This document shows positions 1 through 64,000 of a stretch of 64,000 nt of DNA, piece by piece (position 1 is the first letter of the stretch; every line of letters starts with the position of its first letter). This stretch comes from Basidiobolus meristosporus CBS 931.73 (Eukaryota; Basidiobolomycota; Basidiobolomycetes; Basidiobolales; Basidiobolaceae). Location of the stretch: assembly GCA_002104905.1 (NCBI GenBank), contig MCFE01000160.1, positions 62,001-126,000 of the forward strand, written 5' to 3'. The notes under the pieces were generated by a model. The model saw only the letters and a list, made by a program, of their open reading frames with translations. It was not told the DNA's origin and did not search any database. The position numbers and the translations under genes were made by a program.

Positions 1-285
1 CACTAGTCAGAGATGTGGATTATGCCATTGACACAAGAGATAGCCCTACAGTAAGTAAGATACTCTGCAGAAGGAGTCCATTGGAGTTGGAAGAGATAAA
101 TAGATCAGTTATTGGAGCAAGAGTGTATCAGACCTAGCATGTCACCTAGGGGAGCACCAGCACTTTTTGGGAAAAAGAAGGATAGAACACTTTGACTGCG
201 CATTGAATGCCAAGCCCCCATCTCAGTTACCACAAAGTTTAAGTACCCCATACCTTGGATTGAGGCACTGTTGGACTTACATTGT

Positions 286-451
286 AAAGGTCTTGAACAA
301 ACTGAAAGAGAACAAGCCATACAGCAAGCTAGCAAAGTGTGAATTCTTGAAGGAACATGTTGATTACCTGGTGTTGTATCCAAGAGAAAGTGTAATAAAA
401 CTCTTGAATGGTTTAACTGAACCAAAGGGACAATCAAGTGCAGAATCTTAG
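286..451 (+). pseudogene. Gypsy reverse transcriptase, palm/thumb fragment
   Basis: The translation VLNKLKENKPYSKLAKCEF followed by LKEHVDYL is the conserved gypsy RT segment that normally follows the catalytic YxDD loop (typically VLxxLRExxLYAKLxKCEFxxxxVxFLG). The catalytic loop itself is missing because the preceding RT portion jumps from the fingers to this segment. It belongs to the same decayed element as the RNase H and integrase pieces downstream. Confidence 0.65.
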
Positions 452-1237
452 AATTATCAGAGAGTGGTGGAAATATTAGCAGAAAGATTCTGATCTAATA
501 TTGGTCTTGGATATAGCTGGGTTGGCTATAAAGACAATGATATTTGTTTGCTAGGCAGGCTAGGCTTGGTGTTCTTTGGAGTGCTAGATATACTAGGCTT
601 GAATAAAAACTAGAACGGAATTGTTGGATTCTTATTTTTGCTGAGACAGAATCTAAATTTTGTTGAAACACACACCAAACCAAAAGGTTCAGTAAACTTT
701 ATTTATACTTTTCTGATCTAGTTGAATTAGTAAGTGCCAAGGGACTGGATTGATTGAAATCAATTTGGGTGTTCATAGGTGCATAAGACAAATGACAATT
801 ACATCATCAATCAACTGATGTCTTGGCAACTGCACAGTGGTTGGATAGATCTCAGATGACTAATCACCTGGGAAGGCTTGGGAGATAGGTTGATAATGTA
901 ATGACCATTTGAAAATAGATCAGGTGTGATAGCTAAAAATAGATTCTGAGGTGGGATAAAATAAACTGTAACTGGGATTTGTTATGTTTGGGTTAGGGAA
1001 AATCAGTTAGGGTACTAGATTTTCAAACGGAGTAAAATTGGCTAAGTTTTAAATGTTGATGCACAACACCTGGGACACATAGTGACTAGCACTGGAGTGA
1101 ACTTGAACCCCAAGAAGGCTGAATTCAAAAAGAATCTGAAGCAGCACCATAGCACTTTAGAACTTGGATCATTCCTTTGAACATCCACCCATTGTGTGGG
1201 ATCTGTCAAGTTGTTTGCATTTATTGCTGCCCCTTAA

Positions 1238-1792
1238 ATGGATATTCTCAAAAAAGACAACACCTTCAAGTGGGATATAGCCTTTGAGACCGACTGTCAG
1301 ATGCTTAAGCATGAACTTGCTGAGCTGCCAAGCTCAAGAATCCCACACTTCAGAAAAGAGTTAACTCTGTGCACAGATGCTTCAGACTATGCAATTGGCA
1401 AAGTACTGACCCAAGAACATGAGGGAAAGGACTACCCAGTTGCTTTTGAGTTCAAGAAACTGAATACAGCAGAACACAACTATCCAGTGCATGGGAAGGA
1501 GATGCTTGCCATAATACACTGCTTGAAGACCTGGAGATGCTATGTTGAAGGAGTCAAGGGGACGGTAAAGGCTGATCATGCCTCACTCAAGCATATATTT
1601 ACTCAGAAGGTACTCTCCAGAAGAATGATAAGATGGAGTGAATATATTCAGCAATTTGGCTTGGAGACTGTCTACTGCCCTGGGAAAAACAACATGGTTG
1701 CGGATGCCTTATCAAGACCAGACCAACTTGAACAACTCAACTTGGTGCATTACCAAAGTACATGGAGGACCAAGCCATTCCTTCTGAGGTGA
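1238..1792 (+). pseudogene. Gypsy RNase H fragment
   Basis: A 184-residue open stretch with the standard gypsy RNase H layout: LCTDASDYAIGKVLTQ (first catalytic Asp region), then KKLNTAEHNYPVHGKEMLAI (catalytic Glu region), then VKADHASLKHIF (normally TDHxSLKYI) and a final NMVADALSRPD, the usual end of RNase H with its last Asp. Upstream it is continuous with RT connection sequence in the same frame interrupted by stops. It is a fragment of a dead polyprotein and not a stand-alone gene; the ATG at 1238 is incidental. Confidence 0.85.
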
Positions 1793-1889
1793 ATGTAGAG
1801 AGCAAGCATATAATCTGGAATGAAAACAGCAAATTTATAGTACCAGAAGAAACACTCCATCAAATAGCTGATGAACGCCCTGTTACCTA

Positions 1890-2601
1890 TTGCCCTTATG
1901 TTGCTTGCCTGGACTTAGTACATAAGCTACACAATGGATATGGACATCCCAGCACCAAAGAGACCTAAAGCCTTGTGAAAACCAGAGCATAGTGGCCCAG
2001 AATGGGACAAGATCATGAGAAGCTGGTGAAAACATGCCCAAATTGCTAAACCAACCAAGGCCAACCACAGAAGATTGCTGAGCTCTGTCCCTTGGAGCCT
2101 GTAGAGCCTGTTGAAAGATGGGGATTTGACTTGATTGGAAGACTGCAAACTACCAGGAAATACAACTGATAGATCTTAGTAGCAATTGACCATGCCACCA
2201 AATGACCAGTTGCTAAAGCAGTTCCTGCAGCCAGTGAGTAAGTAGTTCCAAATTTCATCTACCATGAGATTCTTATGGAGCTTAGATACCCTGTAAAGGT
2301 TTCATCCAAAGAAGGAACAAGCTATATGGCAAAGACATTGGAAGCTTAGCTGGAAATGCAGCAGATCAAACACTTTGAAACTTTAACATACAGCTCTAGA
2401 ACTAATGAAGTCACTGAGTGGTTTGATGGATTATTTGGAAAAATGCTGACCAAGTGTGCAAATGGAGCTGTTGTTAGATGGGATGAGTATACCAAGCAAG
2501 CACCTTTTGCATTCAGAGTGAGAGTACACAACACTACCAAACAATGGCCATTTTACTTGGTGTATGTATGTGAACCAAGAATTTCAGGAGATTTCACATA
2601 A
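1890..2601 (+). pseudogene. Gypsy integrase, zinc region and core
   Basis: The frame shows an H-H-C-C zinc region (VHKLHNGYGHPS, later KTCPNC) followed by a degenerate DDE core: ERWGFDLIG around 2115-2150, ILVAIDHATK around 2170-2200, and a final ORF 2356-2601 containing NEVTEWFDGLFGKML, which corresponds to the segment carrying the catalytic Glu. The second catalytic Asp region reads SSKEGTSY where a family member would have SDRGxxF, so that Asp is lost. Several TAG/TGA codons interrupt it. Confidence 0.7.
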
Positions 2602-2768
2602 CCAAAGCTTACAGACACTTTAGAAGGTGAGCTCAGTTAGCTAGGAAGATGCCAGCAGCTGGAACAACAAAGTCAAGTGGCACAGCACAAAGTATCTCAA
2701 AGTGCAGAGTAAATGAAGCAGAGATTTGATAAGACTATATCACCAGAAGCATTAGCAGTGGGAGCTTT

Positions 2769-3020
2769 GTGTTGCTGAGCAACACCACTCTGAAGAAGTT
2801 GGAGCCCCAATGGATAGGACCTTTCAAGATCATCAGAGAATCTTCATTTGCAACTTACCAAACAGTGGGCAAACAAGGGAATATCCAGGAGGATCTACTG
2901 CCTGGAGACAAACTCCAGCTTGCAAGACTTGCCAACAATACTGAACCAACAGGATATTGGTATCACAAAAAGAGGGATTCAGCAGAACCCTCTGAACTTT
3001 ACTGGGGGAGAATGTTATGA
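2769..3020 (+). pseudogene. Gypsy integrase C-terminal domain
   Basis: Reads LEPQWIGPFKIIRESSFATY and then GDKLQLARLANN, the SH3-like C-terminal domain of gypsy integrases (family pattern KLxPxWxGPFxI). The ORF ends within the LTR that begins at 3013. A closely related copy lies at 8813-9052 on the other strand, so both belong to one retrotransposon family. Confidence 0.75.
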
Positions 3021-3360
3021 TCTATTGCCTGAATGTTGTAGTTAGATCAGTTCTTAGTCAAATCAGTTAGTAATATTTTTTAGCCTACCAGTATATAGTG
3101 TTATCTTTCAAATCAGTAGCATTAGCCAGCAAATGAATCAGTAGATCCTTATTGGAGAGATATAGATTTATCAAGTTGAATCTTGTTGGGTCACAATGAT
3201 GCAAGCAAATGAGTAATCAGACACAACCTACATTAGGAAATACAATTTGTCAGCACTTGATTTGGTGCAAAGTGTATAAGGAGCTGCTGGAGCCTCAATA
3301 AGAATCAGCCCAAGTTTAAGTGAATACAATACTAGCTAAACTCCCTATTCCTCTACAACT
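3013..3360 (+). repeat. LTR of gypsy family A, 3' copy
   Basis: Begins TGTTATGAT directly after the purine tract GGGGGAGAA and ends CTCTACAACT, where the sister copy at 8413-8761 ends CTCTACAACA. The two ~350-bp sequences align along their whole length in opposite orientation. The downstream flank CTTTTACCAAGACTTGTAACA is almost the same as the flank of the sister LTR. Confidence 0.75.
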
Positions 3361-4560
3361 CTTTTACCAAGACTTGTAACAGCAGCAAAAGATTTCCACT
3401 GAGAGCAGTGCATTTACTTTTCAACAGAATCTTCATACTAATGACATGTTATACATGAGGCAGCTTAAGATGAATGATCCCCTTGAAATACTAGAAATAC
3501 TTGAAAGAATTGGCAAGATATTACTGAGTAGTTGCTTTCAATGTACTTGCTGCAGGCTCCAACCTAAATTCATTCACATATGCAACAATACAACTGCAAG
3601 AACTGGATGAACTGGATATGTACTTAGTCAAGTATCATTCTAAAGCCATTTCTACCAACAGCATACTTGAAACAATGGGAGTCATATGTTGACATTGTAG
3701 GAATGTGTGTGCAGATGCAGCTCACCAATCCAAGCTAGTTGCATCTACAGCTTCTATGCAAGGGGCTTGTAACAAGATTTGAGCAGCTATACTATAAGCA
3801 TAATGCTGAGTGTGAAGATCTTTGCCTCTACTATAACCATTCTCTACTCCATCATGCTTGGTATGTTGAATATATTGGGCCTTGCTTCACCTAATGGGAG
3901 TTTCCCATGGAGCAGATCTGTTGAGAGGTAGGAAGACAAGTCAAGTTGTAGGTACTTCTATATCCCAATATCACAACAATATAACATTCAAGTCCATCAT
4001 TGATTCAATTAATTGACACATGGAGGATGGCTAGGAAGAGTCTCAGAACACTGAGGACAGATGTGCTCACTGAGACACATGTGGCTATGGCATTTAGAAG
4101 CTAAACAGCCACAAAGCATGGGTAATCAGTTAATTAATGCAAAGCTGGGTTGCATGCAACAAGCAACTAGTGTTTATTAGTACAATCCCACTAAAGTATG
4201 CCAGGTTGCTCCTGGTCATAGGCCAATTTCTACGCCATTGAATAGGGAACTCACACAAATAAGATCCAGAGCGCACCTATTAGGGGGATTGGAATTCAGC
4301 TGATAGAAGAAATGTATTGGCTCAATACCCAGAAGTTGTTTGCAGATATTCAGGAGGTATTCTTGGCAAAAGAGGCAGCAACTAAGCATATGCAGCAAGA
4401 TGTATATGTTGGTAGCAAAGCAAGTTACATAGTAGCTTTGCAAGTATTGCACTAAAAAGTTGTAAAGTTGTGGTTCTAGAAGTATGTCAACTGCTGCAGG
4501 TGTGCATGTATGTAGAGTTTGTCAAGCAGGAGGCCATACATTTTTTGATTCAAGCTATAT
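3361..4560 (+). mobile_element. Plavaka/Tnp2-like transposon relic T1
   Basis: Heavily mutated C-terminal half of the transposase found in better copies at 24726-27330 and 32758-35446. Recognisable pieces are the stretch around 3400-3530 (AFTFQQNLHTN, LEILERIGKILL), the FTxWEFPMEQICxE segment near 3880-3925, and a tail around 4290-4440. It starts with about 22 bases that resemble accessory-gene sequence (compare 8390-8412) and then jumps to transposase, so an internal deletion formed it. The 180 bases 4560-4740 that follow show no recognisable content. Confidence 0.6.
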
Positions 4561-4739
4561 GCACACCTGATTTGTCATTCTGGAGTGTTCACTGCTTAGA
4601 TATTCCTGTGCACTGATTCAGGCTGTATCATAGTTATAGAGTCCTGGGGTCTTAGTTGGACATAGCTGTGAAGCATGAGTCATAGGTGTCAAACCATTGG
4701 CTAATATAAGAAGGGGGTTTGGTATTGTTGGCAATAGAT

Positions 4740-5840
4740 TGGACAATAAATAAAATGGGATGTAACTTTTATAGATTCTTATCTCTTATACCTCCAGCAA
4801 TATGGGGACCATTTCAATCTGTAATTCTGAATCCAGAGTTGTCAAAGCTGAAACCAATTTCTCTGCTGAGACCTTGCTGACAGATAGTAAACTCTTAGCT
4901 ATTCCCTAGTATAGAGATTGATGCTTTAAAGGTCAGTGTATTGGGCTTCCCTCACTGCCTTAAAGATTTACTTGGATAGGTCCTTTGCCCATTTGAATCA
5001 TGTGTTCTATTGTCACTTATGAGAACCTTCCTGATTGGAATTTCCTGATACTCAGTAGAGAATTCTTTTAGGAATGTAAGGTGCTGAGATGCTCCAGAGT
5101 CAATGTACCACACATAAGAATCATTATTTGTAGTCATATTTGGTACAGATATGAGCAACCTAACTTCAGTGGTTGCATCATATCCATATTCAGACTTCTT
5201 CTGCTTACTATATCCCTTTTGAGGCAGAGATCTAATATGTGCCTTTTCCTTTTGTGTTAGTTCCAAAACTGGTTGCTGTTACCTTTAAAATGTCTTGAGT
5301 ATCTTCTTCTTGGTTATTATTGCTTATTAAATCATTTTCTTCTACCTTATTTTTGGTACTCAATTTTCATTATCCTTTGTACAGGAGCCCTCCATATACA
5401 TAACCTAAGGCCAAATCTTCATTTTTGGACTCTAAGGCTGATACAAGACCATAAACCTGCCTGTCAGGTCATTCCAGATGGTGTCTAGCACAACCTCATC
5501 AGTATTTGGGACACCCACAGATATCATCTCATCCACTGACAAGGTAACTATATTAGTTACAGTTTTCATTTCTTCTCCTGATAGCATCTTTGTAGTAAGG
5601 AATCCTTATGCAAGTTACATACTCATAGCAGCTAAATAGGACTGGCAGGTGTCTTCTAATGCCCTCCAGGCATTCTTTGCCATTATGGCTCTTGAGCAAT
5701 GAGCAAGTAATTCGTCTTTAAGATGACCCTATGGAGAATGATTTGTTCCTGTGGGTGGATCCTATCCAGATCAGCTGTCAGGATCCTGTTTACAGACTAT
5801 CATAACACCAGCAACTTGGAATTAGTGATCCTCTAAACAA
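4740..5840 (-). mobile_element. Ty1/copia fragment 2, gag to protease
   Basis: On the minus strand, 5840-5390 reads as a copia gag segment (VPNTDEVVLDTIWNDLTG), 5266-4952 holds the copia protease with WYIDSGASQHLT (catalytic DSG), and 4930-4790 reads IAKSLLSVSKVSAEKL, the conserved stretch after the protease. It is collinear with the longer copia copy at 12200-15460. No integrase or RT follows. Stops and frameshifts are frequent. Confidence 0.75.
4952..5266 (-). pseudogene. Copia protease fragment
   Basis: A 104-residue open stretch containing SYVWYIDSGASQHLTFLKEF, the retropepsin-like active site of Ty1/copia polyproteins (WxxDSGAxxH). The Lys-rich stretch upstream (GYSKQKKSEYGYDATTE) is the gag-protease linker. 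It stops where the sister copy continues into the LLSVSK region, so a frameshift or nonsense mutation ended it. Confidence 0.75.
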
Positions 5841-5849
5841 TTTTATGAC

Positions 5850-8412
5850 AAGTTCACAACAGCATTTGGCTAATTCTACTGCCAAGTATAGTTATAAAAC
5901 TTGAGAAGATTTGATTGTTGCTGTGACAATAATTGCATTGTATTGTTGAGATCTTGTTGCGCTCTACAACTATTTTAAGTAGATCCCACCAGCCATGGCA
6001 TCCAGTTGCCTTACATGGCAAGAGACTGGACAGTATTTCATTGGCCTCACAGCAAGACTCTAAGGGCATTAAAATGACAGTATGACAACCAACAGCTACT
6101 TCTGTATAATGCTGTACCTGTTTACCAAATTGTATTTCCTCTCTCTGCCTCCCCTTGTGCAACTCATATATTCCACTGTAGAATCACCCTACTTTATTTG
6201 CTTATGTACAGCTACCTAGGGTATTCCACATAGAGTTAAGATCAAAAAAAACTATGGCTTCCTGCTTACTAACTACTACAAACATGCACACTTGCCACAA
6301 TTGACATACTTCTATCACCTCAACTTCATGGCTTTTTAGTGTGATACTTGCAAAGTAGCCATATACCTTGTAGTGCAGGTAACATATACATCTTGCAAAC
6401 CTGTGCTTGGTTGTTACCACTGTTGCCATGTACACCTCCTGAATATCCACAAAGAACTTCTTGGTATTGAGCAAATATATTCCTTCTGCTTGCTGGATAA
6501 TATATACCAAGTTCATCCAGTTTTTGCATTTGTATTGTTGCATATGCATATGAATATTGATTAGAGCCCATGAGAAGTATTTAGGATAGCAAATGCTCTG
6601 TAATCCCTTGCCAATTCCTTTTATTTTTGCCTGTCTCTCAAAGGGCTCATTTAGCTTGAAATGCTCCATGTACAACTTAGTCATTGGTATAGGGATATTG
6701 TTGAAAAGCAAATACATTGCTCACAATGGAAAGCTTTTTCTCCAACAGACACCCTCAATCTTAAGTATCTCTGGTTTGCAATTGATCCCATACTCTGGCT
6801 AATGGCTTATAGCTTGCCAACTATGCTGCAACTGCATGCTGACTTCTGTACATTCTCTCTGTGGAAATATGATGTTCTTAGCGCTGGTGTTTGGGTAATA
6901 ATCATAATATGTGTGAGTTATGGAGTAGAGCCCTTGGATCTCACACATTTGACAGCAATACCATCCATTGTGCCCAGAGAACCTGCTATCATGCTGATGG
7001 CTGAGGTATCTCCAATGCAGATAATGATATGTGCTTTTACATGACAGCCATTTACTGTTATCCTGCAGGAAAGCATACAAAACTTATTCAGCAATAAATA
7101 CATGTAGTTATCCAGGTTGGGTAGTGACTTAGGCTCATTTACCAGCAAGACTACCATCAGATTATTATTCTAATACCATTAGATGGGCAGCAATTCAGAT
7201 TGATGAGAATCAGTGGCCAGTAGGATTTGTTAGTTGAGTACTTGTCCACTGAGAAAAAGTGCTAAGGCAAAGGCATGGTCATATATACTATCAAAGTAGT
7301 CCTTACTTTTTAACTGTTTGGTATGTTTGCCATCATATATATTGGATATGTTTGAGATTGATTGGTACTGAGTGTGGTACTGCATAGCTTTGCAATATTT
7401 GTTGGAATGCATTAGCTTCCTTAGATGGGATGTTACCAGAATATATCCAGAGTGTGAATAATGCTTTCACTCAAGGGTGCTGGATTCCTGACAAGCTGGA
7501 CATGTTGTAGTGGAAGCATTTTTGTATGTGAATGCCATACAAGTGTTGACATATGCTGGAATCAGGACAGTCCCTGGTTCATATGTTGCCAGCTGCAGGA
7601 TGGTTGTCCACTTGTACCATGTACCCTTTGCATGGTAAGTTGCATCCCCCAATGATTTGCGCAAGATGTAGGAATAATTGGCAAGAACTGCAGTTTTTTT
7701 GCATGCCTCCCCCTCTCAGGCTTGGGTTAATACTTTTCCCTACATAATTTCCTTTATTGCTGCCAGGTTTTTCACTGCTACTTTGTTTGAGTGCATCTTG
7801 TAATAAACTATGTTTTCTTTGTGATAAACTCCGCTCTGATGCATCCATGTTGGCCTGTTTGTCTCTTGGTGGCAATCACTTGGCTACCTGATGTTTCTTT
7901 TCTGCTTGTTATGAGCTCTTGACTATAGTGTGAAGAGCTCCTGTAAGAGCTGCTGGTTTTAATCACTGCCAGGTCCTTCACTGCTACTTTGACTAAGTAC
8001 TTTTTGAATGGTACTATGCCTTTTTCTTGATATATGTAATGCTGGTGCATCCATATCTACCTGCTTGTCCCTAAATGACACTCTTTTAGCTACCTGATGT
8101 CTCTTTGATGCTTGTCTGGAGCTTTTGGCCCTGATTGTAATAGGCACTTGAGGAAGCCGCTGGTTTTTGGCCACAGCGCCCTTGTTCTTCTGCCTTTTAT
8201 AGTTTCTGCTACTCTTAAGGTACTTTCTTAGCACACCAATGCTAGCCTAAAACCTGTTTGCCTGTTTGAATCCAGGATAATGCTCATTTACCAAGTCAAC
8301 TGCATTCTGCTTGGCCTTGAGTTCCAGATGGTCCCACAATATGCTGGCCTTAAGGTGATGGCTTGCTTGACTTCTAATGGCCTCTTGAACATGTTACAAA
8401 TCTTGGTATAAG
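5850..8412 (-). mobile_element. Plavaka/Tnp2-like transposon relic T2, rearranged
   Basis: Minus-strand relic. From 8412 to about 7690 it reads as accessory-gene sequence: QALKRH/SKRHQVAKRVSFRDKQ-type basic repeats at 8234-7959 and 7875-7690. From about 7690 to 6200 it reads as transposase: TYEPGTVLIPAYVNTCMAF at 7640-7480, GHNGWYCCQMCEIQGLY near 6970, LNEPFERQAKIKGIGKGLQS near 6640-6590, and the tail YIIQQAEGIYLLNTKKFF near 6490. At 6200-5850 lies the ~390-bp subterminal repeat unit also present at 35530-36320. Unlike T3 and T4, accessory and transposase sequences are on the same strand here. Confidence 0.65.
6202..6717 (-). pseudogene. Plavaka-like transposase, C-terminal piece (T2)
   Basis: A 171-residue open stretch: NNIPIPMTKLYMEHFKLNEP, GKGLQSICYPKYFSWALINI, then a direct jump to EGIYLLNTKKFFVDIQEV. 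In copies T4 and T5 about 250 residues, including the FTFWEFPMERMCGEI segment, separate these two blocks, so T2 carries a large internal deletion that happens to keep the frame. It has no catalytic residues and is not expected to be active. Confidence 0.6.
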
Positions 8413-8761
8413 TGTTGTAGAGGAATAGGGAGTTTAGATAGTATTGTATTCACCAAAACTTGAACTGATTTTTATAGAGGTTCCAGCAGCTCCTTATATA
8501 CAATTTTGCCAGATCAATTTCTGACTAATTGTGTTTCCTAATATAGGTTCTGGTAGGTGACTAATTTGATTGCATCATCATCACCAAATAAAATCCTACT
8601 TGATATACCTATTCCTGTCTGATAAGGATCTGCGGATTCATCTGCTGACTAACACTACTGATTAGATAGATAACACTGATATACTGATAGACTAAGCATA
8701 TAACTCATTGATTTGACTAAAAACTGATCCAACTTAAACACTTAAGAGGTATATCATAATA
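8413..8761 (-). repeat. LTR of gypsy family A, inverted copy
   Basis: In minus orientation it starts TATTATGATATACC (one change from TGTTATGAT) after a purine tract TAGGGGGAA and ends CTCTACAACA. It is the 3' LTR of the minus-strand gypsy fragment at 8813-9290. Its outer flank CTTATACCAAGATTTGTAACA lies within accessory-gene-like sequence of relic T2. Confidence 0.75.
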
Positions 8762-8812
8762 TTCCCCCTACTAAAGCTCAGAGGGTTCTCTTGATTCTCA
8801 CTTCTTATGATA

Positions 8813-9290
8813 CTAATATCTCAATGGTTCTGTTTTGTTGGCAAGTCTTACAAGCTTGAGTCTGTCTCCATGAACTAAATCTTCCCGGATATTCCCTTGT
8901 TTGTCTACTAGTTGGTATGTTGCAAATGGACATTCTCTGATGATCTCAAACGGTCCTGTCCTTTGTAGCCCAAACTTCTTCCAAGTATTGTTTCTCAGCA
9001 ATACAAAGTTCCCAGCTGTTACTGATTTCAACAATCCCATTCTAGTTTCCACCCAAGCCTAGCATATCTAGCACTCCCACAAGCTCCAAGTCAACCCTGC
9101 AACACAAACCAAGTCTGTTGCCTTTATAGTCCAACTCAGCTATAAAAAAGTCCAATATCAAATCAGAACTTATTGGCTGATATTTCAGTCACACTTAACA
9201 ATTCTAAGATTTTGCACTTAGTTGTCACTTAGATTCAGTTAACTCATTCAAGAGTTTATTTTACTTTTCTTTTGGTTACAACATTTTTTT
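8813..9290 (-). mobile_element. Gypsy family A fragment, integrase C-terminus
   Basis: The 79-residue stretch 9052-8813 reads FGLQRTGPFEIIRECPFATY and GDRLKLVRLANKTEP, matching the integrase C-terminal domain of the element at 2769-3020. Upstream (9290-9050) the sequence matches, as reverse complement, 370-640. Only the 3' end of the element is present; the rest has been replaced by the next element. Bases 9291-9660 show nothing I can name. Confidence 0.7.
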
Positions 9291-9665
9291 GTTGAACTTC
9301 ATTACATTCAACTGCTTCACAAGATGTCCTTGGCAGCAAGCAATCCATATCATTCCATGTTATAAGAAACCAGAGAAATCAGGAAGAACTAACTTAGCAG
9401 CTTGCAAACATCATGCATGAAAGAAACACCTTAATGCTTAAGCACTCAAAGCTTGCCAAGACAAGATCTGACAATCATTGTAGAGATGAACTGCTTGAAG
9501 TTATTTCTGGTTACTAACATGAGATTGATTATCAAAGAAGCCCTGAAGAATGTTGCCACTGTAACTGGCAGCATTGAAACTCAGCCAAGCCTTACTCTGC
9601 ATCAGCCATCAAGAAGTCATGCCTTTGGATCCTCCAGATCAACATCTCCCTCTTGATCTGCCCTG

Positions 9666-10470
9666 GTGGTTGCTCCAGGATCCTTGCCTCTTTATGCTGA
9701 CAGAGCCAATGCAATCAAGAATTCTACTGCGCTTCTATACAAGTTTAGTCACGTCTTGGCTGCATACCAGTTAGACCCTGACACCAATTGGGCTAGACTT
9801 CTGCCTCTCTGTCTTGCCATACAAGATGCTGACCAGGTTAAGGTGAAAATTCCTTCCAATAGTACATGGACTAACCCTAAGGTTGAGATAAATATTCCTT
9901 CCAATAGTATGTGGAAATTGTCCAAAATTTCTTTTGCAGACATCTTGAAGATCCCCTAAAGAAAGCACATCTAAACTGCATATTATGGAAAACCAAAGTG
10001 CATAAAGGTGAATCTGTGCAATACTTCTGTGATAGATTCCAGAGATAAATGAGATTAGCTGGAATTAGGGATGATAATCCATTGCTTGCTTCTCATCTTA
10101 TCTCAAGCTTTTCACGCTGAGCAATATTGCTATTGTCAAAGCATGCAGCCCAGCATGTACCTATAACAAAATCTCAGAGATACTTACACTTGCAATCACC
10201 TTGACTGCAGCTGTTTGCCAGGCTTCAGGCAACTCCAACCAAGATGCAGCTACAACCAGAAACAAGAGCTGTCATGCAACCAAGAAGAAGTCAACCGCTA
10301 CAAAGCATTGTAAGCTTCATGGAAGATGCTATCATTCTACTAGTGAATGCAAAGGCATCACTAAGCAGGCAAACAAGTCAGGAAACATGTCAGTGAATCA
10401 GCAAAACACCAAAACTGATAATCCATATGCCAATGACAAATGCTTCAAAGGGGGAAAGATGAGTCATTAA
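9666..10470 (+). pseudogene. Gypsy gag relic with His/Cys motif
   Basis: The first open stretch (9666-9959) reads LLYKFSHVLAAYQLDPDTNW and contains a short tandem duplication: the phrase IPSNSTW reappears as IPSNSMW after about 45 bases (9847-9912). A later stretch (10201-10470) contains TKHCKLHGRCYHSTSECKGI, the His/Cys pattern placed at the end of some gypsy gag proteins. Frameshifts separate the two parts. Confidence 0.5.
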
Positions 10471-11782
10471 TCAGTTGCCTGTCCTGATAAGAACTCCACA
10501 CCTTTGGCAAAAATCACTCCAATCCTAGATGATCATTCAACCAATGAAATGTTAAGGTATAAGAAAGCATATGAAGAACTGACAATTAAAGATTATCACA
10601 ACCTCTTTGGATTTTTGGCTAAAATTGCAACTCTTCAAGAAAAAAGCAACCAATTACACAGCTAAAGCTACAGAGGTGCCAATCATATGTATCACCATTA
10701 GATACTGGATCATCCACCTCTATTATATCCCCTAATGTAGTCAAAGAACTCCAGTTGGAAACAGAAAAGTGACCAGGAAAAATTATACTTGCAGCTGAGG
10801 AATTTGCAGCCCCAAGAATTGGTATCACCAACCCAATCAGCATACATTGAGGTTTGATGACTATAATTCTTTGAGTGAGAGTTATTGAAATTCCAGGTGG
10901 TCCTCAGGTAGTCATTGGTCTTGACACCTTCACCAAACCTGGCTTTCACAAAGGCAGACTACAAGCTTCATATCCTGGAATAACTAAACCTCAGCCACCC
11001 ATAATGGATCAGACTCTAGAGACTATCTCACCCCATCCAGAAGCAGAGCAGTGAGCCACAACTTTCAAGCATATTCTCAATCAGTTGTGTGAGAGGTTCA
11101 GCCAGCCATGGAAATAAATCAAGTCATTCCTAGGAGCACCTTCTGCACTATTCCAGAATCCATTGTTGTGCTAGAAGCCCCACCAGCTTAGTCAACATGA
11201 AGGAGGAAATACCTAATTCTGCATTCTTGTCAACACTTGCTTGATGAAATAGTTCAAAAGTGGGCTGACAATGGAATAATCTCTCAAGCCCCTGTAGACA
11301 CAACATTTGACAGCCCTTTGACACTTCACCTAAGAAAGACACTGATGGAAATCTAACACTTAAGAGAACTGGTCTGGATCCTAGATCTCTTAACCAACTT
11401 CTCCAAGATGATGAATTTCCAATTTCAAATATCCAAGATATCTTTTCCTCACAATCAGGACCAAAAGTACTCACTAAGATGGACTTTAAGATTGTGCATT
11501 AGCAATTCCAGATCCATCCAGAGCATCAGCATTAGACTGCCCTTACTTGTAAAAATATGCAATGGATGTTTCAGGGAGCTCTCTTTGGCCTAAGGACACT
11601 GAACAGCAAGTTCCAGAGTGTCTTGACTATGATACTCAAGAATGCACCATATGCCTTAATATTTGTTGATGATGTCATCATATTGCCACAAGCTATAAAA
11701 ATCGTGCAACTCATGTCATTGATGTAATTGATAGACTGACAGCAGCTGGACTAATTCTCAATGCGGAGAAGAGCAGTTTTGC

Positions 11783-11977
11783 TTGCCTCAAAATCAATCT
11801 ATTTGGAAAGTCCCACATGCCAATAAAAGGAAAACATTAATACAGAGGGGTCATTTACTTGGTCACTTTGGAGCTGACACACATATGAGGATGCTGCACT
11901 CTGATGGATATCACTGGCCCAATATCAATGCAGACTGCCTAGATTCTGTCAAGTATCACAGAGAATGTCAACTGTAA
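11783..11977 (+). pseudogene. Gypsy integrase zinc-binding region
   Basis: Reads RGHLLGHFGADTHMRMLHSD followed by YHWPNINADCLDSVKYHREC. The spacing of H-H and C-C matches the HHCC zinc region before integrase cores (family pattern HxxxGHxGxxxTxxxLxxxYxWPxMxxDCxxxVxxCxxC, with one Cys replaced by His). It continues after a stop into PMDHIAIHLAGP, the first core strand. Confidence 0.7.
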
Positions 11978-12201
11978 AATATTAGCCGCCATGTATTTCA
12001 CCCGTTGAGTCCCATCCATGCAAGCCCTCCTATGGATCATATTGCAATTCATCTGGCTGGACCTTCAGCCTTATATTTTATCTTAAAGACCCATCTGCAT
12101 CCAATTGAATTTTGGTTGATTGGTAATTTGACCAAGTCCCAAATTTGACTTTTGATTGGGGCTTGATATTCCTCCATCATTGCAGATATCCAAAACTTTG
12201 T

Positions 12202-12600
12202 CTAAGGGCTGTTTAGGGCCTCCTTTACAGTCTGGGGTTCATCAATGTGGACAGCATAGGCTAAGTTTGTACCCTCATTAATATAATATTTTGGACTATT
12301 TCTTGTCTGGTTAGATCTCCGGGCATTTGATGCTGGAATGATAACTTCTGGGAAATACCTGGCCACTGATTCAGGCTGAACCAAAGCTGTAGGGTCTTCT
12401 GGAGTTAAAGAATTTTCATTGTCTTGCTCTGATGCAATCCTGACTATTTGTGGACTTGAGATCAGATTTTTGTCATCATCTACTGTCATTTGTTGGGAAA
12501 ATTTTAAGTATTCATCAATCAACACATTCTTGGACTTGATCTGCTTCTTTGCTTTGGTATTGTAGAGTCTGTATGCCTTACTCTCATTGCAGTAGCCCAT
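12202..12600 (-). pseudogene. Copia integrase C-terminal linker
   Basis: Starts MGYCNESKAYRLYNTKAKKQ and KNVLIDE, the conserved phrase after copia integrase (FxGYxxxxKxYRxxxxxxxxxxxxRDVxFDE). It continues through an acidic linker to AVHIDEPQTVKEALNSP, which in intact elements directly precedes RT. The stop after SP coincides with the junction to the gypsy relic, so RT and RNase H are absent. Confidence 0.8.
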
Positions 12601-12920
12601 AATATGTATTTTTCACTTTTTAGATCAAATTTTGACCAATTTCTTAGCAGTTTCTTGGCATATGCTATACACCCAAATATTCTTTGATGTTCTGCACTTA
12701 GTCTGTATCAATACCATTCAGCAAATGAAGTAGAATCATGTAGTATTCTGCTATAACTCCTGTCTTTAAGGTATATAGCTGAGGCAACTAACTCCACCCA
12801 AAAAATCAATGAATAATTTTTGAACTTGGATGATTGATCTTGCCATATTGGTTATTGATCTATTTGCACATTCTGCTACTCCATTGTGCTGTGGTGAGTA
12901 TGGTACAGTAGTCTCTTGCT

Positions 12921-13330
12921 TTATTCCATGAATCTAGCAGAAGCAGATAATGAGTTTTGAGGTATATTCTCCACCGTGATCAGAGTGTATTTTCTCAATT
13001 TTTTCACAAGTTTTTCTCTCCACCATGGCTTAAACTCCTCGAACATAGACAGAGCCTCTTCCTTTCTCTCTATGAAGTAGAGCCATGTGTATCTTGTATA
13101 ATCATCCATAAAAGTGATTAAATACTTCATCCTGCCTAAGGATAAATATGCATAGGTCCATACATATCTGAGTGAATTAGATCTAATATTTTCTTAGTTT
13201 TGATTAACCCAGAGCTCTTGAACAGATGCCTGGCTTGTTTCCCATATATGCAGGCTTCACAGTGGTCCAAAAATACTGGGGTATCAACTTTTACTCCAGA
13301 ATCTAGCTGATCTTTGATCATTTTGCACAA
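12921..13330 (-). pseudogene. Copia pre-integrase and integrase core
   Basis: 13330-13136 reads FLDHCEACIYGKQARHLFKS and LDLIHSDMYGPM: the CxxC half of the pre-integrase zinc region and the first catalytic Asp of the integrase core (HSDxxGPM). 13130-12921 reads YLITFMDDYTRYTWLYFIER, the next core strand. The later DxxG and Glu parts are broken by stops (12650-12920). Confidence 0.8.
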
Positions 13331-13427
13331 ATAATCAAAATTGATGTGTCCAAATCTCCTGTGACAAGCTATTATGTTTCTTCATTTAAGTTACTAGCAC
13401 TGGCTTCCAGATATAATGGATTATAAG

Positions 13428-13981
13428 TCACTTGTGTAGGTTCTGACTTCTGATACCCAAAGCAATATGGGCACTATTGTGATCAGTGATCCTGCATCCA
13501 GAATTGTCAAAACTGAAACTGAGTCCTTCTGCATTGGCCTTGCTTACAGATAGTAGGTTTTTGGCTATTTCTGCTATATCAAGTACTTCTTTATAGGACA
13601 GTATATGGCCTCCTTGGCTACTTCTAAGGCTTACATGGATAGTTCCTTCTCCCACTGCATCAAGTGCTCTATCCTCACCTATGAAAACCTTGATAATCTG
13701 AGTTTCTTGATATTTGGTAAAAAGTTCTTTTTGTTGTGTGAAGTGTTGAGATGCTCCAGAGTCAATATATCATGTCTGAAAATCCTTGTTTGTAGTCAAT
13801 TTAGTGCAGATATGAATAGTATATTGACTGTTGTCGCAGCATTTCCATATTCAGCCTTCTTTTGCCAACTCTCTCTCTTCCACGTGCTGGGCTGATTTGT
13901 GTTCTTTACTTTTGCAGTAGTTACAAAATAAGTGGCTATTCCCTTTGAAAGGTCTTGGGCATCTTCTTTGTTAGATATCAT
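13428..13981 (-). pseudogene. Copia gag end and protease
   Basis: From 13981 a Lys-rich gag end (ATYFVTTAKVKNTNQPSTWK) runs to 13796; then a protease (SGASQHFT region near 13760) in degraded frame; then 13655-13428 reads MGEGTIHVSLRSSQGGHILS and LLSVSKANAEGLSFSFDNSG, the conserved segment between protease and integrase in copia elements. Two frame changes separate the parts. Confidence 0.7.
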
Positions 13982-14020
13982 TGCCTATTGAAGCATTTTC
14001 TTCTTCCTTCTGATTGATGC

Positions 14021-14822
14021 TGCGGTAGGGTAAACTTACCTCCCACAGACAAGTTTATTCATATAGCTATTATGATGACTTATCCATATTCTATCTTATC
14101 TGTATTGTCCCATTCTTCTATTGCCCATATTATTAGTATTATCCCCATATGATGCTTATCCTGATTAGTTATTAGCATTTGTCATCCCAGTTGTTATTCA
14201 GCTTTGTGATCTATATATGTATGCACATTACGCAAGTACACATGTGAGTACCTGTGACACGTGACCTAAGTCTGTGTAACCATCCCTGTCATTTCAATAC
14301 CATATATGGTATCTCTATGTTGCATAGGTTTCAGACTACTGATCCCTAGTTGGTTGGATGTGCTCTGCCTTTAAAACCTTCCAGGACCTTCTTGGGGTAT
14401 TTTTAGCTCATAGTGATGTAATCAAGGATTCCACTGACACCTGGAATTTTCAAGAACCTTGTCATTAGTAATCACTTGGCAATCAGGAAAGTATTTTGGG
14501 GTAGTCAATACTTCATCAATAAATCATCCCTTCTATCAGTAACACTACTCCCATATTGATTAGCAGTTGACCACTGCACCTGCCTTCAACAGTTGTATCT
14601 CAGACCTGCCATCAAGGAGCTTTTCAGGGTAGTGCACAAGACACACAGAGGACTTTGGAGACACCTGGAGTACCTAGGAAGCTAGAGAAGCATGAGCTTT
14701 TACCATAGTGACATATTGACAAAGACTCCAGCAGCTTAGATCAAGAGGTTAATGCATCCATCAGACACCTCACACATCTTGAGTTGTCTAGCTTCTCCCA
14801 GGATTACCTCTACACCACCACA
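14021..14822 (-). repeat. Solo LTR of family B in copia gag
   Basis: An ~802-bp sequence with ends TGCGGTAGGGTAAAC and TACACCACCACA; it is the reverse complement of the solo LTRs at 29504-30307 and 31854-32657. It is flanked by ATGC (14017-14020) and GTGC (14823-14826), a 4-bp target duplication with one transition. It splits copia gag. Neither side shows internal retrotransposon sequence, so it is a solo LTR. Confidence 0.8.
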
Positions 14823-15555
14823 GTGCTTGATTTTGTTAAGTTTCATTCAGGAGCCTTCCATACACATGATATAAACTCAAATCTTCAGCTCTGGACTCTA
14901 GGACTGATACAAGACCCTGAAACTTCTCTGTTGGGCTATTCAGGATGGTTACTATCACATTCTTATCAGTAATTGGTATGCCCACAGATTCTATCTCATT
15001 TACCAGTAGTGTAGTTCTGTTAATTAAATATTTCATTTCCTCTGCTGGCAGCATGTTGTGGTTAAGAATTTCTGTCTAGGATACATTCTCTTAGCAGCTG
15101 AACATGACTGGTAGTTGTTTTCTAATGCCTTCCAGCCATTCTTTGCTGTTTTGGCATTTGATCATTGAATTAGCAATTTGTCTTTAACATGGGGGCAATT
15201 GCAGTTAAAGGCATTTTGTTCTTTCTTCTGGTACTTTAAGGCTTCCTCTCTCATGTTTTTAGCAGGGCATTCTTTTCTATGAGAAAATCCAAAAGGCCTC
15301 TTTCTTGTACCAGCATCTCAATCTTTGCCTTCCACACTTGGTAATTAGATCCATCAAGCTTTTCAGCAGAGGGGAAATTCCACCAATGGCAGTAGTAGAC
15401 ATTGCATAGAGTGACAGCTTGGGGCTCATAACCTGTTGTAAGAGTCTTGGTGATATTGGAAGCCCAACAAAAAGTAATTGTAATGATCCCATCAAAAGAC
15501 TGTTACAAAGTTAAAGTCCCATGACTAGGAGGTACTGATCCCAACAGGACACCAT

Positions 15556-16292
15556 TGTGGTGGTGTATAAGTCCAAGGGAGAGATAGATCCAGCACTTCT
15601 CAAGTATTTTGTGTGTGGGGTGTTCACTGAGTGCAATTACCTCTGGCAAAAGCTTGCTAGGAATACCTGGGTTCTGTCTCCAATCTAATGTGATGGGGAA
15701 AAAAGCCACAAGCTTGTCAAGGGAAAACTATTGAGCTACAATCCTCAACTTAATTGATCTCTTAACAAAAGTATGTGCTTGGTTCAGCATCTATTGAGAG
15801 GACAGTGTACTAAAGCTTCCAAAGTCAAAGCCACTGTAAACTCCACTAGCAGGGACTTGATAAGAATGCAGCTGTGGTCAATAGTTAAAAAGACAGAAAA
15901 GTATCTTTGCCTCTACAAGAAGAAACTTGGGAAGGAATCAAATATACTAAAAGATACCTACTCTGAGTATTCCTCACAAGTAGTGCCTCCAAGGTCAGTT
16001 GGCTGTCAACATGTTTTCCTGGGAGTGTCCTGTGGTCTGGGGTTGGAATCTCAGGTAGCAGTAGTAAGTGATCATGTGACTAGGTCATGTGACATGTGGC
16101 TACCATATATGGCATGGGACTGCATAAATTCTAATGGGAAGCTTCTATTGAATGTTCCATTGTGTAATCTTGACTTGGAGCTTTCAACAAGTTGCTTGAA
16201 TGTAGCAGAACTTTCTAGAAGAAACTGGGATTTCCTCACTGACTTGATTTGGCTAGATAATTGCAGACTGGGGATGTCATGTGAGCATGACA
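15556..16292 (-). repeat. 3' LTR of chromodomain gypsy element
   Basis: Read on the minus strand it begins TGTCATGCTCACATGAC immediately after a purine tract (16293-16308, AAAAGGGGAGAATAG) and ends TACACCACCACA. Its first half in plus orientation (15556-16060) is very similar to 28661-29170, the outer solo LTR, so these LTRs are related. Its other half (16060-16292) matches 23085-23312, the opposite LTR. Confidence 0.75.
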
Positions 16293-16948
16293 CTATTCTC
16301 CCCTTTTGAGGGGCTCTCCTCAAGCTTTTGGCTTTGGCTTGTGGGGTATGTCTGGTGAAATGGCACTACTAGATCTTGGCAGTTTGTTAGGCTTGCTGCT
16401 GGTTCCCAGGTTTGATCATTTGGGCTGTTACCCACCCAATCTACTAGATAGTGAAGTTGGGATCTGATGTACTTTGAGTCCAACACTTGCCAAACTTTAA
16501 ACTCTTCTTGTTTGGCCACTTGAATGGCTGGGGGATTTGCTGGGTGCCGGTTGGGTAGAGTACTTTCATGGAATGGCTCTAGGAGGGATACATGGGATGT
16601 ATCATGAGTTTTCATACTTGGTGGCAATTGTAGTTGGTACACAGTTGGACTAATTTTCTTCTTGATCTTGGATAGACCTAATTTCTTGTAGTCTAATTTG
16701 TCATAAGGGTGGCTGGTAGCAATGTTTCTTCTCAAGAGCCATACTGAATCTCCTTCATTAAGCTTGTGGCTAGGCTGCCATTTGTTGTCTGCAAACTTCT
16801 TGTACCCCTCAAGGGCTAAGGATAGTTCTTTCTTGAGTGTTTCTTGCATTTCCAGAATTGTTGATGCTTGTTCAGCTGCTGGGGGGCTCATAGGGTTGGT
16901 TGGGATCTGAATATCAAATTGCAGATGAAACCATAATTTGCATAGCAT
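16277..16948 (-). pseudogene. Integrase C-terminus and chromodomain
   Basis: 223-residue stretch: FADNKWQPSHKLNEGDSVWL, KLDYKKLGLSKIKKKISPTV (integrase C-terminal domain) and, near the end, IRSQLHYLVDWVGNSPNDQT followed by WEPAASLTN, which is a chromodomain (family pattern YLVKWxGxxxxxxTWEP). Chromodomains target chromovirus integration to methylated histone H3. The ORF ends inside the purine tract next to the 3' LTR. Confidence 0.85.
16293..16308 (-). other. Polypurine tract
   Basis: On the minus strand AAAAGGGGAGAATAG lies directly before the LTR start TGTCATG. This is the expected plus-strand primer position for reverse transcription and fixes the LTR boundary at 16292. Confidence 0.6.
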
Positions 16949-17426
16949 GGAGTGAGACCTGTTGCACTATGACAACAGTTGTTTTAGGCAAATTCTGCAA
17001 GTGGTAGCAGTTGGGTCCAGTTGTCTTGTTGATAATTAATATAGCACCATAGGTATTGCTCAAGGATCTGGTTGATTCTCTCTGTCTGGCCATCGGACTG
17101 TGGATGAAAAGTGGTTGAGAGCTTGACTTGCACACCAAGATATTGCATGAAGTGTTTCCAGAATTTTGATATGAACTGGGGTCCTCTGTCCAATACAATG
17201 TCACTGGGGATACCATGGAGCTGGAAATGTTCTTGATTACTAAGTGGGCAATCTCCTTAGCAACTATGTTCTTTGAGCAGGGAATAAAGTGAGCCATCTT
17301 GGTGAGCCAATCTGCCACCACTAGGATTGAATTGAACTGGTTTGATTTTGGGAGGTCAGTGATGAAGTCCATTGAAATAGACTTCCATTGCTGGTCAGGG
17401 ATTGGCAAGGGGTTGGAGAAGTCCAT
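16914..17426 (-). pseudogene. Gypsy integrase core, frameshifted
   Basis: 17426-17230 reads WKSISMDFITDLPKSNQFNS and VVADWLTKMAHFIPC, the first catalytic Asp strand. A frameshift follows; in the next frame 17193-16984 reads [20 protein letters not shown] (second Asp, DRGPQF) and [19 protein letters not shown] (catalytic Glu in QTERxN). All three catalytic acidic residues are therefore present but split over two frames. Confidence 0.85.
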
Positions 17427-17682
17427 ATGGCTGGTGTCTAGCAGATTTTACACTGTTACCTGTATCACAGGATTTCCCTGTTTTATACCTGGTCTATAGG
17501 TAATGACAAAGTCAATGCTGGACAGGAAGTGGGACCATCTGGCTTGTCTCTGGTTTAGTACTTATGAGGTGGTAAAGTACTCAAGGCTCTTGTGGTCACA
17601 GAAGATCTTTATCTTTTGGGCTGAACTGTCAAGGTAGTGTCTCCATTATTCAAAGGCAACAATGATTGCTAGTAGTTCCTTA

Positions 17683-17946
17683 TCATAGATTATCATAGTT
17701 TACTTCAGCTGGAGTAAATTTCTGGGAGTAGAATGCAATAGGGTGTAGTACACTCTTGTCATTGCACTGGGAAAGGATTGCACCGAGTGCAAAGTCCAAG
17801 GCATCAATTTCTATGATGAAAGGTTTCTTAAGGTCAGGGTAAGCAAGCAGCGGAGCATACAGGAGGGATATCTTGATGGAATTGAAGGACTTGGACTGTT
17901 CCTCATTCCAGGCAAAGGGCAGATTCTTCTGGGTGAGCTTTGTCAA
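17683..17946 (-). pseudogene. Gypsy RNase H, N-terminal part
   Basis: Reads LTKLTQKNLPFAWNEEQSKS, then PFIIEIDALDFALGAILSQ (catalytic Asp; family usually has ETDASDFAxGAVLSQ) and HPIAFYSQKFTPAEVNYD. It continues the polyprotein interrupted by the element at 17954-20081. A stop follows NYDNL where the catalytic Glu region begins. Confidence 0.8.
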
Positions 17947-18696
17947 GGGAGTAGACTTGTTTCATTGTACTGTGCCAGGGTGCACGGTGTGATCCGCAGT
18001 CTCTAAGAACAATTGGTTGCAATATTGTGGCTACCAGTAGGCAGGATTGCTCTTGGTCAATTTTGCACCATGTGGGACAATCTTGCACACTATGGCACAA
18101 TCTGACACAATGAGGTTGGCACAAATGATTGTGCCCACTTGTAATGTTTACATCATGTGCATAATTAGATGCCGCTATTATGGTAGGTAAAATCTGGTAA
18201 TTGGATATGATTCTTTAACAAAAATGGAAATAAATGCGTATCACACTATAAACTACACCAACACCTACCATTTTGGTTACCATCACTCCAATTGGATGGA
18301 ATCTCAGTGGTTAATTGGTCCAACAGTATCCTGAAGCTTTCAGCCCCCAATTGGCTCTTTGACCAATACACAAGCTACTTGATTTGCCTTCAAATATCCC
18401 ATTTTGCCCATTAAGCAAATAAATACCTGATCTTAGTGATTGGACAAGGTGTCATAGCTAGCATGCAACCAATTGTATGGGTGCAAATCAGATCAAATGG
18501 CTGCACTGGTGTCACAGATGATGTATACATATGCAGGGTGTTTATATATAGGGGTCCTGTCTCAAATGTGAGACAACCTTAACATTGCCTATATCAAAAA
18601 CTTAGTGATCACTTACTTGCAATGACTTGATGCAGATTGCAAAAAAAAATGAGTTGTTTGGATCATTACAAATAATAGCAATCCAATGCAATTGCA

Positions 18697-19812
18697 TCAT
18701 CCTCTCCTAGGCTTTTTTCTCACAGGGATTACTACTGAAGCATTTGGTAGTGATTCACTTTGCACACCTAAACTACTTTCTTGTTGACTATCCTCTTGGC
18801 TACTTGTGTATTTGTAGTCAGTATTTTGCCTCCTAGTTGGTGAGTGCAATGCTGCAGCTTGGCCATGCTGAATTGCTCCTGATGATGCAACTGAGCCAGC
18901 CTTCAGTGCTATGTGCTGACGCATTCCTTTACATGCCAAAGGCTCTGGTGGTGGAGGCACTTCATGTGGGTCATCGTCAGTCAGTTCACCAGAAGAAACT
19001 TGCTGATGGTCAGATGTAATGGCATGCGCAGATACAACTTGATGCGCTGGCATGGCCCTTGGCTGAGTTTAATGTGATGCTGCTTGTTGACACAACTTGG
19101 CCCACTCCAATGTACTTGTGTCTTTCTGAGCAGTTTGGTGGGTTCTGGTAGTTTTGCTCTAAAGCGTGTGTGTTGACCCAATACACATTGAGTTAATGCT
19201 GAGTGCTCTTGCAAAGGGTGTTGGTGTAGTTTGGACTGACGTGCGCTGGCATGCTGACGTTGCAAGGGATGGTAAAGAATGCAGCAAGGTGTGCTAACAC
19301 AATCTAGACAATGTTGCTTGCGGTCTATACTCTTCCTCTTGAAGCTCACCTTCTGACTCCTCAAGGTATTCACTAACCCTCTGTCTAATACTTTGCAACT
19401 GTTGCCTGGATCAGTTCTGTGGATATTGCTCTTGGAAGCCACTTAGCTCTACTAATATATCATGTAATACATTAGTCATTTGTGGCAAAAACTCATTCAA
19501 AATCTCTTTGGTTCCCAAAGTTGAGGCACAAACAGACGTGTCCGGCCTATACTGAGCAACTTGCGCGCAAAATTGCTCCCGCGTGGCTTCCTCATCAAAT
19601 CCCCTCACTCTCAGCTCATTCTTGATTTCAATACTTGTATTGTTAAATATCTTCTTAAATACATCCACTGACATCATGATGTAGAAATGATGCCACAGCT
19701 TTCTACTCAGGTTCTTCCATCTCTGTTGACTCTCCAAGGTATCTAGTTCTGCTAGATTAATGAGTAGTGCCCAAATATCTGTATGAAGGCTCATCATAGA
19801 CACTTGGCCCAT
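18697..19812 (-). pseudogene. Unrecognised ORF in the TIR element
   Basis: Three minus-strand open pieces follow one another in different frames: 19812-19411 (LESQQRWKNLSRKLWHHFYI, EILNEFLPQMTNVLHDILVE), 19442-18981, and 19053-18697 (SSGELTDDDPHEVPPPPEPL and, at the end, NASVVIPVRKKPRRG before a stop). The first piece is helical in character, the last is acidic, proline/serine rich with a basic KKPRR tail like a nuclear localisation signal. I do not recognise a family. Together they would make a protein of about 370 residues if the frames were once joined. Confidence 0.4.
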
Positions 19813-20010
19813 ACAGCAGAATAGGTAACATAGTTAAGATGCTCATCAATGCACAATTTATTCATACAAGAAGACATCCACTAAGAGAAATGTGTCTGGA
19901 GCATTATGAAGATTAAATAAAGCAAGGAAGGCAGTCCTCTGAGCAACATAAGTAAGATTGAGTAAAATTTCCAGTAACTATATCATACCACTGACATGAT
20001 TGTAGAAATT

Positions 20011-20056
20011 ATAGTGCCAGATAGTGCCAGATCAATCTGGCACTATCTGGCACTAT
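20011..20056. repeat. Perfect 22-bp palindrome, 2-nt loop
   Basis: 20011-20032 (ATAGTGCCAGATAGTGCCAG plus AT) is exactly complementary to 20035-20056, with CA as loop. Each arm is itself a tandem duplication of a 10-mer. It lies just inside the right inverted repeat of the TIR element and is expected to form a strong hairpin in single-stranded DNA or RNA. Confidence 0.85.
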
Positions 20057-20117
20057 GTGGCATGATCCAATGGAACAAGTCTAGTGACTATAGGAGTTTT
20101 CCACAACTGGAGAGCTT

Positions 20118-20738
20118 CTACTTCTTGGGGTCCATTCTTGTTCCATTTGAGCTGATATAATAACCTAAGAACTCAACCTCTTTCTGGTCAAACTCACATT
20201 TCTCTAGTTTGGCATAGAGGCCAGCAGTGTCAAGTTTGGTCAAGACTTTCTTGACATGAGAATTATGTTCTTCTTGGGTCTTGGAGTAGATCAAGATGTT
20301 GTCAAGGTAGATAACCACAAATTGGTTAAGGTATTCACAGAATATGTCATTCATCAGGTGTTGAAAGACAGCTGGGGCATTGGTGAGACCACATAGCATA
20401 ACTTTATATTCAAAGTGACCATATCTTGTTCTGAATGCAGTATTCCATTCATCACCAGGCTTGATCCTGACAAGGTTATATGCTCCTCTGAGGTCAATCT
20501 TGGTATATACTTTGGCAGCAGAGAGTTGATCCAACAGGGTGTTAATCAGGGGCAAAGAGTACCAGTACTTGATTGTGATCTTATTCAGTACACAGTAGTC
20601 TACACACATTCTTAGGGCACCATCCTTTTTTTTGACAAAGAGGATTGGGGTGCCAGCTGGGGACTTAAAGTGCTGAATAAAACCTTTCGGGAGGTTTTCT
20701 TGAATATAGTCATGGAGTTCTTTCAACTTGGGTTGCAA
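20118..20738 (-). pseudogene. Gypsy reverse transcriptase
   Basis: 206-residue RT with the full set of motifs: GTPILFVKKKDGALRMCVDY, KIDLRGAYNLVRIKPGDEWN, GHFEYKVMLCGLTNAPAVFQ, then VVIYLDNILIYS, and LGYYISSNGTRMDPKK. In the catalytic loop the usual YLDD reads YLDN, so one metal-binding Asp is changed to Asn (a G-to-A type change). With this change and the downstream insertion the enzyme cannot be active. Confidence 0.85.
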
Positions 20739-20804
20739 GAGGCTGTAAATAAGACCAAAGGTGGGGTCCTTCCTTCTTCAAGGTCAATGAGACAATCATA
20801 GGGT

Positions 20805-21635
20805 CTATGGGCTGGGAGTATTTGGCTTTCTTCTTGTCAAAGTCATGGCAAACTCTTGATACTTGGCAGATATTCCATTGGAGGGTGTTCCTTCAGTGAT
20901 GGTGGGCTTCTGGGTCTGGGGTAGCTTGGAAATGGATACTTCTTTACCTGAAAAATCAGATTGCTTCATGGAGTTGACATGGTGTATTCTGGGAAATGCC
21001 AGGTTTTTGGTCTTCCAGTTGATTGCTGGGTTATAGTGACTAAGCCATGTGCTTCCATGGACTATGGAGTAGTGGAGAGAGTTGATAATGTTGAAGGCTA
21101 GCTTCTTGTGGTGACCAGTACTGGACAGCTGGAGTAGACACATCTCATGGGTAACAGCACCAGAGGAGAGGGATCTTCCATTAATAACTTCTACTTGGAC
21201 AGGACAGGATCTCAGGACAGTGGGGATTTTGTACTTCTGGGCAAATGACTGGTCAATGCAACAGAAGGAAGCACCAGAGTCTATGAGAACAAGGGCACAG
21301 ACAGGACTGGATTCAGGAATGTGGATGTTGACATGCATTCTTAAGGACTGGAAGGACTTGGTAGCATATGATGTTTCTTCAATGTGCTGAATTTCATTGG
21401 AGGGTCCAGTTGCAAGCCTGTCATTGTAACTGGATATTGGAGTTTCCCAATAATTCAGGAGAAGATTGTTCACTGGATAATTGCAGGAGTTTGAAGCTGG
21501 ACTTGTTGTTAGGACAAGACTTGGCAAAGTGGCCTGGCTGGCCACAGTAAAGGCAGAGGTTTGCCTGCTGACATCTAGATCTTTCTTCTTTTGGGAGTTT
21601 CTTATATCTAGCACTGTCAATTTGCATAGGATCAT
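20805..21635 (-). pseudogene. Gypsy aspartic protease region
   Basis: 276-residue open stretch. The catalytic triad reads ALVLIDSGASFCCIDQSF (residues about 112-130), followed by CPVQVEVINGRSL, the flap region, and IVHGSTWLSHYNPAINWKTK, the usual ILGxxWLxxxNPxIDW strand. The C-terminal end leads towards RT (YQEFAMTLTRRKPNTPSP region with broken frame at 20800-20740). Confidence 0.8.
21421..21627 (-). pseudogene. Gag zinc knuckle
   Basis: Reads LCLYCGQPGHFAKSCPNNKS, a perfect CCHC knuckle (C-x2-C-x4-H-x4-C), the nucleic-acid-binding end of gag. It lies between gag and the protease and overlaps the protease ORF in another frame, which points to a frameshift (programmed or by decay) between gag and pol. 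Confidence 0.85.
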
Positions 21636-21846
21636 AAGGCTTAGTATTGGGTGACTGTATTACTGGGAAGGAGGTTGGCTGATTAGTATGTTGGAATTTC
21701 TGTTTCTTCTGGAAAAGACAATTGTCTCATTGGATTGCTTGATGAATAGCTTCACCCAAGGTGGTTGAGTCAGGGAGAGTGAGAAGTATGTCACTGACTT
21801 CATGATTGAGCCCATCTTGAAATTGACTAATCAGGGCAGCATCACC

Positions 21847-22353
21847 TCAAAGACTCAAATCACTGGCTGGTAGCCAGAATTCAGAAGCATACATGGATGC
21901 AGGTCTGTTTCCATGTGTCAAGTTGTTGATCTTGTTGGCAGCAGTTCTGGCTTGGTCAATGTTGCCAAATGTTAGCTCCATTTCTGTAAGGAAGGCTTGG
22001 TAGTTGCTGAGTAGAGGGGAGTTGGTTTCCACCAAAGGGGAGAACCATTTCTGGGCAGTTCCAGTCAGCAGGTTAGAGATATAACCAACTTTTGCTTGAT
22101 CTGTTGGGAACCAATTGGGTTGTAGTGACAAGTGGTGTTTCACTATGTTGATGAAACCTTGGAATTCATTCTGGGAGCCACTGAGCTTGGTAGCAGAAGT
22201 GATCTTGGGATTATGGTAGGAGGGAGCCTGGATAGGCTGTTGAGCATTTTGGCTCTGGAGTTGAGCAACAGAGTTTCTGAGGTCTGCATTGTCTTGTTGC
22301 AGCTGGGCAAAGGCAGCCATGAGACTTGCAATGTTATACTCTGGGCTGGACAT
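21847..22353 (-). pseudogene. Chromovirus gag, N-terminal part
   Basis: 168-residue stretch starting MSSPEYNIASLMAAFAQLQQ, with a heptad-like coiled coil and then the capsid-like retrotransposon gag region: FINIVKHHLSLQPNWFPTDQ, LTGTAQKWFSPLV, and FLTEMELTFGNIDQARTAAN. The frame ends at a TGA (21847) in a conserved position; gag then continues in the same sense (ALISQFQDGLNHEVSDILLT) to about 21730, so the stop looks like a point mutation. The zinc knuckle follows at about 21545. Confidence 0.8.
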
Positions 22354-22411
22354 GGAAGCAGGAGGCAGAGAAGCCTCTTGGACTTGATCAGGAATACTGG
22401 ATATTGCTAGC

Positions 22412-23312
22412 TAATTTGTGGGTTATAAAACCACTAGTTTGTCAATAATATAATTATTGAGCCACAATCCCCAACTTTGAATTAGTTAGCATCACTTCAG
22501 AAGGTACTGGCGTTAATGTCCTTTGATAGAGTACTGTATTAAAGCTTCCAATACTGTGACAACTGTAACCTACACCTGCAGGGTAATAAAGTGAATGCAG
22601 CTTTGGCCAATAATCTTACAAAGATCAAGTATCCTTGCCTTTAGAGGACAAGACTAGGGAAAGATTTAGGGTGATACTTATGGTAGGTATTCCTCTACAA
22701 GTTCTTCTTAAGAACTTTTGTTAGAAGGCAGAGATCCACAAGTAAGTCAGGAGAAGTCTGATAAAACTGTTATGAATAGACACAAGGCAGAAAGAAGAGC
22801 TAGGCAAGGCAGGACCAGGAAAGGACTTAGGTGTGGATCAACATGGCATGACATGCTACCAAGGCAAGGTGGATTTCCAAAGCAAGGCTGTTTATTCAAG
22901 ACCTGTGTTTATCAGACTGAGAAATATATAAGGGGGGATAAGACTATATATACTCTTTGACAACATGGTTGCCAAGAGATATTGGCTAATACTGATGGGG
23001 TTCTGGGGTGAGGCACAGTAAGTGTGCCAATATAGAATATACTAGAGAACAGACTGGAATATCACATGGAGATATGCCGGGGGTAAGCTGATCATGTGAC
23101 TAGGTCATGTGACATGTGGCTACCATATATGGCATGGGACTGCATAAATTCTAATGGGAAGCTTCCATCAAATGTTCCATTGTGTAATGTTGACTTGGAG
23201 CTTTCAAGAAGTTGCTAGAATGTAGCAGAACTTTATAGAAGGAACTGGAATTTCTTCACTGACTTGATTTGGATAGATAATTGGAGACCAGGGATGTCAT
23301 GTGATCATGACA
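22412..23312 (-). repeat. 5' LTR of chromodomain gypsy element, degraded
   Basis: The right half (about 23085-23312) matches 16060-16292 of the other LTR closely, ending TCATGATCATGACA. The left half matches only in patches (22435-22490, 22500-22700) and lacks about 130 bp relative to the other LTR, including the TGTGGTGG end. Its outer flank is the accessory gene of Plavaka-like copy T3, and no target duplication matches the other end of the element. Confidence 0.65.
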
Positions 23313-24503
23313 CTGACAGGCTCCTGTAAAAGCGGCTAGTTTTTATCACTGCCAGAACCCTCACTGCTACTTTGACTGAGTGCTTCTTGAGTGGTACTAC
23401 GCTTTTTCCTTGATAATTGTTGTGCTGGTTCATCTGTGTCTGCCTTCTTGTGCCTAATTGGCACTCTTCCAGCTACCAGATATCTTTTTAATGCTTGTCT
23501 GAAGCTTTCAGCCCTGCTTGTAACAGGCTCATGAGGAATCCGCTGGTTTTTATCCATGGCACCCTTGTTCTTCTGTTTTTGATAGTTACTGCTATTCTTA
23601 AGGTACTTCTTACCATACCAATGCTGGCCCAAATTCCATTTGCTTGATTGCATCCAGGATAATGCTCATGGAACAAGTCAAGTGCATTCTGCTTGGCCTT
23701 GAGCTCCTGATGGTCCCATGGTATGCTGGCCTCAGGGTGATGGCATGCTAGACTCCTGATGGCCTCTTGAATATTAGCCCACTGTTCATTATTGCACTCA
23801 ACATTTTCACAGATCTCCAATGTCTTTTAATTTTGAGGCTTTGGTATAAGCACCACATTGTCTCCCTCTGATGCTGTGATAGGTTTTTCTGTGGGCTTCA
23901 TCTTTTGGGACTGTTGTTGTGCTTCAAAGACTCTACAGTGTTTCTCTGCTGTTACATTGCAAAATGGCTCAATTCTTGGCTGTGACATTGAGCAACTTGA
24001 GTCCCTTTGTTGCAGCAAAGATACTGCTTTTGCTACCTGGGATATTGACTGCTCTACACATATTATCTGCTCATTCTGTTTCTGGTCTGTTTCCTGATTT
24101 CTCTGGGCCATTGCATCTATCCTATCAGCCACTGCACCTAATTGCTTTAATAATGCCTTGGTATGAGCTGACATTATACTTGCTGATATGGGTGGAAGTG
24201 ATGTTATCATGGCCACTTGCTGGTATTCAACTGAGGGTACTGTGTTTGCTACATTGTCATCTGTCTGAGCATAATGGCCAGCTTGTGGCTCCACAGAGGT
24301 TCCCAATTGCCTACTTGACTGAGAGTATGAGGAGTCTTCATTATTACCTTCAGTAGGCACACTGTTAACATGGCCTTCTTTGGATGTGGTCCTGCTTGAT
24401 GCACTAAATGTCAAAGCAAGCTGTTGTCCAACCATTCTTTTGCTGCCATCAGCAGTGGGGTTTGGTTGCAAACCAGACAACTTTGCTTTATTTTTGGCAA
24501 CAT
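23313..24503 (-). pseudogene. Plavaka-like accessory gene, copy T3
   Basis: Divergent partner of the T3 transposase. The start would be ATG at 24503 (MLPK...), but one A is missing in an A-run compared with copy T4 (about 24491), shifting the frame; the body is open from 24480 to 23827. It contains a Gln/Ser-rich N-terminus, a coiled coil (AVADRIDAMAQRNQETDQKQ, about residues 115-160), then after a stop at 23827 a segment with WANIQEAIRSLACHHPEASI and WASIGMVRS (23790-23620) and a basic Ser-rich repeat (23653-23336). It is cut off at 23313 by the gypsy LTR. Function unknown; the W-rich helical segment resembles SANT/Myb-like folds but I cannot confirm that. Confidence 0.6.
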
Positions 24504-24725
24504 ATATATGGAAGTGGGTTAAACCAAAGGGGAAATAGTGTTACATATACATGTGTATATGGAGCCACAACTTTATTTATAAAGCTTACTACGGCAGGCC
24601 ATCATTGAGTCATACATTCTCATAGGTGCAATGTCTCAAATACAAGACTGTCTTAAACTCACGTGAGTATTGACAAAAACAAGATATTATAGCATTACAT
24701 TGCTGAAGGTCAAACTGTTTGCCCC
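24504..24725. promoter_or_regulatory. Divergent intergenic region of T3
   Basis: 222 bases separate the accessory start (24503, -) from the transposase start (24726, +). The corresponding region in T4 (31728-32757) is the same sequence split by a solo LTR. It must hold both promoters if the two genes are transcribed divergently. I see no clear TATA element apart from ATATATA at 24503-24509, next to the accessory start. Confidence 0.4.
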
Positions 24726-27330
24726 ATGGACAAGACTACTTCAATTCAGCACCATAAGAGAAGAGAAAAAAGACCATGTGGCTATTGTAGCAAGCCACTC
24801 AGCCATGAAGCATGCAGACAGCATAGGAAGTATTACAAGGATCATGGCCAGTATTTTAACACATAAGTCATATTTGACCATTCATTGGTCACTACTGTAC
24901 TAACATTATCTTGCCAGCCAGTTGATACTTCTATATCAGCACCTAGCTATCTTTGTCACTCTATACAAACTGAGTCAGGTGAGTTTGTGATGCTTTTAGG
25001 CTCACCTCAGCCTTCTGAATATGGCATGCAGAGTGATAGCTCTGACAAAGAAGATCAACTGATGGATTGTGAGCCTATCTCCCTTAACAACAGTACCACA
25101 TATGAGCCAGGTCAAATCCCAATATGCAATGAGACAACACCAGTTGAAATAAATGCCAAGGATACATTATGGAGCCAAGTGAGCCCAGTAATATATCTAC
25201 TGTTGAATGATGTAATGTTGTGGCTGGAGAAGTGGCGTGTTTCCACTAATATCAGTAATGGGAGCTTTGAGGATTTATTACTACTTCCTGCCAAAATCAT
25301 ACCAGGATGCAAATTACCATGTACATTTTGCAAGTGGACAAGTGTCATGCAGCTGGTAACATATGAACCAGAGACTGCCCTGATTCCAGCATGTGTTAGC
25401 AGTTGCATGGCATTCACATCCAAAAGTGCTACCATTGCAATGTGTTCAAATTGTCAGGAATCCACTGCCATTGAGGGCAAACATTGTTCACACTAAATAT
25501 ATATTACAGTAATACCCCATATAAAGAAGCTATTGCAGTGTAACGAATATTGCAAGGCTATGCAGTCCCACACTCAGTATCAATCAGGCACAAACATATC
25601 CAATATATTTGATGGCCAACATTGCAAACAGCAAAGAAGCAAGGGCTACTTTGAAGGTATGTATGACCATGCCTTTGCCTTAGCACTTGAAGGATTCTCA
25701 TTAAACAAGTACTCAACTAGCAAATTCTGCTGGCCACTGATTCTCATCAATCTGAATCTGCCACCCATCTTACAGCATCAGAGCAATAATCTGATGGTAG
25801 TCTCACTAGTATCTGGGCCTAAATTACCATCCAACCTGGATGGCTACCTGCATCCATTGCTGGATGAGTTTTGTATGCTTTCCAGTGGGATAATAGTAAA
25901 TGGCCATCATATAGAAGCGCAAATTATTATCTGCATTGGAGATACCCCAGCCATCAGCAAGATGGCAGGTTTTTCTGGGCATTACAGATGGTATTACTGT
26001 CAAATGTGTGCAATCAAAGGAATATACTTCATAACTCAGACACATTATTATTACCCAAACACCAGCACTAAGATCATCATCTTGCCATGGAGAGAACGTA
26101 GAGTAGTCAGCATGCAATTGCAGCAAAGTTGGCAAGCTATAAGCCATTGGCCAGAATATGGAACCAATTGGAAACTGAATATATCAAAGATAGAGGGTAT
26201 CTGTTGGAGCAAAAGCTTTCCACTGGGAGCAATGCATTTGCTGTTCAACAATATCCCTATACTGATGGGCAAGTTGCACATGGGGCACTTCCAGCTATAT
26301 GAGCCTTTCAAGATACCAACAAAACTTGAAAGAATTGGCAAGATATTACAGAGTATCTGTTACTGTAAGTACTACTCATGGGCTCCAATTAATACTCATA
26401 TGCATATGCAACAACACAAATGCAAAGACTGGATGAACTGGATATGTATTTATTCAAGTAGTGCTCTAAAGCCATTGCTACCAAGAGTACATTGGAAGCA
26501 TTGGGAGTCATATGTGGGCATTGTAGGAATATTTATCCATATGCAGATGACCAATGCCAACTTGATGCATCTACAGCTGTTCTGCCCAAAGTTTGTGACA
26601 GGATTTGAGCGGCTATACTACAAACATGAAGCTGAACATGTAGATCTCTGCTGCCACTGAATCCATTTTCTACTCCATCTTGCATGGTGTGTGAAGAATA
26701 TTGGGCCTTGCTTCACCTTTTGGGAGTTTCCTATTGAGCAGATGTGTGGGGAAATAGGAAGACAAGGAAAGCTGTAGGTACTACCATATACCAATCTCAT
26801 CAATAATACTACCTTCAAGTTGGTCATGGATGTGATGAGTTGCCAGATGGAGGACAGCCAGGAAGAGGTGAAAAAACTGAGGACAGATGTGCACATGCAG
26901 ACACCTATGCCTATGGCATTAAGAAGCAAAGCAGCCACAACACATGGGTAATCAGTTAAGTAATGCAAAGTTGGGTTGGTGTAACAAGCAACTAATTTTT
27001 ATTAGGAAAACTCTACCAAGGTATGCTGGATTTTCTTGGTCACAAGCCAACTTCTACACAATTCAGTACAGAATTCACAGAAACAAGAGCCAGAGTGCAC
27101 CTATCAGGGGGACTAGAATCCAGCAGGGAGAAGGAATATACTGGCTCAATACTAAGAAGTTCTTTGTGGATATTTATGAGGTATTCATGGCAAAAGTGGC
27201 AACTTTGCAAGTATCACACTAAAAAGCTGTAAAGTTGAGGTGATAGAAGTATGTCTATTGTGGCAGGTGTGCATGCTTGTAGGGGTTAGTAAGCAGGAGG
27301 CCAAAGTTTTTTTTGATTTGAACTATATGT
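24726..27330 (+). pseudogene. Plavaka/Tnp2-like transposase, copy T3
   Basis: N-terminal Cys/His segment from ATG 24726 (KRPCGYCSKPLSHEACRQHR), stopped at about 24863; a middle open part 24885-25496 ending in paired cysteines (MCSNCQ); the main open part 25533-26660 (375 aa); then broken frames to 27330. The main part carries the Tnp2/Plavaka hallmarks: FALALEGFSLNK, CWPLILINLNLPPIL, LPSNLDGYLHPLLDEF, IGDTPAISKMAGFSGHYRWY with YCQMC, and later IGPCFTFWEFPIEQMCGEIG. The first catalytic-type Asp (LDGF in T4) reads Glu here. The C-terminal tail is at 27090-27200 (EGIYWLNTKKFF). Inactive by stops and this change. Confidence 0.7.
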
Positions 27331-27931
27331 GAAATACCCAAGGTAGTAGTGGGTAGGCCAATAAAGTGGTGTGATTCTACAGTGGAATATATGAATTGCA
27401 CAAAGGGAAGTAGAAAAAGAAACAACCATTTGGTATATCCCTATGAGAAATTATTGAGATGATCCCATAAAAAGGCCATCACAAAGTTAATGTCCCGTGA
27501 CTGAGAGGTACTGATCTTATCAGGACTCTCTCCAAAGACTGTTGAAAAATAATTGCACCCCAGATTTCACAAAAAACTTTGTCAAAATCTTTCATCACAA
27601 CAATGTATAAGTGACTTTTGATTGGTTCCCTGCCAACTCGCTCACTTTCTGATCCTGGACACTCTATTGCCTCCTATGTTTGTGTGAATTGATTGGCTAT
27701 TGCCTCTTTTTCTCACTCCTTACTTCCTGACTCAACTGTTTCTCTTACTTTTCATGCGTACCAATGGACTTATTTTTGTTAAAACTTCAGTTGTACCTCA
27801 ATTGCCAATTGTATAGGCCTATACAAGTCTCTATACCCAACACTAACATTAAGCCCAACCCCATACTCAACAAGTAACTCCATTAAAATCCACCACTCAA
27901 TAAGTATATCTGCTGTAATGCTCTGGTTCCA
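27331..27931. other. Non-coding junction between T3 and T4
   Basis: No ORF of note. 27461-27530 (GATCCCAT...GAGGTACTGATC) matches 15486-15545, the left flank of the gypsy element, by eye. 27441-27457 (CCCTATGAGAAATTATT) resembles, inverted, the recurrent motif ACCAAATTATTTTTCATAGG of the subterminal repeats downstream. Confidence 0.5.
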
Positions 27932-28660
27932 CTACTTTGGCAGGAACCCAACAGCTTTATGCCACTGTTCATTCACTGGTTCCCACACGTCCTGGTCTTC
28001 AGCCAGCACTGCAAGGTCTAGCTCCTCATCTGCCAGTCTTTGCAATAAATCCTTGCAATATTCCAGTGCATTTTCTTAAGCACTGCTCTTGAAGAAGTGC
28101 TGCAACCTCTTGGTGTGCCTATTAATGTTCCAAAACTCCCCTGAAGGCATTGTGATAGTCTTTTGAGCTCTTGAGGTTGTAGCCTTGTCTGTCAGTGGGA
28201 TCTTCACTCTGTCAACAATGGAGCCTGTGGAGGCTGTGGAGGCTGTGATAGACAAATTGCCTTTTGCAGCAAACTCATCTACCTTGCTGGAGTGTAGCTC
28301 AACTAGCAGTGCTTCCAACTCTTGTGAAAACAGCTGTTTTCTTGTTGGTAACTCTTCTTGGCTATGATGGGATTCAGTCTGTTCCTGCTTGTGGCGTTAA
28401 TTGGCAAGAACTGCAGTTTTTTTGGATGCCTCCCTGTCTCAGGCTTGGGTGGACATTTTTCCCTTTGCCTTTTCCTTTATCACTGCCAGGTCTTTCACTG
28501 GTACTTTGTCTGAGTGCTTCTTGTAAAGAACTACGTTTTCTCCTGGATAAATTCTGCTCTGACGCATCTGTTTTGGCCTGCTTGTCCCTTGCTGGCACTC
28601 TTCTGGTAACCTGACGTTTCTTTTCAGCTTGTTTTGAGCTCTCAACTGTAGTTGTGACGG

Positions 28661-30537
28661 TGTGGTGGTGTATAGGTCCAAGGGAGTGATACGTCCAACA
28701 CTTCTCAAGTGTTTTGTGTGTGGGGTGTTCACTGGGTGCAATAACCTCTGGCAAACGCTTGCTAGGAATACTTGGGTTCTGTCTCTAATCTAATGTGAAG
28801 GGGAATAAAGCCACAAGCTTGTCAAGGGAAAACTATTGAGCTACAATCCCCAACTTAGTTGGCGTCTTAACAAAAGGATGTGCTGGGTTCAGCGTCCTTT
28901 GAGATGACAATGTACTAAAGCTTCCAAAGTCAAAACAGCTGTAAACTTCACCAGCAGGGACTTGATAAGAATGCAGCTGTGGTCAATAGTTAAAAAGACA
29001 GAAAAGTATCTTTGCCTGTACAAGAACAAACTTGGGAAAGAATCAAATATAATAAAAGATACCTACTCTGAGTATTCCTCACAAGTAGTGCCTCCAAGGT
29101 CAGTTGGCTGTCAGCACGGTTTCCTGGGAGTGTCCTGTGGTCTGGGGTTGGAAGTTCAGGTAGCAGCAGGTAGCAGTGATCACACTAATCAACAAGTTGG
29201 TATATTGATAAAAGGGATGATGATTAACTGTTGAGGGATAGCCTCCCTTATATACTTTTCTCACTGGCTAAGTGATTACTAATCATGGTGTTCCAGAAGG
29301 TTCTGGATATCAATGGAAATCTTAATGACATCAGAATGACCTAAGAATGTTCTAAGTATGTGCCGGAAGGTTCCAAGAGGCACAGCATATCCAACCAATC
29401 AGGAGTCAGTATTCAAAACCTGTGTAACATAGGGATACCATATATGGTATGGAAATGGTAGGTATGGCAACACGGGTTGATCATGTGTCACGGGTACTGG
29501 CGCTGTGGTGGTGTAGAGGTACTCCTGGGAGAAGCTACACAACTCAAGGTGTGTGAGGTGTCTGATGGGTGCAATAACATCTGTGTCTAAACTGCTGGTG
29601 TCTTTGTCAATATGTCACTATGGTAAAAGCTCCTGCTTCTCTAGCTTCCTAGGTGCTCCAAGTGTCTCCAAAGGCCTCTGTGTGTCTTGTGCACTACCCT
29701 GAAAAGCTCCTTGATGGCAGGTCTGAGATGTACTGTTGAAGGCAGGTGCAGTGATCAACTGCTAATCAATAAGGTAGAAGTGTTACTAATAGAAGGGATG
29801 ATTTATTGATGAGGGATTGCTTTCCCTTAAATACTTTTCCTGATTGCCAAGTGATTACTAATGACAAGGTTCTAGAAGATTCTAGGTATCAGTGGAATTC
29901 TTGATGACATCACTATGAGCTAAAAATATGCCAAGAATGTCCTGGAAGGTTCTAAAAGGCACAGCACTCTCAACCAATCAGGAATCAGTAGTCTGAAACC
30001 TGTGCAACATAGAAATACCATATATGGTATTGAAATGGTAGAGATGGTAACACAGACCTAGGTCATGTGTCAAGGGTACTGACGCGGGTACTTGCCTTAT
30101 ATAGATGCATCTACTGATCACAAAGCTGAATAACATCTGGGATAACTAATGCTAATAACTAATCAGGGTAAACATCATATGGGGATAATACTGATAATAT
30201 GGGCAAAAGAAGAATGGGATAATACTGATAAGATAAAATATGGATAAGTATATCATAATGACTATATGAATAAACTTGTCTGTGGGAGGTATGTTTACCC
30301 TACCACAGCGCGGGTACTTGCCTAATATAGGAGCGCTTATAGCTAGTAATCTACATAAAGTGAGGGGTAACTTATGCAATAAGGTAAGCAGGTGTGGTAG
30401 TCAACTGGCTTATGGGATAGTACTGATTGGGTAAGACAAATGGGATAAAACTAAAATAAATGTAGTAGAGATATAGGGATGTAGAAAATGAGGGAATGAG
30501 CACATCTGTCAGTGGGTGTCACTGTCACCCCACTACA
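28661..30537 (+). repeat. Outer solo LTR in accessory gene T4
   Basis: Starts TGTGGTGGTGTATAGG and ends CCCCACTACA, flanked on both sides by ACGG (28657-28660 and 30538-30541), a 4-bp target duplication. About 1.07 kb once the inner LTR (29504-30307) is subtracted. Its first 510 bp match 15556-16060, and 29170-29500 resembles the second half of the 804-bp LTRs, so it links the two LTR types. The short ORF at 28962-29234 is an LTR sequence also found at 15861-16060 and is not a gene. Confidence 0.8.
29504..30307 (+). repeat. Inner solo LTR, 804 bp
   Basis: Starts TGTGGTGGTGTAGAGG and ends TTTACCCTACCACA, flanked by GCGC on both sides (29500-29503 and 30308-30311). It is nested in the outer LTR at a site that itself resembles LTR sequence (GGGTACTG-GCGC-GGGTACTTGCC). 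Nearly identical to 31854-32657, so both are recent compared with the relics around them. Confidence 0.9.
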
Positions 30538-31853
30538 ACGGGCTCCTGTAAAAGTGGCTGGTTTTTATCACTGCCAGATCCTTCACTGCTACTTTGACTG
30601 GGTGTTTCTTGAGTGGTACTATGCTTTTTCCTTGATAGATGTTGTGCTGGTGCATCCATGTCTGCCTGCTTGTCCTTAATTGGCACTCTTCCAGCTGCCT
30701 GATGTCTCTTTGACACTTGTCTGGAGCTTTCAGCCCTGCTTGTAATGGGCTCTTGAGGAAGCCACTGGTTTTTAGCCATGGCACCCTTGTTCTTCTGCCT
30801 TTAATACTTTCTGCTATTCTTAAGATACTTTCTTGGCATACCAATGCTGGCCCAAAATCCGTTTGCCTGTTTGAATCCAGGATAATGCTCATGGAACAAG
30901 TCAAGTGCATTCTGCTTGGCCTTGAGTTCCTGATGGTCCCATGGTATGCCAGCCTTAAGGTGATGGCATGCTAGACTTCTGACAGCCTCTTGTATATTAG
31001 CCCACTCTTCATTATTGCACTCAACGGCTTTACGGATCTTCAATGTCTTTTGATTTTTAGGCTTTGGTATAAACACCACATTGTCTCCCTCCCATGCTGT
31101 GATAGGTTTTTCTGTGGGCTTTATCTTTTGGCACTCTTGTTGTACTTCAAAGAGTGTACAGTGCTCCTCTGCTGTTACATTGGGAAATGGCTCAATTCAC
31201 GGCTGTGACATGGAGCTACTTGAGTTCCTTCATTGTAGCAAAGATACTGCTTTCTCTACCTGGGATATTGATTGCTCTACACATATTATCCGCTCATCCT
31301 GTTTCTGGACTACTTCCTGATTTCTCTGGGCCATTGCATCTATCCTATCAGCTACTGCATCTAATTGCTTCATTAATGCTTTGGTATGAGCTGACAACAT
31401 ACTTGCTAATATGGGTGGTGGTGATGTTATTGTGGCCACTTGCTGATCTTCAACAGAGGGTACTGCATTTGCTACATTCTCATCTGCCTGAGCATAACGG
31501 TCTGCTTGTGGCTCCACAGAGGTTCTCAATTGCCTACTTGACTGACAGCCTGAGGAGTCCGCATTATTACCTTCAATGGGCACACTGTCTACAGGGCTTT
31601 TTTTGGATGTAGCCCTGCTTGTTGCACTGAATGTCTGAGCAAGCTGTTGTCCAACTGTTCTTCTGTAGCCATCAGCAATGGGGTTTGGTTGAGAACCAGA
31701 CAACTTTGCTTTATTTTTTGGCAGCATATATTTGGAAGTGAGCCAAAGCAAAGGGGAAATAGTGTTACATATACATGTGTATGTGGTGCCACAACTTTAA
31801 TTATAATGCTTACTATGGCAGGTCATCATTGAATCTTACATTCATGTAGGCAT

Positions 31854-32657
31854 TGTGGTGGTGTAGAGGTACTCCTGGGAGAAGCTACACAACTCAAGGT
31901 GTGTGAGGTGTCTGATGGGTGCAATAACCTCTGTGTCTAAACTGCTGGTGTCTTTGTCAATATGTCACTATGGTAAAAGCTCCTGCTTCTCTAGCTCCCT
32001 AGGTGCTCCAAGTGTCTCCAAAGGCCTCTGTGTGTCTTGTGCACTACCCTGAAAAGCTCCTTGATGGCAGGTCTGAGATGTACTGTTGAAGGCAGGTGCA
32101 GTGATCAACTGCTAATCAATAAGGTAGAAGTGTTACTGATAGAAGGGATGATTTATTGATGAGGGATTGCTTTCCCTTAAATACTTTTCCTGATTGCCAA
32201 GTGATTACTAATGACAAGGTTCTAGAAGATTCTAGGTATCAGTGGAATTCTTGATGACATCACTATGAGCTAAAAATATGCCAAGAATGTCCTGGAAGGT
32301 TCTAAAAGGCACAGCACTCTCAACCAATCAGGAATCAGTAGTCTGAAACCTGTGCAACATAGAAATACCATTTATGGTATTGAAATGGTAGGGATGGTAA
32401 CACAGACCTAGGTAATGTGTCACGGGTACTGACATGGGTACTTGCCTTATATAGATACATCTACTGATCACAAAGCTGAATAACATCTGGGATAACTAAT
32501 GCTAATAACTAATCAGGGTAAACATCATATGGGGATAACACTGATAATATGGGCAAAAGAAGAATAGGATAATACTGATAAGATAAAATATGGATAAGTA
32601 TATCATAATGACTATATGAATAAACTTGTCTGTGGGAGGTATGTTTACCCTACCACA
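31854..32657 (+). repeat. Solo LTR, 804 bp, in T4 intergenic region
   Basis: Same ends and length as 29504-30307 with very few differences by eye. Flanks are GCAT (31850-31853) and GCGT (32658-32661): a 4-bp duplication with one CpG-type transition. Comparison with the empty site in T3 (24620-24640) shows that it landed between the divergent accessory and transposase genes of T4. Confidence 0.9.
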
Positions 32658-32757
32658 GCGTGATGTCTCAAATACAAGACTGTCTTAAGTTTGCATGAGT
32701 ATTGACCAAAATGTGATATAATAGCATTACGTTGTTGAACGTCAAACTGTTTGCCCC

Positions 32758-35446
32758 ATGGACAAGACTACTTTGACTCAACACCATAAGCAAAGAGAAA
32801 AAAGACCATGTGGCTATTGTGGCAAGCCTCTCAGCCATGAAGCATGCAGACAGCATAGGAAGTATTACAAGGATCATGGCCAGTGTTTTGCCACCCAAGT
32901 CATAATTGACCATTCATTGGTCACTACTGTACTAACATTATCTTGCCAGCTGGTTGATACTTCTATATTGGCACCTGGCTGTCTTTGTCACCTTGCGCAA
33001 ACTGAGTCAGGTGAGTTTGTGATGCCTTTAGGCCTACATCAGCCTTCTGAATATGGCATGTAGAGTGATAGCTCTGACAAAGAAGGTTCACTGATGGATT
33101 TTGAGCCTATCTCCCCTGACAACAGTACCACATATGAGCCCGGTCAAATCCCTATATGCAATGAGACAACACCTGTTGAGACAAATGCCAAGGATACTTT
33201 ATGGAGCCAAGTGAGCCCAGTAATCCATCTACTGGTGAATGATGTGATGTTGTGGCTAGAGAAGTGGCGCATTTCCACTAATATCAGTAATGGGGGCTTC
33301 AAGGATTTATTACTACTTCTTGCCAAAATCATACCGGGATGCAACTTGCCATGTACATGGTACAAGTGGACAATTGTCATGCGGCTAGCAACATATGATC
33401 CAGAGACTGTCCTGATTCCAGCATGTGTTAACAGTTGCATGGCATTCACATCCAAAAATGCTACCATTGCAATATGTCCAAATTGTCAGCAATCCACCAC
33501 CATTGAGGGAAACATTGTTCACATTCTGGATATATTCCAGTCATACCCCATCTGAGGAAGCTGATGCAGTCCGACAAATATTGCAAAGCTATACAGTACC
33601 GCACTCAGTATCAATCAATCTCAAACATATCCAATATATTTGATGGCAAGCATTACAAACAGCTAAGAAGCAAGGGCTACTTTGAAGGTATGTATGACCA
33701 TACCTTTGCTTTAGCACTTGATGGATTCTCATTAAACAAGAACTGTACCAGTAAATCCTGCTGGCCACTGATTCTCATCAATCTGAATCTGCCACCCATC
33801 TTATGGTATCAGAGCAATAATCTGATGGTAGTCTCACTGGTATCTGGGCCTGAATCACCGTCCAACCTGGATAGCTACCTGTATCCATTGCTGAATGAAT
33901 TTTTTATGCTTTCCAGTGGGATAATGGTAAATGGCCATCATGTAAAAGCGCATATTATTATCGGCATTGGAGATATCCCAGCCATCAGCAATATAGCAGG
34001 TTTTTCTGGGCACAATGGATGGTATTGCTGTCAAATGTGTGAAACCCAGGGGATTTATTCCATAACGCACACACATTATTATTACCCGAACACCAGCAAT
34101 AAGAACATCATCTTTTCACAGAGAGAACATACAGAAGTAGGCATACAATTGCAGCAAAGTTGGCAAGCTTTAAGCAATTGGCCAGAATATGGAATCAATT
34201 GGAAACTGGAGATACTTAAGATAGAAAGTATCTGTTGGAGCAAAAGCTTTCCACTGGGAGCTATGCATTTTCTTTTCAACAATATCCCTATACTGATGAC
34301 CAAGTTGTACATGGGGCATTTCAAGCGAAATGAGCCCTTTGAGATACCAGAGAAATTTAAAAAAATTGGCAAGATATAACAGAGTATCCACTACCCTAAG
34401 TACTTCTCATGGGCTCCAATTAATATACATACACATATATGACAATACAAATGCAAAGACTGGATGAACTGGATATGTATTTATTCAAGTGGTGTCTGAA
34501 GCCATTCCTACCAAGAGTACATGGGAAGCATTGGGAGTCATATGTGGACATTGTAGGAGTATTTATCCAGAAGCGGATCACCAATGCCAACTTGATGCAT
34601 CTACAGCTGTTGTGTGAGAAGTTTGTGATGGGATTTGAGTGGCTATACTGAAAACATAAAGCTGAATATGTAGATCTCTGCCGCTACTGTATCCATTCTC
34701 TACTCCATCTTGTATGGTGTGTGGAGAATATTGGGCCTTGCTTCACCTTTTAGGAGTTTCCTATGGAGCGGATGTGTGGGGAGATAGGAAGACAAGTCAA
34801 GTTGCTGGTACTACCATATCCCAATCTCATCAAGAATATTACCTTCAAGTCTGTCATGGATGTGATGAGTTGGCACATGGAGGACAGCTAGACAGAGTTG
34901 AAAAATACTGAGGACAAATGTGCACATGGAGACACCTATGCCCATGGCATTAAGAAGCTAAGCAGCCCCAATGTGTGGGTAATCAGTTAAGTAATGCAAA
35001 GTTGGGTTGGGTGCAACAAGCAATTAATTTTTATCAGGAAAACTCCACCAAGATATGCTGGATTTCTTGTGGTCACAAGCCAACTTCTACACCATTCAAT
35101 ATGGAGTTCACACAAACATAAGCCAGAGCCCCCCTATAAGGGGGACTAGGATCCAGCAGGGAGAAGGAATATATTGGCTAAATACCAAGAAGTTCTTTGC
35201 CAATATTCAGGAGGTATTCATGGCAGAAGTGGCATCAACCAAGCATATGCTTTCAAGATGTATATGCTACCAGCAGTACAAAGTATATGGCAACTTTGCA
35301 AGTATCACACTAAAAAGCCGTAAAGTTCAGGTGCTAGAAGTATGTCAATTGCGGCAGGTGTGCGCGTTTGTAGAGGTTAGTAAGCAGGAGGTCATAGATT
35401 TTTTTGATTTGAACTATATGTGGAATACCCAAGGTAGTAGTGGGTA
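32758..35446 (+). pseudogene. Plavaka/Tnp2-like transposase, copy T4
   Basis: Best copy of the family. 32758-33063: N-terminal Cys/His segment REKRPCGYCGKPLSHEACRQ with HRKYYKDHGQCF. 33094-33555: acidic linker and a segment with paired Cys (ICPNCQ). 33564-34379 (271 aa): LDGFSLNK (first Asp intact), CWPLILINLNLPPILWYQSN, ESPSNLDSYLYPLLNEFFML, IGDIPAISNIAGFSGHNGWY, CCQMC, then HFKRNEPFEIPEKFKKIGKI ending in TAA (34377). 34439-34920 in broken frames holds the FTFxEFPMERMCGEIG segment, and 35055-35447 the tail (RIQQGEGIYWLNTKKFFANI). One stop (TAG 33061) and several frame changes remain, so it is probably inactive, unless some gaps are introns. Family assignment rests on recalled Tnp2/Plavaka signatures. 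Confidence 0.7.
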
Positions 35447-35529
35447 AGCAAATAAAGAAAGGTGATTCTACAGTGGAGTATATGAATTGCACAAGGGGAG
35501 GTAGAAAAGGAAATACCATTTGGTAAATT

Positions 35530-36320
35530 GGTACTGTAGCATTATACAGAACCAGCAGCAGGCTGTCATATTGCCAAGAAACAGCCATCAAAGTCTTGCT
35601 GTGAGGCCGTCAAAATACCATCAAGTTGCTTGCCATATAAGGCAATTGGAAGTCCTGGCCAACTGGATCCACTTAAAATAGTAATAGAGTGCTGAAAGAC
35701 CGCAACAATAACATGCAAATATTGTCACAGCACCAATCAAAAGTTGTCAAGTTTTGTCCCTTTATTTGGCTGTAAAATTTGTAAAACACCGTCATGATCT
35801 CATTATAACATTGTCAGGAGGGTCACTAATTCAAAGCTGCTGTTATTATGAGGGTCTCTGAACAGGATCTTGATGGATGATCCAGATTGGATCCACCTCC
35901 AGGACCAAATTATTTTTCATAGGGATATTGGTATGGTTGCATTATACAGAACTAACTGTAGGCTGCCATACTGCTGTTATAATGCCATCAGAGTCTTGCT
36001 GTGAGACTGTTGAAATACCGTCAAGTTTTTATCATAAAAGGCAATTGGATGTCCTGGCCAGTTAGATCTATTTAAGTAGTTGTAGAGTGCAACAAGACCG
36101 CAACAATGCCATGCAATTATTGTCACAGGACCAATCAAATCTCATCAAGTTTTATAACTGTTTTTGGCAGTAAAATTAGCAAGACACCATTGTGTTTCTG
36201 CCATAAGATCAATAAGAGGTCACTAATTCCAAGCTGCAGGTGTTATGATGGTCTCTAAACAGGATTGTGACAGCTGATTGGGACTGGTCCCACCCATGGG
36301 ACCAAATTATTTTTTATAGG
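35530..36320 (+). repeat. Two tandem ~390-bp subterminal repeats
   Basis: Unit 1 runs from about 35530 (ATTGGTACTGTAGCATTATA) to 35927, unit 2 from about 35928 (ATTGGTATGGTTGCATTATA) to 36320. Each ends with ACCAAATTATTTTTCATAGG or a one-base variant. A third copy follows transposase copy T5 (38765-39160) and a fourth, inverted, follows T2 (about 6150-5850). No ORF. They are part of the transposon's 3' end. Confidence 0.75.
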
Positions 36321-36590
36321 GTAAGTGATTGGGAGAACAAATAGATTATATGGTTTTCACTTGATGATTAATTGAATGTAAAGGTATATGATCTTGGCAT
36401 AACAAACACTCAGAATAGGCTAAGGAAGGTCCAAGCGCATGTGTGCAAAGTTTGGGGCTGTTTGGACAACTTTGAGAATTTTCATGTTCTGGGTATCTGG
36501 TATTTTGGTGAAAAAATTCTAAGTGAGTCCCAACAAGGAATTTGGTCAATATTCCCTAGGATCTGAAGGTAATAATCTATGTGACTAGGT
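36321..36590 (+). repeat. Transposon 3' end segment, copy T4
   Basis: Resembles 39160-39430 by eye over the whole length (shared phrases GTGATT-GGAGAACA, AGGGTCC/AAGGTCC-AAG-GCATGT, TTTGGGC, GAATTTTCATGTTCTGG/GAATTCTCAGGTTCTGG). It follows the tandem repeats in both places, so it belongs to the element. No ORF. Confidence 0.55.
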
Positions 36591-38190
36591 TAGGTGAGTA
36601 TTTAGGTGGAATTACAAGTTTGTACATCACATATGACCCAGAGACTGTCCGGATACCAGCATGTGTTTACAGTTTCATGGCATCTACATCAGAAAATGAC
36701 ACCATTTCAAGTGGTCCAACTTGTCAGGAATCCACCACTATTGGGGGAAAGCATTGTTCACACTCTGGATGTATTCTGGTAATAACCCATCCAAAGAAGC
36801 TCATGCAGACCAACAAATATGTAAAGATATAGAGTACTGCACTTTGTATCAATCAAGTGCAAACATATCCTATATATTCAATGGCAAACACTAAAAACAT
36901 CTAAGAAGCAAGGGCTACCTTGAAGGTTTGAATTACCATGCCATTGCCTTAGCACTTGATGGATTCTCATCAATCAAGTACACTACCAGCAAATCCTGCT
37001 GGCCACTGATTCTCATAAACCTGAATCTTCTGCCTATCTTACTGTATCAGAGCAGAAATCTGATGGTAGTCTCACTGGTATCTGGGCCTATATAAACATT
37101 CAACCTGGATAGCTACCTGTATCCATTGCTGGATGAATCTTGTGTACTTTCCAGCAAGATAACAGTGAATTGCCATCATGTCAAAGTGCATATTATCATC
37201 TGCATTGGAGATACCCCAGCCATCTACACAATAGCCAGCTTTTCTGGGCAATATGGGCAGTATTGTTGTCAAATGTATGAGATCTAGGGGGCTTACTCCA
37301 TAACTCTTGCACATTATTTTTACCTTAACATCAACACTAAGAATATCATTTTCCCACAAAGAGAATGTAGAGAAGTCTGCATACAATTGCAGCAAAGTTG
37401 GCAAGCTATAAGCCATTTGCTGAAATGTGGAATAAATTGGAAACCAGAGATACTTAAGATGATGAGGATCTGTTGGCACAAAAGCTTTCCACTGGGAGCA
37501 ATGCATTTGCTTTTCAACAATATCCCTATACTGATGACCAAGTTGTACATGGGGCATTTCAAGCTAAATGAGCCCTTTGAGATACCAGAGAAATTTGAAA
37601 GAATTGGCAAGATATTACAGAGTATCTGTTACTGTAAGTACTTCTCATGGGCTCCAATCAACATTCATATGCATATACAACAATACCAGTGCAAGGACTG
37701 GATGAGCTGGATATGTATTTATTCAAGTGGTCTTCTGAAGCTCTTTCTACCAAGAGTACATTGGAAGCATTGGGAGTCATATATGGGCATTGTAGGAGTA
37801 TATCTCCAGAAGCAGATCACCAATGCCAACTTGATGCATCTTCAGCTTTTGTGCAAGGAGTTTGTTATGGGATATGAGTGGCTATACTGCAAGCATAAAG
37901 CTGAACACATAGATCTCTGCAGCTACTGTATCTATTCTCTACTCCATCTTGCTTGGCATATGGAGAATATTGGGCCTTGCTTCACCTTTTGGGAGTTTCC
38001 TATGGAGCGGATGTGTGGGGAGATAGGAAGACTAGTCAAGTTGCAGTTACTAAAATATCCCAATCTCATCAAGAATATTACGTTCAAGTCTGTCATGTAT
38101 GTGATGAGTTGGCACATGGAGGACAGCCAGGAAGAGTTGGAAAATACTGAGGACAGATGTGCACATGGAGACACCTATGCCTAAGGCATT
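36590..38190 (+). pseudogene. Plavaka-like transposase, copy T5
   Basis: 5'-truncated copy: it begins within the middle of the transposase (YDPETVRIPACVYSFMAST, 36620) and lacks the N-terminal Cys/His part and the accessory gene. Its best open part is 37387-38184 (265 aa): CGINWKPEILKMMRICWHKS, HFKLNEPFEIPEKFERIGKI, MSWICIYSSGLLKLFLPRVH, HWKHWESYMGIVGVYLQKQ, and IGPCFTFWEFPMERMCGEIG. The upstream catalytic part (36900-37380) is broken by stops. The tail block follows at 38380-38640. Confidence 0.65.
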
Positions 38191-39430
38191 AAGAAGCTAA
38201 GCAACCCCAATGTGTGGGTATTCCGTTAAGTAATGCAAAGTTGGGTTGGGTGCAACAAGCAACTAAGTTTTATTAGGAAAAAGCTACCAAAGTTTGACAG
38301 GTTTCTCTTGGTCACAAGCCAATTTCTACACCACTTAATATGGAATCAACAAAAGCAAGAGCCAGAGCACACCTATAAGTGGGACTAGAATCCAGCAGGG
38401 AGAAGGAATATATTGGTCAAGTAACAAAAAGTGTTTTGCAGATATTCCAGAGGTGTTCATGCAAAAGTTGCAGTAACCAAGCATATGCTTGCAAGATGTA
38501 TATGTTACCAGCAATACATGTTGTATGGAAACTTTGCAAGTATTCCACTGAAAAGTTGTAAAGTTGGAGCAATAGAAGTGTATCAATTGCAGTTGCTGTG
38601 CACATGTGCGCAAGTTAATAAGCAGGAGGCTATAGTTTTTTTTGTTCAAACTATATGTGGAATAGCTATGATAGTAGTGGGTGAGCAAATAAATTGGAGT
38701 AATTCTATAATGGAATGTATGAATGGTGCAAGGCAAGGTAGCAAAAGGAATTTTCATTTGGTAAATTGGTACAGTAGCATTGTACAGCACTAGCTGTAGG
38801 CTGCTTTACTGCTGTTATAATGCCAATAGATGCCCACATCAAGTCCATTGAAACACCATCAAGTTTTTTGCAATATATGGCATCTGCATGTACTGGCCAG
38901 TTTGGTCTGCTCAGCTAAGTGTAGGCTGCATAAACACCATTAAAATGCCAGCAAAATTCCATTGAAGAACTGCCCAAACACTGCCAAGTTTACTTACCTG
39001 TATAGCAGTAGAATCAGCAAGACACCATTAACATCCCATTGTAACATCATGAAAAGAGTCAGTAATTCCAAGCTGCTGGCATTATGATGGCATCATTTTG
39101 AGATCTGAATGGCAGATCTGGATTGGATCCACCCAAGGGACCAAATTATTTTTCATAGGGCTCAGTGTTGGTAAGGTGATTTGGAGAACAGGCAGACCAT
39201 GTAGCATGTATGTGATTGTAAATTGAATGGGTTGAGCAAGAGTAACATATACCAAATGCTTAGGAGGGTCCCAAGAGCATGTTCAGGGTTTGTGAGTCTT
39301 TGGGCAGCTTGGAGAATTCTCAGGTTCTGGCTACTCAACATTCTGTTTAAAATGTCTGAAGTCTCAACACAGAATCTGGGCAAGAAATACCAAAACTCAT
39401 GGGCCAAGATCCAGGGACTAAGTTAACCAA
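38191..39430 (+). mobile_element. 3' portion of transposon copy T5
   Basis: Contains the tail block of the transposase in broken frame (38380-38640, GLESSREKEYIGQVTKSVLQ), one ~390-bp subterminal repeat (38765-39160, ending ACCAAATTATTTTTCATAGG) and the terminal segment 39160-39430 shared with 36321-36590. I could not fix the exact end of the element. Confidence 0.55.
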
Positions 39431-41247
39431 ATAAATAGTTGTATCCACAAAATCTACAACACATTATTCCCAATAGTGTCTCTAAAAAGCTAGCCCCAAG
39501 ATATTACACTAGTATTCAGCTGGTTTCTAGATTCAATTTTCCAGCACTACAAACAAACCTTACAGTAGCAGTAGAGGAGCTAATGAGTGTTTACCATCTG
39601 CAAGTAGAAGTTTTGATGAGCACCTCTGGACTAGATGCCAGCAAGCTCAGCATATTCACACTTGCATCAGCTAGAGAGGTCATGAGAACCCCCCCCCCAC
39701 CCTAAACCAATGGCTCAAAGGCAAGGGTGTCTACTCCGTTTCCCATGCAGTCATGAACCATATCCAGAAGGGTTCAGATTACTTTGCACACATTTTTCAC
39801 TGGTTATGGTTGGGTTTACCCTTTCCCGAGCACCTTTCTCCATTAGCAAGAGTTAGTTATGACCGGCAGAATGCTTCTCTTTCGAGTCAGTAGCTTTCGA
39901 CTTGTCAGATGCAACTCTACTTTTAGGGTTCACAATGTATGCCAGGCCGCCATCACGATTCAGAAAAATCAGCCCGGAGCAACCAGGTGATCAGTCAGGT
40001 CCAAATATATAACTAATGCGTGGTGGGGAGTTTGTATTCAGTCGGCGGGTTTCGAGTATATATGACTGTTGTTATTCATTAGTGGTACGGGAGCCAAAAA
40101 GCCCAACCGTATGGCATGACGCTACATCGAGATGCAGTGCAGCAGCTGTAAATATATCGCCAACCACCAGGTTAGCGCCGTGAAAATGAAAGTTCAAGTA
40201 TTTACGCAATTCTTATGTCGTTACCAGGAATGCTCAATATAAGAAGCCAGAAGCCCATGAAGAAGCCATTTGATATCATTGGCAAGCTTCATTCTCAGGA
40301 ATATCCTTGGGATAAAGGTGCAGATAAAAGAGAAGTTAGGGAAATCGGGCATGGCAAGCACCTTTGCATCAACAGAGGAGTAGTGGCCAAATCACACTTT
40401 CCTCGTTGGCATTCTGTAATGACTTATGGGCTGGTCAGATCCAGGAGCATGGCTGTGCATACAATGGCATTAGTGTAGTTAGGGTAGTAAACTAAGCTGT
40501 AACACTTCTTCATCAATACCCATGTTCCGATGATCCCCAGGCTACTCCAGCTCTCTAGATGATAGTTGACTAATACTGCTCCAGGATGACACCATACTCG
40601 GCAGACAATATGCAGCTCGTATCTATGGGTGCCGACTAGCCAACAAATTCGCTAGTGCGGGGACCGCTTCAGGTTTCGCGGATGGACTTGTTGGTGATCT
40701 ACAGACTCGCCATTGCAGACCTCAATTCCAACGATGCAATGGAGAAGATTCGGGTGATCCGACTGACTGCTCTGCACCTAGTGCGTTCCGCACTTGCCGA
40801 AGCTACCCTGGGAAAAGCCAGTGGCCAACATGACAGTCCTCCTCTGTGCTATAGCAGGCCACCACTCCTTCGTGAAGGCCGACCGTAACTGAGCTTAGAT
40901 TACAAGTAGGCAGTACTCCACGGCGTTCAGTGCATGTATCGAGGATGCATATGCAGTGCCTAGTCCGATACAGTGAGCGAGTCTACAAAACCCAGCTTGG
41001 ATGTGGTTTTGTTATTGCATATGCGCTGATCCCTCGAATGCTTGCGCAGCACCTTAGGCCATAGCAGCAGCAAGCAGGTCACAATGCAGTCATCCTGCAA
41101 ATAGACAGCACCTAGATCATCCAATGATTTGTGCGGCTCTCCCTCCGCTCGCTGTGCATCTAGCAAGTCCAGATCAATGAGTTAATTTCCTAGACTGGCT
41201 GGAACGCCCATTGGCCCAGGGGCCGTGGCTGTGCCTGGAGCCGAAGG
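39431..41247. other. TE-to-gene transition, no gene seen
   Basis: 39431-39705 has an 88-codon ORF of unknown nature that ends in a C-run (39692-39701) and looks like TE margin. From about 39710 the base composition changes: CpG becomes common and no repeat seen to the left occurs. ORFs of 68-87 codons at 40215-40478, 40655-40888 and 40960-41166 show no recognisable family, splice frame or start context; I do not call them genes. Confidence 0.5.
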
Positions 41248-41255
41248 ATATATAC
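41248..41255 (+). promoter_or_regulatory. TATA-like element of the peptidase gene
   Basis: ATATATAC lies 138 bases before the ATG at 41393, a plausible distance for a fungal core promoter. A second TTTATAACC lies at about 41336. Confidence 0.3.
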
Positions 41256-41392
41256 GAGCACCACTCCGGAAAATTAAGTTTCAAAGTGGGAACACTGGCT
41301 GCATATGAAACGCATGCTTACAACTCGGGATTTCCTTTATAACCTACAGCGAGGCCATCTTGCCAAAAGGATGTGTAGTTCATATTGTCAGC

Positions 41393-42765
41393 ATGCTCCC
41401 TTTTCATATCGCCTACCACGGCTTATGGCTAATCCTCGGGCTTTTATCGATAGTGGTAGAGTTGCATGCTGAAGGCCAGTTCTGCCTTGACCAGCTCAAC
41501 CCGCTTTATGATGGAGTGAAACTCGTCAAGGAGTGCGGCATGGTGAACGCCAACTCGGTCCAGAACGCCAAGAGACTTTTTTCCACCTCGAACTCCGCCA
41601 GCGCGCCGATGGTTCTGTCGTTTTATTGCACCTCTCACACCGAAAAATGCGAGAAGGTGAAGGACTCGTTCAACAAGGCTTTCGAGCTGATCACCAACGT
41701 CATTACCCTTCGACACCCGCTGACCGTCAACGCCTCGTTCATCTCATTCTGCAAGGAGCTCACGATAGGCTGCAATGAATTTGGTGTGGTAGGTAAGATC
41801 GGCCTTGTGAACCTGTGCCTATGGCTAAATGCTAACCGGTCGCCAGGCGCCGCGAACCCCGCCCGGATGCTCCCGCATCAGGGTCTAGACGGCAAGGTCA
41901 GGATGTATCCACAGGCGCTGCTGAAGCAGAAGGGCCTCAGGATTCACCCGGAATACAACAAGGATGACATCATAGCGCTCTTCAATTCCGACATCAACTT
42001 CTGGTTTGAGGTTAGTGTTTGCGCTGCGCGTTCCCTTGTTTCTAGACGTCCATCGCGCTAACGATCCCACTGATGAGATAGGATGACGAGAAGCCGATCA
42101 ATTCCACCCAAAACGACTTCCTGTTCGCGGTGATCCACGAGATGATGCACGGCTTCGGCGTGAACACAGACTGGATGGACCATTTCAACAGCCCAGCCTC
42201 CATACTCACACCTATGCCTCTCTTCAACCAGACCGAGGACGGCTTGATCTTCAGTGGCTTTTTCGAGAGCGCCTTTGACCAGTACTTGATTGAGTTTCCT
42301 TCGCTAGAGCCCCTCTCCTCGCACACCCAGGCGCTCAACCAGGCCACCAAACCAGGGACCTTCTATCTCAACGAAGAGGACTTTCTCGCGGCGCTGACGA
42401 ACTCGACGGTGTACAAGCTGGTGGAGCGGATGAAGCGGCTTGCGGTAACCAGAGACTCCATAGTCTTTCTCGCCAAGCATAAGCAGAAACAGAAGGACGA
42501 GCATATCTTTCTGGAAACCTCTCTCAAACCCTTCATCCCGGGCTCCCTCATCACGCATTTTGACTACCAGACGTACACGAACACCTCGGATTTCCTGATG
42601 CGATTCACCCAGATGTACGGAGAGTCGCTTCTTCACGACATCCGGCTGGGGGGAGACTATCTGACAGGGCCAATCGGGCCCAAATTAACCAGCCTCCTGG
42701 AGACCCTGGGCTATGAGATCAATCTAAACCCACGGCCATACACCGACTTTCTGAGAATATACTGA
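41393..42765 (+). CDS. Secreted HEXXH metallopeptidase-like protein
   Basis: Three exons: 41393-41792, 41847-42010, 42082-42765, giving 415 aa. I chose ATG 41393 because it starts a textbook signal peptide (MLPFHIAYHGLWLILGLLSI, cleavage near residue 28); the upstream reading has no ATG in frame. Introns GTAAGA...GCTAAC...CAG and GTTAGT...GCTAAC...TAG are canonical. Exon 3 holds HEMMHGFG (residues about 207-214), the zinc-binding/catalytic HEXXHxxG of gluzincin/metzincin-type peptidases. A His at about 347 (HFDYQTY) could be the third ligand, as in leishmanolysin-like (M8) proteins where it is distant; this is inference. Several N-glycosylation sequons fit secretion. The first intron is 54 nt, a multiple of three without stops, so retention would insert 18 residues. 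Substrate unknown. Confidence 0.75.
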
Positions 42766-43300
42766 CGCCTCCAGCATCCGGACTGCAGTCGCTCGTGAGG
42801 ACCGCGCTATAGATACCGACCACGCGAACGGAATACACATCCGCTATCCTATTCTTACTCTTGATTTTATCTATCATACGTCGAGGCTACCATGGCTATT
42901 TTGTTTCTATTTTGTATCTATTCCACCATAATCTCTGTACTTTTCATTCCCCATGGCGTCTCAACCACTGTAATTAAGCCAATAAAGCATCAAAACTCGG
43001 AGGGACTGGCGTGTAAATAAACCCATGCTGACCATCCCATCTCGTTGTGCTCGACTCCTCGTTTCACCGCCGCCCCGATGCTGCTTCAGCTACTCTTGGC
43101 AGCTTGGGCTGGTTGGGTGGGATCGTGGGATGCCCGCAGTCTACCGGCTCATGTTGCCCTGCTCATACATCCATCGTGGAGATGATTTAATTTAGGACAG
43201 TATCCATTGGTCCATGCAATCACCAAAAAATAGCTGCCATCTACCAGAGACTATTAGTAAGTTTGATGTCCGTGGGTTAACTTGCCACCTCAACACAAGC
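42766..43300. other. Intergenic and possible first exon of the next gene
   Basis: No separate gene. 42840-43050 is T-rich 3' flank of the peptidase gene (GTAATTAAGCCAATAAAGC near 42970 is a possible poly(A) region). At 43257 GTAAGT, TTAAC at 43276 and a terminal AAG at 43299 would make a 43-nt intron in front of ATG 43301, so the TTI1-like gene may carry a short upstream exon (from ATG 43214). Confidence 0.4.
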
Positions 43301-46300
43301 ATGCCTGAATCGGAGGATCTACAGGAACAAAGGCAAGCTATCTTCAGGAAGCTGAAGCCCTCGTGCGTGTCCCTTCTCGAATGGTCTCCTGATCCTTCTC
43401 CCAATGGCCAGAACGAGCTAACAAGTAGGCTTGATGCACTGTTGGAGTGCCTCCGGACCATTGAAAATCCTCAAACAGCGCTGCATGAGTCTTTGCTTCA
43501 GTACATCTGCTTTCCAATACTCCAAACCTTCACCAAGGGCTGTTTGACATCCGATGCGGCAATGTCCGAAATCCTATTGTGCCTTGAGTATCTGATAGAA
43601 AATTGCTTTGAAAAAATGGATATGGAGTTGAAGATTCGGCTCTTTCTAATCACGGTGGAATTCTTGGGTGAGAAAAGCGAGCTTCAGAGTAAAACCCTTG
43701 GTGTCCCTGGGCTGATCTCCGAAGAGGTAAAGCTGCAAGCCGCCCGTACGCAGGCACCGTTCTTTTTCAACCAGAGAGGCCGCGAACAGCTACCCAGTAC
43801 GCCCAGATGCTCAGGGTTTTTCCTGTACACCGAATCAGGTGTGCCTCAACCACGTATTCAGCTTGTGGTAGCGCGTGTAATCCATACCTTCATCCACTGC
43901 ATTAAAGCTGAGAAGCTGCTAGATCTTCGTCTAGTAGTCCTAAGAAACCTCAACCAATTTATATCGGGTTTTTACAATATGGACATCTTGGCACAGTTCT
44001 TTCCTGGTATATTTACTGGACTATCTTCTATCATACTCGACAATATCGATTGTGGCAATAGCCGGCTGTTAGTAGGCTTGCTGAATGCTCTAGAGAATGC
44101 GATTGTTGGCGCCCTGAATGATGAGATCAACTCGAGCCACATATCTGAGGTGACCTCTCTGGAGCAACTTGGCAATTCGCCGACTCTAATGGCAGAAACG
44201 ACAGACAGGAATATCACCACTTCCACTGAAAATCCAAGCGGAGAAACTTCGCAGAAAGATACGAATTGGATCAACGCAGCCCAGGCTCAAACCAAAACCC
44301 TGTTGATCAAGGTTCTCCGTACCCGCTCCCATCTCGACTGGAAAGTGAGGAATGCTTGTTTGAAACTCTGCTTCAATACACTCTCTCAGTGCCATCGGAT
44401 ACTGAGTTCGTGCTTCTCGATTTTAATCGAGACCTTGGTGCTTGGACTGAATGACTCATACTCGGAGATTGTCTCTACGGCTACAGAGTACATAGAGATG
44501 TTACTTCACCACCCGGACTTGGCCAGTCTGGTGTTGCTGCATTCGAAGCAAAACTTTTACAACCTCATCGATTCACTGCCATCCACCCTAACTAGACACG
44601 ATGAGCTGGTGAAGTACAGCGCCCTCTCCCTTTGCGCGGCATATCTACAAATCATCAGCCGTGATATAGATGAGTTCCTCTCCACCAACTTCAACAAATT
44701 TGTTTCATCGCTGCTGCCTTCGTTGGAGCTTGATTATTCGGACATTCAACTGCTCGAGACACGCGCGCCGAGCGCCTATGACGCCCCAAGTCGTACTACA
44801 GCGATCCCGTCGGAGGCATCCAGGTGGACATGGATGCCAACTTTCCTGAACATACACGAAGATAGAACGGCCAAGCAATTGTCGATGATGTTTAGGTCGT
44901 TTGGTTACTATGGGAATGTCGTATCGCTAATGGACAAACTCCTGTCCAACCTTCGCTCAACCAGAGACACCAAGTATGAAGTGGTCTACATTTTCATTAT
45001 CAACGAATTACTGCACGGCGCACAGGATCGTCTAAGCAGTGGCGAAGAGTCTTCTGGCCAGCACCGAAATGTCTTCTATAGCGTAGCTTCCACTGATGAT
45101 GATCTGAGGACCCATGCCAGGATTACGAAATCCGTATCTCGAGCCATCTTACGGGAATATATGAGCCGATGGAACAACGAATCCATAGAGGAGGATTCGC
45201 CGGATACATCTACCGGTGACACTCCCTACGAATATAACGGCTCTCTACTCAACCCGAGGGCTTCCCGCCAACTCACTGGCTCGCAATCCCCCAGCCACTA
45301 CACCAAAATCCATGAGATTTTGACTATCAAGTCCGTACTATACGGAACAGCTCGTGTTGCAAGCATCCTTGACCGAGAGTTTCGCCGGGAGCTCCTGGAC
45401 GTCTTATACCCATTGATGGAGATGATGGGCCATGACAGCACAGTGCTATATGATTCAGCAACATACTGCGCTGAGACCATACGGGTCTGCTGCCAGTATA
45501 GCTCAGTGCAGAACATGATCGCTGAGAATGCGGACTATCTCGTCAATGCCATGTCACACAAGTTTGCGTTTTCTTCGGCGCATTCCCAAGTCCCCCACGT
45601 CTTGCGGGCATTCTTGTGTATTTTAGGCGCACAGGCACTCCCACTGATTGAAGATATGATTGACGACATTCTGGATACTCTGGACAACAATCGAGAGCAC
45701 TATGATATTTGCAGCCAGCTGCTTGCGGCGTTGGACGATTTCCTAGGCTTGACGTTGGAGGTCATCCGCTCATCTGAAGGTCAGGAGGGCTCCACCCGTA
45801 AGGTGGCCGAGACAAGACCGTCGCAGTTCGACAACTTCCTGGCGTGGTACAGAGCCGACGCGGAGGATTCCGATCTACTCCTTGAAACACTCTACACCTC
45901 TGGCACGCCAGACAGCAAACCAAATCAAGCGGACCCCAGCACCAGCGACACTGATCAGAGTCGAGTGTCGATGATGATTACGCAGAAATCCATCCTTTAC
46001 CTTACGGCGAAAACGGCCAAGATGAGGTCGCTGGCCACCAACATCCTTGCCAAAGGATTGAAGATCGTTGGCCCGTCAGATACATACACGTTAATCAACG
46101 ACGCGTGGCCAAGTCTATACCACCTCCTGGAGAGTAAAGAGAGCATGCTAGTCTTCAAGACCGTAAGACTTATCCAAGAAATAGCCGAGGACCATGCAGA
46201 GTTCGCCAGCAAGCGGTTTGTTTCTCAGATCTGGCCTTATTTCTCAAGGTTGTTCACCGCCAATCGCTCGCAGCTCAGGAAGCGCCATTCATTGGAGCCC

Positions 46301-46675
46301 AGCTTTCACGTCGATCACCGTGAATCGCAAAAGCTCCTCGTCGCCGTCCTAGAGGCAACTAGCACCATGCTCTTACACTTGAGTATTCCTATTCGGAAGG
46401 TCCGGTCGATATGTGAGGCTGTAGCACCTGTGGCCATGAATGACTCAGACCCACAGGTCCAGCAGGCGATCTCGCAGGTGTTTAGTTCGGTGGCCCGTAG
46501 ATTCCCTGACGTGTTTTGGGTGTTTATCAACAGTGGGGATGGCAAGGCCGGCATGGCTCAGCCACCAGCGGAATTAAAGCCGATAGTCTTGCCCAACATA
46601 TACGATGAATCCACACGGCGAGCCTGCCATTCGCTACGCTACCTGTTAGAGGAGAGAAACCCTGAGCATGGCTAG
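43301..46675 (+). CDS. TTI1: TTI1-like HEAT-repeat protein (TTT complex)
   Basis: A single open frame of 1124 codons from ATG 43301 (MPESEDLQEQRQ); the frame is open further up to 43214, but that part looks like intron. The N-terminus FRKLKPSCVSLLEW followed by LHESLLQYICFPIL is the TTI1 start (family: FxxLKPxCVxL, then xYVLFPL), and the rest is a long alpha-helical solenoid with HEAT-like helix pairs (for example LLVAVLEATSTMLLHLSIPI and DSDPQVQQAISQVFSSVARR near the C-terminus, a region conserved in the family). TTI1 binds TEL2 and TTI2 in the TTT co-chaperone complex that stabilises PI3K-like kinases such as TOR, ATM and ATR. Length fits fungal TTI1 (about 1000-1150 aa). Alternative: another HEAT scaffold; the N-terminal motif makes TTI1 most likely. 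Confidence 0.7.
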   Translation: MPESEDLQEQRQAIFRKLKPSCVSLLEWSPDPSPNGQNELTSRLDALLECLRTIENPQTALHESLLQYICFPILQTFTKGCLTSDAAMSEILLCLEYLIENCFEKMDMELKIRLFLITVEFLGEKSELQSKTLGVPGLISEEVKLQAARTQAPFFFNQRGREQLPSTPRCSGFFLYTESGVPQPRIQLVVARVIHTFIHCIKAEKLLDLRLVVLRNLNQFISGFYNMDILAQFFPGIFTGLSSIILDNIDCGNSRLLVGLLNALENAIVGALNDEINSSHISEVTSLEQLGNSPTLMAETTDRNITTSTENPSGETSQKDTNWINAAQAQTKTLLIKVLRTRSHLDWKVRNACLKLCFNTLSQCHRILSSCFSILIETLVLGLNDSYSEIVSTATEYIEMLLHHPDLASLVLLHSKQNFYNLIDSLPSTLTRHDELVKYSALSLCAAYLQIISRDIDEFLSTNFNKFVSSLLPSLELDYSDIQLLETRAPSAYDAPSRTTAIPSEASRWTWMPTFLNIHEDRTAKQLSMMFRSFGYYGNVVSLMDKLLSNLRSTRDTKYEVVYIFIINELLHGAQDRLSSGEESSGQHRNVFYSVASTDDDLRTHARITKSVSRAILREYMSRWNNESIEEDSPDTSTGDTPYEYNGSLLNPRASRQLTGSQSPSHYTKIHEILTIKSVLYGTARVASILDREFRRELLDVLYPLMEMMGHDSTVLYDSATYCAETIRVCCQYSSVQNMIAENADYLVNAMSHKFAFSSAHSQVPHVLRAFLCILGAQALPLIEDMIDDILDTLDNNREHYDICSQLLAALDDFLGLTLEVIRSSEGQEGSTRKVAETRPSQFDNFLAWYRADAEDSDLLLETLYTSGTPDSKPNQADPSTSDTDQSRVSMMITQKSILYLTAKTAKMRSLATNILAKGLKIVGPSDTYTLINDAWPSLYHLLESKESMLVFKTVRLIQEIAEDHAEFASKRFVSQIWPYFSRLFTANRSQLRKRHSLEPSFHVDHRESQKLLVAVLEATSTMLLHLSIPIRKVRSICEAVAPVAMNDSDPQVQQAISQVFSSVARRFPDVFWVFINSGDGKAGMAQPPAELKPIVLPNIYDESTRRACHSLRYLLEERNPEHG

Positions 46676-46695
46676 CCTCCGTCGTCCACACCAGC

Positions 46696-46970
46696 CTAAC
46701 CCTTCACCACTCGATCAGGAACCTCCCGTATGTACCAGACACACTGTTCCACCATCCCCAGTCTGTTTAGAAGCGAATCATATTTGTCTTTCAGTTCACA
46801 ACACGAAACCCAATTGGTCATATTGTTCTCCCTCTTGATCGGTCTCCCTTCATCGCCATTGACAATGATATAATCAAACTTTGTTGGAATACACAATGAT
46901 GCTACGTGAGATTGATTTTCAACCAAAGATTTTACGGGATCAATGTTATGATTTATTCAATTTTAAATCG
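46696..46970 (-). pseudogene. Orphan coding-like stretch, antisense between genes
   Basis: The minus strand is open from about 46970 to TAG 46696 and reads TKFDYIIVNGDEGRPIKREN and LKDKYDSLLNRLGMVEQCVW, with amino acid usage typical of a real protein. There is no in-frame ATG before NNM, and CACGTAG or CAACAAAG could be 3' splice sites, so it looks like a last exon. However, only about 80 bases separate it from the next gene on the other strand, leaving no room for upstream exons. It may be a relic or an exon of an overlapping gene. I do not recognise the family. Confidence 0.35.
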
Positions 46971-47053
46971 CCCAATTTACTGAGCCCGAATGGCACGAGT
47001 CCTTCTCCCAGACAGCCCTAGCTTACGTTCATCACCACCACCTTAGGTCTGAC

Positions 47054-47610
47054 ATGTATTATCCTTGCGAAGCGGAACTACCGGAAGATCCACGCCTCTC
47101 GGTGCAGATATTCGGCTCTTCAGTATCCGGGAATCTACAAGTTCGTTTAAACCCTCCATTTTACCTTAGTCGAATCGGTTTGTTTTGCCTGGACTCGAGA
47201 AAGAACCACATACTCACCACCATTCCTCAACGAATTCACCTTTGACCCAACCCAATAGATAAAAACCCAACAAAAGCGGCTCGAATCCATCCTGAACGCC
47301 CGCCGGATCCCGTTTGTTTTCATTGACGTGGCCGCAAGCACTGCAGCCAAGAACTACATGCGCAACATCAACCCCACCCCTACGGTGGTCCTTCCGCAGA
47401 TCTTCGTGGACGGCTCGTTTCGTGGAGTAAGTGCCATATAGAGAAACCAACGGCAACCGAACCATCCCTCCGGTGCCTCCCTTTTCACTAACCACCACTC
47501 ACCTGCTGCTTCCATTTCCCTCTCTTCGGTAGTTCTTTCGTCAATTCGAGGAGGCAAATGACCGGGACGAACTCACGGAGTTTCTGGGCTTCGACACCAA
47601 CCAAAAATAA
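47054..47610 (+). CDS. SH3BGR/glutaredoxin-like small protein
   Basis: Three exons, 47054-47140, 47259-47426 and 47533-47610, giving 110 aa. The spliced protein reads LSVQIFGSSVSGNLQ-IKTQQ-KRLESILNARRIPFVFIDVA, then ASTAAKNYMR, LPQIFVDGSFRG-FFRQFEEAN and DELTEFLGF. This is the thioredoxin-fold SH3-binding Glu-rich (SH3BGR) family, which resembles glutaredoxin but lacks the CxxC pair; here the active-site position reads SSVSG. The cis-Pro segment LPQIFVDG is conserved. Introns: 118 nt beginning GTTCGT (weak 5' site), and 106 nt GTAAGT...TAG. Function in fungi is not established; no redox activity expected. Start: the only ATG upstream of the first strand in this frame. Confidence 0.75.
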
Positions 47611-48227
47611 CCGGAGGATATTTGCTGGCCAAACCGACCGGGCTTTAGAGAACTGGCTGCGCGAAGCGTCACCTGATGTGTAAACGCCATGCATAGGTGG
47701 TACTTTCCTCCCAAAAGGAGTCCCAAGAGCACCTGTTCCTAGGGGCCCCGTATCTAACCATCAAGCATTGTACTACTCTATTGCCTCTGAACCAGGTTGA
47801 CATTATTAAATCACCCCTGATTCTATCCCAGTCCAGCTACTGTGGCCCCCTTGGGGTATGATTTTTCACCAGTGGTGGTTGGCCCGGTGGGAGTGGCATC
47901 TAAATCGCTTAGAGTCTGTTCTTAAAACAATGAACGCCACCTGATTTTGTGTGCCTCTATGAATTACCAGACCACTTTCTACGGTGCCCAGGTATATATT
48001 TTGTTGTGGGGGGATGTTCAGCGAGGTATCTTAAGGAACTTCAAAGGGAACGCCTTGTTCTGCAGTTTCAAATGATTTAAATTCCACGGGCCATTTACTT
48101 GGTCATATATTAGCTTAAAATCAAGCCCTCTCTCGTGTGTCCTGGAGAGCTTGAAGGTCACCTCATAACGGCAGGCGATGACACCACCGATAACCATCAT
48201 CTGGTGATTCAAGTATGATAAGCGAGT
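47611..48227. other. Intergenic, no gene seen
   Basis: Tail-to-tail region between the SH3BGR-like gene (+) and the tail-anchored protein gene (-). It has only short ORFs without coding character. Confidence 0.5.
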
Positions 48228-48986
48228 TCAGAGGAAGAGGAAAAGCAGAAACAGAACGAGTAGCAGGGTGTTTTGAATTAGTGGGGAGGAGGTGATGTTC
48301 CCAGCATTAGGATAAATCCTCTCACAGAACCTGAATCGAGCGAGATGGAGAATGGGGTTAGGGGATACGTTGATTGGCACTGATGGGGGCCAGACTTACT
48401 TCCTCCACTCGAAGTGATTTTCGGCCTGCTTCTGCACCGATGCTTCCCTTCGTTTCATTAGGATCGCCTCGACAATTTCTGGATGCTGTTGGATCAAAGT
48501 ACAGCAGCAACAGCAGCGATGATTGGACCTCAAAGACCCGTCGTCCAACAAACAATTACCGTTCTTTCGCTCGAGTGGAAACCCATTATATTGCAGACTT
48601 CTGCTCAGTTTCCGGGTGGCCGCTTCAACAGAGTCGCCCCTTCTCCTCACAGGATACCTATCTACACTTTCATCTTGATGCGAGCTGAATCCTGATTCAT
48701 CCGATTCGTCCCAGGAGGCATACCTCTCCCTCTCATAGCACCTATAGTCTTGCGGAGGAGCGTAGCCACGTGTTTGACGCCTACTCTTGGAGTATCGCCG
48801 GCTGCCCCTCCTTTCAGGACCTAGGCGATGGTGGAAGCTACGCTCATGATCTCCCCAATCATTAGTAGTATCAAAATCGGCATCATACCATTTATACCGT
48901 TTTCTGTAGTAACGTTGCTTAAGATGAGTATCAGTGGGTTTATTCAAAAACTGGGGTGTATGGGGGTCGTCCGAGAGGTATGACAT
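48228..48986 (-). CDS. Tail-anchored protein with five-Cys cluster
   Basis: Two exons: 48986-48400 and 48330-48228, giving 229 aa. The first exon runs to AGGAA followed by GTAAGT; the 69-nt intron has CCTAACC and ends TTCAG; splicing keeps the frame and adds KFCERIYPNAGNITSS and then NTLLLVLFLLFLFL before TGA. The result is a hydrophilic, Arg/Tyr/Ser/Asp-rich protein (YYRKRYKWYDADFD, ERRGSRRYSKSRRQTRGY) with NHRCCCCCTLIQQHPEIV at about 160-175 and a single C-terminal membrane helix. That is the layout of a tail-anchored protein facing the cytosol; the Cys run could be palmitoylated. Without the intron the protein would end at WRK and have no membrane segment. Family not recognised. Confidence 0.65.
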
Positions 48987-49473
48987 TTTCAGGCTAAGAA
49001 TAAAGGGCTAGGTGCTAAGGTGAAATGACTTGGAGAAGGAGCAAACCTCTCTTATCAATGAGATGGGCTTGCGTTTATACTAGTACTTACCTGACGGTGA
49101 TGGATCACGTGACATGCCAAGCCACTGAGCCTCCGGTTGCATTAGAATTACGCATTAGATCATACAACCGAAATGTCTTACATGCCCAACACAGTTTCAA
49201 CCCAAGAGGGGATCTCACTGGATATTCTCCGAGCTTAAAACCATTGCAAAGCCAGCATGCGTACGTACAGTACATGGTACACACTCCAGTCCAGTGATTG
49301 TATATATGGTGCAGCGCATGATTTGATGAATCGGTTACAGGGGATAGGGTGACTGGTTATATAGATGCGAGCATTCTTTATTGCTGGTGGGTTTTGAACC
49401 TTTACTTGACAGAAAGGCATTAACAAAATGGATAGTTTTACTTATTATTCTCCAGGAAATGTATTTTCTACGA
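48987..49473. other. Intergenic, no gene seen
   Basis: Upstream of the tail-anchored protein gene and downstream of the trehalase gene. A 90-codon ORF at 49025-49297 has no recognisable features. Confidence 0.5.
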
Positions 49474-51533
49474 CTAACGGAACTTCAGGTTATGGACCTT
49501 ACGGTTGCAGTCGGTGGGGTACTTGAGCTTGTCTCCCCAAAGATTTAAAGTCCAAAGAGTCACCCCGTTGGTCCATCCAAAACCGTCTTGCACCTCATAC
49601 TCTCCACCTCCACCAGCCACACCCAATCTGGTGACATCGAACTTCTCGAACATGTGCCCAGTGTCATTGTTGCCAGGAATGGGCTCCAGCAGTCCTGGGA
49701 TAGAGCCTCCGGTCATTCTCCAGCCACAGTACGCTGCATCAACCATACGTTGGGCCAAGGTCAGCCCTAGCTTGTCAAGTCTCTGTTTGGTGTTTGTGTC
49801 CTTGATATGGTTGTTGACGGAGATCACCGACTTCATTAGAACGTACTGAAGTGGCGGCCATGCGTTGGGGAAATCCCATTGCAGGGTAGAATTGATCTCA
49901 GTGGTTGGAATGCCAGCGACAAATTTGTTCGCGAACTGCTCCACGATGGAGAAGGTCTTCATCACCTTGTTGGGTCGGGTGATGAAACCGTTAGGGAAAA
50001 TCTCCGCCCAGAATGGCCAGTAATTGGAGGGAGTGAACAGCTTTTGGACCGACCCGCTGGTCGCATTGAAATCGTAGTAATGAAGATCCTGCTCGTCCCA
50101 GAGAAGCTTGAGGATGTTGCTCTTTCGAGTATTGGCCACCTTGTTGTAGTATTGGATTTTGTCCCCGGTCTGGTTCGCCTGGACAGTCTGATGGAACTCT
50201 GCCAACGTTTTTTCGTTCATGTACAGAATCGCATTGAGGTCTGTGGGTACCACTTGGCGAGTATTCAGGGTACGCAAAATGGCCGGGCCTGACTCATTCT
50301 TGGTGGGATACACCTTGAGCCATCTAACACTATAATCCCATCCTAAGCGCCTCAGGTTAGCTACATCATCACGAAACCCCCATGCGCGTCAAACACTTAC
50401 CACTTTCAGCGCCGGTGGCGAGATCAGCATAGAGTCCTTTCTTCCCTTCCTCGTCAAGGGTCGACCCCTCCACGGTGACATAGTCCTCCATGTAGGATTC
50501 TGGGCGAGGCTGATCGTTTATGGTGTTGTAGTGGCTCAGCTTGTATTTTTTCCCGTGGTCAATCTCTATTGTGTGGTTTTTGACCCAGAAATCGTATTCT
50601 TTGTCGAGGGTGGGCAGAGCACGACGAAGTAGGTCCATGTCTTTCGTCTTCTCGTAGTAGATCTTGACCATCTGGGTCAACATGGGAGGTTGAGAACGAT
50701 TAAGGTAGTATATGCGGGCACCATTTGCTAAGGGGGAAGTTAGCAAGGGCGATCCATATTGAGGGGGAACCACAAACACTTACGCATAAAGCCGTATTTG
50801 TCCACTAGATCAAGGAAATTCTCAATCATGTTCTTGGCGGTACCTGGAAGCTCACTGAGCAGCAAACCTTCGATCACGAAGTAGGTATCCCTAATGAAAG
50901 GATTAACCACGAGTGCAATGCAGCAACGATCCGGATCTCAAACCACCCACCAGTAATAGATTTCTCTAAAGCGTCCACCAGGTATGACGAATGGTCGCTT
51001 GATATCCAGCAAAGAGGTGACACACCCTGCACATAAGAAGGACTCATCCATACGTCTTGTCAGCTTCTTCCAGTAGCTGTGCACAACCTGGGCCCAGCCA
51101 CGGAGAATCTCATCCTTGATGTTATTCAGAAACTCCGGCTGGTCTTTGTACTCTGGCAAATCGGCAGGCACCAGCTCCTTGCCGGCCTCAAGAAAATTCT
51201 CCTTGACAAACTGTGCTATAGTGTCGTTGTTTGCGGTGGCCGAGAGGGTGTTGAACGCGGCCAAGACCTGGTCAAGGGGCTTGGATGTAGGCTAGAGGCA
51301 GATTGGGGTTAGAATCGAAGACATCACCCAACACAGGGCCGCCGGGTATTTACCTGGTCGACGAAAGTTTTGGAGTCTGGATAGAGCTTGGCTTTTTGGA
51401 TTCGGTCTAGCAGAGGGCCTGGGCAGTATATAGGTGAATCACAACCTACAGCATTGGTTGATAGGATTTCCGACGAGAACAACAAAGCAGCAGTAAGCCA
51501 CTTGACTGACAAGAAGTGTTGAAGTACTGGCAT
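49474..51533 (-). CDS. Secreted alpha,alpha-trehalase, GH37
   Basis: Five exons: 51533-51354, 51291-50951, 50890-50784, 50727-50401, 50342-49474; 607 aa. Introns of 62, 60, 56 and 58 nt join the GH37 signatures: PGGRFREIYYW-DTYF (residues about 162-178, split by intron 2) and QWDFPNAWPP (473-482), plus GGGGEYEVQDGFGWTNG near the C-terminus. It hydrolyses trehalose to two glucoses. The N-terminus MPVLQHFLSVKWLTAALLFS is a signal peptide, and CDSPIYCPGPLLDRIQKAK with DSKTFVDQ follows, a phrase typical of animal, plant and bacterial trehalases. It lacks the N-terminal calcium/phospho-regulatory part of fungal neutral trehalase and is not the GH65 acid trehalase. It is therefore likely an extracellular or cell-wall enzyme that uses external trehalose. 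Each exon junction restores the family frame, so the model is firm. Confidence 0.9.
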
Positions 51534-51640
51534 GGTGAGAATAGAACAGGGATCACTTGGTATCTCGGATTAACCAAAGGAAACACCAAGCTAATAATTG
51601 ATGAACGACGGACTACTGCCGCATCTGGTCGCACCTCCGT

Positions 51641-51648
51641 TATTTATA
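51641..51648 (-). promoter_or_regulatory. TATA box of the trehalase gene
   Basis: On the minus strand TATAAATA lies 108 bases before the trehalase ATG (51533) in otherwise mixed sequence. The match and distance fit a fungal core promoter. Confidence 0.5.
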
Positions 51649-52213
51649 AGCAGGAGCCCGCTGCGCTGTCATGTTTTTCTGTCCCTAATGGATTCAAACC
51701 TAAAAACATGCTGCTCAGGCAACGTTGTGATGTCCCTTGTATTCTATTATTCAGATCCAAATATTAACCGATACAATGGTTGCTCTGCTGATCAAAATGA
51801 ATCGCGTTGGAAGGTTCGATTTAATTATGACATCGACATTGATCTCGACAAGTTGCGCGGATGCATAATAGCAAGTTAGGCCATCGGTGCCCACACCCAA
51901 ACCACATATGACAACTTACAACGGCAGTGATTCGAGTACGCTGTCCCGAGTATCCAGCCCAAGGCCATCCAGTTTGGAACTTGCCACCGCACTGAGCAAA
52001 CGGGAGAATGTCGTACTGGGCATGTTGTACTCGCTGTCATATTACGCCTAAGCTGACAAATGGTCAGGAATCCCATCCATGCATCAGGCCTTTAGCCTTC
52101 TCTCATTGACGCAATTTTAAATGAATAGTCCACAGGGCCAATGTTGAGGCTATGGCAGCATCATACTAAGTACGTCAAATGAACACGAAGTATTCATCGC
52201 TTGTTTCACCCGA
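51649..52213. other. Intergenic, no gene seen
   Basis: Region upstream of the trehalase gene. Short ORFs only, none with coding character. Confidence 0.5.
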
Positions 52214-52897
52214 TTAGCATGATATCATCCAGTAGTTTGATCTTATCTCAGATGCTGGTAATTGGATGCCTTGACAGATATAGAAACCCTGATGTAACCA
52301 GACACAGCAATACATTCTCAGGGTTGGGATTAATTTAATGGAATGCAAACGATGTTCCAGAGGAACTGACTGTCCAAGAGGTTGCATAAACCTGGTTCTG
52401 AATTTGGCAGACACTGAGAGCCAGGGGCGCCAAGAGCCCCGAGGCCAATAGTCGCGGGCGGCTTCCTCCTGGTCCCACCAAGCTTTGTACAGAAACATGA
52501 GCAATGATCGAGCCCGGAAGCGCTCGCCTGGGTGGTTGGCGAACCAGACGGCTTGATTCACCGTTAAAGTTCTGCCAGGTACGCCCAATAAACACCGCAC
52601 AGGGCTGTTTACTATTGCCCTCTGGGCTCTTAGAAGCAGACACAGGCTTTCCCACAGCCCTGATTGGTGGGCTATTAATTTGACCAGGACGTGAAACCTT
52701 GCTGCCCACTCAACTAATGCAACTAATTTGGATAGAAAATCTCCCAGAGTAACACCTAAGCATTTACCAAATCCATCTGCAGATTGTGGGGAAGGTATAC
52801 AAACCCGGCAGTGCTGCTGTAGGTCTTTAATTAGGATCGTATTCGACTGGTGTGCATCCGCTCCTGGATGTAATGCTGCTCGAGGGATTCGAGAAGC
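52214..52897 (-). CDS. Hypothetical ORF, doubtful
   Basis: A 227-codon open frame from ATG 52897 (MASRIPRAALHPGADAHQSN); the frame is open upstream to 52999 without ATG. Composition is Ala/Leu/Arg rich with LVALVEWAARFHVLVKLIAH and FRARSLLMFLYKAWWDQEEA. I see no family motif, no signal peptide and no splice-supported extension. Length alone is the argument for it; it could be a chance ORF in GC-richer DNA. The interval 52900-53500 holds nothing else I can support. Confidence 0.25.
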   Translation of the reverse strand, partial: ASRIPRAALHPGADAHQSNTILIKDLQQHCRVCIPSPQSADGFGKCLGVTLGDFLSKLVALVEWAARFHVLVKLIAHQSGLWESLCLLLRAQRAIVNSPVRCLLGVPGRTLTVNQAVWFANHPGERFRARSLLMFLYKAWWDQEEAARDYWPRGSWRPWLSVSAKFRTRFMQPLGQSVPLEHRLHSIKLIPTLRMYCCVWLHQGFYICQGIQLPASEIRSNYWMISC

Positions 52898-53504
52898 CAT
52901 GCAGATGTATAACGGTAGGTGGCGAACGGCCACTCTACTGGAATGATTGGCTTGCGGAAATGGCGATGCCTGTGGATGTGGGGACCCTGCATCGACCAAG
53001 GCAGTACGGACTACACCTTAGCCAGAGCCTAATATACAACATCCCCGCGCTTCAATTGGTGGAGAAGCCAACCTGGATGTGTTGCCGTGTTTTTTTGGTT
53101 TGTGGGGATCTAATTGGCTGGTAGGTGACCAGCGCTCTTCGGGTTAGCTCAGGTTGGTATGCTCTGATGGGTCACCTGGATTGTCGCAGATATACCGTTA
53201 ATGCTAGCATTCGAGTGGTTTCAAGAGTCACTATGAATAGACGTTCCAAGGCTTCGAATCTGGCAAGAATATCCACCCGATGCTAATTGGATCACTCGCC
53301 ACGCCTGCTGCCACTGTGGGCTGCTTTGCTCAAACCGCAGATCTAGCGAGATGTCCGGCGATTTCGAAGATCAGCGAGAGTTTGGGAAATATGCTTTATT
53401 TAGGGACCTCGAGTGTGTGAACGGTTCGTAATGGGAATGTGTGCGAGTTAACCAGACAATTAGTAACAGTGCAACCGAGTCGTGGCTTGGATGCTTCCAA
53501 AAAT

Positions 53505-54792
53505 CTATGCGTGTGCATTGAAGGAGCCCATCGTCAGATGAGGAAATTGTTCAATGACGGTCTGTAAGAAATGCTCTTTTTCTTTGGACGATTCTTCGCC
53601 GAAAGCTGCCGATATTGACGAGGCACACTTGTCGTCCAGTTCCAGATTTACCTGCTTCATACTGAGTAGAAGTTCTAAGGCTGGTTGGCTGAAACCGTTC
53701 TCGATCAACGCCACCATGTAAGCTGTGTATGTTTCTGAATCAAACTGGAAGCTTGCAATATGCAACTTCCGCCAGACAGCCTGGGCACGTGCAAGTGCCC
53801 CGTACCGACCACAGATTTGGAAGATTGTTTTAACTAGAGGACCGTCAATGGTGATGTTTGACACCAAGATTCCATCCCACAAACGGAACACCATATTGAG
53901 ATCCCCGATTTGGCCGTAGGCACGTAACAACGCTTGGTAAAGCTCATAATCCGGCTCAACATGTACATCTACTCGAAGCAGGTTGTAGATACCACTGATA
54001 CCGGATGAATTATTTCGTTTAGCGTATCCGTTGATCATCGAAATATATGTGCGCACGTCTGCATTAAACCCACACTTGTACATCTCGTCAAAAACACGTT
54101 TAGCGTTGATCATATCCCCCACGTTGGTGTACGCATCAACTATACCGGCATACGTCTCCACCCGTATATTCTGTCCAGAGTCTTTTAAATGGTAGTACGC
54201 CATGACAGCCCCGTCAATATCATTCTGCCCAGCAAGGGCCTGAATCAAAGAAACATAAAGCGGTTGGCTCACAACCACCTTATGCTTAGTCAGTTTATGG
54301 AACAGTTGGACAGCAAGCTTGATTTGCTTCCGAGATATAAGCTCCGATACAACCAACTCCGATAAAGTAGGGTCCCCGGTTTGCACTGTAGAGTCGACCA
54401 CTTTCTCCAGCAACTGTGGAGTGATTTCGTCTATCGATAGAGAGGTTAACTGCTTGGCCACCTCGGCAAAATTCTGCTCTTCTATAAGTCGCGGAATCAA
54501 CAAAGCCTGCGGTTTCGTAGTTGTGTTCGCATCGGAGTGTCCAAGAAGAAGTGAGCTTGAATGGAATTCATTGCTGAAACGCCGAAACGGGAGGAAACAG
54601 CTTTTTATACAGTTGGATCGATATGAATGAGCGATATGGGTGGCGGCAAGATACTTACATCTGCCTCCTGTCAATAGGGATAAATATCCTTAGTATGGTG
54701 TGCTCGAAACCTCATGATTTTTTGGCTCTTCATTCAATAGAATGTTTACCTCCCAGAAATCTTGTCAGGTTTTTGTAAATTACAGGGCGCAT
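53505..54792 (-). CDS. Mitochondrial pentatricopeptide-repeat protein
   Basis: Two exons: 54792-54750 and 54667-53505; 401 aa. The main exon lacks an ATG at its start. An 82-nt intron (GTAAAC...GACAG) joins it in frame to a short exon starting MRPVIYKNLTRFLGG. The spliced N-terminus is basic, lacks acidic residues and ends RRFSNEFHSSS, a good mitochondrial presequence. From about residue 135 PPR motifs follow: VSQPLYVSLIQALAGQNDID, VETYAGIVDAYTNVGDMINA with KRVFDEMYKCG, VRTYISMINGYAKRN, YELYQALLRAYGQIGDLNMV, and SETYTAYMVALIENGFSQPA with LELLLSMKQ. PPR proteins bind single-stranded RNA and act in organelle transcript maturation or translation. The target transcript cannot be told from sequence. 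Confidence 0.85.
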
Positions 54793-55331
54793 TGTTCAGA
54801 AAGCCGAAGAAGCTCAGCTGTAAAAGAAATTTTCTTGACTGTGTAAATGCTCACCGAATCGGAATATTGATGCCATTCAGACCTGTGAACTATTTTATTG
54901 GTAAGATCGATTGGTTCGTGTGGAGGGTTTCCTTACGCTTAATTAACCATCACAGTGGGTAAGTTTATGTGTAACTCCTTGCTTATCCGAATCCTGGTTA
55001 AACTTAGTCACATGCCTCCAATGCATATTACCACCATTCCAAGAAAAAGCTAAGGCTACTTTAGCCTAATTGGTGTTATTGGTGCTTGAGAACTACACGG
55101 GTACCTGCTGGAACACAAGATAAATGCTTATGATGTTCATATCTCCTGATGATTCTTTTAGATTCACTGATAGCTAAACTCCATATTAACTGATGTTTAT
55201 CAATCTATCGTGCTTATGTATAACTCAATGCTTGTTCAGTCATTGAGCCATATTACGTGGATTAATCAAGTCCCACTTCATTGATGATCCGCGAGCATTA
55301 TCTTCTAGATGCTAGTGCGACAGAGTCAATG
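54793..55331. other. Divergent intergenic region
   Basis: AT-rich region between the PPR gene (-) and the aspartokinase gene (+). No ORF with coding character; it must hold both promoters. Confidence 0.5.
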
Positions 55332-55338
55332 TGAGTCA
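55332..55338 (+). promoter_or_regulatory. GCN4/CPC1-type site upstream of aspartokinase
   Basis: A perfect TGAGTCA, the binding site of the general amino acid control bZIP (Gcn4 in yeast, CPC1/CpcA in filamentous fungi), 285 bases before the aspartokinase ATG. Partial matches AGAGTCA (55323-55329), GACTCA (55407-55412) and GACTCA (55508-55513) lie in the same promoter. Yeast HOM3 is a known Gcn4 target, so control by amino acid starvation is a reasonable inference. Confidence 0.5.
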
Positions 55339-55497
55339 AACTCTACATGTTTTGCTCAAGTCTGTAGATATATCAAAGGCATAAAATCCAATCAAATCCA
55401 ATCTGCGACTCAAGTGTAGTCTTATCTCATCTTCGAGGAAATTGATTGGTCAGCGGCGGGAATTGCAGTCAACCATCTTCGCACTCGCTGAGGCCGG

Positions 55498-55505
55498 TAT
55501 AAATA
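55498..55505 (+). promoter_or_regulatory. TATA box of the aspartokinase gene
   Basis: TATAAATA 118 bases before ATG 55623, just upstream of a GACTCA half-site. Confidence 0.5.
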
Positions 55506-55622
55506 CGACTCATCAATGTGCCAATCTTTACCCAACCGCAACAATCCATTTCGTCTTGGTACTTCGTACCCTAACCGCCTTTGCGTCGCACGGCTTGCAT
55601 TATCCCCTGTTCTCCCATCACA

Positions 55623-57214
55623 ATGTCCATCGATCAACTCATAAGGAATTCTGAAGAGAAGCCTTGGCTGGTTTTAAAGTTTGGCGGAACTAGCATTGGT
55701 AAATTTCTGGAATCAATTACCTCCACTATCGTACGCCAGGCACTCAAAACCCACAGAGTAATCATTGTTTGCTCCGCACGTAGCGGTAATACCAAATCTG
55801 CCGGCACTACCAGCCAACTGATCTCAGCTGCAGAGAGCGTGCTTCATCCCAAGTCTGCCAATCACCTACAGATTCTCAACAATCTTATGGAGGATCATCT
55901 GATTCATGCGCGGGAGTCTATCTTCAACACCTCTATTCTTGAGAAGCTGGAGAAGGATATCACCCAAGAATGTCTGAAGCTTCAAGGATTCCTTGATGCA
56001 CTTCAAGTAATCGGGGAGGTTTCAACGAAGTCCAAAGATCTGATTATTGGGCTGGGTGAAAAGCTCGCTTCCCTGCTTGTTGTTGCTTCTCTGGAAGACT
56101 GCTCTATCTCTTCGCAATTGGTGTGCCTTGACAAGATTATCGACAAGCACTTCGACGAGGCCAACCTGAATGAAGGGTTCTATGACTATCTCTCTTTAAA
56201 GTTCTCCGAGAAGATACATGCCTGTGATGGTTCCATCCCGGTTGTGACTGGCTATTTTGGCCCAGTACCCGGAGGAATTTTGCAAAGTATTGGTCGAGGC
56301 TATACAGATTTGACTGCGGCCTTGTGTGCTGTTGGTATTCGCGCAGAGGAGCTTCAGATTTGGAAAGAAGTCGACGGGATATTTACAGCGGACCCCCGCA
56401 AAGTTCCCAACGCACGACTTCTGAAAATCATTACTCCAGATGAAGCTGCTGAACTCACCTACTACGGCTCTGAAGTCATTCACCCCTTTACCATGGACCA
56501 AGTGATTCATGCAAAAATCCCCATTCGCATCAAAAATGTCCAGAGCCCAGACGGCCTGGGTACCATGATCTTCCCGGACAGTAACCAGAAGGGGGATTAC
56601 TCCCCTCACTCACCACAGGTGTTGCTAGCCAATGGATATCTCCCTGACCTTTCTCGGAGACACCCTACTGCGGTGACCATCAAAGAGGACATATTCGTAC
56701 TGAATGTACACTCGAATCGCAAGTCGGTATCTCATGGCTTTTTTGCGAAGATCTTCTCTATCCTGGACAGCTACGGCATCCCCGTCGATGTGATTGCTAC
56801 TAGCGAAGTCCATGTGTCTATGGCACTTGGAACAAGCACCTGCGAGCTTCATTTGAACAGCGCTGTCAAGGAGCTTTCACAGTTCGGGACAGTGGATATC
56901 TTAAGAAACATGGCTATTCTCAGCCTCGTTGGAAAGCAGATGAGAAACATGGTTGGAATTGCCGGAGCAATGTTTACCAGCCTTGCTAAAGCAAATATCC
57001 TTTTTATTCATTATCTGCGGCTCGACCAACCAATCATTCCATTAATACTTTAACTCGCTCTTTACATATTAACATTGAAATGATTTCCCAGGGAGCATCC
57101 GAAATCAACATCTCCTGTATTCTCTCAAGGAAACACGCAGACAACGCACTTCGAGTAGTTCACGACAGTTTGTTGGCGAATGTCGATTACAGTGAGTTGC
57201 ACGGGAGTATTTAA
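55623..57214 (+). CDS. HOM3: Aspartokinase (aspartate kinase)
   Basis: Two exons, 55623-56994 and 57066-57214, giving 506 aa. It phosphorylates aspartate, the first step to threonine, methionine and isoleucine. Motifs: LVLKFGGTSIGKF (ATP-binding KFGGTS, residues 19-24), IIVCSARSG, SIGRGYTDLTAAL, EVDGIFTADPRKV (kinase domain) and tandem C-terminal ACT domains (VHVSMALGTSTC; then AMFTSLAKANINIEMISQGA, SEINISC), the usual site of threonine feedback. ATG 55623 (MSIDQLIRN) gives the family's length; the frame upstream (from 55581) is leader. The continuous frame runs off at 57053 in the middle of the last ACT domain. The family end is restored only by removing 56995-57065, which starts ATATCC and ends AC (see separate entry). 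Fungal monofunctional type, cytosolic. Confidence 0.93.
56995..57065 (+). other. Candidate U12-type AT-AC intron in HOM3
   Basis: 71 nt. The 5' end reads ATATCCTTTTT (U12 consensus ATATCCTTT), the branch-like motif TACTTTAAC (57046-57054) matches TTCCTTAAC at 7 of 9 positions with the branch A 12 nt before the end, and the 3' end is TTTAC. Removing it joins GCA A to AT ATT AAC, giving AKANINIEMISQG, exactly the aspartokinase ACT phrase. No GT-AG pair in this stretch restores that frame. There is no polypyrimidine tract of the usual length before the 3' end, as expected for the minor class. Confidence 0.75.
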
Positions 57215-57582
57215 TTAAGCTTCATTTCTTTTTCTTTCAATTACTGGACACTACGGACAATATTTCAATACCATTCATTAGATGTATAGATTATGGACAA
57301 TTATCAGCTTATCAATGCTCTTACTGGACAATTTTCCCTTCCCTTTCACGTATTTTCTACGCCAATTATTGATCATTTTTATTCGCGAACTTTCGTCAGT
57401 ACTGCCATCTCATCTCTTTCACCCATACACCCTACACTTCGCACTTCCGCTATTTCACCGTCGGTTCACCGACGGACCACGTTCTAATTGAAAAAAACGG
57501 GCTGTACTGCACCACCCTCGAGAGGCATCGAGATTGTACAGAGCCTAAATACTGCATGAAGATCAATCAGCGGGTTGATCCA
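57215..57582. other. 3' flank of HOM3, no gene seen
   Basis: Pyrimidine-rich stretches and two overlapping 64-69 codon ORFs (57282-57491) without coding character. ATTACTGGACA-like phrases (57240, 57328) repeat twice. Confidence 0.5.
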
Positions 57583-57726
57583 TCACCATGCCATAACCAG
57601 AATTCTATGGACATATTGTCTGGTAAAATCCAAGGGAATAAAAGTATCCATTGGGAACCACACGTCGCGCCTCTCTGTCGCATCTGGATCGGATAAATCC
57701 TCAGAATCGAGGAAAATCTTGATTGT
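57583..57726 (-). pseudogene. Possible last exon, minus strand
   Basis: After a splice-like GCTTAG (57727-57732 region, minus strand) the frame reads TIKIFLDSEDLSDPDATERR and DVWFPMDTFIPLDFTRQYVH, then RILVMAW and TGA at 57585-57583. It looks protein-like, but I find no matching upstream exon on the minus strand, and the plus strand next to it carries another exon. It could be chance, a relic or an overlapping gene. Family not recognised. Confidence 0.3.
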
Positions 57727-57760
57727 CTAAGCATCACACGAATCATCTGCTTCATTTCAG

Positions 57761-58082
57761 ATTTTCTGATGAAGCAAATTCCCCAGTGCGGACACAAAAC
57801 TGGCGAGCTCTCCAAGTGGATGCGAGTCTAAACACCCTCTTTGCCATGGAACACACAGGAGGCGGTGATTACTACGGTAAACAGCCACATTTTCAGCACC
57901 ACGGGCGCGGAAGGGGTAGGGGAAGAGGTCGCGGTGGAAAAGGTAACTGGAGAGGCCGTGGACGAGGCCAACACCACGGACATGGGAACTTCCGAGGACA
58001 TACGAACCCCAACTCAGGAGAATATCCAGTAGCCCCTAAAGTAAGGAAACCTTCGGATCCTCCCTCAGGCCTATTCTCATAA
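57761..58082 (+). CDS. RGG/GRG-rich protein, last exon
   Basis: Starts after TTCATTTCAG (57751-57760) and runs in one frame to TAA 58080-58082: FSDEANSPVRTQNWRALQVD, ASLNTLFAMEHTGGGDYYGK, then HHGRGRGRGRGRGGKGNWRG, RGRGQHHGHGNFRGH and a Pro-rich end KVRKPSDPPSGLFS. Gly-Arg repeats of this kind bind RNA and are targets of arginine methylation. ATG 57846 has a good context (GCCATGG) and could be an internal or alternative start giving 78 residues, but the part before it also looks coding, so upstream exons probably exist; I cannot place them. Possible alternatives are a short stand-alone RGG protein or a truncated gene. Confidence 0.5.
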
Positions 58083-61000
58083 GGCGCAGATGTACTAATT
58101 CCGCGATTGACTAGAAGCAACGCACTGATCACCCTCCTTTCAATCCAAGCACCGATGATATCTCAGTTTATTACAAGAAAAGCTTTCTACTGGATCCTTG
58201 GTCTCATTTGGACAACCCTGCCCATTGAAGTTCTGGGTGGTATAGGTTGTTCGCGCGTTCCACGCTGCAGACGATCTCTCTTGAACGAGCTATATGATGA
58301 ACGAAAAGTCCTCATTCAAATCCCCCCGAGATTGGGTGAGTTCTGGATTGCCCTTATTCCTGGGGGGGGGGAAATCAAATAAAGACATCTATGTAAATAA
58401 GTATCGCGTGGCCGATCCTGCTTAGGTAAAGTGTTTTTATTGCGTCAAGGAACCGATAGAACATTAGGCACCTCTTTGAGGGATGGCAAATCGATGGCGT
58501 GGTGTATGCAGCTACACCCAATTCGGCCCCAGGTGGCTATCTACTAGCGAGGGAGATCTCAACATAAGATAGCGTCGCTGAAGGGTAACCACATGTATGT
58601 TGCTCAGTGCACATGAAGTTGACTGGCCTGTTCCTGGGAGAGAGTAGCACCTGCCACATCATAGGCACAGTCATCCTATTCCTGAATTTCATAAACCAGT
58701 ATGGCGGGAGAGCTAGCAGATATAGGGATATGTAGCGCTTTGATAGAGGATGTCGACCATGGAGTGGATACTCGCGATCTGGGCTTATAGACTGGGAGAA
58801 GATAGAGTAGCGAAGTGAACACCATTTGTGGCTCCTCAGATGGGCACCAATGCACCATGCCAATGAGGATATGCACTTCCTGCTCTCCACCATTGGCTAT
58901 AACGGTTGATTGCCCTGCCCACGACCCCTTTACCCATTACTCATTACCCACATCCAACCCATCGTGACAAGGGTGGCTTATCTGCAGTGAGACATCAGGA
59001 AGATCCAGTTGAGGTGGAGATTCCCCTTTTCGTTCATTAGTCAATCAACCCCTTGGGTGAAGGCGGAGTCATCTCAGATATAACAAATAACATTTAATGA
59101 ATAGGCATCGCATGGACTACTTGAATGGCAGCAGGCTTGAGGGCCACACCCCAATTACCCAGGTTTCAATGCGGACATACCACAGCTACGGTTTTAAAAC
59201 GCAAGGGTTGTTAGGGGTTGTAGAACAACCTATATTACATGTTCGATTTGATTTGGTCAGGCTGGAGATCAACTCCAGAATCGAGAGATGAAGTATCCAT
59301 GTGCGGATCATTCGCTGTGACTAATTGAGCGGGCTATCGGATGCATCCCAGGTAGGATGTTGGTGGTGGCTGGGTGTGGGTTGTATTGTATGCTGTTGAT
59401 TGTGTCCATCGGCTTTCCGTATGGTATTACCGGCACTTTCGTGAGTCGAAATGGTGGTCCGTTGGCACATTGTCACAAGCCGACAGTGTGGAGAGCCCAT
59501 CAAGCGCTCATTGAAGTTTGAGCATCGTGCTGGAATCAAGTAACTGAAACGTCTCCAAAGGGGTGCCCGGATGCAGAACGAGGCCCCTTAACTGACTCAT
59601 CATTGCCAGATCCGGCCCCGGTTGGGCTGGGCGGCCTTCAGACCAGGTAGAGGCAGGAAACATGGTGAAAGGAAGACACATACATGCACGTATGTCAAGA
59701 GAGGATTTTGAATTCACTACTTGGAGTCGAAGTGCGCCATTCCAGGGATTCCGTGGTCTTGATCTTGCTCCAGGATACCGGGGATTGAGCATCTCCTAGG
59801 TTCTTCCATTTCAGGCCATTCGGTGCGATGAATATGACACTTCATGTGATGTCGAGAATAGGAGTAGTGATGGGCATTCCCAAAGCATCCAGTATACACA
59901 TAGGCAGGAATGATTTCTCGTCCCGGATGGAACCAGTATTTTGCATTCAGAACCAAGGGGAACCATTTAAATCATTTCGTTTGCGCAACGACGATAAATG
60001 AATTCGTCAACATTCGCATGACAAATTTAGCAGGATTCAGTTAAAAATACTCCATCCTTCGGTCATCTATCGGACTGCCTTTTCACCAACTTATATTAGA
60101 TAATCTCCATCATCCGTCGATATCTATGACATAGCTGCAGTGTGCCAAGGATGGCCGGCGCAGCAAATTGACTCCGGAAAATGATGGTTATACCAATGGT
60201 TCTCAATAATAGCAATGAGGCATCAATTAATTGGCGCTGGAGTTCATCCCATAGACAGCGGCAGCCCAATTATGAGTCGCCCCATTATGGGCTGCAGATC
60301 GAGGCAACCGTCGGTGGCAAGACACGGGATGAGAGTGAATTGTGTGCGCTACTTGTATCCAAAGCCGTGCACCGAGCCTGGAGGGAGAAAGCCGTTGTCA
60401 TGGAGAAGGGTCGATCTGTCGTGATGATGGCATCGGTGCGATACGAAAGTGACCATCTCCGGGATGGTGGACCCCAGCAGCCAGATATCTATTGTGGCAT
60501 TCCTACGTGATGGGCAGCAGACGATGGGTAAAAACAACCTAAATTGAAAATGACGCAGATGTAAACTCATCCCATGGCCCAAATCGGGAATTATTGATTC
60601 CACCCTCAGTCTCAGAAGAATCTGACAACCATACCAAGGCATTCTTGAAGGACAGCATTGTGCCACGATGAAGTCAAACTTTCTCACTAACTCGGAGGGA
60701 AAAGGGGCGATTGAGTCAGGTTAACCAAGTCTAGGATTGAGCTGGTTTGAGCATGACTGGAGCAATGCTGGCTAGCTGGAAGCTATCAAGAGTCTGAACT
60801 CAGTCTCAGTTCTCGGTGTCTGACCCGCCTCTAATCGATATGGAGCGGTTGCAATTCAGGGGACGTTGCTATCCGACTCACCTGATCTACAACAATGGCT
60901 CTGAATGGCTTGGGAATTCAAATGCCGCAATCAATGAAATATATGCTTGCTCGCAGCATAATGGCATAAATGAATTGCATGCATCGCTTGCCGATGCTAC

Positions 61001-61344
61001 CAGTGATCATGAAGCTTCCACCTCACGCTGCGTGATCAGGCCCAGTTAGCCTTTTTAATCTGTTTGTAATAGAGGTGAGCAATAGTGATTTCTTGATAGA
61101 GGGCGGATGGGATAAGCCAACTTCATGCCATATCTACTGACTGGCAGCGATTATTAAACTGAGACATGTGACCGACGAATCAGGCGATGGAAAACCTGAG
61201 ATGTTGCAAGGACTTGTGCTCCGGAATTGGCTCCAGAGATCAGAGTGAACGTATCACTCCCTCATCTTTTTTTATGGCTCGGCTACCCGCTTGACACTTG
61301 GCTAATCAGATTGGTCACTAATTACAGGAATTTCTGGTAGGTTT
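58083..61344. other. Long region without a supported gene
   Basis: Many ORFs of 60-120 codons on both strands (for example 58537-58893 minus, 59508-59956 minus, 60181-60510 plus) but none has a recognisable motif, splice-supported frame or good start. There is a run of G at 58364-58372. None of the TE families from the left half occurs here. It may hold a decayed gene or non-coding transcripts; I see no positive evidence. Confidence 0.4.
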
Positions 61345-61358
61345 CTTATATATATAAC
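61345..61358 (+). promoter_or_regulatory. TATA element and start of a long leader
   Basis: CTTATATATATAAC lies about 260 bases before the bZIP ATG. The distance suggests a 5' leader of over 200 nt. The leader contains a canonical intron (61515-61581). Confidence 0.4.
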
Positions 61359-61514
61359 CTCGGGTTGTCCTCAAGAGGAGCATTGCTTCTTAGCTCGATT
61401 GCTTGAACCCTACCGTTGAAATCCTGCTCCTTAATTTGTCCGTTCAGAACATTAACGGGTGCTGAGTGTATACGAATTAATCCTTTGATTTCCCTGGACC
61501 CACCTTACACGTTG

Positions 61515-61581
61515 GTATCGTCCTGAATGCTCTTCGACCTCCCTAAACCCCGTTGCTAACCTTTCCCCGTGTCTCCACTAG
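61515..61581 (+). other. Probable 5' UTR intron of the bZIP gene
   Basis: GTATCG at 61515, GCTAAC branch motif at 61555-61560, pyrimidine-rich stretch and CACTAG ending at 61581; 67 nt. It precedes the ATG at 61618 by 36 bases. Confidence 0.5.
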
Positions 61582-61617
61582 ATCAGTGACATTACTGCGA
61601 ACCACGCGTTGAGAACC

Positions 61618-62587
61618 ATGACTGACACTACATTAAACAGCAACTTTGTGGAAGGTGAAGTTTGTGACGCTTTCGATGCTTTCATCGATCCCAAGTATGT
61701 GGAGGAGTCAGAGAACCTGACCAACTCGGAGCTGTTTCGTTACTACTTCGAGAGTGAACTCCCGCACCAGATTGCCGAGAGTTTGTCTTCCTCGGATAAC
61801 ATCGTCACCACCTCCCCTTCACCAAACATCAAAATGGAGGAGTCTGACATAGAGCTTGTTCTGCAGACCCTTTTGAACAGCGTCAACTCCCATATCCCTG
61901 CCACCACCGAGCCGGCGCTCCTATGCGGTGACTCTGCTGCCGCATCGTCCCCCTCATCCCCACACCCTTCACCTGACCACCTTCAGCACTCTTCCAAAAA
62001 GCCTCTGGCTAAAAGCCCCACCAGGCAGCTTCGGGCCAGCTCCCTTGAGGCAGACCTGGACCCCAACAATCCCGAAATTCAAAAGCTTAGCTCCAAAGAG
62101 CGCCGCCAGCTCCGCAACAAGATATCTGCCAGAAACTTCCGAGTTCGAAGAAAGGGTAAGTGTTTCATGGGTCCTCCGCTTGTGTTCCATCACTCATCAT
62201 GGTGCTTTACCCCCAGAGTACATCTCCACCTTGGAGGCGCAAGTGCAGCAGTATCAGTCGGAAATCAAGACGCTCCGAGATTCCCTCAGCACGGTTGAGG
62301 ATGAGAATTCCAAACTTCGCTCCGAATTGGCCGAGATGCGCAGCAGCTTTGATGCACATGTGCCAATCTCTGATCCGATTAGTAATCCTTCTTCCCTTGC
62401 GGAAAGCGCAGTCGAGCCAATGATCATAGAGAGCCCATCTCTACGCCGATCAGCTTCCCCGTTCACCTTCACGGTGAAATCGGGAATGGCGCCCATATCG
62501 AACGGGGAGCATTTCAACAAAGACATTCCCAACAGCGCTACCAGCCCCGCCTCCCTTTGGCAGGATAGCCGGGTTATTGTTCACTAG
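61618..62587 (+). CDS. bZIP transcription factor
   Basis: Two exons, 61618-62155 and 62217-62587; 302 aa. The 61-nt intron (GTAAGT...CCCCAG) lies exactly between basic region and zipper: LSSKERRQLRNKISARNFRV, RRK, then EYISTLEAQVQQYQSEIKTL and RDSLSTVEDENSKLRSELAE. In the basic region N167 and R175 of NKISARNFR match the DNA-contacting Asn and Arg of the bZIP signature, with Phe where many have Ser/Cys. The N-terminus is acidic (NFVEGEVCDAFDAFIDPKYV), as in activation domains, and the region before the basic part is Ser/Pro rich. The family with LSSKERRQLRNKxSARNFRVRRKEY is widespread in ascomycetes; I do not assign a name. Without splicing the frame would run into an unrelated sequence, so the intron is well supported. 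Confidence 0.88.
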
Positions 62588-63793
62588 GCACCCCCTTGAG
62601 TAGTGGTATTTCTCGAAACCAGCCATCCCTTTGCTGTACCCGACCCACTGTATAGTAATGCCGAGCGCTTTCTTCCCAGCCAGCGGCGGTCGGTTGTTTG
62701 CCGACACCCCGTGGCGAGGCAAGCAGAGACCACAAGTCCCCCACCCCATGTACATAGCATACTGAGTCGCTATTGATGTTAGGAACATCTAGCATAGTAA
62801 ACATCTTTATCGTGATCCCCCGTGTTTCGCAGTTGCCTCCTAATTTGATATGGGCGCTGATACCCAGGGAAGGGCATCGGAGTTTAATCCGCGTCCGGCT
62901 GGAAGATCCTGCCAAATCCATGGAAATTGACAAATCTTATTCTTCCACCGGTTTCCTAAATCGGACATGGCTGTATGGGATGCATAATCGAATAAACCAC
63001 GAATATTAACCCACCATTGTCACTCCTTGCCAGAACCTTCCATGTGCCTGCTGTATGGACAAAGTGCTTTGCCACCATGGCGCCGACATCCCATCGGGTG
63101 CATACTCACCAGGCTTTGGTTTCGGATGAACGGGGATATCTGCTGGGTCATCGTGAAGCCAGGCCAACACACCCAATAGCACCCGTCGCCACTTCTGCGG
63201 TAGAGTCGCGCGCAGCACGCGGTTTGGGGCATTCGTCTCAAAGGCCCCTTCTCACAAAGAGCATTACCTCTATTGGATCCGATTGTCCTTCACTCCGGTG
63301 TGAGTAATTGTTTTACTTGATTGCGGGGATGACCATCATGCAACCCGGTGAGCCAGTGGTGTCACTGCGTTAACGCTATGTCCAGCGCTCTTTGTGAGCT
63401 GGCTGCCACGTGACCGGGCCTTGCCCAGCTGGCGACGCAGAGCAATCGACAGGCTCGCCAGTGGATCAGTTGGATACTGCGGAGGCGCCATTGAGGGCGA
63501 GACCTTGTTGAAAACAATCGGGATGGGAGATCCGCCGATTCAGAGGAGCTCTGAAGCACACATTCTTAGAAGCAGATGGAATCCGTCTACAATGGGTAAC
63601 CTCACTGGACTATTTGGACCCTACTTCATGTATACATGTTACATGAATCTAGACAAAACCATCCTATTTCGTTGTCCATCTATTATTAGTTAATATACTC
63701 TGTGTAAGTTTAATCAGCCAGGAAAAGTTTATTTTGGTCTAATTGGCAATATTTAGCGGGAAGCCTGGGAGTGCTGCTGACTTACTGGTTATC
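62588..63793. other. Intergenic, no gene seen
   Basis: 3' flank of the bZIP gene and upstream region of the edge gene. ORFs of 65-119 codons on both strands overlap one another without a recognisable domain. Confidence 0.45.
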
Positions 63794-64000
63794 ATGTCTC
63801 AACCTCAACCACCTGCCTTGGACAGCACCAAAGAAACTGAAGATCCCGAAAAGGTACCCCAAATCTATTTCGCTTCGCCTTTTTCTCTATAGTGATGCTT
63901 CGTTGAAGTTGCCAACTGGCTGGCCATGGTAGCTTGTTACCTGTTTATTTCCTTCCTGATACCCAAGAGCTCCTTATTAGTACACGTCCCCTTCAGTAAC
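63794..64000 (+). CDS. Start of an unresolved gene at the right edge
   Basis: ATG 63794 opens MSQPQPPALDSTKETEDPEK, a hydrophilic N-terminus, followed by GTACCC as a possible 5' splice site and TTTTTCTCTATAG (about 63878-63890) as a possible 3' site. The next sequence reads FVEVANWLAMVACYLFISFL in one frame, which is hydrophobic like a membrane segment, but none of the splice pairs I tried joins the two in frame. The gene continues beyond the window. A membrane transporter is possible but not shown. Confidence 0.3.

Follow-up and report, generated by a model that had tools for sequence, protein, structure and literature searches.

The aspartokinase locus examined here raises two questions: whether a 71-nt segment that interrupts its reading frame is an AT-AC intron of the minor (U12) class, and which spliceosome would remove it. 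The gene lies on the forward strand of a 64,000-nt stretch of Basidiobolus meristosporus CBS 931.73 DNA, hereafter the window. Its frame opens at Met 55623 and runs into a stop codon inside 56995-57065 when that segment is retained. Without the segment, the gene encodes a 506-aa aspartokinase in which the AA_kinase and ACT domains are both intact, as the first-pass annotation had proposed for the gene's identity. This spliced product is identical at 506/506 residues (100%) to the annotated aspartate kinase of B. meristosporus CBS 931.73, which means that the public gene model uses the same AT-AC junction. Exon 1 (55623..56994, +) begins with Met1 and ends one base into the Asn codon of AKAN, and exon 2, as delimited by the enumeration of splice pairs, covers 57066..57214 (+) including the stop codon; the junction is in phase 1 and splits the Asn codon as A|AT. 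The next-best matches of the spliced protein are other Basidiobolus proteins, followed by those of Coemansia and relatives. The gene had initially been attributed to an ascomycete, an assignment that has to be withdrawn: the host belongs to the Basidiobolomycota in the NCBI taxonomy, outside the Dikarya, and this placement together with the full identity to the B. meristosporus protein rules out an ascomycete or other Dikarya origin. A search for ITS/5.8S gave one site, on contig C1281 with one mismatch (L014), on which this assignment does not draw.

The 5' splice site of U12-type introns follows the consensus RTATCCTTT, and a TCCTTRAC-like branch site near the 3' end is a further feature of the class. 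The segment at 56995..57065 (+) reads ATATCCTTTTTATTC...AATACTTTAACTCGCTCTTTAC, beginning with AT and ending in AC. Its 5' splice site, ATATCCTTTTT (56995..57005, +), agrees with the consensus, a branch-site motif TACTTTAAC lies at 57046..57054 (+) and the 3' splice site AC at 57064..57065 (+), so that the 5' end, branch motif and terminal AC described in the first-pass annotation are all present in the sequence. We enumerated in-frame splice pairs of at least 30 nt with GT-AG, GC-AG, AT-AC, AT-AG or GT-AC ends between 56901 and 57160. Only 56995-57065, one of 121 such pairs, keeps the conserved ACT phrase AKANINIEMISQG, in agreement with the earlier claim that removal of exactly these 71 nt restores this phrase and the C-terminus of the family. 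An alternative GT-AG junction had been named as an outcome that would speak against the AT-AC reading, and all three GT-AG pairs damage the C-terminal region, with 23, 29 and 31 residues removed or changed. The AT-AC alternatives 56997-57073, 57010-57065 and 57013-57065 lose or gain few residues (504, 511 and 512 aa), which counts against a unique reading of the junction; none of the three begins with ATATCC. The 56995-57065 segment has AT-AC ends, one of the two terminal pairs of the class (AT-AC or GT-AG), and its removal restores the coding frame. Taken together, the 5' splice site, the terminal AC, the restored frame and the annotated product argue that, of the three B. meristosporus aspartokinase genes, this one almost certainly contains a true AT-AC intron of the U12 type at 56995-57065, for which we propose removal by the U12 machinery with AT-AC ends.

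The branch site was also considered in the context of the whole genome, in which ATATCCTTTTT occurs 93 times compared to 53 for a reversed control. We examined all 92 sites other than that of the aspartokinase intron (8 loci and 84 regions) for a TCCTTRAC motif within a stretch of 40-150 nt that terminates in AC, the A of the motif lying approximately 9-13 nt ahead of the final base. A perfect motif (8/8) was properly placed before AC at 14/92 sites, among which there are three near-identical locus pairs, while shuffled sequences gave a mean of 0.15 and a maximum of 1. With at least 7/8 positions matching, the count rose to 25/92 (shuffles: mean 3.4, maximum 9). In the aspartokinase intron itself, ACTTTAAC matches TCCTTRAC at 6/8 positions and places the A 12-13 nt ahead of the final base, in keeping with a U12-type branch site but weak on its own. 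At this 6/8 level, 48/92 of the other sites qualify against a shuffle mean of 23.5, and the branch motif alone is therefore no proof. It is the reading frame, together with the annotated product, that carries the case for the intron. TCTTTAAC, which is similar to the aspartokinase branch motif, was found in 4 of the 26 matches listed.

The first-pass annotation had further suggested that the genome may keep a minor spliceosome, and had proposed a search for its snRNAs and specific proteins. An Rfam family scan of the 64-kb window gave no match, and the Rfam models for U11, U12, U4atac and U6atac were run on the 89.0-Mb assembly. All four snRNAs were found. U11 scored 76.8 bits and was detected at two loci, and U6atac scored 63.2 bits, placing it in its family (RF00619, cut-off 33). 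U12 (46.9 bits) and U4atac (43.4 bits) both fall below the Rfam gathering cut-off of 53, and these sub-threshold scores are a point against the minor-spliceosome reading. In each of the four snRNA searches, 0/14 control genomes were positive, although this is a weak control. The two U11 loci (L012 687-820 and L013 1501-1634) lie on different contigs and are identical, as are no fewer than 221 nt upstream of them and 487 nt downstream, reflecting either a recent copy or uncollapsed haplotypes.

The predicted pairings fit U11 and U12 to the intron, and U4atac to U6atac. The 5' end of U11 is predicted to form 8 contiguous pairs with the aspartokinase 5' splice site (-6.7 kcal/mol), and U12 to pair with TACTTTAAC at -6.3 kcal/mol, leaving one bulged A. 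Counted along the predicted structure, this A is position 57052, and not 57053, the A lying 12 nt from the end that had been singled out earlier. For U4atac and U6atac, stem II is predicted to comprise an uninterrupted run of 13 pairs plus two others (-23.4 kcal/mol), and stem I 7 pairs (-10.0 kcal/mol). Compared by eye to the Rfam consensus, stem II is changed on both sides, with g10 replaced by A in U4atac and C by U in U6atac, a two-sided change that would be as expected of a working U4atac/U6atac pair.

The search for minor-specific proteins covered U11-48K, PDCD7 and CENATAC and found homologues of all three. The PDCD7/U11-59K homologue consists of one piece, scoring 26.3 bits alone and 32.5 bits with its neighbours at a cut-off of 27; it has one stop within the matched stretch, and both this stop and the low score of the piece alone count against the minor-spliceosome reading. 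The CENATAC/CCDC84 homologue was recovered as three pieces on C436, the contig that also holds the finger of the U11-48K homologue. No control genome (0/14) was positive for PDCD7 or CENATAC, and one (1/14), that of Sulfolobus acidocaldarius, was positive for the U11-48K finger. Compared with human U11/U12-48K, the finger gave an E-value of 8.9e-6 and a second stretch of the locus one of 1.3e-6. A gametocyte-specific factor was a somewhat better match to the finger query (3.9e-7), the first eight residues of this query being from the wrong frame, whereas the 48K protein was the only match of the second stretch. The suggestion that the genome keeps minor-spliceosome genes is consequently supported by four snRNAs and three specific proteins.

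Removal by a working minor spliceosome is the most likely fate of the intron, judged from these sequences. U11 together with U11-48K would recognize ATATCCTTTTT, and U12 would pair with TACTTTAAC with the branch A bulged. The U4atac/U6atac.U5 particle would then join, U6atac would replace U11 and the intron would be excised with its AT-AC ends. In animals and plants, U12-type AT-AC introns have an ATATCCTTT 5' splice site and a TTAAC-type branch site approximately 12 nt before the terminal AC, and the aspartokinase intron resembles them in both its ATATCCTTT 5' splice site and the position of its branch site.

The intron is also of the same species and class as those counted in a 2023 survey (PMC10639083), excerpts of which give 249 minor introns (0.554%) for B. 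meristosporus, the highest density in fungi, and describe an snRNA search that relied on these four Rfam models as well. In the same excerpts, genes with minor introns tend towards greater length and intron density; the coding sequence of the window copy, by comparison, requires no intron besides 56995-57065. Since minor introns are already reported as abundant in a host outside the Dikarya, the surprise initially attached to this locus, a minor spliceosome retained within the Dikarya, falls away. Judged by the survey, the aspartokinase intron belongs to a familiar class, in a species already noted for such introns. It is ordinary for its true host, the claim of a minor spliceosome in an ascomycete stands corrected, and what interest remains lies in an unconfirmed lead concerning U6atac.

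The sole U6atac that we found (L010 1501-1634, minus strand; G000:C779:39963-40096), the predicted partner of the aspartokinase intron, sets this system apart from those of animals and plants: where U6atac base-pairs with the 5' splice site, the Rfam consensus has AAAGG and this RNA has AGUCG. It lacks the complementarity provided by AAAGG, in which human GG14/15 face CC5/6 of the 5' splice site and the U's that follow: aligned with UCCUUU in the local register, AGUCG gives ||xx:|, with no G opposite C6. The best predicted U6atac helix with the aspartokinase 5' splice site weakens from -7.1 kcal/mol for the consensus to -2.8 kcal/mol for the actual sequence, the latter in a different register on the GAGAG stretch of U6atac. 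For a shorter consensus 5' splice site, the corresponding values are -6.4 and -2.0 kcal/mol, and an artificial site carrying GACT from +6 to +9 is predicted to pair with U6atac at -8.3 kcal/mol. A second, canonical U6atac was not detected with the Rfam model, which gave one match after scoring 46 of its 3836 first-look candidates, and a search for GGAGAGAANGTTAGCANNCCCC with up to two mismatches returned only the known locus (reversed-pattern control, 1).

Other introns keep ATATCCTT despite the AGUCG of U6atac, and the U4atac helices are intact. A pattern fixing only ATATC, CCTTAAC and AC gave 156 matches, fewer than the 190 of its reversed control, so that the raw count shows nothing and the informative feature is solely the composition at +6 to +8. 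CTT occupies these positions in 41 of the 100 matches listed among the 156, and CTTT stands at +6 to +9 in 28 of the 100; neither GAC at +6 to +8, the U6atac complement, nor GACT occurs among these 100. The matches listed include a few 5' ends counted with two 3' ends and some repeats; counted as distinct 12-mers, CTT is present in 28/82 and GAC in 0. No run at +10 to +12 that would extend the U6atac pairing stood out by eye in 28 rows. A compensating change in the introns was rejected, given that CTT is kept and GAC or GACT is absent among 100 of the 156 matches.

There are three ways to account for this: a different mode of contact between U6atac and the site, a canonical copy absent from the assembly, or an error in the copy found. 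A possible, if doubtful, extension of the first of these is that the minor spliceosome of Basidiobolus runs with a U6atac that forms no Watson-Crick helix with the 5' splice site and would hold it mainly via the GAGAGA box and proteins, ATATCCTTT being kept because U11 and U11-48K read it. According to excerpts of a study using suppressors in transfected cells (PMC4980772), U6atac GG14/15 acts as partner to CC5/6 of the 5' splice site, and near wild-type rescue of the CC5/6GG mutant needs both the U11 GG6/7CC and the U6atac GG14/15CC suppressors. If true, the Basidiobolus arrangement would represent a case in nature where two readings of the 5' splice site are uncoupled that are both required in the human-cell assay. 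A confirmed change in U6atac would provide a species that keeps the site without the U6atac complement, making it testable which reading its conservation serves. At the level of titles and abstract openings, we found no published account of an altered Basidiobolus U6atac; two papers name both Basidiobolus and U6atac, PMC10639083 and one on a springtail genome in which each term appears once.

The altered 5' splice site-pairing segment of U6atac and the imperfect branch site could be taken to favour a U12-like intron that is taken out by the major (U2) spliceosome. Some AT-AC introns are removed in this way. Here, however, all four minor snRNA genes and three specific protein genes are present, the U4atac/U6atac helices remain paired, with both sides changed relative to the Rfam consensus, and the 5' splice site fits U11, making removal by the major spliceosome very improbable. 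Still less credible is a frameshift, pseudogene or sequence error in place of an intron, a reading that could draw on two paralogues without the intron and on the long branch (length 1) of the window copy, but that has against it the restoration of the conserved family end by removal of exactly 71 nt, a 5' splice site, branch motif and AC that are all in place, and intact kinase and ACT domains in the spliced product.

Finally, we compared the three aspartokinase genes of the genome. The two paralogues (C976:24534-26045 and C381:11148-12632) are uninterrupted, intronless frames, and the U12 intron is therefore private to one of three copies; that two paralogues lack it is a point against the U12-intron reading. 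In a tree of 19 hand-picked rows, including 17 of 120 listed proteins and one further paralogue read from the genome, the intronless paralogues are joined to two B. ranarum proteins, with support of 100/98 and 90/70. The window copy lies on its long branch at an open fork within a set of 9 rows and is at most 64% identical to any other row. One of the intronless paralogues shares its contig. Sequence comparison with aspartokinases of solved structure contributed nothing further. Elsewhere in the window, 16277-21635 (-) and 25533-38184 (+) contain retroelement-like ORFs (reverse transcriptase, chromodomain-like) and repeated transposase-like ORFs, as judged by eye from their translations.
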